Below are positions 1 to 34,983 of a stretch of DNA of 34,983 bases, piece by piece. A program made the position numbers and the translations under genes. The notes under the pieces are model-generated. The model was not told the DNA's origin and made no database searches. It worked only from the letters and a program-made list of their open reading frames with translations. Each line of letters starts with the position of its first letter. The first letter of the stretch is position 1. This stretch comes from an uncultured Bacilli bacterium (GTDB lineage Bacteria > Bacillota_I > Bacilli_A > RF39 > UBA660): assembly GCA_944329205.1 (NCBI GenBank), contig CALVHY010000058.1, positions 1-34,983 on the forward strand, read 5' to 3'.

Positions 1-42
1 CCTTCTATTATTAAGTATACCTGAAAATTGCTATTTAAACAA
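1..42 (-). promoter_or_regulatory. Promoter and Shine-Dalgarno of a gene beyond the left edge
   Basis: On the minus strand there is TTGTTT (37-42), a 17-nt spacer and TATACT (14-19), followed by AGAAGG (1-6) at the window edge. This is a good vegetative promoter plus ribosome binding site, so a minus-strand gene should start within about 10 nt outside the window. The gene itself is not visible. Confidence 0.7.
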
Positions 43-60
43 TACTTTTTTAAAAAAAGT

Positions 61-113
61 TTATTTTTTATAATACATAGTGACCCCAGGTTATTATGTA
101 TTATAAAAAATAA
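61..113. repeat. Perfect 19-bp inverted repeat, 15-nt loop
   Basis: Arms 61-79 and 95-113 are perfect reverse complements; the loop (80-94) is GTGACCCCAGGTTAT and is the only GC-containing part. Each arm carries TATAAT pointing into the loop (69-74 on plus, 100-105 on minus). It lies between the queA terminator and the promoter of the next gene. It could be a bidirectional terminator, an operator or a small palindromic element. The function is not decided by sequence. Confidence 0.85.
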
Positions 114-141
114 TTTGTGAATATAAACTGCATATTTTGAC

Positions 142-164
142 AAAAAAAGAGAGATTAATTCTCT
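142..164 (-). terminator. Intrinsic terminator of the folD-glyA-tmk-queA operon
   Basis: On the minus strand AGAGA (160-164) pairs with TCTCT (150-154) around a 5-nt loop and is followed by CTTTTTTTG. The 5' arm overlaps the queA stop codon (163-165). Confidence 0.75.
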
Positions 165-1185
165 ATTTAATAAACATGGCATCACCGAAAGAGAAAAAGC
201 GATATTCATCTTTTATAGCTTCTTGATAAGCGTTTAGGATGATTTCTCTTTTGGATAAAGCACTGACAAGCATAAGTAAAGTTGATTTAGGTAAGTGAAA
301 ATTCGTTATTAAACCATCAATAGCTAAAAACTTAAAGCCGGGATAAATAAAGATATCGGTATTGCCACTACACTCTTTAAACTCGTGATATTTATGCATG
401 ATTGTTTCAAGGGTTCTTGTTGAGGTTGTCCCAACAGCATAAATTTTTCTTCCTTCTTTTTTAGCAAGATTGAGTCTTTCAGCAACCTCTTTACTCATTT
501 GATAAAACTCACTGTGCATATGATGATTTAAAATATCATCGACTTCGACCGGTCTAAATGTCCCTAGGCCAACATGAAGCGTAATAAATAATATTTCTAC
601 ACCTTGGTTTTTTAATTCTTCTAATAGTTCCTCCGTAAAATGAAGACCAGCTGTAGGAGCAGCAGCACTGCCAATATTTTTGGCATAGACCGTTTGATAA
701 CGGTTTTGATCAGCTAGTTTTTCATGAATATAAGGAGGAAGAGGCATGGTGCCTAATTCCTCTAGTATGTTCATGAAAATACCTTCATATATTAACTTAA
801 CATGAACAAGACCTTCTGTCTGTTTTTCAATTACTTCGGCTTGTAATTTATGAGAAAAAGTAATGATAGTTCCTTTTTTTAATCTTTTTTGGGGACGAGA
901 TAAGCATTCCCATAAGTCATTTCCTAAATCTTTTAATAAAAGTAATTCAATAATAGCACCCGTATCTTTTTTAGTGCCAATTAGTCTTGCAGGAATAACT
1001 TTGGTATCATTAAGGACTAAGACATCCCCTTTTTTTAACTCTTTTGTTATATCATGAAAATGTTGGTGTTTTATTTCCCCGGTTATTTTATCTAAAACCA
1101 TAAGCTTGGATTCATCTCGTTTACTTATGGGGGTTTGAGCGATTAATTCGGGGGGTAAATTATAATCAAAATCACTTAGTTTCAT
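163..1185 (-). CDS. queA: S-adenosylmethionine:tRNA ribosyltransferase-isomerase QueA
   Basis: QueA transfers and isomerises the ribosyl group of SAM onto preQ1 at position 34 of tRNAs with GUN anticodons, giving epoxyqueuosine. The 340-residue length is normal. Family blocks are clear: [14 protein letters not shown] at the N terminus, [13 protein letters not shown] (172-184), HVGLGTF (204-210) and [10 protein letters not shown] (251-260). The ATG lies inside the last codons of tmk (14-nt overlap), with GAGGGATT upstream as a ribosome site, so it is translationally coupled. It is the last gene of the folD-glyA-tmk-queA operon and ends in a terminator that begins in its own stop codon. No preQ1 riboswitch or other queuosine gene is seen in the window. 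Confidence 0.97.
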
Positions 1186-1855
1186 CTAATCCCTCTGTTT
1201 CTAAAAATATTTTTACTTTGGCTAGTATTTCTGCGGCTATATCATTTATTTTCCTTAATTCATTATTTTTTAAACAGTTAATTTTTTCATAATCATAAAT
1301 AGTAGATAATTCTAAATAAGCTGTCTCAGCCATACGTAGAATATTAACATTGGTCTTTTTCCCGCGAGATGCTTTTAACTTTAAGACATATTCATATGGT
1401 AAATATAAGAAGATGACATAATCAGGTCTCGGTAAATCAAGTAAAACAAATTCTAAATTATCAAGCCACTCATACATCATATTACGTTTTTTAAGATCTC
1501 TAATTTTGCCTCCTTGAAAAGCCATATTTGATTCAACATAGCGATTTAAAACAACGATATAGTCTTGATTTAAATAATCTTTAATCATCTTAATATTGTA
1601 AAGACGATCAGCGGCATAATAAAGACTAGATATTTTAGGATCAACATTTTCAATGCCCTCAGTAAAGTAAGAGGGACTATTTTTACCTAAATAAGCTTCA
1701 CCTATAATTTTACCTGTAGGTGAGTTATAATTAGGGAAACTAAAGCTAATAGCTTGATAACCTAAGGCTTGGAGAGAGGTAACTAAAATATCCGTTTGTG
1801 TTTGTTTACCAGAACAGTCCGTTCCTTCTATGACAATTAATTTACCTTTATGCAT
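1172..1855 (-). CDS. tmk: Thymidylate kinase (dTMP kinase), atypical P-loop type
   Basis: It phosphorylates dTMP to dTDP with ATP. The P-loop reads [12 protein letters not shown] (10-21); the DR[YH]-like motif is [14 protein letters not shown]. Its 227 residues are slightly longer than most bacterial Tmk (about 205-215). The SGKQTQ P-loop belongs to a subgroup unlike the common GPEGAGKTT form, so another deoxynucleoside monophosphate kinase activity cannot be excluded. The ribosome site TAGGTGAT overlaps the glyA stop, 8 bp before the ATG. The gene stops at a TGA inside queA. Adjacency to glyA and folD fits a thymidylate/folate operon: methylene-THF is the one-carbon donor for dTMP synthesis. 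Confidence 0.88.
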
Positions 1856-1863
1856 AATATCAC

Positions 1864-3087
1864 CTAATTATAAAGAGGAAACTTTTGGGTTAAAGCTAAA
1901 ACTTCATTGTTTAACTGGTTTAATCGATCTTGATTATCTTTATTTTTGAGAGCTTCGGCAATAATATGGCCAATAACCGCAAAATCCTCTTCTTTTAGGC
2001 CTCTTGTAGTCATAGCTGGCGTACCTAGCCTAATGCCACTGCAATGCATTGGAGATTCAGTTTCATTGGGTATTGTATTTTTATTAACGGTTATATGAAT
2101 TTGATCAAGAATTTCTTCAGCTTCTTTACCAGTTAGATTAAGGGATGATTTAACATCAACAAGCATTAAGTGGTTATCAGTAGTACCACTGATGATTTTT
2201 AGGCCTTCATTTTTGAGAGCTTGAGCTAAAGCTTTGGCATTTTTTAAAACTTGCTCTTGATAAGTTTTAAACTCAGGCTGCATAGCCTCATAAAAGCACT
2301 CTGCTTTAGCAGCAATAACGTGCATTAAAGGGCCTCCTTGAATACCAGGGAAAATAACTTTGTTGATCTTTTTGATTATTTCTTCGTTATTAGTAAGAAT
2401 TAAGCCTCCTCTTGGTCCTCTTAAGGTTTTATGAGTAGTTGATGAGACAACATCAGCATATAAAACAGGGTTTTCATGTAAATCAGCCGCGATAAGTCCT
2501 GCTATATGAGCCATATCAACAAATAAATAAGCACCAACTTCATGAGCTATTTCGCTAAATTTTTGAAAATCAATTTTTCTTGCATAAGCTGATGCTCCGG
2601 CGACAATCATTTTCGGTTTTTCTTTTTTAGCAATTCTTCTTATTTCTTCATAATCAAGCATCTGGGTTTTAGGATCGAGATTATAGGCAATAAATTGATA
2701 GTCATGGCCACTAAAGTTAGCAGGATTACCATGGGTTAAGTGGCCTCCGTGAGATAAGTTTAAACCTAGGACTTTGTCATTAGGTGACAATAAAGCTCGG
2801 TATACAGCCATATTGGCACTGGAGCCACTGTGGGGTTGAACATTAGCATACTTAGCATGAAATAATTTGGTTGCATACTCTATAGCTAGCATTTCCACAG
2901 TATCTACATTTACACAACCCCCGTAATATCTTTTTTTAGGATATCCTTCAGCATATTTATTAGTAAATATACTTCCTTGTAAGGCTAAAATATTTTTAGA
3001 TACGTAATTTTCCGATGCAATTAATTCAATATTATCTTGTTGCCTTTTAGTTTCTTTTTCTAAGGCTTCTTTGATTTTAGGATCCAT
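1864..3087 (-). CDS. glyA: Serine hydroxymethyltransferase GlyA
   Basis: PLP enzyme converting serine and THF to glycine and 5,10-methylene-THF. Its 407 residues match the family. The PLP lysine is K220 in [24 protein letters not shown] near residue 21, HSGSSAN (86-92) and the DMAHIAGL block (191-198) are conserved. The start is ATG with AAAGGAAAAGGTGAT upstream. The gene begins immediately after the folD stop codon, so the two are coupled. The product methylene-THF is the substrate of FolD, the preceding gene. Confidence 0.98.
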
Positions 3088-3930
3088 CTAATCACCTTTT
3101 CCTTTCGCTTGCTTTACAACATTAGATAATAACATTGTAATAGTCATGGGTCCTACCCCTCCTGGTACGGGGGTAATTAAACTAGCTTTTTTCGATACGG
3201 AGGCAAAATCAACATCACCATAAAGGTGGCCTGCAATATAATTAGTTCCCACATCAATAACAATAGCGTTTTCTTTGACATATTCAGCTGTGATGAATTT
3301 GGCTTGCCCGATGGCCACAATTAAAATATCAGCTTGCTGGGTTATTTGGGCTAAATTTAGGGTTTTATCATGAGCAATTGTTACCGTAGCTCCCCGATTT
3401 AATAATAACATGGCCATAGGTCTACCAACAATTAAGCTAGCTCCAACTACGACAACGTGTTTACCAGTAACATCCACTTTTTCATACTCTAGCATTTTTA
3501 AAATCCCTAAGGGTGTAGCAGCAATGATATGTTCCTGATCACTAATTAAAGCTCCTAAATTGTAAAGACCAAAACCGTCTACATCTTTTTCTTTGGCAAC
3601 ATACGAAATGATATGGTTTTCATCAAAACAACTAGGTAAGGGACTTTGAACTAGTATGCCGTGAATGCGATCATCACAATTTAATTGCTTGATCTGATCA
3701 ATAATTTCTTCTTCCCTATTAGTTTGATCGAAACGATATAATAAAGCATTAAGGCCAAGCTCCTTACATGCCTTCATTTTATTGCGGACATAAATTTCAC
3801 TAGCAGGATCGTTTCCTACTAAGATAATTCCTAAACCAGGAGTTATTTCTTGGTTTTTTAGGGCATCTATTTCTTTTTTTAAGTTTTTTCTAATTTCTTG
3901 GGCTATTAATTTGCCATCTATTATTTTCAT
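3088..3930 (-). CDS. folD: Methylene-THF dehydrogenase / methenyl-THF cyclohydrolase FolD
   Basis: Bifunctional enzyme interconverting 5,10-methylene-THF, 5,10-methenyl-THF and 10-formyl-THF. I start it at the ATG at 3930 (MKIIDGKLIAQEI), because GAAAGGAGAATCTT lies just upstream and the family begins here; the open frame runs 13 codons further without support. That gives 280 residues, the normal length. Visible motifs are YVRNKMKA with Y47 and catalytic K51, the nucleotide-binding VVVVGASLIVGRPMA, and PVPGGVGPMTI near the end. It is the first gene of the operon, 88 bp after ruvB, with no clear terminator between, so readthrough from ruvB is possible. Confidence 0.96.
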   Translation of the reverse strand: MKIIDGKLIAQEIRKNLKKEIDALKNQEITPGLGIILVGNDPASEIYVRNKMKACKELGLNALLYRFDQTNREEEIIDQIKQLNCDDRIHGILVQSPLPSCFDENHIISYVAKEKDVDGFGLYNLGALISDQEHIIAATPLGILKMLEYEKVDVTGKHVVVVGASLIVGRPMAMLLLNRGATVTIAHDKTLNLAQITQQADILIVAIGQAKFITAEYVKENAIVIDVGTNYIAGHLYGDVDFASVSKKASLITPVPGGVGPMTITMLLSNVVKQAKGKGD

Positions 3931-4018
3931 AAGATTCTCCTTTCGTTTTCTATTTGGTTTTTTCATCAAAAACGAAACACTTGAATTTTTACAATATATA
4001 AAATCATGTAAATTACCT

Positions 4019-5026
4019 CTAAAAAAGAGAGCCTTGTCTTACTATTTTTAAATGTTCGTAAGCTTTTTCAGTAGCCATTCTTCCCCTTTGGGTTCTTTTA
4101 ATAAAACCTTCTTGTAATAAAAATGGTTCAACAACATCTTCAATCGTAGTTACTTCCTCACCAATAGCAGTGGCAATGGTCTCAACTCCAACAGGGCCAC
4201 CATTAAATTTGGTGATTAAAGCCGTTAAGTATTCAATATCAATTTGATCTAAACCATATTCGTCAACTTGTAATCTTTTGAGACTGTCAATGGTTATTTG
4301 ATAATCAATTTGACCACTACCTTCAACTAAAGCAAAATCGCGAACTCTTTTAAACAAACGGTTGGCTACTCTTGGGGTTTTGCGACAACGTTTAGCTATT
4401 TCTAAGGCTGCATCATCGTCTATTTCCATATTTAAAACTCTTCCCGTTCGTTTAACTATTTGCTTTAGTTCACTATCTTTGTAGTAATTTAGCTTGGAGA
4501 CGATGCCAAAACGGTCTCTTAGGGGACTTGATAAATCTCCTGCCCGAGTGGTGGCACCGACTAAGGTAAAGGGGGGTAAATCAATTTTGATACTACGACT
4601 TTTGCCTTCGGCACCAATAATAATGTCTAATTCAAAATCTTCCATAGCAGGATAAAGGATTTCTTCAACAAACTTGGGCATACGGTGAATTTCATCAATA
4701 AATAAAACATCTCCCGGTTCAATCGTTGATAAAACGGCGGCGAGATCGCCACTTTTTTCTAAAGATGGGCCACTGGTGGTTTTAATATTGCTACCTAGTT
4801 CATTGGCAATAATGTGGGCAAGAGTTGTCTTACCAAGCCCAGGAGGACCGTATAAAAGAACATGATCAAGAGATTCGCCACGCATTTTGGCGGCTTCAAT
4901 AAATACTTTTAAATTGGCTTTTATCTCATCTTGACCTATATATTCATTTAGAGTTTGAGGTCTTAAGGTTTCTTCAAAATTATCTGTTGATATAGTTTTT
5001 GTATCTAATATATTTTCTTCTTCCAT
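4019..5026 (-). CDS. ruvB: Holliday junction branch-migration ATPase RuvB
   Basis: Hexameric AAA+ motor that works with RuvA to move Holliday junctions. 335 residues, normal length. Walker A is GPPGLGKT (60-67), Walker B is VLFIDEIHR (D111, E112), sensor 1 with arginine is GATTRAG, and the C-terminal winged helix contains [16 protein letters not shown]. The ATG follows an AAGGAGG site and starts 1 nt after the HAD gene stop. Third gene of the ruvA-HAD-ruvB operon. RuvC is not in the window. Confidence 0.98.
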
Positions 5027-5027
5027 T

Positions 5028-5540
5028 TTAAACCTCCTTTTTTAAATATTCTAATATTTCATACCAATTTTGAAAGCTAGGATATTTTGAGCTTTGATTC
5101 ATACACAAACATTTAATGCCATATTTAGATACGTTATCTAAAACTTGTTCTTTGTCATCAATAAATAAATCAATATTTTCCTTATAGGCTTTCTTGCCTT
5201 TTTTTGATTGCTTAAAATATATTTTATCATATTTTAAATTATTTTGGGAAAGAAATGCCAAGGTGTCTTTGATACTACCATGATAATATTTATTGTTGCG
5301 GGCAGTTATGATAACTATTTTATCGTTATTTTCATGAAAATAGTTAAAAGCTTCCCTAACACCAGCGACTAATTCATATTTACTGCGCATCTTTGATAAA
5401 TTTTTCTTTAAAAACTTAACATATTCTTTGGGGGGAAGAAGTTTATAGTCTTCATATTGGGGGTAATCTTTTTTTAAGTATTCATAAATCGTTTCTTTGG
5501 TCTTAGTAATGGTGTTATCAATATCAATGCCAATAGTCAT
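5028..5540 (-). CDS. HAD-superfamily hydrolase, 5'-nucleotidase (NT5C-like)
   Basis: A 170-residue HAD phosphatase. Motif I is DIDNT (nucleophile D6, acid D8), motif II is IITAR (T79), motif III is probably a lysine in KQSKKGKK (about 110-117) and motif IV is DLFIDDKEQ (124-132). The layout matches the small cytosolic deoxynucleotidase/NT5C-like group; the substrate is not shown by the sequence. Its ATG overlaps the ruvA TGA (ATGA), and ruvB starts 1 nt after its stop, so it is locked between ruvA and ruvB. A role in nucleotide salvage or clean-up during repair is only an inference from position. Confidence 0.85.
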
Positions 5541-6091
5541 TTTAACATTAACCTTAAAGCTTCTTTTACTTGTTCTTCTATTTCTAGGGAAGCATTAACT
5601 TTAGGTAATATTTTTTTGATTTCGCTATTTTTGTAACCTAAACTTTCTAAGACACTTACTAACTCATCAAAATTACCACTTAAATCAATATCGGTTTTAT
5701 GAGCTAATTTTCCTTTTAAATCGAGAATAATTTGCCTTGCTAATTTTTCACCAATTTTGGGAAATTTCGTCAAATATAATACATTTTCTCTATCTATAGC
5801 ATCAATTATACCCGCAATACTACCAGTGGCAAGCATCGGTAATGCCATTTTAGGGCCCAATCCTTTAACGTTAATTAATTTTAAAAACAACGCTCTTTCG
5901 TCTTTAGTTTTAAAACCATATAAAGAGTATTCATCTTCTTTTACTTGATTATATAAATAAACTTTTGCTTCCTTGTTTAGTTCAAAACTAAAAGGATTGG
6001 CCACAAATACAGTATAGCCGATATTATTATTTTCTATGACAATATGATTGCTTTCTTGATCGGTTATTTTACCTATAATATAATTATACAT
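5537..6091 (-). CDS. ruvA: Holliday junction DNA-binding protein RuvA
   Basis: Tetrameric junction-binding partner of RuvB. 184 residues, a little short for RuvA (usually about 190-205). The N-terminal OB fold starts MYNYIIGKIT; the helix-hairpin-helix region has LKLINVKGLGPKMALPML and FPKIGEKLARQIILDLK; the C-terminal domain III (LVSVLESLGYKNSEI) binds RuvB. The ribosome site GGTGATAGG lies just before the ATG. First gene of the operon. A putative small RNA or leader lies upstream (6161-6270). Ends with TGA overlapping the next start. Confidence 0.97.
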   Translation of the reverse strand: MYNYIIGKITDQESNHIVIENNNIGYTVFVANPFSFELNKEAKVYLYNQVKEDEYSLYGFKTKDERALFLKLINVKGLGPKMALPMLATGSIAGIIDAIDRENVLYLTKFPKIGEKLARQIILDLKGKLAHKTDIDLSGNFDELVSVLESLGYKNSEIKKILPKVNASLEIEEQVKEALRLMLK

Positions 6092-6160
6092 CCTATCACC
6101 CTATAAATATAATAGCATACAATAGTTTAAAAGTATAGATGCTAAATTAAATTTAACCAA

Positions 6161-6190
6161 AAGAAAAACAACTTATAAGCTGTTTTTCTT
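6161..6190 (-). terminator. Intrinsic terminator of the putative small RNA
   Basis: On the minus strand AAGAAAAACAGCTT pairs with AAGTTGTTTTTCTT, about 13 bp with one G-U, closed by a TATA loop. The U-rich 3' arm serves as the T tract. It lies about 70 bp before the ruvA start. Confidence 0.7.
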
Positions 6191-6270
6191 GCCTAAGGGA
6201 TCCCGTACTTAACATACGATTAGAACCTTCGCATCTATATACTTGGTTCGATACACCTTAAAGGTCTTCT
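6161..6270 (-). ncRNA. Putative small RNA or leader upstream of ruvA (about 110 nt)
   Basis: There is no ORF here, but a promoter (6277-6304), a folded body and a terminator (6161-6190) form a transcription unit. In the transcript UAAGG (near 6257-6261) pairs with CCUUA (6193-6197), and inside it GAACC (6245-6249) pairs with GGUUC (6222-6226). That leaves a large internal bulge on the 3' side and a terminal loop containing UAUAGAUGC. The long closed rod with a central bubble recalls 6S RNA, but the length is short and I cannot match a known consensus. SRP RNA, tmRNA and RNase P motifs are absent. Alternatively it is an attenuator leader of ruvA. Confidence 0.5.
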
Positions 6271-6276
6271 AAAATT

Positions 6277-6304
6277 ATTATACCATCTTTTTTTTAATTT
6301 GCAA
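6277..6304 (-). promoter_or_regulatory. Promoter of the putative small RNA
   Basis: On the minus strand there is TTGCAA (6299-6304), a 16-nt spacer and a perfect TATAAT (6277-6282). The predicted start is near 6270. The -35 lies inside the last codons of the DUF3800 gene. Confidence 0.6.
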
Positions 6305-6998
6305 CCTTTTGTGCTTTAGTTTTAGCTATTTGTTTTAAACTGGGATCACTGCCAAAGAGCTTAAAAGGAAATTTAGAGATGTAAGTTTGATAAAACTTGG
6401 GGATGCGACGAGATAAATCTTCATGATGGCAGTTATACTTTTTCCATATTAAATTGGCAATATAATCAGCCATTTGAATATCTTTGTTATCTTTGGAGTC
6501 TAAATATTTTACTTTAACTTCTAAATCTAAGACTTCAAACTCCCACGCTAAAAAGGTTTCTAAATCTTTTAAGTTTTTTACGGAAGTATTGCGATTATCA
6601 ACTCTTAATTCAATCTTGGAAGTTTTTAGTATAGGTAAGTTACACTTGAATAAATATTGGAGAAGATTTTTTACAAAAAAATTGTAAGCTACGTTTTCGG
6701 AAGCACCAAATTTAGATAGGTTATCTTTGTCAATAACAATAGCAATCGGAATAACCCCAGGAAGAGAATATAATTCGTTTAAAAATAAAGCTTGTTGACT
6801 ACTGTTGATTTTAGATGCTTTTAATTCAATTTTGGTATTAAGGGAAATGTTTTTGCGTTTTTTAACAATTTCTTCTATCCGTTTATGGGCTGATGTCACC
6901 TTGTGAAGCTCTCTTGTCATAAAACCAGCGATAACAAAAAAGCGTTCCTTTTTTAAATGCATGGCCCCGGATTCATCCAAGACAATATATGTTTTCAT
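6294..6998 (-). CDS. DUF3800 domain protein
   Basis: A 234-residue member of the DUF3800 family, proteins with an RNase H-like fold of unsettled function that are often found near mobile or defence genes. Visible family features are the opening YIVLDESG with D8 and E9, GFMTRE shortly after, a central acidic strand (IELRVDNRN) and the closing DIQMADYIANLIW block with its aspartates. It starts at ATG with GGCGGGTG upstream. It stands alone between tRNA-Arg and the small RNA, in the same orientation. Position next to a tRNA is compatible with acquired DNA, but base composition looks like its neighbours. The function is unknown. Confidence 0.85.
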   Translation of the reverse strand: MKTYIVLDESGAMHLKKERFFVIAGFMTRELHKVTSAHKRIEEIVKKRKNISLNTKIELKASKINSSQQALFLNELYSLPGVIPIAIVIDKDNLSKFGASENVAYNFFVKNLLQYLFKCNLPILKTSKIELRVDNRNTSVKNLKDLETFLAWEFEVLDLEVKVKYLDSKDNKDIQMADYIANLIWKKYNCHHEDLSRRIPKFYQTYISKFPFKLFGSDPSLKQIAKTKAQKVAN

Positions 6999-7033
6999 TT
7001 TTCACCCGCCTTTATCAACCTTGATGTTGCCAT

Positions 7034-7058
7034 ATAAAAAGAAAAATAATATTTTCTT
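7034..7058 (-). terminator. Terminator downstream of tRNA-Arg
   Basis: On the minus strand AAGAAAA (7052-7058) pairs with TTTTCTT (7039-7045) around a 6-nt loop and runs into TTTTTAT. It lies about 70 nt after the tRNA 3' end and before DUF3800. Confidence 0.6.
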
Positions 7059-7126
7059 AATTTTGATGCTTTAGGGTTATTAGAAACATATACTCTTTTT
7101 TATATAATATAACTATTAAACAATAA

Positions 7127-7203
7127 TGGTGTCCCAAGCGCGATTCGAACGCGCGATCTCTAGCGTCGGAGGCTAGCATTCTATCCAGCTGAACTATTGG
7201 GAC
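7127..7203 (-). tRNA. tRNA-Arg (anticodon CCG), CCA encoded
   Basis: Cloverleaf on the minus strand: the acceptor GTCCCAA (7197-7203) pairs with TTGGGAC (7131-7137), the discriminator is A, and CCA is encoded at 7127-7129. The D arm contains AGCTGGATAGA. The anticodon stem CTAGC/GCTAG encloses the loop CTCCGAC, anticodon CCG, reading CGG. The T arm is GCGCG-TTCGAAT-CGCGC. It is a stand-alone gene. Confidence 0.97.
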
Positions 7204-7213
7204 ATATCTATAT

Positions 7214-7259
7214 TTTAACATAAATATTTAATTAAAAAAAGGACTGTTTTTATGTTAAA
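7214..7259. repeat. Perfect 11-bp inverted repeat upstream of tRNA-Arg
   Basis: TTTAACATAAA (7214-7224) and TTTATGTTAAA (7249-7259) are exact reverse complements separated by 24 nt. The repeat lies 11 bp upstream of the tRNA, where its promoter should be; a TAAAAT -10-like box overlaps the inner arm. It could be a regulatory site or chance in AT-rich DNA. The rest of 7204-7374 shows no gene. Confidence 0.6.
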
Positions 7260-7374
7260 GCACTAATTTTTTAAATATTGAATTGCAAAAGTAAATTCCA
7301 CTATAATTTTTAAAACTGTAGAAGTTACTTCTTCAAAATGGAATTTATTTTTGAAATTGAGCTAATTTTTTAAA

Positions 7375-7404
7375 TTAAAAAAGATTTACCTTTTAAGTAA
7401 ATCT
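7375..7404 (-). terminator. Terminator of cdsA-rseP, overlapping the rseP stop
   Basis: On the minus strand AGATTTAC (7397-7404) pairs with GTAAATCT (7382-7389), with a 7-nt loop, followed by TTTTTTAA. The 5' arm includes two bases of the rseP TAG (7403-7405). Confidence 0.85.
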
Positions 7405-8452
7405 AAAATCTTATAATATCAAAGACGGTAATATAAATCATCAGAAGGATAATTAGGAAGAAGAAAACCATGTGGCAGGCATTTTCAAATTTAGCATTAA
7501 TGGGACTACCTTTTATTTTTTCAATGATTAAAAAGAGGATTCTGCCTCCATCAAAGGCGGGAATTGGTAAAATATTAATTAAACCAACATTTATACTTAA
7601 AAAAGCAACTAAATAAACGATTTGGGCCGCGCCCATCGATAAACTTTGACCAACAACTTGATATATACCTACGGGTCCTGATAAACTGCTTAAAGATATT
7701 TTCCCCGTAAATAAATTAATTACTGTAAGCCACATAGTAGAAATTAAACTCCAAAATCTGGCAAAGGCATATTTAAGACTAGCCCATAAACCGCGTTCTT
7801 CGGTTTGCTTAATACCGAAGCCAAAGGTTTTTTGCTCTTCTCCGGATTCGGTTTTAGTAACATCCGGTTCAAGTTCTAAAGTGATAACTTCCCCATCGCG
7901 TTCTACTTCAAATTCATAAATGTTACTTTCGTTTTTTAAATATAGAACAATTTGGGTTTGATCCCAGGTAGATACATTATGGCCATTAATGGATAAAATG
8001 AGATCGTCTGCTTGTAAGCCTCCGGTGGCGGCCCCGGATGAGGCTAAGATGGTGCCAACTCTTGGTTCTAAACTGTTGGCGCCCCAAATTAGGGCCATTA
8101 AAAATAAAATTAAAATAGCAAGAATAAAGTTGTTGATGACACCGGCAGCTAAAATAATAACTCTTTGCCACCATTTTTTGTTACACATAAAATCTTCTTT
8201 TTTTATCGTCTTGGTATCATCATCTTCATATACTTCTCCGGCCATCGAAACAAAACCACCGATTGGTAAAGCTCGAAGGTTGTAATTTATGCCATCACGC
8301 CCTTTATGGCTTTTAACAAGAGGGCCCATACCAATAGAAAACTCATAAATGTGCACCCCGGCTTTTTTGGCGGTAATAAAATGGCCAAATTCATGAACTA
8401 AAATGATGAGTCCTAAAATAAAGATTAATAATATTAATGTAATAAACCACAT
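7403..8452 (-). CDS. rseP: Site-2 intramembrane zinc metalloprotease RseP/RasP
   Basis: Membrane-embedded protease that cuts anti-sigma factors and leftover signal peptides after site-1 cleavage. 349 residues. Zinc-binding HEFGH is at 20-24 in the first TM segment. A PDZ domain covers roughly 120-210 (GTILASSG...DLILSINGHNV). The second catalytic block is NILPIPAFDGGRILF near 295, and the C-terminal TM ends the protein. The ribosome site AGGAGG is formed at the cdsA end (9-bp gap), the classic cdsA-rseP pairing. The B. subtilis neighbours uppS, dxr and proS are missing here. It is terminated by a hairpin that begins in the stop codon. Confidence 0.95.
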   Translation of the reverse strand: MWFITLILLIFILGLIILVHEFGHFITAKKAGVHIYEFSIGMGPLVKSHKGRDGINYNLRALPIGGFVSMAGEVYEDDDTKTIKKEDFMCNKKWWQRVIILAAGVINNFILAILILFLMALIWGANSLEPRVGTILASSGAATGGLQADDLILSINGHNVSTWDQTQIVLYLKNESNIYEFEVERDGEVITLELEPDVTKTESGEEQKTFGFGIKQTEERGLWASLKYAFARFWSLISTMWLTVINLFTGKISLSSLSGPVGIYQVVGQSLSMGAAQIVYLVAFLSINVGLINILPIPAFDGGRILFLIIEKIKGSPINAKFENACHMVFFFLIILLMIYITVFDIIRF

Positions 8453-8461
8453 AATGTCCTC

Positions 8462-9253
8462 CTATAAAAATGAATAAAATAGTAAAAAACCGAGCATAAT
8501 AGCAATCGTACTATCAAGGCGGTCTAATATGCCACCATGTCCGGGAATTAAATTACTAAAATCTTTAATATCATTTTCCCTTTTAATCTTACTAAAGATT
8601 AAATCACCAAGTTGACCAAGAATGGATAAGGCTAGAGTAACTAAGATTACACTGATGGTGATGGGACTTATAAAAAAGTGATAAAACAAAGAAGCTACCG
8701 CAGTCCCAATGATTGAGCCTAAAACGCTTCCTTCAATCGTTTTTTTGGGGCTTACTTTTGGTATTAGCTTATGCCGACCAAAAGCCATACCCATAAGCAT
8801 GGCAAAAGTATCAGTGAAAATAAAGATTAAAATAAGATATATAAATAAATATAAATCCGTCATTCTTGCAAGAATCATAGCATTAAAAGAGGTTCCTAAA
8901 AGGATAATCGTGCCAATTAAAAATAAAGCATCGGTGGCCGTATAATTTTTTTCTTGATAAAATACGGATAAACCTAGTAAGGATAAAAGCAAAATAGCTA
9001 TACCTTTATAAGTAATGCCAAATAAGATTGAATAGCCATCATATTCGGATAAAACAATTAAAAGTAAGGCGACAACACTGATTAAACTGACAAACATAGG
9101 AATTTGATGGTGACTTTTTTTTAAGTCTAATATTTCTTTTAAAGCAAGAATACTAATAATACCTATTCCTAATCTAAAGAGGTCTTTTCCAAACCAAATT
9201 ACAGGGATAACGATAACGAGCATGATAATCGCACTGATAATTCTTTTTTTCAT
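8462..9253 (-). CDS. cdsA: Phosphatidate cytidylyltransferase CdsA
   Basis: Makes CDP-diacylglycerol from phosphatidate and CTP for phospholipid synthesis, in the membrane. 263 residues with about eight hydrophobic segments, normal length. The C-terminal CDP-transferase signature is present: KRENDIKDFSNLIPGHGG followed by ILDRLDS. The SPKKTIEGS motif in the middle is also typical. ATG with GTAGGATG upstream. It has its own strong promoter directly after the trpS stop and is cotranscribed with rseP. Confidence 0.96.
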   Translation of the reverse strand: MKKRIISAIIMLVIVIPVIWFGKDLFRLGIGIISILALKEILDLKKSHHQIPMFVSLISVVALLLIVLSEYDGYSILFGITYKGIAILLLSLLGLSVFYQEKNYTATDALFLIGTIILLGTSFNAMILARMTDLYLFIYLILIFIFTDTFAMLMGMAFGRHKLIPKVSPKKTIEGSVLGSIIGTAVASLFYHFFISPITISVILVTLALSILGQLGDLIFSKIKRENDIKDFSNLIPGHGGILDRLDSTIAIMLGFLLFYSFL

Positions 9254-9275
9254 AACATCCTACTTTCTATATACA

Positions 9276-9304
9276 AGTATACTATTAATGCTTTATTTAG
9301 TCAA
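9276..9304 (-). promoter_or_regulatory. Promoter of cdsA-rseP, abutting the trpS stop codon
   Basis: TTGACT (9299-9304), a 17-nt spacer and TATACT (9276-9281) on the minus strand. The -35 touches the trpS TAA (9305-9307). No terminator lies between trpS and this promoter, so cdsA may also receive readthrough. Confidence 0.75.
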
Positions 9305-10309
9305 TTATTTATATAGACCCATATTATGCTTCATTGTAATAAATTTTTCTTTAGCAATACTTCTTGTTATTTTAATGTTTTCATTTAAAATTTGATCTAA
9401 CTTTTCACTATTTATTATTTCTTCATAACGTTTTTGAATACCCCTAATTTCTTCGACAACTACACTTGCAACATATTTTTTAAATTCACCATAGTTTTGG
9501 TTTTTAAAAGCATTTTCAATTTCATTGATGGTTTTTCCAGTTAAAGCAACACATATATTAATTAAGTTGCTAATTCCTGGTTTGTTTAGAGGGTCATATT
9601 TAATTTGACAATCACTATCGGTAGTTGCTCCCATAATTTTCTTTTCAATACTTTTTAGATCATCAAGAAGGCGGATTACCCCTTTTTGATTGGCACTTGA
9701 TTTGCTCATTTTTTTCGTAGGATTAACTAAATCAGTTATTTTGGTACCAAAATCAGTTATATAAGCTTCAGGAACTTTGAAGGTGGGACCGTATTTTTTG
9801 TTGAAACGAGAAGCAATGTTGCGGGCTAGTTCGACATGTTGTTTTTGATCAATGCCAACAGGAACATAATCAACATCATATGCTAGAATATCCGCGGCCA
9901 TTAAAATAGGATAAGTAAATAAGCCGGCCGAAAAATTGGCGTTTTTGCTGCTTTTGTCCTTGAACTGCGTCATGCGGGATAATTCCCCAAAATAAGTATT
10001 GCATTCTAAGAGCCAAGATATATTAGCATGATATTCATTTTCCGATTGAACAAAAATAATGTTTTTATCAGGATCAATTCCACAAGCTATGTATAAGGCG
10101 ACTAAACTGCGAATGTTTTTATGCAACTTCTCGGGATCTTGAGGGACAGTAATCGCATGCATATCCGCAATAAAAATATATGATTTAAACTCATCTTGCA
10201 TTCTTACCATTTGTTTTATGGCCCCAATATAATTGCCTAAAGTAATGATGCCGGATGGTTGAATACCAGTTAAAATAGACTTGGTTATTTTTTGATTAAA
10301 TTCCTTCAT
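9305..10309 (-). CDS. trpS: Tryptophanyl-tRNA synthetase TrpS
   Basis: Class I aminoacyl-tRNA synthetase charging tRNA-Trp. 334 residues, normal. The HIGH-type motif is in PSGIITLGNYIGA (18-30) and the KMSKS motif is TKKMSKSSANQKG near residue 200. YPILMAADILAYDVDYVPVG is the conserved tryptophan/ATP region. The ATG is preceded by AAAGGAAAGTGA. It is a single-gene unit with its own promoter. The leader is only about 25-30 nt, too short for a T-box, so tRNA-sensing control is absent. Confidence 0.98.
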   Translation of the reverse strand: MKEFNQKITKSILTGIQPSGIITLGNYIGAIKQMVRMQDEFKSYIFIADMHAITVPQDPEKLHKNIRSLVALYIACGIDPDKNIIFVQSENEYHANISWLLECNTYFGELSRMTQFKDKSSKNANFSAGLFTYPILMAADILAYDVDYVPVGIDQKQHVELARNIASRFNKKYGPTFKVPEAYITDFGTKITDLVNPTKKMSKSSANQKGVIRLLDDLKSIEKKIMGATTDSDCQIKYDPLNKPGISNLINICVALTGKTINEIENAFKNQNYGEFKKYVASVVVEEIRGIQKRYEEIINSEKLDQILNENIKITRSIAKEKFITMKHNMGLYK

Positions 10310-10340
10310 AATAAATCACTTTCCTTTGTACTTGATATTT

Positions 10341-10369
10341 ATTTTAAACTAATTATGATAAAATTTCAA
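10341..10369 (-). promoter_or_regulatory. trpS promoter
   Basis: TTGAAA (10364-10369), a 17-nt spacer and TAAAAT (10341-10346) on the minus strand, about 30 bp before the trpS ATG. Confidence 0.65.
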
Positions 10370-10376
10370 CCCACTT

Positions 10377-10415
10377 AAAAATAAAAGACAATTTTATGGT
10401 ATGAAAATTGTCTTT
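10377..10415 (-). terminator. Terminator of rpsP-khpA, overlapping the stop codon
   Basis: On the minus strand AAAGACAATTTT (10404-10415) pairs perfectly with AAAATTGTCTTT (10384-10395) over 12 bp, loop 8 nt, followed by TATTTTT. The 5' arm includes two bases of the KH gene TAA (10414-10416). Confidence 0.85.
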
Positions 10416-10659
10416 AAAATGAATCAATATTAATTTTAACGTTTTTAAGATGGTTTAAATAAGCATGGGCAAGAATAATGGTTCTTAGAGCTTTAGCATT
10501 TTTACCAGCCTTGCCAATAACGGCACCCATATCTTCACTGGAAACTAATATTTCTAAGATCGTGGTATCTTCATCGCCTTTAAAAGCACTAACACGTACT
10601 AAATCCGGATTTTTAACTATACCTTTAATTAAATAAGTTGCAAATTCAGTTATTTCCAT
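10414..10659 (-). CDS. khpA: KH-domain RNA-binding protein KhpA (YlqC)
   Basis: A small RNA-binding protein of 81 residues. I place the start at the ATG at 10659 (MEITEFATYLIKGIV): it sits 1 nt after the rpsP stop with AGGTAAG upstream, and it matches the family start; the longer open frame only overlaps rpsP. The KH signature GAVIGKAGKNAKALR contains the GxxG loop GKAG. In Firmicutes KhpA pairs with KhpB/EloR to influence cell elongation and division through mRNA. The partner is not in the window. The usual rimM-trmD neighbours are missing: the operon ends right after this gene. Confidence 0.93.
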   Translation of the reverse strand: MEITEFATYLIKGIVKNPDLVRVSAFKGDEDTTILEILVSSEDMGAVIGKAGKNAKALRTIILAHAYLNHLKNVKINIDSF

Positions 10660-10660
10660 A

Positions 10661-10936
10661 TTACTTACCTGATTCTTTTCCTTTAGCATACTTGGCCATA
10701 ATTCCTTCTTTAGATAGAATGGAACGAACGGTGTCGGTAGGCTCAGCGCCATTATTTAACCATTTTAAGGCCAATTCTTCATTAACATTTACTTCAGCTG
10801 GCTTTTTAATAGGATTATATGTTCCTACACTTTCAATAAAACGGCCATCTCTAGGGCTTCTAGCATCAGCGGCCACAATGCGATAAAATGGTTTTTGCTT
10901 AGACCCCATTCTTTTAAGTCTTAATTTAACTGCCAT
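10661..10936 (-). CDS. rpsP: 30S ribosomal protein S16
   Basis: Ribosomal protein bS16, 91 residues, needed for 30S assembly. It opens [20 protein letters not shown] and continues with [15 protein letters not shown], both diagnostic. The start is ATG with GAAGGAGG at good spacing. It is driven by a very good promoter at 10961-10989. The KH gene follows after 1 nt. Confidence 0.98.
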
Positions 10937-10960
10937 AAAGTTTTCCTCCTTCGTTACTAC

Positions 10961-10989
10961 ATTGTAGCATACAATAGATAGAGTGTCAA
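10961..10989 (-). promoter_or_regulatory. rpsP promoter
   Basis: Perfect TTGACA (10984-10989), a 17-nt spacer and TACAAT (10961-10966) on the minus strand. The -35 lies inside the hairpin arm that ends cotE (10982-11007). Confidence 0.85.
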
Positions 10990-11007
10990 CTATTTTTGGT
11001 TGACACT
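10982..11007 (-). terminator. Inverted repeat at the cotE stop, overlapping the rpsP -35
   Basis: AGTGTCAAC (10982-10990) and GTTGACACT (10999-11007) are perfect 9-bp complements around an 8-nt spacer. One arm includes two bases of the cotE stop (11006-11008); the other contains the rpsP -35 box. The run after the hairpin is CTATC, not T-rich, so termination would be weak. It could instead be an operator acting on the rpsP promoter. Confidence 0.6.
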
Positions 11008-11536
11008 ACTTCAAATATTCCTCATCAATCTCGCTAATTACATCATCGATTTCTTCATCATCAACATCTTCAATCACTTCATAATCATCTTCTTCGTCTT
11101 CAACACTTACTTTAAGCATCGTGTTGCCAACTATTTCCACACCTAATTCTTTTTCAATAACTAAATTTACTATACCATTACTCGTTGATACGTCAGTTAC
11201 GGTAGGCTGGGTTAGACTTCTGACAATGATTTCTTCTTCATCATTTAAGATTGCTCCATCTTTTAGTTTGATATTCATCTTGTCCTCATAAGTATAATGT
11301 TTGGTAGCAACGGCGGTTTTGGTATAATTATAATATGAATACCAAACATTTACATCAAAACTCCCTGTAATGTAGACAACGCCATTTTGAGACCGGCCTT
11401 CAAAAGTGTGATTAATTACCCAACAGCCTAAGACTGTATCAGGAACTTCTTCTGGGGTTACTGCGCACTTTGAAACACTGGTTTTTTTGGCTTTGCCAAT
11501 TACCGCTTTGGTAACTATTTCCTTAAAACTTGCCAA
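11006..11536 (-). CDS. cotE: CotE-family outer spore coat protein homolog
   Basis: A 176-residue protein that aligns by eye with B. subtilis CotE, the morphogenetic protein placing the outer spore coat. The N-terminal FKEIVTKAVIGKAKK corresponds to YREIITKAVVAKGRK; then LGCWVINHTFEG (36-47), FDVNVWYSYYNYTKT, and an acidic tail from about 146 to the end (EDEEDDYEVIEDVDDEEIDD). The start is a TTG (MASFKEI) with GAGGAGGAATC upstream. It is a single gene, divergent from the HIT gene. Whether this organism sporulates cannot be told here; no other spore gene is in the window, and CotE-like proteins in reduced Bacilli may have another role. Confidence 0.87.
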   Translation of the reverse strand: MASFKEIVTKAVIGKAKKTSVSKCAVTPEEVPDTVLGCWVINHTFEGRSQNGVVYITGSFDVNVWYSYYNYTKTAVATKHYTYEDKMNIKLKDGAILNDEEEIIVRSLTQPTVTDVSTSNGIVNLVIEKELGVEIVGNTMLKVSVEDEEDDYEVIEDVDDEEIDDVISEIDEEYLK

Positions 11537-11641
11537 TTTGATTCCTCCTCTATTTTAATCTATGCAAAGAGGATTTAAATGTGTACTTAAAAGTTTATTT
11601 ATAGTTGAAATTTTGTTATAATAGAATTAGGTGATGAAAAA

Positions 11642-12013
11642 ATGGATTGTATTTTTTGCAAGATTACACAGGGTGAGATGCCTAGTAAAGTACTGTTTGA
11701 AGATGAATTAGTCATGGTTATAATGGATGCTAATCCTAATGTGGATGGACATGCTTTAATTATTCCCAAAAAACACTATACAGATTATTTAGATTTAGAT
11801 GAGGAAATTATGGCGCATATATTTGCCGTTGCTAAGAAGATGGGGCCAAAAATTATGGATAAACTTAATGCCCAAGCCTTAACTTTAGTTGTTAATTACG
11901 GAAATTCTCAAGTAGTTAAGCATTTTCATATGCATATTCTTCCTAATTATCACGGAAGTAATAACCTTGCTACGAAAACAGTGGGAGAAATATATGATAT
12001 TTTAAAAGATTAG
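11642..12013 (+). CDS. HIT-family nucleotide hydrolase
   Basis: A histidine-triad protein of 123 residues, likely hydrolysing nucleoside phosphoramidates or dinucleoside polyphosphates. The triad is HFHMHIL with H94, H96 and H98; the N-terminal MDCIFCKITQGEMPSKVLFED has the CxxC and the usual strand. It is one of only two clear plus-strand genes. AGGTGATGAAAAA precedes the ATG, and a perfect TATAAT is at 11617-11622 with a weak -35. It ends at a bidirectional hairpin shared with the double-glycine peptide gene that faces it. Confidence 0.95.
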   Translation: MDCIFCKITQGEMPSKVLFEDELVMVIMDANPNVDGHALIIPKKHYTDYLDLDEEIMAHIFAVAKKMGPKIMDKLNAQALTLVVNYGNSQVVKHFHMHILPNYHGSNNLATKTVGEIYDILKD

Positions 12014-12030
12014 GTGGCCCCTAATCTTTT
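12004..12030. terminator. Bidirectional terminator shared by HIT and the GG-leader peptide gene
   Basis: AAAAGATTAG (12004-12013) and CTAATCTTTT (12021-12030) pair perfectly over 10 bp with a GTGGCCC loop. The HIT TAG (12011-12013) is inside one arm. The opposing peptide gene stops at 12032, 1 nt from the other arm. Both directions end in TTTT-rich tracts, so both genes are terminated here. Confidence 0.85.
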
Positions 12031-12031
12031 G

Positions 12032-12163
12032 TTATTTAAATAATTTTTTCGTTAAATGGCTAATATTTACATTCCTAATTATCCTTTTTAGATAATTTAT
12101 AACAAAACAGATGAGGCAAAAGCCCCCGCTGATACTAGCCAACTCGCGATTATTTAATGGCAT
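12032..12163 (-). CDS. Double-glycine leader peptide: putative bacteriocin or peptide signal precursor
   Basis: A 43-residue ORF with ATG at 12163, AGAAAGGAAATT upstream and TAA at 12032-12034. The N terminus MPLNNRELASISGG fits the double-glycine leader consensus position by position: L at -12, E at -8, L at -7, I at -4, G at -2 and -1. C39-peptidase ABC exporters cut after such GG pairs. The predicted mature peptide has 29 residues: a hydrophobic start with a CxxC (FCLICFVINYL), then a cationic stretch with seven K/R, one H and no acidic residue (first block KRIIRNVNISH). This is the profile of small membrane-active bacteriocins or pheromones. No C39 transporter, immunity or modification gene is in the window, so export is unproven. 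It sits alone between two terminators; a weak promoter (TTAATT, 16 nt, TAGAAT) lies upstream. Gene call likely; function inferred. Confidence 0.72.
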   Translation of the reverse strand: MPLNNRELASISGGFCLICFVINYLKRIIRNVNISHLTKKLFK

Positions 12164-12226
12164 AATTTCCTTTCTAACGAGTGAACATAATTATTCTATC
12201 ATATTAAATAAGTTAATTAAAGAATA

Positions 12227-12249
12227 AAATAGAGAAAAAATCTCTATTT
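12227..12249 (-). terminator. Terminator of the recD2 operon, overlapping the small-protein stop
   Basis: On the minus strand AAATAGAGA (12241-12249) pairs with TCTCTATTT (12227-12235), with a 5-nt loop, followed by TATT. The stop TAG of the 51-aa protein (12244-12246) is inside the 5' arm. Confidence 0.75.
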
Positions 12250-12399
12250 CATAGTGTTAAGTTTATTGTTAGCCATGTCCATAGCATTATTAACAAGCTT
12301 ACTAGCTTTTTTCTTTGTATTTTTATTGTTTAACGCATAAGCCATCATACCGGCTCCAGCAGCCATGGCAAGGACACTTCCAACCATAATTTTTTTCAT
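12244..12399 (-). CDS. Small membrane-anchored protein (51 aa), unknown
   Basis: A short gene: ATG at 12399 with GAGGTG at good spacing and a TAG inside a terminator stem. The product begins MKKIMVGSVLAMAAGAGMMA, one glycine- and alanine-rich TM helix or a signal anchor, followed by a basic stretch NKNTKKKASKL and an amphipathic tail NNAMDMANNKLNTMK. It resembles the general build of YtxH/YrzO-type tiny membrane proteins but I do not recognise the family. It lies 22 bp after recD2 with no terminator between, so it is the last gene of that operon. Confidence 0.75.
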   Translation of the reverse strand: MKKIMVGSVLAMAAGAGMMAYALNNKNTKKKASKLVNNAMDMANNKLNTMK

Positions 12400-12421
12400 A
12401 TCTAGCACCTCAGTAATATTA

Positions 12422-14626
12422 TTAACTTATTTGGAAAAATTTATGCACTAATTTTTCTTTTAATAAAGTTTTGCGACTTGAGGAATAATCGTTGTTTACT
12501 CCCATGACAAATGAACTGGCCTCACCAATTATTACCAGGCTTTTTTTGGCCCTTGATACCCCCGTATAAATAAGTTTATTATAAAGCATTTTATAATAAT
12601 TCCTAGAAATTGGCAAAATGACATGGGGAAACTCGGAGCCTTGGCTTTTATGGATGGTAATAGCATAAGCATGTTTTATTTGATTTAATTCTTCTTTTTT
12701 ATACTCTACTTTTACTCCTTCAAAATCAATTGTGATAAGCTCTTTTGTCTTACTTGTTTTGGAAGTTATTTTTCTTATATACCCAATGTCGCCATTAAAA
12801 ACGTTACTATCAATGTTGTTTTGCAGTTGTAAAACTTTATCCCCTTCTCGATAAATAACATCACCATATTTAATTTCTTCTTTCCCTGGTTGAGGAGGAT
12901 TAAATAAACCTTGTAATAAAATATTTAAATTATCGATCCCGTTTTCGCCTTTATACATAGGAGCTAGAATTTGAATGTCTTCTTCATTTAAACCTTTTTC
13001 TTTACTCATAAGACATATTTTCTTGATCATTTCTTTAATGTGGGCGGCATCAACACTTAGGAAATTGTAATCATCTTTTTGACTGATAAAATCATCCGAT
13101 AAATCTTTGTTTTTAATTTCTAAAGCTAAATAAGGAATATATGAGTTTTCACTTTGCCGGTAAATACGCATGAGAGGACAAAAAGTGAATAGATCACTTT
13201 CTATTAAATCATTTAAAATAAGCCCGGGGCCAACCGATGGAAGTTGATGAACATCACCAACCATAATGAGTTGAACGTTACTTTTGATTCCCTTTAAAAG
13301 GGCATCAAATAAAGGAAGATCAATCATACTCATTTCATCAACAATGATGAGATTTTCTTTAGCCTTAAAGTGTTCATTAACACCAAAACTATCTGTATCT
13401 TTGTTCCATTTTAAGAAACGGTGAATGGTCATGGCCGGTAGACCAGTAGAAGAACTCATTTTTTTGCTTGCCCGACCAGTAGGAGCTAGTAAGGCAATAT
13501 TGGCTAATACTTCCAGGGGAGAGTAATCATGCATTTTAATATATAATTTGACTATAGCGTTGATAATTGTTGTTTTCCCGGTTCCGGGACCACCAGAGAT
13601 AATGGTAATTTTGTTTTCTAAGGCTTTTTTGATGGCATTTTTTTGATCTTCGTTGTATGTAACATGATTTTCTTCTTCGAGATTAGCTATTTCCGCCTCA
13701 AAATTATAAAAAGGAGTGATGTTACTTACATTTAGCTGATATAAATTATCAACGATGTTTTTTTCTGCTTCATAATATTCCGTAAGATAATAATAATTGT
13801 TTTCAAGAACTAGACGATTTTCTTCTTCTAAAGCTAAGACGATTTCTTCAAAAGTAATTTCATCTAAAATAAGATTAAACTCCTTTTTTAGGGCATCTTT
13901 GATTTCTTCAACATAGTAATAAGTATCACCATTATTGTTACTTAACCGATGCATTACTTCAATTAAACAAGCTTTTAATCTTACTTTATCGTATTCATCA
14001 TGATTGCTTTTATAAATAATATCAATCTTATTAAAATCCATGATTTCGGTTAAAACATATAGGTTAGCTGTAATGATATGCTTGGTCGCAGGACCGTATT
14101 TTTTGTATATTTTGGTTGCTTCAGTGATGCTAAAACCTAAAGAAGTTAGTTTAACTAAGGAATCATCAGCATCAGAATAATCTAGTAAAGAAGCTCGGAT
14201 AGCTTTTTTGGAGGATTCGCCTAATCCAGGAATAACATCGAGGGCCTTTTCATCATTTTTAATCTTTTCAATAGCATCTAAACCTAGAATATCAACGATT
14301 TTTTGAGCGGTCTTTTCTCCACAACCTTTTATTAAAGAACTTGATAAAAATTCTATTAAAGCATCTTTGGTACTAATGCGTTCTTTTTCATAGGAGTTAA
14401 CTTGATATTGAAAGCCGAAACGTTCATGCCTGGTGGGTTTTCCATATAAAATAAAGGTCTCTTCGGTGTTAATATCCAAAAAAGAACCGGTAATGGTAAC
14501 AGTTTTGCCAACATATTCGTTCATTTTTTCATCATTAGCTTCTTTAACGCGAAAAACAGCTACAACGTAGCCGTTATCTTCATTGTGATAAATAATATTT
14601 CTGATTTTACCTTTGATGTAATCCAT
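12422..14626 (-). CDS. recD2: ATP-dependent 5'-3' DNA helicase RecD2
   Basis: SF1B helicase of the RecD2/YrrC group, found without RecBC and linked to replication-fork and mismatch repair. 734 residues. An N-terminal OB-like domain (1-70) precedes helix-hairpin-helix segments (LIKGCGEKTAQKIVDILG, about 98-115, and VIPGLGESSKKAI). The motor has Walker A GGPGTGKTT (345-353), Walker B IIVDEMSMID (D430, E431) and VGDVHQLPSVGPG. A C-terminal ITIHKSQGSEFPHVI block includes motifs V/VI. AGGAGT lies 8 nt before the ATG. Downstream of an unknown gene and mtaB in one operon. Confidence 0.96.
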   Translation of the reverse strand: MDYIKGKIRNIIYHNEDNGYVVAVFRVKEANDEKMNEYVGKTVTITGSFLDINTEETFILYGKPTRHERFGFQYQVNSYEKERISTKDALIEFLSSSLIKGCGEKTAQKIVDILGLDAIEKIKNDEKALDVIPGLGESSKKAIRASLLDYSDADDSLVKLTSLGFSITEATKIYKKYGPATKHIITANLYVLTEIMDFNKIDIIYKSNHDEYDKVRLKACLIEVMHRLSNNNGDTYYYVEEIKDALKKEFNLILDEITFEEIVLALEEENRLVLENNYYYLTEYYEAEKNIVDNLYQLNVSNITPFYNFEAEIANLEEENHVTYNEDQKNAIKKALENKITIISGGPGTGKTTIINAIVKLYIKMHDYSPLEVLANIALLAPTGRASKKMSSSTGLPAMTIHRFLKWNKDTDSFGVNEHFKAKENLIIVDEMSMIDLPLFDALLKGIKSNVQLIMVGDVHQLPSVGPGLILNDLIESDLFTFCPLMRIYRQSENSYIPYLALEIKNKDLSDDFISQKDDYNFLSVDAAHIKEMIKKICLMSKEKGLNEEDIQILAPMYKGENGIDNLNILLQGLFNPPQPGKEEIKYGDVIYREGDKVLQLQNNIDSNVFNGDIGYIRKITSKTSKTKELITIDFEGVKVEYKKEELNQIKHAYAITIHKSQGSEFPHVILPISRNYYKMLYNKLIYTGVSRAKKSLVIIGEASSFVMGVNNDYSSSRKTLLKEKLVHKFFQIS

Positions 14627-14643
14627 AAGTACTACTCCTGTTA

Positions 14644-15144
14644 CTATCTTGCTTTTTTTATATCATCAAACATAATAAGATTGGGACTGTAAATAAAGTT
14701 TTTTTGGACGGGATCGTATTCGTATACAACGCCATCATCAGTTATACCTATTGTATGTTCGGGATTTTTAAAATATAGAAGTTGATTGTCACCAAAAGGA
14801 ATATATTCACTAACATTACCTTGTAAATCAAAACAAAGGTAATAAACGTTGCCATTATCATCAAAAAAGATATTTTGGCCTTTTTCCGTCGTAAAATATT
14901 TCCTCCCAGCAGAATCAAGCTTGACCGTGGCAGGATCATAATAATATACTTCTTCCAGTTCTTCGTTTGCTAAATCGTAAATAACTTCTTTTTCAAGCAT
15001 ACCTTTTGGAGTATAGTTGTAGCCTTCTTCTAAGGCATTAAAAGCATTAGTAGCTTTTTGCTCACTTGAAAGAGGCATTTTTACAATTTTGGCTTTACTA
15101 GCTAAATCAGGATCATTTTCCCAATCATAAAAAACTCTTTCCAT
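14644..15144 (-). CDS. Conserved-looking hypothetical protein (166 aa)
   Basis: I do not recognise it. It is soluble, acidic, rich in Y, D and E, with no TM or signal. The second half shows repeated short beta-hairpin units of the form FFDDNGNVYYLCFDLQGNV and GITDDGVVYEYDPV, suggesting a small beta-sheet repeat, perhaps a WD/YD-like or binding fold. The first 45 residues (SSEQKATNAFNALEEGYNY) look helical. ATG with AAGGAAA upstream. It sits between mtaB (18 bp) and recD2 (17 bp), so it is cotranscribed with RNA modification and DNA repair genes, with no obvious link. Confidence 0.8.
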   Translation of the reverse strand: MERVFYDWENDPDLASKAKIVKMPLSSEQKATNAFNALEEGYNYTPKGMLEKEVIYDLANEELEEVYYYDPATVKLDSAGRKYFTTEKGQNIFFDDNGNVYYLCFDLQGNVSEYIPFGDNQLLYFKNPEHTIGITDDGVVYEYDPVQKNFIYSPNLIMFDDIKKAR

Positions 15145-15162
15145 TTTCCTTCACCATATCAA

Positions 15163-16455
15163 TTATATCGTAATTTCTTCATTTAAACAAGATGTAATAT
15201 GTGCATAGAAAATACCATCTTGATATGTATCTAGGAGGCAAGCGTATTGGCAATTAAGTTTGTATTCCCCTTTTAGATATACGCGAAGATAATTAGAGGT
15301 GAAGCCGACGGTATAATCACCAACATACTCTTCGGTAATGACATCGAGTTTTTGATTAAGAAATTGACAACCATAAGCTTCCTCTAGCTTTTTAGATAAC
15401 GATAATAAAGCATGAACACGATCTTTTTTGGTCTTTTGATCTATTTCGGGCATTCTAGCGGAGGCCGTTTTTTGGCGCGGAGAATAAGGGAAAACATGCA
15501 GTTTGCTAAAAGCTATTTCTTGACAAAAAGCTAAGTAGTCCAAAAAACATTCGTCGGTTTCGTAAGGGTGGCCAACAATGCAATCGGTTGTAAGGGAAAT
15601 ATCGAGGCAAATAGAACGTATTTCGGCAATTTTTTGGCGAAAATAGCTCGTGTCATATTTCCGGTTCATTTTCTTTAAAACAATATCACTGCCACTTTGG
15701 AGGGGAATGTGTAAATGATGAGCGAGTTTGGGATTAGTTTTAAATAAGTCTAGTAATTTTTGATCTATTTCGGTAATTTCGAGGCTGGATATACGAATTC
15801 TTTTTAAACCGGGAATTAATGATAACGCGGCGATTAAATCACTTAATTTTCGACCTTCAAAATTATAGCTGCCAGTATGTATGCCCGTCAAAACTATTTC
15901 TTTATGACCATTTAAAACAAGGGTTTTAGCTTCTTCAATCGTTTTATTAAAATCTTTTGAACGGATACTTCCTCGGGTATAAGGAATAATGCAGTAGGAG
16001 CAAAAATTATCACAGCCGTCTTGGATTTTAATAAAAGCACGGGTATGGGTTGTAAATTTAGATACTTGCATGTCTTCGAAAGGTAAAGTGCGATCATTTA
16101 TAAAATATGTATATGGTTTTTTGGTTTTTAAATATTCCGCAATAATAGAGACAATTTGGCTTTTGCTTTTATTGCCAAGTAATATTTCAACTCCTAATTC
16201 TTGGTATTTTTCTTGATGGTTTTGAGCACTGCAACCAACCACCGCAAGAATACTATCAGGATGCTCCCTTTTAGCTCTTCTTATAATTTTTAAAGATTTT
16301 TTGTCGGATTCATTTGTTACACTACAAGTATTAATGATAATAATGTCCGGTTTTTCTTCATCATAAATATAGCCGGCACAAAGAAGTGATTCTAACATAA
16401 ATTCACTTTCATAAGTGTTGACTTTACAACCTAAAGTAATAATTTTAAATCTCAT
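15163..16455 (-). CDS. mtaB: tRNA t6A37 methylthiotransferase MtaB
   Basis: Radical-SAM enzyme that converts t6A37 to ms2t6A37 in ANN-decoding tRNAs. 430 residues. The N-terminal UPF0004 domain has cluster cysteines C10 (TLGCKVNTYES), C44 (INTCSVTN) and C75 (VVGCSAQ). The radical-SAM triad is CDNFCSYC (C148, C152, C155). The middle and C-terminal blocks LHIPLQSGSD and DCIVGHPYET are typical, and a TRAM domain (about 365-425) ends the protein. MtaB rather than MiaB is chosen from TLGCKVN at the N terminus and overall length. AGAGGGGGGTCATT precedes the ATG. Confidence 0.95.
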   Translation of the reverse strand: MRFKIITLGCKVNTYESEFMLESLLCAGYIYDEEKPDIIIINTCSVTNESDKKSLKIIRRAKREHPDSILAVVGCSAQNHQEKYQELGVEILLGNKSKSQIVSIIAEYLKTKKPYTYFINDRTLPFEDMQVSKFTTHTRAFIKIQDGCDNFCSYCIIPYTRGSIRSKDFNKTIEEAKTLVLNGHKEIVLTGIHTGSYNFEGRKLSDLIAALSLIPGLKRIRISSLEITEIDQKLLDLFKTNPKLAHHLHIPLQSGSDIVLKKMNRKYDTSYFRQKIAEIRSICLDISLTTDCIVGHPYETDECFLDYLAFCQEIAFSKLHVFPYSPRQKTASARMPEIDQKTKKDRVHALLSLSKKLEEAYGCQFLNQKLDVITEEYVGDYTVGFTSNYLRVYLKGEYKLNCQYACLLDTYQDGIFYAHITSCLNEEITI

Positions 16456-16474
16456 AATGACCCCCCTCTTTTGC

Positions 16475-16993
16475 TTAATTTAAGGTTTGCTGTAAATTTT
16501 TTAAAGCTTCTAAAAAAGCTTCTTCTTTTTCGTAAGATATAATTGTCACTTTGATTTTAGGTTGTCCCAAAGAGACATCTTGATTAACTAAATGATCTAA
16601 ATCAACCTTTTTGACCGTTAAATCTTCATCTAAATTTTCCTCTTCAGAATAATTGATGGCAAAATCATTTTTGCGTTTTAAAAGCTCGTCATAACTGATG
16701 ATGGCTTTTTCTTCTTGCTCTTCTTCATATTTATTTAGATCAATATCACTTGGTTTGGCATTTTCTAATGCTTCCGTTATGGCTTTTAAATTAAGCAGTT
16801 CTTGATTATTTATATCTTTATTTTGTTCATTTTGGTTGGGAATGATATTATTATCCTCTCCAATGTTATTTTCTCTTAAAAAATAAATCAGAATTATTAC
16901 TAATAACATAAGAGCTAAGACTGCGAAAAAGAAAACTACATCTACAAAAGAAAGGGTTTTTAAAAAGCTAATTGTGTCATTAATAATTTGCAT
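16475..16993 (-). CDS. Single-pass membrane protein, unknown (172 aa)
   Basis: One TM helix at about 17-40 (VVFFFAVLALMLLVIILIYF) after a short N-terminal arm. It is followed by a long acidic, asparagine- and glutamate-rich cytoplasmic region (NNIIPNQNEQNKDINNQEL, KYEEEQEEKAIISYDELLK) that is largely helical. The C-terminal QPKIKVTIISYEKEEAFLE block looks structured. The build is that of a membrane-tethered adaptor similar in shape to EzrA/ZipA-type anchors, but no family is recognised. It is the first gene before mtaB, 19 bp away; GGTGAT lies upstream of the ATG. Confidence 0.8.
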   Translation of the reverse strand: MQIINDTISFLKTLSFVDVVFFFAVLALMLLVIILIYFLRENNIGEDNNIIPNQNEQNKDINNQELLNLKAITEALENAKPSDIDLNKYEEEQEEKAIISYDELLKRKNDFAINYSEEENLDEDLTVKKVDLDHLVNQDVSLGQPKIKVTIISYEKEEAFLEALKNLQQTLN

Positions 16994-17024
16994 AATAATA
17001 TCACCACGATTTTATTCTACCAAA

Positions 17025-17052
17025 AAAAAGCCAATTAATAAAGAGGCTTTTT
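17025..17052. terminator. Bidirectional hairpin terminator after the surface-protein gene
   Basis: AAAAAGCC (17025-17032) and GGCTTTTT (17045-17052) pair over 8 bp, loop 12 nt, with A/T tracts on both sides. On minus it follows the surface-protein gene by 33 bp. The following minus-strand gene starts 31 bp further on. Confidence 0.75.
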
Positions 17053-17084
17053 GATATTTACATTTATTTTTCATTTAATTGACA

Positions 17085-18302
17085 TTAATTTACGGTATAA
17101 GGATTATCAAAAGTACCATCACCCGAAACAACAGTGTGGCGATTTAAACTGATAACAGGTCTTATAGAACGATATAAACTTCCCGATGTATCATCAGATA
17201 TTTCACCATCTAAGCCAATAATAAAGGGATAAAAACTGGTTTCGTCTTCTTTTGATAAGGAAGAGGTCCACCATATGTTATCAATATTTTCATTATATAA
17301 GTAATAACTGGTGTTGTTCGTATCGTATAAGCCTCCTGCAAAGACGACTTCATCTACAGTGATAAGACCAATTTTACTTGTAAAACGATCTCCTAGACAG
17401 TTAAAGGTAGGAATTTTATTGGTGACGATTCTTGTATAAGCATTAAAGGTTTGATTGGTTTTTCCTGATTCACTACAAAATTTAGTATTGGTAATGTAGT
17501 GGTCATAATCGCTTAATTCCGTCTCATAAAAACTATTTAAAGATGTATAGATAGAAGTATTTTCAAAGTTTTCATAGTCTTCTTTTGATGAGTGATAATT
17601 AGCAAGGGTGCTAGCTGCATCATTTAGAATTAACCGCACAGTTCCATCACCATTAATACGAATAATCCGCCAAATTTGATTAGCAAAAGAAACATAATTA
17701 TTAGTCGCTGCCCCTCGAAAATAGTAGGTTGGGCCATCATCATCAGTTGATTCAATTAAACCTTCATCAGTGGTGCTTATCTCTTCACCAACAGCCGTTG
17801 TTGCAAAGACAAGAGAATTGTTTTTTAAAATCGTCATATAAAAATATTCTTCGACATCATTAATTCTTACAACTTCTATTTCAAAAGTAGTGCTGGTGTT
17901 GTTGGAAACGGTTAAAGTAAAATCTTGAGTTTCTAAAGATGAAATTAAGATTTGATCTGCTAAAACATTATTATCGTTATTTAAATGATGCTCAGTAGAA
18001 TCTATATTAACATTATCAGAGGTAAGTTTGTAGGTAAGAGTTGGGTTAAATCCACTTATATTGGTAAGGCGGATCATATAATTGACATCGTTAAGGCCAT
18101 TATTAGTAACAGAAAAATGATACTCTCCATCCGTGATAATGGTAAGCCCATCTAAATAGTTGATCGATAACTCGTCATTGACCACAACTTGAGTTTCGTT
18201 TAAAATAACCCGATCATAAAATAAATAACCTATACCAATTAAAGATATAAGTATTATTAAAAAGCCAATAAAAGTTAAACTTCTTTTATATACGATTTTC
18301 AT
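17085..18302 (-). CDS. Signal-anchored extracytoplasmic protein, function unknown
   Basis: I start it at the ATG at 18302 (MKIVYKRSLTF), since AAAGG sits immediately against the ATG three codons upstream and at correct distance from this one; 405 residues. A basic stretch and hydrophobic segment (residues about 8-27, FIGFLIILISLIGIGYLFY) form a signal anchor. Residues about 35-155 look like a beta-sandwich Ig-like domain (VTNNGLNDVNYMIRLTN). The second half contains NYVSFANQIWRIIRINGDG, FNCLGDRF and a closing RPVISLNRHTVVSGDGT then FDNPYTVN. This W-R-I...G-D-G-T layout occurs in surface proteins of uncultured gut Firmicutes. It has its own strong promoter and terminator. Adhesion or envelope role is inference only. 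Confidence 0.78.
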   Translation of the reverse strand: MKIVYKRSLTFIGFLIILISLIGIGYLFYDRVILNETQVVVNDELSINYLDGLTIITDGEYHFSVTNNGLNDVNYMIRLTNISGFNPTLTYKLTSDNVNIDSTEHHLNNDNNVLADQILISSLETQDFTLTVSNNTSTTFEIEVVRINDVEEYFYMTILKNNSLVFATTAVGEEISTTDEGLIESTDDDGPTYYFRGAATNNYVSFANQIWRIIRINGDGTVRLILNDAASTLANYHSSKEDYENFENTSIYTSLNSFYETELSDYDHYITNTKFCSESGKTNQTFNAYTRIVTNKIPTFNCLGDRFTSKIGLITVDEVVFAGGLYDTNNTSYYLYNENIDNIWWTSSLSKEDETSFYPFIIGLDGEISDDTSGSLYRSIRPVISLNRHTVVSGDGTFDNPYTVN

Positions 18303-18322
18303 TTCATCCATCCTTTATTAAA

Positions 18323-18351
18323 AGTATACTCATAATCGTAGCAAAAGTCAA
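18323..18351 (-). promoter_or_regulatory. Promoter of the surface-protein gene
   Basis: TTGACT (18346-18351), a 17-nt spacer and TATACT (18323-18328) on the minus strand. Same boxes as the cdsA promoter. Confidence 0.75.
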
Positions 18352-18369
18352 TTTAATTTAGGGGGAAAA

Positions 18370-18392
18370 GAAAAAAAGATGACGTGCATCTT
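18370..18392 (-). terminator. Terminator of the heat-shock cluster, overlapping the dnaJ stop
   Basis: On the minus strand AAGATG (18387-18392) pairs with CATCTT (18376-18381), loop 5 nt, followed by TTTTTC. The arm includes two bases of the dnaJ TAA (18391-18393). Confidence 0.75.
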
Positions 18393-19521
18393 ATAAATAT
18401 TTTCGAAAATTTTTGATTTCTTCTTCGTCATCTAATTTGGTTTCGCTAAGTTCTTTAATTAAACGCTTTTGACTCATCGTTAGTTTAGAAGGAATAATGA
18501 CTTTATATATAACATACATATTTCCTTTGCCAAAACCATTTACCTTTTTAACGCCTTTACCTTTAAGTTTAACTTTCTCTCCCGTTGAAGTTCCCGGTTT
18601 TACTTCTAAGTAAACATTTCCGGTTAAAGTGGGAATTTCTTTTTTACATCCTAAAATAGCTTCTGTAATTGTAAGGGGCACAGTCAAATAAATATCTTCA
18701 TCTTCTCTTCTAAATAAGGGATGAGGTTTTACTTTAAATTCAAGATAAATATCACCATTAGGTCCACCGTTTTGACCGGCTGAACCTTTGCCACTTATCC
18801 GAAGTTGATAGCCGGTATCAACGCCTTCAGGAATAGATACTTCTATATCTTTACGCTTTTTTTGACTACCTCGGCCATTACAAGCATTACATATTCTTTT
18901 AAATATGTGGCCTGTGCCTTCACATTCATTACAGGTAGTTTGGGTTTGAAAAACGCCAAAGAGACTTCTTTGCTCACTAATGATACGGCCAGAACCGCCA
19001 CATGTAGGGCAGGTTTTTTCATCAAAGCCACCTTCACCGTGACAAACATCACATTTTTCGTTTAACTCAAGGGAAATAGTTTTTTTGCAGCCGTTGATCG
19101 CTTCATCAAAATCAAGAGTAACGGAAACAAGACTGTCAGGACCTTTCCTTGGCCTTTTAGAAGTTGCTCTAGTACTTGTGCGGCCGCCAAAAGAACCAAA
19201 ACCACTAAAGCCGCTAAAACCACTGCCAAAGATCTCACTAAAGATATCGCCTAAATCAATATCATCGGCACTAAAGCCACTAAAGCCAGCATTACCATTA
19301 TTGGTAAAGGCTTGATGGCCAAATTGATCATATTGCTGTCTTTTCTTAGGATCAGATAAAATGGCATAAGCTTCCCCTACTTCTTTAAATTTTGCTTCAT
19401 CACCTGTTTGTTTATTATCAGGGTGATATTGCTTAGCAAGGCGCCGAAAAGCTCTTTTTATTTCTTCATCCGTAGCAGTCTTACTAACACCTAAGACTTC
19501 ATAATAATCTTTTTTATTCAT
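18391..19521 (-). CDS. dnaJ: Chaperone DnaJ (Hsp40)
   Basis: Co-chaperone that stimulates DnaK ATPase and delivers substrates. I start it at ATG 19521 (MNKKDYYEVLG), 1 nt after the pepF TGA; the GTG three codons upstream lies inside the GGAGGTG ribosome site. 376 residues. The J domain has HPD at 33-35; the G/F region spans about 65-113 (GFSGFSADDIDLGDIF); four zinc CxxCxGxG repeats start at C157, C171, C197 and C211; two C-terminal substrate domains follow. Unusually pepF lies between it and dnaK. Confidence 0.97.
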   Translation of the reverse strand: MNKKDYYEVLGVSKTATDEEIKRAFRRLAKQYHPDNKQTGDEAKFKEVGEAYAILSDPKKRQQYDQFGHQAFTNNGNAGFSGFSADDIDLGDIFSEIFGSGFSGFSGFGSFGGRTSTRATSKRPRKGPDSLVSVTLDFDEAINGCKKTISLELNEKCDVCHGEGGFDEKTCPTCGGSGRIISEQRSLFGVFQTQTTCNECEGTGHIFKRICNACNGRGSQKKRKDIEVSIPEGVDTGYQLRISGKGSAGQNGGPNGDIYLEFKVKPHPLFRREDEDIYLTVPLTITEAILGCKKEIPTLTGNVYLEVKPGTSTGEKVKLKGKGVKKVNGFGKGNMYVIYKVIIPSKLTMSQKRLIKELSETKLDDEEEIKNFRKYL

Positions 19522-19522
19522 C

Positions 19523-21325
19523 TCATTCACCTCCAGTTTTATATAATTTTTCTAATTCATCAACTAAATCATTAAAATACACAAACGCATCATTAAGGGT
19601 TTCTTCTTGCCTCATATCAACACCGGCAATCTTTAAAGATTCTATAGGGGTTTTCGTAGCGCCAAGCTTTAAAAATTCTAAATAATTTTCTCGTGCTCCC
19701 TCTTTTTCTTCCAATATATCTTTAGCTGTTTTGATAGCGGCAGCATAAGCTGTAGCATATTGATAAACATAAAAGTTCATATAAAAATGTGGTATGCGCT
19801 CCCATTCATATTTAACAACTTCATCAACAACAATATTTTTACCCATATATTCCTTATTAAGTTGGTAATAAGTATTACTTAAATACTCATGAGTTAAAAC
19901 CTCACCTGCTTGAGCTGATGCATGAATTGTGGCTTCAAAATCGGCAAACATAGTTTGACGATAAATAGTTGCTTTAAAATCACGAATTAAATCATCTATC
20001 AAATATTTCTTTTCTTCTATATCACTAGTTTGATTAATTAAATATTTACTAAGCAAAATTTGATTAACTTGACTGGCTACTTCGGCAACAAAGATGGAAT
20101 AACCATAATCTTGATAAGATTGGTTATTTATGGCATAATAATAATGCATAGCGTGACCAAGTTCATGAGCAAGCGTTGAAACATTTTCAAGTGTTCCATT
20201 ATAACTTAACAATACATAAGGATGAACACTATAACAAGCCGTACAATAAGCACCATTTCTTTTGTTATCGTTTGGGCAAAAATCAATCCATCTCTCTAAA
20301 AATGCTTTTTTTAGATCATGAATGTAATCGTCACCTAAAACACTTAAAGCTTGATACAATAATTCTTCTGCTTCTTTTGCCGTATACTTTTTGGTATTCG
20401 AATTAGTTAAAGCAGTATAAGTGTCATATAAATGTAGCTTGCTTACACCTAAAGCTTCTTTTTTGATTTTCCAAAACTTAGATAATGGAGCTATATTTTT
20501 CTTTACCGTAGATATTAAATTATCATAGATACTAGTAGGAATCTCATTTTTATATAAAGATGCCTCTTTAGCACTATCATACCCTCTAATTTGGGCTACT
20601 TTATTATTATTGTTAACTTCACTAGCAAGGATACTAGCATAAGTATTTTTAAACTTTCCATAAGTTGAAAGCAATTTAGTAAAAGCCTGCTTCCGCATCA
20701 CTCTATCATTCGACTCAATAAATTCATGATAAGTTCTTTCATTTAATTCATGTTTTTTTCCAAATTGATCTTTAATTGTCCCAAATTTCATATCTGCATC
20801 AGTTAGATAAGAATATACATTATCAGGAGTACTAAAAGTAGTTGATAAAGAAGAAAGTATTTTTTCTTCTTTATCACTTAAAACATATTTTTTCATTCTA
20901 AAGATATTTTTAAGTACTCTTTCATAATCTTCTAATTTTGGATTTTTATCTATATATTCTTCTATTAATTTCCAACTTCCTTTTAATATTTCTGGTACCA
21001 AAAAGGAAGTAGCTTCATTATATTCTTCATATAATTTATATGCTTTACCAAACATGGCTTGATATTTAACATCAGTTGTGTCACTGTCATTATTAATATG
21101 AGCATAAACATATACTCTTTCGAGCATTTCACTTATTTTAAAATCAAATGATAATACTTCATACAGAGTGTTTTCACTATCCAAAATATGTCCTTGATAT
21201 TTAGCATAATCTTTTAAATGCTCTTTAATATAATGATAATCACTCTCATAGTCTTTTAAAGAATTATATAAATCTTTTACATTCCATTTTAAACTTTCTG
21301 GATATTCCGTTCTCTTGTTTGCCAT
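19523..21325 (-). CDS. pepF: Oligoendopeptidase F (M3 zinc peptidase)
   Basis: Cytosolic metallopeptidase that cuts short peptides. 600 residues, normal for PepF (about 600). The active site HELGH is at 387-391 in LAHELGHAMHYYYA, with the family's FVAEVASQVNQ downstream block carrying the third zinc ligand. Upstream is YCTACYSVHPYVLLSYNGT. ATG with AGAAAGGG upstream. It sits inside the dnaK-dnaJ interval and ends with TGA 1 nt before dnaJ. A hairpin with a GAAA tetraloop lies between dnaK and this gene, so expression may be reduced relative to dnaK. Confidence 0.96.
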   Translation of the reverse strand: MANKRTEYPESLKWNVKDLYNSLKDYESDYHYIKEHLKDYAKYQGHILDSENTLYEVLSFDFKISEMLERVYVYAHINNDSDTTDVKYQAMFGKAYKLYEEYNEATSFLVPEILKGSWKLIEEYIDKNPKLEDYERVLKNIFRMKKYVLSDKEEKILSSLSTTFSTPDNVYSYLTDADMKFGTIKDQFGKKHELNERTYHEFIESNDRVMRKQAFTKLLSTYGKFKNTYASILASEVNNNNKVAQIRGYDSAKEASLYKNEIPTSIYDNLISTVKKNIAPLSKFWKIKKEALGVSKLHLYDTYTALTNSNTKKYTAKEAEELLYQALSVLGDDYIHDLKKAFLERWIDFCPNDNKRNGAYCTACYSVHPYVLLSYNGTLENVSTLAHELGHAMHYYYAINNQSYQDYGYSIFVAEVASQVNQILLSKYLINQTSDIEEKKYLIDDLIRDFKATIYRQTMFADFEATIHASAQAGEVLTHEYLSNTYYQLNKEYMGKNIVVDEVVKYEWERIPHFYMNFYVYQYATAYAAAIKTAKDILEEKEGARENYLEFLKLGATKTPIESLKIAGVDMRQEETLNDAFVYFNDLVDELEKLYKTGGE

Positions 21326-21346
21326 AATATTCCCTTTCTCTAAAGA

Positions 21347-21366
21347 AAGTTCTAGTTTCCTAGAAC

Positions 21367-21368
<2 letters not shown>
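21347..21368 (-). terminator. Hairpin (GAAA loop) at the dnaK stop, likely partial terminator
   Basis: On the minus strand AAGTTCTAG (21360-21368) pairs perfectly with CTAGAACTT (21347-21355) over 9 bp, closed by a GAAA tetraloop. It is followed by TCTTT, a weak T tract. The arm includes two bases of the dnaK TAA (21367-21369). The 3' flank holds the pepF ribosome site. Confidence 0.7.
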
Positions 21369-23822
<2,454 letters not shown>

Positions 23823-24833
23823 TTAATCACCCTTTTCTTCTAACCATTTATTCAAAATGTTAAGTACGGCGACAACTCGATCATACTCCATTCTCTTAGG
23901 ACCAATTATAGCAATTGTGCCTTCCTCTCCTCCAAGGGAATAGTTGGTTTTGATGACAGTTACATTATCATCAAAATTGGATTCACTACCAATATAAATG
24001 CTAATGTTACGATCATCATTCTTCTCAATTTTTCTTATTTGCTCTTCATCCTCAAGTTTGGAGATTAGTCTTTTGATTTCGGAGGTATCTTTGTATTCGG
24101 GCTGATTTAACATTTTGGATTTGCCGACAATGTGGATGTTTTCGTTGTTGTTTATAAAATCATGGAAAGCATCATAAAATATGCCATATACAGCTTCATA
24201 CTGTTCTACTTGTTTAGAAATAATTGGTTTAATATCATATTCGAGTCTTTCACTTACCATAGATATTGGGGTACCTACGAGCATTTTATTAATAATCTCA
24301 CTAATTTTAACCACTTCGATCATATTAATGTCTGGTGAAAGATTAAATTGCTTGTTTTTGACAATACCTTTATCGGTACAAACAAGGGCAACTAGTTTAA
24401 CTTCATCAAGAGGAATAATGCTAATTTGTCTTAAAACATTTTCATCACTATATTCCCCAAGAGAAACACTCGTGTAATTAGTAATATCACTAATGATTTC
24501 TAAACATTTTTCAATCGCATCACTAACGGTTAAGTTTTTATTAGAAAATAAAGTTTGCAGTTTGAGCATTTCTTCACCACTTAACTTTTTAGGTTCCATT
24601 AAATGTTCAACATAATATTTATAACCAGCTTCACTTGGTATGCGCCCACTGGATATATGATTTTTTTCTAATAAACCTAACTTTTCTAAAGAAGCCATTT
24701 CATTCCTAATGGTTGCACTTGAGCAATTAAATTTATCGCATAAGTGTTTAGAACCAATGGGTTTGGCTTCTTTAATGTAGCATTCCACGATTTCTTTTAG
24801 AATACTCTTCCTTCTTTCATCCAATTTTCTCAC
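23823..24833 (-). CDS. hrcA: Heat-inducible transcription repressor HrcA
   Basis: Repressor of class I heat-shock genes; it binds CIRCE. 336 residues, normal. The N-terminal winged helix contains LDERRKSILKEIVECYI and PIGSKHLCDKFNCSSATIRNEMASLEKLGLL; a GAF-like dimer domain follows. The start is a GTG at 24833 (MRKLDE); a TTG at 24824 is the alternative. AAAAGG of the ribosome site falls inside the CIRCE end, so repressor binding could also interfere with translation. First gene of its operon. Confidence 0.96.
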   Translation of the reverse strand: MRKLDERRKSILKEIVECYIKEAKPIGSKHLCDKFNCSSATIRNEMASLEKLGLLEKNHISSGRIPSEAGYKYYVEHLMEPKKLSGEEMLKLQTLFSNKNLTVSDAIEKCLEIISDITNYTSVSLGEYSDENVLRQISIIPLDEVKLVALVCTDKGIVKNKQFNLSPDINMIEVVKISEIINKMLVGTPISMVSERLEYDIKPIISKQVEQYEAVYGIFYDAFHDFINNNENIHIVGKSKMLNQPEYKDTSEIKRLISKLEDEEQIRKIEKNDDRNISIYIGSESNFDDNVTVIKTNYSLGGEEGTIAIIGPKRMEYDRVVAVLNILNKWLEEKGD

Positions 24834-24839
24834 AACCTT

Positions 24840-24866
24840 TTAGCACCTATTACCTTTAAGTGCTAA
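24840..24866 (-). promoter_or_regulatory. CIRCE operator
   Basis: TTAGCACTT, 9 nt, AGGTGCTAA on the minus strand, close to the consensus TTAGCACTC-N9-GAGTGCTAA with one changed base in each arm's last positions. It lies between the -10 box and the hrcA start and is the HrcA binding site. Confidence 0.95.
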
Positions 24867-24870
24867 CTCT

Positions 24871-24899
24871 ATTATAATATTATGTTTAGCACTTGTCAA
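24871..24899 (-). promoter_or_regulatory. hrcA-grpE-dnaK promoter (with an extra CIRCE half-site)
   Basis: Perfect TTGACA (24894-24899), 17-nt spacer, perfect TATAAT (24871-24876). The spacer start carries a third CIRCE-like half, AAGTGCTAA (24886-24894 on minus), overlapping the -35 end. Confidence 0.92.
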
Positions 24900-24978
24900 T
24901 ATATAACTGCTAATTTTTAAAAAATATTTTTTATAGACATTTTTTTCATATAATAGTTTAATAAAAATATATTTTAAC

Positions 24979-25353
24979 ATGAATATTGGTGTTAAATTAC
25001 AAAGAATTAATAGAGAAAATTTAATATGGCTCATCTACTTTTTTATTATAATTGCCGCCCTACTTTCTAATGCCTATGAAAAATATTTTTTAAAAACAAA
25101 AGATTTTAGGAAACAAAAAATATTTAAAACACTTAATATAACTATTTTTGCAGTAGCTTTTTTTATCTATTTATATTTTGTTATCATCAGTTATGAAGAT
25201 GTAGAGCAATTAAAGAAAAGTAGCACTAAAAAAGAAGTAATAAATGCTCATTTAACACTTATTGCTTCTATTTTGTTTTTAGTTGCGGGGGGTTTAGCTT
25301 TGTATGCCGAAATTAATAAAGATACTTTGGATACCGATATCGGAGTTGTCTAA
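24979..25353 (+). CDS. Small three-TM membrane protein, unknown
   Basis: Plus-strand gene of 124 residues with three hydrophobic segments (about 14-31, 52-71, 91-110) and charged connectors (KYFLKTKDFRKQK, EDVEQLKKSSTKKE). No recognised family. No Shine-Dalgarno is visible before the ATG; a TATAAT at 24949-24954 would give a leader of about 18 nt, so initiation may be nearly leaderless. It is divergent from hrcA (the two promoters lie back to back), and its TAA overlaps the deacetylase stop by 2 bases, tail to tail. Length, hydrophobic pattern and intergenic placement support it as real. Confidence 0.75.
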   Translation: MNIGVKLQRINRENLIWLIYFFIIIAALLSNAYEKYFLKTKDFRKQKIFKTLNITIFAVAFFIYLYFVIISYEDVEQLKKSSTKKEVINAHLTLIASILFLVAGGLALYAEINKDTLDTDIGVV

Positions 25354-26549
25354 TTTTTAAATGAACCATAAGCATGATGAGCTTCAATTGTTCGGCCTTT
25401 TAATTCGGCGAGTTTTCCGACACTGACAACTTGATAGCCTTCAGCGTATAGTTTAGGAAGAATAATTTTTAAAGCTTCTAGGCTTGTTTCATATAGCTCA
25501 TGCATTAAGATAATGGAACCATCTTTAACATTATTCATAACCGTATCAACGATTTTATCAACATCTTTATATCGCCAGTCTTCAGTATCTAAATTCCATA
25601 ATATTAAGGCATAATTAATATTTTGTAAATTAGTTTTATTGTAAGCACCATAAGGAGGTCTAACATATTTAATGTGATCTTTAGTAATACTATAAAACAA
25701 ATCAGTCGTTTTCTTGATATTAGAATTAACTAATTCAATACTAGAATTTTTAATGTTGATGTGGTTATAGGTATGAGATCCTATTTCATTACCGGAATTA
25801 TAAGTATCAAGGACACATTTTTGACAACTATTCATCATCGAGCCGACCATAAAAAATGTGGCCCGAGCTTTATTTTCGGCTAAAACTTTTAAAAACTCTT
25901 TATTGTACTTACTACTAGGTCCATCATCAAAGGTTATGGCAACACTTTTTTTGTCCTTACTGTAGTTAAAACCATCTTCATTGGTGTAGTTTTCATCTAG
26001 GATGTGGGTAAAGTTTAGACAGTCATGAATTTCGTTATAGTTGATATTAAGGGATATGATGTCTTTGTAGTCGTAGGCAAAAGTATAATCATAATAATAA
26101 ATGGTAAGTTCATTATCTTTGACATAATAAACTTTATTACCACTACTATTAGTTAAACCTTCAACAATAAAAGTGGGATATTTAAGATTTAATAATTCTA
26201 ATTCCCGAGCTTCAAAATCTTTTAGCTTATCTTCTTTGATAACATCTAAAAACGATAATTCTTCACCAGTATTAAGATCGATTAGATAAGATTTTATGCG
26301 ATCATTTTCACTAAAGACAAGACTAGTAAATTCTTTTATAGCAGTGCTTTCATATAAAAGACTAGCATTTTTGCTTTTTATATTCTCAATTAATTCTTCA
26401 ACATTGATACTAGGTATATTAATGGCAGGATCATCGGCACCCGATTTTTCTTCGCTCATATTAAGTCCTGTTACCAAAAAAATTGTTGCTATAACAAACG
26501 AAATAACAATTAAAACAAGAAAGATAATTTTTAATACTCTATACTTCAC
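25350..26549 (-). CDS. Membrane-anchored polysaccharide deacetylase (PdaC-like)
   Basis: NodB-family carbohydrate esterase, likely removing N-acetyl groups from peptidoglycan or another wall polymer outside the cell. I favour the GTG at 26549 (MKYRVLKIIF) over a GTG three codons earlier that lies too close to AGGTAG; 399 residues. An N-terminal TM (about 8-28) anchors it. A DUF3298-like domain spans roughly 60-180, as in PdaC. Catalytic TFDDGPSS carries D208 and D209, zinc HTYNH carries H259 and H263, then RPPYGAYN and LWNLDTEDW and a closing ILMHE. A TATAAT lies at 26570-26575. Confidence 0.92.
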   Translation of the reverse strand: MKYRVLKIIFLVLIVISFVIATIFLVTGLNMSEEKSGADDPAINIPSINVEELIENIKSKNASLLYESTAIKEFTSLVFSENDRIKSYLIDLNTGEELSFLDVIKEDKLKDFEARELELLNLKYPTFIVEGLTNSSGNKVYYVKDNELTIYYYDYTFAYDYKDIISLNINYNEIHDCLNFTHILDENYTNEDGFNYSKDKKSVAITFDDGPSSKYNKEFLKVLAENKARATFFMVGSMMNSCQKCVLDTYNSGNEIGSHTYNHINIKNSSIELVNSNIKKTTDLFYSITKDHIKYVRPPYGAYNKTNLQNINYALILWNLDTEDWRYKDVDKIVDTVMNNVKDGSIILMHELYETSLEALKIILPKLYAEGYQVVSVGKLAELKGRTIEAHHAYGSFKN

Positions 26550-26582
26550 TTTAATCACTACCTACATTTATTATAACAACAA

Positions 26583-27965
26583 TTAAGTATTTTTTACATC
26601 CTTTTTAATAAAAATGACATATGTTAGACATAACATTAGGAAAATATATATACATATGATGAAGACGCTAAATAAGACTGATGATCCATATGGTTGAGGA
26701 TTTCCATAAACTAAATAGCTAAAATCCCAATAAAGAGAGATGAAACCTTTAAAAATTAACCAATCGTAAATTAAAGCTAAATTGGATATGACATTACCTA
26801 ATAAATAAAAGAGGAAACTAATAGTTATAGCGGCACTAGTTGAAAGGGTTAGAGTGCTAAGGAGTAGTCCTAATATGGCTATAACTAAATAGATAGGAAA
26901 AGAACTTAGTAATGAACTAGCTAAGTATTTAAGAGGAGAATACGTATACAAAACGCCTTCTTGATATAAGACAATGGGTATTTTTAGAGAATCAAAACCT
27001 AAAATAATGCCACCAATAATGATTTCAATAAGACTCATAAAAACCATTATAATGGGAATAAGTATTAAGATGGTGAGAAGTTTTGAGGTTAAGATCGTTC
27101 TTCGTTTAAAAGGCTTGGTAAGCAAGTATTTAATGGTTCCTCTTGCGTATTCATCACTAACAATGGATGCCGATATCATAATAACATAAATTAAAATAAA
27201 TAAACCAAATTCGGCGGAAAAGTTTGTGAGAACAGCCCTTAAAGTAGTATTGTTTAAAATATCTTCTTTAGTATCTAAGATATATTCATAAATAGCCATT
27301 TGCTCCTCTAAAAAAGCTAATCTTTCTTCTTCCTCTTTGGTTAAATTAGGAAGGTTTTGAAGATTAAGATATTCAGCGGTGTTTTCTTCTAAAAAAACTA
27401 AGGCTTGATGTAAATAATTAGTAGGATCATAAGCTATATCGTTTTCTTTACGATAATTAGCATAAGCTAAAAGTTTTTGATATCTTTCTTGTTCACTATT
27501 TTTAGTAGAAGAGATTTTTGCTTCTAAATAAGTTAGGCGTTCATCTAAAAAATAATGCCAATCATCTAAATGTTTTATTAACTCATCAAGCTCGGAAATA
27601 TAAGCTTGATATAAGTCTTGATCATTTAAAATGTACTTTGCTTCATACATATTATAGATTGTTTGATATAAAAAGTTTGCAATTAAGTAGGCTTGAGTAT
27701 TAGAATTATACGTTTCTTTTAATTCCTCAACTTTAAGAGTTGTTAAATTATCGACGTAGATAAGTAAATCTTCACTGTTTGTTAGATCTAATCTTTGATT
27801 TTCTTTTTCAAGGGTGGAAGGATCTACTTCGGTTGAAGAGGTGGAAACATCACTTTTATAGACAATATTAGTTAAAACGCAAAATAGGATAAAAATAATC
27901 GTTACAACATAAAAACTTTTCTTTTTAAGAAGTTTAATTATTTCGTTTTGCAAAAGTCTTAGCAC
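26583..27965 (-). CDS. ABC-2 type transporter permease
   Basis: Membrane subunit of the export pair with the ATPase upstream. I start it at the GTG at 27965 (MLRLLQNEIIKLL), because AGGAGG lies 8 nt upstream; an earlier GTG overlaps that site. 460 residues. TM1 is at about 15-35, followed by a large external helical, glutamate-rich loop (about 40-230, EEEERLAFLEEQMAIYEYI), then five TM segments with SDEYARGTIKYLLTKPFKR as the coupling region. It overlaps the ATPase end by 32 nt, so the two are translationally coupled. NatB- or bacitracin-like exporters share this plan; the substrate is unknown. Confidence 0.9.
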   Translation of the reverse strand: MLRLLQNEIIKLLKKKSFYVVTIIFILFCVLTNIVYKSDVSTSSTEVDPSTLEKENQRLDLTNSEDLLIYVDNLTTLKVEELKETYNSNTQAYLIANFLYQTIYNMYEAKYILNDQDLYQAYISELDELIKHLDDWHYFLDERLTYLEAKISSTKNSEQERYQKLLAYANYRKENDIAYDPTNYLHQALVFLEENTAEYLNLQNLPNLTKEEEERLAFLEEQMAIYEYILDTKEDILNNTTLRAVLTNFSAEFGLFILIYVIMISASIVSDEYARGTIKYLLTKPFKRRTILTSKLLTILILIPIIMVFMSLIEIIIGGIILGFDSLKIPIVLYQEGVLYTYSPLKYLASSLLSSFPIYLVIAILGLLLSTLTLSTSAAITISFLFYLLGNVISNLALIYDWLIFKGFISLYWDFSYLVYGNPQPYGSSVLFSVFIICIYIFLMLCLTYVIFIKKDVKNT

Positions 27966-28857
27966 CTTGATCACCTCCTGATTTTCTCATAAATACTTCT
28001 TCTAAACTCATTTGCTCTTTTTTTACTTCATATATTTTAATGTTTTTATTAACTAAGAGTTTAATAAATTGAGCAATTTCTTCTTCATCCTTAATAACTT
28101 CTATATGATTAGTATCAATTATTTTATCAGATGCCGCTAGATAAGTTTGGCATTGGATTGAGGCATCAACTTTTAAGATGTATTTGTTTTCATCCATCTT
28201 TTTTATTTCTTCAATACTATTTTCTTCAATTATTTGGCCATGAGAAATAATGCAAACACGGGAGCAAAAGCTTTCTAATTCTCTTAAATTATGACTCGAT
28301 ATAACAATGCCTACCCCCTTTTTGGCTAACCTTTTAAACAAAATTCTTAAATCTTTGATACCTTCAGGATCAAGGCCGTTGGTTGGTTCGTCTAATATTA
28401 ATAAATCAGGCGAATTAAGTAAAGAGATAGCAAGGCCTAATCTTTGCCGCATACCAAGAGAATAAGTATTGACTTTATCGTTAATTTTATCTTCTAGGCC
28501 GACTAATTCTACAACCTGCTTAATATCTTCCAAATATACATTTTGATACATTCTAGCATGAATTTTTAAGTTATCAAGACCGCTTAAATACATGTAGTGA
28601 TCCGGACTTTCAACTAAACAACCAACGCGCTCGATAGCTTTAATAAAATTTTTGTTTATATCATAACCATTAATTAAAATTTTGCCTTGATTAATTTTTT
28701 GTAAGCCTAAAATACATTTGATGAATGTTGTTTTACCCGCTCCGTTGGGGCCAATAAAAGCTAGGATGTCACCCTTATTTAACTCTAGGGAAACATTGTG
28801 CAAAATTTCTTTTTTACCAATTTTTTTCGATATTTTTTCTACTTTTAAAATGCTCAT
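27934..28857 (-). CDS. ABC transporter ATP-binding protein (NatA/BcrA-like)
   Basis: ATPase subunit of the exporter. The start is the ATG at 28857 (MSILKVEKISKK), 6 nt after AGAAGGA; two codons upstream an ATG touches that site. 307 residues. Walker A is GPNGAGKTT (36-44), signature YSLGMRQRLGLA, Walker B LLILDEPTNGLDPEG, and H-loop VISSHNLRE. The last 90 residues form the accessory C-terminal domain of the CcmA/BcrA group. No two-component system or lantibiotic genes are adjacent, so antibiotic resistance is possible but unsupported. Confidence 0.93.
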   Translation of the reverse strand: MSILKVEKISKKIGKKEILHNVSLELNKGDILAFIGPNGAGKTTFIKCILGLQKINQGKILINGYDINKNFIKAIERVGCLVESPDHYMYLSGLDNLKIHARMYQNVYLEDIKQVVELVGLEDKINDKVNTYSLGMRQRLGLAISLLNSPDLLILDEPTNGLDPEGIKDLRILFKRLAKKGVGIVISSHNLRELESFCSRVCIISHGQIIEENSIEEIKKMDENKYILKVDASIQCQTYLAASDKIIDTNHIEVIKDEEEIAQFIKLLVNKNIKIYEVKKEQMSLEEVFMRKSGGDQGAKTFAKRNN

Positions 28858-28879
28858 AATCATTCCTTCTATCTTTAAT

Positions 28880-28907
28880 ATTATACCAAAACACTTAAAT
28901 ATTTAAA
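28880..28907 (-). promoter_or_regulatory. Promoter of the ABC exporter pair
   Basis: TTTAAA (28902-28907), 16-nt spacer and perfect TATAAT (28880-28885) on the minus strand, about 25 bp before the ATPase start. The -35 is weak. Confidence 0.5.
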
Positions 28908-28976
28908 GGCTCTTAGTTCATTATCATACAAGTATTTTTTAAAAAAAGCAAGGAAAACCGTTCGACATATTTTGCC

Positions 28977-29001
28977 AAAAAAAGGGCTATTTAATATAGC
29001 C
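28977..29001 (-). terminator. Terminator of the rbgA-topA operon, overlapping the topA stop
   Basis: On the minus strand GGCTA (28997-29001) pairs with TAGCC (28985-28989), loop 7 nt, followed by CTTTTTTT. The topA TAG (28987-28989) is itself part of the 3' arm. Confidence 0.75.
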
Positions 29002-31011
29002 ACATTCTTCACATAAAATATGTTTGTTTTTAGTAACTAATAGGTTTTGACATTTGGGACATGTTTCTCCGGTTGGTTCATACCATGTTGCATAATTGCA
29101 TTTAGGAAAGTTGCTACAACCATAAAAGGTTTTGCCTTTTTTAGTTTTTCTAGCGATAATGTCATGCTTACATTTGGGACAAGTAGCAAGCTTCTTTATT
29201 TCTTTGGTTTCTTTTTTGATATATTTGCAAGTTGGATAGTTAGAACAGGCGGTAAACTCTCCATATTTGCCTTTACGAAGCACTAAATCACTACCACATT
29301 CTGGACATGCTTCACCAGTTTTTTCCGGTTCTTTTTTGGCCATTTCTTTAAAGGCTTTGTCCACTAAAGGCGCAAACTCATCATAAAACTTTTGTAAGAC
29401 CTCAACGTTGTTGATTTTATGATCAGCTATTTCGTCTAATTCTGTTTCCATATTGGCTGTATATTCAACATTGACAATATTACTAAAGAATTCTTGCAAC
29501 TTATCCGTTGTTTCAAAACCAATTTCGGTAGGATAAAACTTTTTGTCTTCTAGTCTTACATAACCACGATCAAGAATTGTTTTCATGATGGTGGCATAAG
29601 TACTTGGTCTACCTATACCAAGCGATTCCATCTCTTTAATTAAACTAGCCTCGGTGTATCTTGGGGCTGGTTTGGTAAAGTGTTGGAATTTTTCGATTTT
29701 ATCGGCGATGAGGACATCACTATGATAATTTTTGAAATCAGGTAATAAAATATCTTCATTTTCTTCATATTCGCCATAAACTTTTAAGTAACCATTAAAT
29801 TTTAAAACGCTTCCCGTTGCTTTAAACATATAACCATTATTTTCTAAATTTAGAGTTGTGGCAAGGGTTTTGGCATTGCTCATTAAATAAGCAAGAGTTC
29901 TAATATAAATTAACCGGTATAACTTGTATTCATCACTGCTTAGATATTCTTTAATTGATTCAGGAGTTCGCATAATACTGGTTGGCCTTATCGCTTCGTG
30001 AGCATCTTGGGCATTTTTAGGTTCTTTACTTGCTTTTATGCTGCCAACATATTCTTGGCCGTATTTGCCGGATATATAATTTTTTACATCAGCGACAAAA
30101 GTAGAAGATAATCTTGTTGAATCAGTACGCATATAAGTAATTAAACCTACTGTTTCTGAGCCTATATTCATACCTTCATATAGCTTTTGAGCTATTTGCA
30201 TAGTTTTACTAGAGGAAAAGTTAAGACGATTGGCAGCCATTTGTTGGAGAGTAGATGTCCGAAAAGGATCCTTGGGTTTTTTTTCTTTTTCTTTTTCTTC
30301 AACACTAGCGATTTTAAAAGATTTGGATAATTTCTCTAAGATGGCATTGGCTTCTATTTCGGTCTTAATTTCAATTTTTTTATCATGATATTTTTCTAAA
30401 CTGGCAGTAAAATCTTTAAAATCAGCTTCAATGGTCCAGTATTCTTCGGGAATAAAAGCAAGAATTTCCCGTTCGCGATCAACGACTAATTTTAAAGCTA
30501 CACTTTGAACGCGACCAGCACTTTTTCCACCTGTTTTGCGCTGCATTAATTTAGATAGACGAAAACCAATTATACGATCTAACATTCTTCTTGTCTCTTG
30601 ACTTTTAACTAAATCCATATCAATTTTACGCGGATGCTTCATGGCATCAACAACAACGTCTTTAGTTATTTCGTTAAAAACAACGCGAGCCGATTTTTCT
30701 TCGTTAAGCCCTAACTCATCATACAAATGCCAAGATATAGCTTCCCCTTCGCGGTCAGGGTCAGTTGCTAATATAACTTTATCACTAGCACTTGCTAACT
30801 TTTTTAAAGTAGCAATATCTTTTGATTTACCCTTTATGGGAACATAAGTGGGAATAAAACCATTTTCAATATCAATACCAAGACCATATTTGCCGGTCGT
30901 GGCAAGATCTCTAATGTGGCCTTTACTTGAGACAACATGGTAGTTTTTCCCTAAATATTTTTCTATTGTTTTACTTTTAGCGGGTGATTCCACTATTACT
31001 AATTCGCTCAT
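28987..31011 (-). CDS. topA: DNA topoisomerase I
   Basis: Type IA topoisomerase relaxing negative supercoils. 674 residues. Toprim motifs are VESPAKSKTIEKYLG (7-21) and DPDREGEA (84-91); the nucleophile is Y293 in ITYMRTDSTR. Three C-terminal zinc fingers are CPECGSDL...CSNYPTC, CPKCKHDI...CSNFPKC and CPKCQNLL...CEEC. AAAGGAGAATT precedes the ATG. The stop codon is in the terminator stem. It follows the LTA-synthase-like gene by 10 bp. Confidence 0.98.
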   Translation of the reverse strand: MSELVIVESPAKSKTIEKYLGKNYHVVSSKGHIRDLATTGKYGLGIDIENGFIPTYVPIKGKSKDIATLKKLASASDKVILATDPDREGEAISWHLYDELGLNEEKSARVVFNEITKDVVVDAMKHPRKIDMDLVKSQETRRMLDRIIGFRLSKLMQRKTGGKSAGRVQSVALKLVVDREREILAFIPEEYWTIEADFKDFTASLEKYHDKKIEIKTEIEANAILEKLSKSFKIASVEEKEKEKKPKDPFRTSTLQQMAANRLNFSSSKTMQIAQKLYEGMNIGSETVGLITYMRTDSTRLSSTFVADVKNYISGKYGQEYVGSIKASKEPKNAQDAHEAIRPTSIMRTPESIKEYLSSDEYKLYRLIYIRTLAYLMSNAKTLATTLNLENNGYMFKATGSVLKFNGYLKVYGEYEENEDILLPDFKNYHSDVLIADKIEKFQHFTKPAPRYTEASLIKEMESLGIGRPSTYATIMKTILDRGYVRLEDKKFYPTEIGFETTDKLQEFFSNIVNVEYTANMETELDEIADHKINNVEVLQKFYDEFAPLVDKAFKEMAKKEPEKTGEACPECGSDLVLRKGKYGEFTACSNYPTCKYIKKETKEIKKLATCPKCKHDIIARKTKKGKTFYGCSNFPKCNYATWYEPTGETCPKCQNLLVTKNKHILCEECGYIK

Positions 31012-31021
31012 AATTCTCCTT

Positions 31022-33055
31022 TCATGTTTCGGAAGTGGTAAGGCTATTTAAAGAACTTTCTAAATAGCTAAAGTAGTTTTTTCTGATAGCTAAACTACTC
31101 ATCTCTAATTTTAACCTTACTTCCTGGTTAATTGCAAGTATTTCTTCATCACTATACACTTTTTGAGTATAATAATTAACAAAACCCGTGCTAGCATTAT
31201 AAAAGGCATACTCATTTTTCCAAGAACCATCATTGAATATGACTAAGGAATTATAATCATCACTTAAAATATCATTACCCATATAAAGTCTGGAGTCATA
31301 ATCGAGGTCAAAAAGATTAGCAATGGTTGGTAAAATGTCAATGTAACTGGTGTAGTTAAAAAATTCTTCGGGATCTATTTGACTATTATAAATAATAAGC
31401 GGAACTTGATCAGCATTATTATCAAGGCTGACATCATAATCCAAAGCTAAATTTAGATCTGCTTGGTCAATTGCATAAGGATAATGATCACCAAATAACA
31501 CGATGACTGTATCATCAAGAATTCCTCTTGCTTCTAGGCCGTCAAGTAATATGCCAATAGCATTATCAACGACTTTTAACTTGGACATGTATCTTTTTAA
31601 CTCAGAAGAATACGTGGTGGGAAATAAATCCATGTACATATCGCCAAATTCTGAGGAATTGTAAGGTTGATGAGAAGAGACAGTGGTAATAAAACTCATA
31701 AATGGCTCCTCTTTGATTTCACTATCTAATACTTCTAAATACTTCACCATTAATAACTCATCGCTAGCCCAGGTGTTATAGGCTCCATAATTATAACTAA
31801 AAGGAAGTTCTAAGTCTATAGCATCATAATAGGTTTTACTTCCCATATTGGTATGAATGATCTTTCGATTATAATACCAATCATAGTAGTCATGAAAGCT
31901 ATTAGTTATGTAGCCTTCATTATTAAACAAATTAAAGATACTTTCAAAATAAGTGTTTGTTTGATAAACGTTGGCGGTACAGTTGTTATTGATGGAATAT
32001 AAACTTATCATGGAACTCATCTCATTATTACCGGTACTACATATGTTTCTTGGTGAATAATTATTAGAGAATGTATAACCGTTTTTAGTAAGACGGGCGA
32101 TGTTAGGATAATATTCTTCTTCGAAAATGATATCATTAGCCGATTCAACCATGATAACTATTAAGTTTTTGCCGGAAAATAAACCGGTATAATCATTGGT
32201 AGTAGCAATATCTTGGCTAATAAAATAATGATTTAAAGAATTTAATTCTTTATCAGTTTCCATTGCTATTAAATCCAGCCATAAAGAATTAGCAATTGTT
32301 TGGTGTTCACTTATTTCGGTTTGGCTTTTTAAATCATCGTGATTTATTTCAATCTCATTAATAATTTTACCGGGGAAAAAATATTCTTTTATATCAAGTA
32401 AGCTGTAATTGATAAAGCCAAAATTACGAATAACTAAACTGGAGTTAGTTGGTTTTAAAAATAACTCATAAGCCGTAGTAGATTCTTTTTGGTCTTGCAT
32501 GAAAGAGGCTTTTAAAGTGCCATAATAAAGAGCACTAAATATTAATATGAGCCATATAGGAATGGTTTTTAAAAATATGTTTAGTTTAGAACTCTTTTTC
32601 TTAGGTAAATTTAAAACAAATAGTTTAGCCAAAAAGATGTAGTACAGTAGTAATAATCCAAAAGGAAGAAAAAGAAGATAAAAACTAGGTTTTAAACTGT
32701 GAAGAAAATCCCCTAAATAGCTACTTACAGCCCCTAGTTGCGTGTTAGTACTAATGGAAGCATATACTCCTAAATAATTATGAAAGCCAAGTTCTGCTAG
32801 ACCATAGATGGTATATATTAAAATAATTATTAAATTTCCTATTTTATTAATTAATCGGGGTAAAAAAGAAAAAATATAGCCGAAAAATAAAGATAGGATA
32901 ACACAAAATAAAATAATTCTTATACTAGCTACATTTAAAATGGGTAAATTGTCGATAAGCCGAAAAATTAATTCTAATAATATAAAGGAAATAAATAATA
33001 AAATAAAATTATTTAAAATTCTATTATTCCACCACTTTCTTATTTTCTTCATCAT
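31022..33055 (-). CDS. LTA synthase-like phosphoglycerol transferase (sulfatase family)
   Basis: Membrane enzyme of the LtaS/sulfatase superfamily. I start it at ATG 33055 (MMKKIRKWWNN), 5-6 nt after GGAGGG; the frame extends to a TTG further up. 677 residues. Five N-terminal TM segments occupy about residues 10-175 (WLILIFSALYYG). The extracellular catalytic domain has SANDIIFEEEYYPN with its metal ligands, the catalytic threonine probably in CSTGNNEMSSM, and IVLFGDHYPY. It may polymerise glycerolphosphate on lipid or modify an envelope polymer. It lies between rnhB and topA, overlapping rnhB by 32 nt. Confidence 0.88.
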   Translation of the reverse strand: MMKKIRKWWNNRILNNFILLFISFILLELIFRLIDNLPILNVASIRIILFCVILSLFFGYIFSFLPRLINKIGNLIIILIYTIYGLAELGFHNYLGVYASISTNTQLGAVSSYLGDFLHSLKPSFYLLFLPFGLLLLYYIFLAKLFVLNLPKKKSSKLNIFLKTIPIWLILIFSALYYGTLKASFMQDQKESTTAYELFLKPTNSSLVIRNFGFINYSLLDIKEYFFPGKIINEIEINHDDLKSQTEISEHQTIANSLWLDLIAMETDKELNSLNHYFISQDIATTNDYTGLFSGKNLIVIMVESANDIIFEEEYYPNIARLTKNGYTFSNNYSPRNICSTGNNEMSSMISLYSINNNCTANVYQTNTYFESIFNLFNNEGYITNSFHDYYDWYYNRKIIHTNMGSKTYYDAIDLELPFSYNYGAYNTWASDELLMVKYLEVLDSEIKEEPFMSFITTVSSHQPYNSSEFGDMYMDLFPTTYSSELKRYMSKLKVVDNAIGILLDGLEARGILDDTVIVLFGDHYPYAIDQADLNLALDYDVSLDNNADQVPLIIYNSQIDPEEFFNYTSYIDILPTIANLFDLDYDSRLYMGNDILSDDYNSLVIFNDGSWKNEYAFYNASTGFVNYYTQKVYSDEEILAINQEVRLKLEMSSLAIRKNYFSYLESSLNSLTTSET

Positions 33056-33671
33056 GTAAACCCTCCACAATAACTTTAACCGGCTTATAACTTAGCCGAT
33101 ACTCATCAAATATACCATATTTTTTTATTAATTGTAAATGCTCTTTAGTAGGATATCCTTTATTTTTTTTATAATTGTATTCAGGATGTTTCTTATCTAG
33201 TTCATACATAATATGATCTCTTGTTACTTTAGCAATGACACTGGCGGCAGCGATTGATAAAGACAAGGCATCCCCATGAATGATAGGCCTAGAGGGAATA
33301 TCAATATCATTTAAGCTCATCGCATCACTTAAAATATATTCGGGCGTAATATCTAAATTGTTTAGAGCAATATACATAGCTTGGCGACTAGCTTCCAAAA
33401 TATTGATTTTATCAATTTCCTTGGCCGAGACAATCCCAACACCAATGCTTAATGCTTCTTTTTTTAGTATTTCATAAAAATATTCTCTTTTTTTCTCGGT
33501 TAATTGTTTGGAATCATTAAGACCTTCTAAGTGATAATTTTTAGGTAAAATAACGGCAGCAGCGACAACTGGCCCTACTAAAGGACCGCGTCCAGCTTCA
33601 TCAACTCCCGCGATTAAAGTAATATTATTTTTATATAACTCACGTTCATATTTAAGTAAATTAGAGCTCAT
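33024..33671 (-). CDS. rnhB: Ribonuclease HII
   Basis: Removes RNA from RNA-DNA hybrids and misincorporated ribonucleotides. I start it at ATG 33671 (MSSNLLKY), inside the end of rbgA; TTG codons are upstream nearer AAAGGAG, so the exact start is uncertain. About 215 residues. Catalytic DEAGRGP (D24, E25) and SDAMSL (D116) are clear, with KVTRD and the closing HDEENKK tail. The rbgA-rnhB-topA grouping matches Firmicutes. Confidence 0.97.
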   Translation of the reverse strand: MSSNLLKYERELYKNNITLIAGVDEAGRGPLVGPVVAAAVILPKNYHLEGLNDSKQLTEKKREYFYEILKKEALSIGVGIVSAKEIDKINILEASRQAMYIALNNLDITPEYILSDAMSLNDIDIPSRPIIHGDALSLSIAAASVIAKVTRDHIMYELDKKHPEYNYKKNKGYPTKEHLQLIKKYGIFDEYRLSYKPVKVIVEGLHDEENKKVVE

Positions 33672-34512
33672 GATCAAAAACAACTCCTTTGATGTATTCC
33701 CCTTTTATGTCATTAATAATTTTTTGGCTTACTTTTTCATAATCAACTTCCCCACCCCTAATAGCTCCCATACTTTGGGCGATCGTTTGATAAGCCTCTT
33801 TTAAATCAAGCTCGACTGGATTAGGTAAAATACCATATCTTTCTTTTAGTTTATCAGGATAATATTTATTAAGCTTTTGTAAAATGTGCACAGCAACTTC
33901 ATTTTCGTCTAATATTTCGGTTTTTATGGCTGAAAAAGAAGCAAGATTTAAAGCTACTTCTTGGGGCTCTAATTTGGGCCATAAAAGGCCGGGTGTATCC
34001 AAAAGAATAATATTGTGTTTGGTATTAAGCCAAACTAAGCCTTTGGTAACTCCAGGGCGATTTCCTACGGCAGCTACTTTTTTTCCTACCATTTTATTAA
34101 TTAAAGTGGATTTCCCAACATTAGGAATACCTACTACTAAAACCCGAATATCTTTTTTCATTAATCCTTTTTCGGATCTTTTGGCTTGAATATTTTGCAT
34201 CAATTCATGAGTAGCCTTTACAATTTTTAAAATATCTTCATCTTTATTTAAATCAACAAGAATAGTTTTAGTTCCTAAATTCTCATAATACTTGATCCAT
34301 CTTTTGGCCATTTCTTCATCGGTTAAATCTTTTTTGGTCATAATAAGAATTTTTGGTTTATTCCCAATAATATCATAGATGTTGGCTATTTTACTAGATT
34401 TAGGAATTCTACTATCAACTAGTTCATAAACAACATCAATATGTTTATACTCCTTTTGCATTAACCTTTTAGCTTTCGCCATATGGCCTGGATACCAATT
34501 AATATTTGTCAC
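33661..34512 (-). CDS. rbgA: Ribosome biogenesis GTPase RbgA (YlqF)
   Basis: Circularly permuted GTPase needed for late 50S assembly. I start it at GTG 34512 (MTNINWYPGHMAK) because it matches the family start and GGAAGTG lies 8 nt upstream; an ATG five codons earlier is the alternative. 283 residues. G4 TKKDL (59-63) comes before G1 GIPNVGKST (128-136) and G3 DTPG (172-175), the permuted order. The C-terminal RNA-binding domain holds YGILPNP. It ends inside the rnhB start region. Confidence 0.96.
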   Translation of the reverse strand: MTNINWYPGHMAKAKRLMQKEYKHIDVVYELVDSRIPKSSKIANIYDIIGNKPKILIMTKKDLTDEEMAKRWIKYYENLGTKTILVDLNKDEDILKIVKATHELMQNIQAKRSEKGLMKKDIRVLVVGIPNVGKSTLINKMVGKKVAAVGNRPGVTKGLVWLNTKHNIILLDTPGLLWPKLEPQEVALNLASFSAIKTEILDENEVAVHILQKLNKYYPDKLKERYGILPNPVELDLKEAYQTIAQSMGAIRGGEVDYEKVSQKIINDIKGEYIKGVVFDHEL

Positions 34513-34548
34513 TATTTTCACTTCCATTCTCTATCATTCTTACTTCTT

Positions 34549-34908
34549 TTAAAAATCCGATTGATATAATTTATCTTGTATTATTCTAAATTTATCATAT
34601 TCTTGATAAGCTAATTCTTTAGCAACGCTAGCAGATACTTTCCCTGCATTATAAAGTATTTCTTTGCCATTAAATTGCAAAAAAGCATTTAACTTTTCGA
34701 CCCAATCTTTCATGGTCATTGCATTATGATTTTCAGCTTGTAACTCGGCATAATCCAAATACATAGTTACAATTCTATTTAAATCTTTTAATTCTTTTTC
34801 ACTTAAATAATTTTTAGCAATATCTACATCGTATTTATAAATAGGTCCATTGGGATAATTTTTCCATATATTTGTACCAAATATTATTAATTGTTTTTCT
34901 CTATTTCT
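34549..34908 (-). pseudogene. RhuM-family protein, C-terminal remnant
   Basis: About 119 codons of a RhuM-family C terminus. The frame reads from TNIWKNYPNG (near 34865) through DVDIAKNYLSEKE, LNRIVTMYLDYAE, MTMKDWVEKLNAF and KFRIIQDKL to TAA at 34549; family members have these same blocks. The frame is closed upstream by TAA at 34909-34911, and no convincing start follows, so roughly the first 230 residues are missing. An ATG at 34764 could start a 71-residue leftover. RhuM genes are usually accessory; this marks a decayed insertion. Function is presumed lost. Confidence 0.8.
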
Positions 34909-34983
34909 TTAACTTCTATATTCATAATTTCTAAATAATCTTTCTCGGCTCTAGTTAAATGTGTTTGCATATATTTATCATAT
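34887..34983 (-). CDS. Partial ORF running off the right edge, unknown
   Basis: The last 32 codons of an open frame ending at TAA 34887-34889. The end reads MQTHLTRAEKDYLEIMN then IEVKEIEKNN, helical and acidic. It overlaps the RhuM remnant in another frame (22 nt) and could be the end of a neighbouring gene or more of the decayed region. I do not recognise it. Confidence 0.4.
   Translation of the reverse strand, partial: YDKYMQTHLTRAEKDYLEIMNIEVKEIEKNN

What the first reader, a model, noticed from the sequence alone, without database searches (positions are those of the whole stretch)
12032..12163. Orphan double-glycine leader peptide gene facing the HIT hydrolase
A 43-codon gene with a ribosome site and own terminator encodes LNNRELASISGG, matching the double-glycine leader consensus at -12, -8, -7, -4, -2 and -1. 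The predicted 29-residue mature peptide is hydrophobic (CxxC) then cationic, with no acidic residue. Seen: leader, SD, terminator. Known: C39-type ABC exporters cleave after GG and export such peptides. Inferred: a bacteriocin or peptide signal, perhaps in a lineage not known for one. It would be easily missed because it is short and lies alone.
Basis: partly seen in the sequence, partly recalled or inferred. Interest (0 to 1): 0.88.

Follow-up and report, generated by a model that had tools for sequence, protein, structure and literature searches.

The report
Orphan GG-leader peptide exported in trans
A 43-codon gene in an uncultured gut bacterium is a real, conserved gene for a small secreted peptide, almost certainly cut and exported by a dedicated transporter encoded elsewhere in the same genome; that transporter, unreported as far as I could find, occurs in nearly every genome sampled from its order.

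Summary
ORF 12032-12163(-) encodes MPLNNRELASISGG|FCLICFVINYLKRIIRNVNISHLTKKLFK. The genome holds one intact C39 peptidase-ABC exporter, on another contig, in an operon with a 137-aa one-helix protein and three more GG-leader peptides. Fifteen genomes of the genus carry an orthologue, 10 of them directly convergent to the HIT gene. L/I(-12), L(-7), the -4 residue and GG are kept in all, and dN/dS in the closest pairs is 0.14-0.21.

Three corrections. The core is not freely variable: its N-terminal part varies, but the C-terminus (IRYLMxxLFxD) is conserved. A 20-nt 5' leader, TGTTCACTCGTTAGAAAGGA, is identical in 14 of 15 orthologues and found at that gene only; its end looks like an extended Shine-Dalgarno, the rest is unexplained. 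The terminator hairpin is shared with HIT.

C39 exporters occur in 350 of 370 genomes sampled from this order; I found no paper reporting the system. Whether the peptide kills (bacteriocin) or signals cannot be settled by sequence: no immunity gene or dedicated receptor adjoins it. The kind, an orphan GG peptide, is known; the family and lineage are new.

The parts
12032..12163 (-). Orphan GG-leader peptide gene ('P4'), 43 aa: MPLNNRELASISGG|FCLICFVINYLKRIIRNVNISHLTKKLFK
   Evidence: 15 carriers in the genus; dN/dS 0.14-0.21 in the closest pairs
12122..12163 (-). Leader, 14 codons, L-12 E-8 L-7 I-4 G-2 G-1; predicted C39 cleavage after codon 14
   Evidence: fits the PCAT substrate consensus; L/I-12, L-7, I/V/C-4 and GG kept in 15/15; leader profile matches those of the exporter operon's peptides
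12035..12121 (-). Predicted mature 29-mer, charge +6 here; one helix over residues 17-42 in the AlphaFold2 model (mean pLDDT 71)
   Evidence: conserved C-terminal motif of the family (IRYLMxxLFxD; degenerate here as ISHLTKKLFK) from the alignment
12168..12187 (-). Near-invariant 5' leader element TGTTCACTCGTTAGAAAGGA including the SD
   Evidence: identical in 14/15, three differences in G035; column identity 0.99 against 0.64 for the region upstream; no second close copy with a GG peptide in any carrier genome
12193..12201 (-). Extended -10 promoter-like element TGATAGAAT
   Evidence: TRTGATAWAAT-like sequence at the same distance in the orthologues
12003..12031 (.). Hairpin between the convergent peptide and HIT genes, probable bidirectional terminator
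   Evidence: a hairpin of different sequence is predicted after the stop in all 15 orthologues, weakest in G035
11642..12013 (+). HIT-family hydrolase gene, convergent neighbour
   Evidence: Pfam HIT E=1e-23; directly convergent with the peptide in 10 genomes, 2 more with genes inserted between
12244..12408 (-). Small conserved membrane-like protein upstream of the peptide gene; not part of the system
   Evidence: in non-carriers it adjoins HIT directly (L081, L084)

Best explanation
This is a genuine orphan double-glycine peptide. It is transcribed from its own extended -10 promoter, made with a 14-residue leader, bound by that leader to the C39 peptidase domain of the genome's single peptidase-ABC exporter (encoded in trans on another contig, G000:C21:5424-7478), cut after GG, and released as a 29-residue, mostly helical cationic peptide. 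Outside the cell I think it most likely acts as a membrane-active, class II bacteriocin-like peptide alongside the three GG peptides of the exporter operon. Shown: the ORF, its conservation, purifying selection in close pairs, the exporter with its C39 catalytic motifs, and similar leaders on the exporter's own cargo. Inferred: transcription, cleavage, export and activity. Given export, my split is antimicrobial about 0.5, signal 0.3, other extracellular role 0.2.
For: One C39 exporter in the genome, 684 aa, Pfam C39 + ABC_membrane + ABC_tran. It aligns along its length with PCAT1 (4ry2, E=1.5e-99) and ComA (8hf4, E=7e-82); the Cys (KDCGACC), His (LQHFVV) and Asp (MDPAKG) motifs line up with those of PCAT1. 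The exporter operon has an accessory protein and three GG peptides in G000, and the same layout in the relatives read. Profile comparison of P4 with operon peptides P1, P2, P3 over full length gives probability 96, 93 and 97%, but under 2% over the cores alone, so the similarity is in the leader. 15 carriers share leader, 5' element and C-terminus, and one distant homologue lies in another genus. dN/dS 0.14, 0.20, 0.21 in close pairs. A relative's operon peptide (P2 of G014) reaches the class IIb bacteriocin model TIGR03949 (21.6 against a cut-off of 21.5); P4 itself reaches 16.9.
Against: No immunity gene next to the peptide. Conserved C-terminus and mostly vertical inheritance are less typical of arms-race bacteriocins. 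The hydrophobic moment of the mature peptides does not exceed shuffled composition in most members. The window species has a divergent C-terminus. No expression, processing or activity data.
Confidence: 0.72

Rival explanations
1. The mature peptide is a pheromone: exported by the same C39 transporter and sensed by a receptor on kin cells, with the conserved C-terminus (IRYLMxxLFxD) as the receptor-binding part.
For: C-terminus conserved across species and in one other genus; a stand-alone gene with its own promoter-like element and near-invariant 5' leader; no immunity gene; mostly vertical inheritance. The genome does have a GHKL kinase and a LytTR regulator, the receptor types used by known GG pheromones.
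Against: That kinase and regulator lie beside agrB and an AgrD-like peptide ORF, so their ligand is most likely the Agr cyclic peptide. No receptor gene lies beside P4 or the exporter.
Confidence: 0.28
2. The peptide stays in the cell or membrane (a type I toxin-like or regulatory membrane peptide) and the GG motif is incidental.
For: Small hydrophobic-cationic helix; an unusually conserved 5' leader could be an antisense or sRNA target.
Against: The leader contact positions are kept in 15/15 orthologues while the adjoining residues vary; leader similarity to the exporter's own cargo; the exporter is present in 33 of the 36 genomes listed as the same genus, counting G000 and leaving out the sub-cut-off hit in G022.
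Confidence: 0.06
3. The conserved unit is a non-coding element (5' leader RNA or terminator) and the ORF is incidental.
For: 20 near-invariant nucleotides upstream; the G000 transcript folds better than shuffles (z -3.7).
Against: Low dN/dS in close pairs and protein-level conservation of both ends of the ORF; the fold is not shared by the orthologues; the element ends in an SD placed correctly before the ATG.
Confidence: 0.03

Closest known systems
Orphan GG peptides of pneumococcus and their peptidase-containing ABC transporters (ComAB/BlpAB/RtgAB)
   Same: GG leader with -12, -7, -4 contacts, exporter encoded elsewhere, several cargo peptides per exporter (PMC7018657)
   Different: Different lineage; short 14-aa leader without a -15 residue; near-invariant 5' leader; conserved C-terminal cargo motif; no ComD- or Rgg-type regulator seen at either locus
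PCAT1 and its substrate CtA (Clostridium thermocellum)
   Same: Exporter architecture and the leader consensus LxxxELxxxxGG; the best PDB hit of the P4 profile is the CtA peptide, though not significant (E=0.79)
   Different: CtA has a 24-aa leader and a 66-aa cargo (PMC6959990)
Class IIb bacteriocins, lactobin A/cerein 7B family (TIGR03949)
   Same: Leader; one operon peptide (P2 of G014) reaches the cut-off
   Different: P4 is below the cut-off (16.9 against 21.5), has no partner peptide beside it and no immunity gene
Mbov_0121-family peptidase-domain ABC transporter of Mycoplasma (NF045998)
   Same: C39 peptidase-domain ABC exporter described from another reduced-genome group
   Different: This exporter scores 324.7 against a cut-off of 500, so it is not a member

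Membership tests
Double-glycine-leader peptides (C39/PCAT substrates) | Leader ending GG/GA/GS with hydrophobic -4, -7, -12 contacts | tested here: met
   Met in G000 and kept in 15/15 (one has Cys at -4) (consensus)
Double-glycine-leader peptides (C39/PCAT substrates) | A C39 exporter with catalytic Cys/His/Asp in the same genome | tested here: met
   One, G000:C21:5424-7478, full length, motifs aligned with PCAT1
Double-glycine-leader peptides (C39/PCAT substrates) | Cleavage after GG and secretion | not testable with these tools
   Needs the purified peptidase domain or a secretion assay
Class II bacteriocin | Reaches a curated bacteriocin model | tested here: inconclusive
   TIGR01847 15.7 bits at cut-off 15.7, a leader-only model; TIGR03949 16.9 below 21.5; no Pfam match
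Class II bacteriocin | Adjacent immunity gene | tested here: not met
   No immunity-like gene beside it. A DUF3298 protein adjoins it in 10 of 14 carrier loci read, not in G000; function unknown
Class II bacteriocin | Antimicrobial activity of the mature peptide | not testable with these tools
   Needs the synthetic peptide
ComC/BlpC-type pheromone | Linked HPK10 kinase/LytTR regulator or Rgg receptor | tested here: not met
   None seen at the P4 or exporter locus; the GHKL/LytTR pair found lies in an agr locus
ComC/BlpC-type pheromone | Match to the ComC family (PF03047) | tested here: not met
   No Pfam match for P4 even at E=10

The most novel reading that the evidence does not exclude
The peptide is a kin signal of an uncultured gut lineage: exported with three companion peptides by a near-universal C39 system, recognised through its conserved C-terminus by an unidentified receptor, and translated under control of the near-invariant 20-nt 5' leader, which would be the binding site of an unknown small RNA or protein.
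Probability: 0.15. Interest if true: 0.8.

Novelty: new member of a known kind. Interest (0 to 1): 0.55.

Why it matters
The lineage is uncultured and its genomes are small (about 1.1 Mb here), yet 350 of 370 sampled genomes of the order keep a C39 peptide-cleaving domain, and the genus keeps three exporter-linked cargo peptides plus, in one clade, this fourth unlinked one. That points to a peptide-secretion function retained through genome reduction. Because the peptides are short and no modification enzyme was seen beside them, they can be synthesised and tested directly without culturing the organism.

Tried and rejected
(1) Other copies of the 5' element as a regulon: up to 3 mismatches in 36 genomes gives only this gene plus scattered chance-like hits. 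(2) A conserved mRNA structure: notable z-score in G000, not in most orthologues. (3) P4 as a duplicate of operon peptide P3: cores do not match in profile comparison (probability 1%), only the leaders do. (4) The LytTR/GHKL pair as P4 receptor: set aside because AgrB and an AgrD-like ORF adjoin it. (5) Plasmid, phage or viral homologues: none. (6) Accessory-protein fold: modelled fairly well (pLDDT 83), but no significant PDB match; weak resemblance to membrane-fusion proteins (best such: 5xu0, prob 0.94, E 0.25). (7) Confirming the anti-SD from the genome's own 16S: no exact match to TGGATCACCTCCTTTCT in the MAG. (9) Amphipathic-helix statistics: not above shuffled composition in most members.

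Full report
What is there. The window belongs to a 1.07-Mb metagenome-assembled genome (G000, 72 contigs, 93% complete). Exact matches to its conserved 5' element in named genomes are uncultured Bacilli/Mycoplasmatota MAGs and Candidatus Caccenecus avistercoris, plus two matches in unrelated genomes without a GG peptide, taken as chance. I believe this is GTDB order RF39, from memory; no paper in the library pairs the names. ORF 12032-12163(-) reads MPLNNRELASISGG|FCLICFVINYLKRIIRNVNISHLTKKLFK. The leader fits the published consensus for C39 substrates at every defined position that its 14 residues can offer. Such a short ORF is not expected by chance: 1 observed, 0 in 200 shuffled windows.

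Exporter. The genome has exactly one C39 peptidase match. It is a 684-aa protein with C39, ABC-membrane and ATPase domains, aligned along its length with PCAT1 and ComA, with the catalytic motifs in place. Behind it come a 137-aa protein with one predicted long helix and a beta domain and three GG peptides P1, P2, P3. Most relatives whose operon was read keep the same order: C39, accessory, P1, P2, P3. The exceptions are G029 and G036, where my motif scan found no P1, and G033, where it found no P2; I did not check these by eye. The accessory frame was recovered in 31 of 33 operons. C39 matches over the cut-off occur in 33 of the 36 genomes listed as the same genus (counting G000; the 56%-complete G022 has only a sub-cut-off match), and 350 of 370 genomes drawn from the order have a match.

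Orthologues of the window peptide. Protein and profile searches, neighbourhood reading and the 5' element give 15 carriers in the genus: G000, 003, 006, 007, 008, 009, 016, 020, 023, 026, 028, 029, 030, 034, 035. On the exporter tree, which holds 14 of them (no exporter was found in the 80%-complete G006), 13 carriers fall in one supported group with a single non-carrier (G032, 72% complete, HIT only as a fragment), and G035 lies just outside. Ten carriers have the peptide directly convergent to HIT, G008 and G020 have extra genes between, and contig ends hide the rest. In the non-carriers L081 and L084, HIT adjoins the ytxH-like gene directly. One more homologue, MKNLSNRELDLITGG|SFFNSFELLYKIYRILKIKFLMNKLFID, lies in another genus, G141, without the HIT neighbour and without the 5' element.

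Conservation. Leader positions L/I-12, L-7, I/V/C-4 and GG are kept in all 15. The middle of the peptide varies in sequence and length; the C-terminus (IRYLMxxLFxD) is conserved, though degenerate in the window species. In three of the closest pairs dN/dS is 0.14, 0.20 and 0.21; more distant pairs range from about 0.4 to 1.1 with high dS and are not informative; across all pairs pN is below pS in 104 of 105. A hairpin is predicted after the stop in all 15, with different stem sequences.

The 5' leader. TGTTCACTCGTTAGAAAGGA is identical in 14 carriers and has three differences in G035, with column identity 0.99 against 0.64 farther upstream; an extended -10 sits at a fixed distance before it. 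Its end, TTAGAAAGGA, looks like an extended Shine-Dalgarno matching the usual Bacilli 16S tail (my knowledge; the genome's own tail was not found). The first ten bases have no explanation. No other gene in the genus carries it consistently at up to 3 mismatches. In carriers with a DUF3298 gene immediately upstream, that gene ends 15 bases before the CACTC core, so its stop codon lies inside the -10 element.

Mechanism. P4 shares leaders, but not cores, with P1-P3, and there is only one exporter, so export in trans by that exporter is the simplest reading; orphan GG peptides exported by a distant transporter are already described in pneumococcus. Function outside the cell is open. For an antimicrobial: small cationic helix and a relative's operon peptide at the class IIb cut-off. 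Against it: no immunity gene, conserved C-terminus, vertical inheritance. For a signal: the conserved C-terminus and private regulation. Against it: no receptor beside it, and the one clear LytTR/GHKL pair lies in an agr locus.

Novelty. The kind is known (orphan GG peptide, C39 exporter). The family is new to Pfam at E=10, and my literature searches found no report of this system in the lineage; the library is open-access only, so absence there is weak evidence.

Noticed in passing
window 11006-11536 (-): CotE, outer spore coat protein E (PF10628, E=1.3e-42), in a ~1.1-Mb reduced genome; a gene with the same start (LASFKEIVTKAVIGKAKK) sits beside HIT in several other genus loci.
   Followed up: partly
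L002:7900-8325 and operon loci L168-L199: P2 and P3 of the exporter operon carry a C-terminal Cys together or lack it together, except G033 (P2 not found) and G011 (P3 without Cys; my region ends at the contig end, so it may be cut). Suggests an inter-peptide disulfide, but only 2-5 independent changes support it.
   Followed up: partly
L163:7544-10436: agr-like locus in the same genome: LytTR regulator, GHKL kinase, AgrB and an AgrD-like ORF (MFELLANLLSGVATASVGDARTIWLVWDEPTCPEELL) on the minus strand near 9813.
   Followed up: partly
L112, L113, L114, L115, L116, L117, L120, L121, L122, L125, from about 570 to 15 bases upstream of the CACTC core: A DUF3298 protein with no obvious signal peptide lies directly upstream of the peptide gene in these carriers but not in the window species, its stop codon inside the peptide gene's -10 element.
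   Followed up: partly
window 12177-12187 (-): The first part of the 5' leader (TGTTCACTCGT) has no known role; it is not explained by the Shine-Dalgarno.
   Followed up: partly
L002:7472-7885: Accessory protein of the exporter operon: one long helix plus a beta domain, no Pfam family, weak fold resemblance to membrane-fusion proteins.
   Followed up: partly
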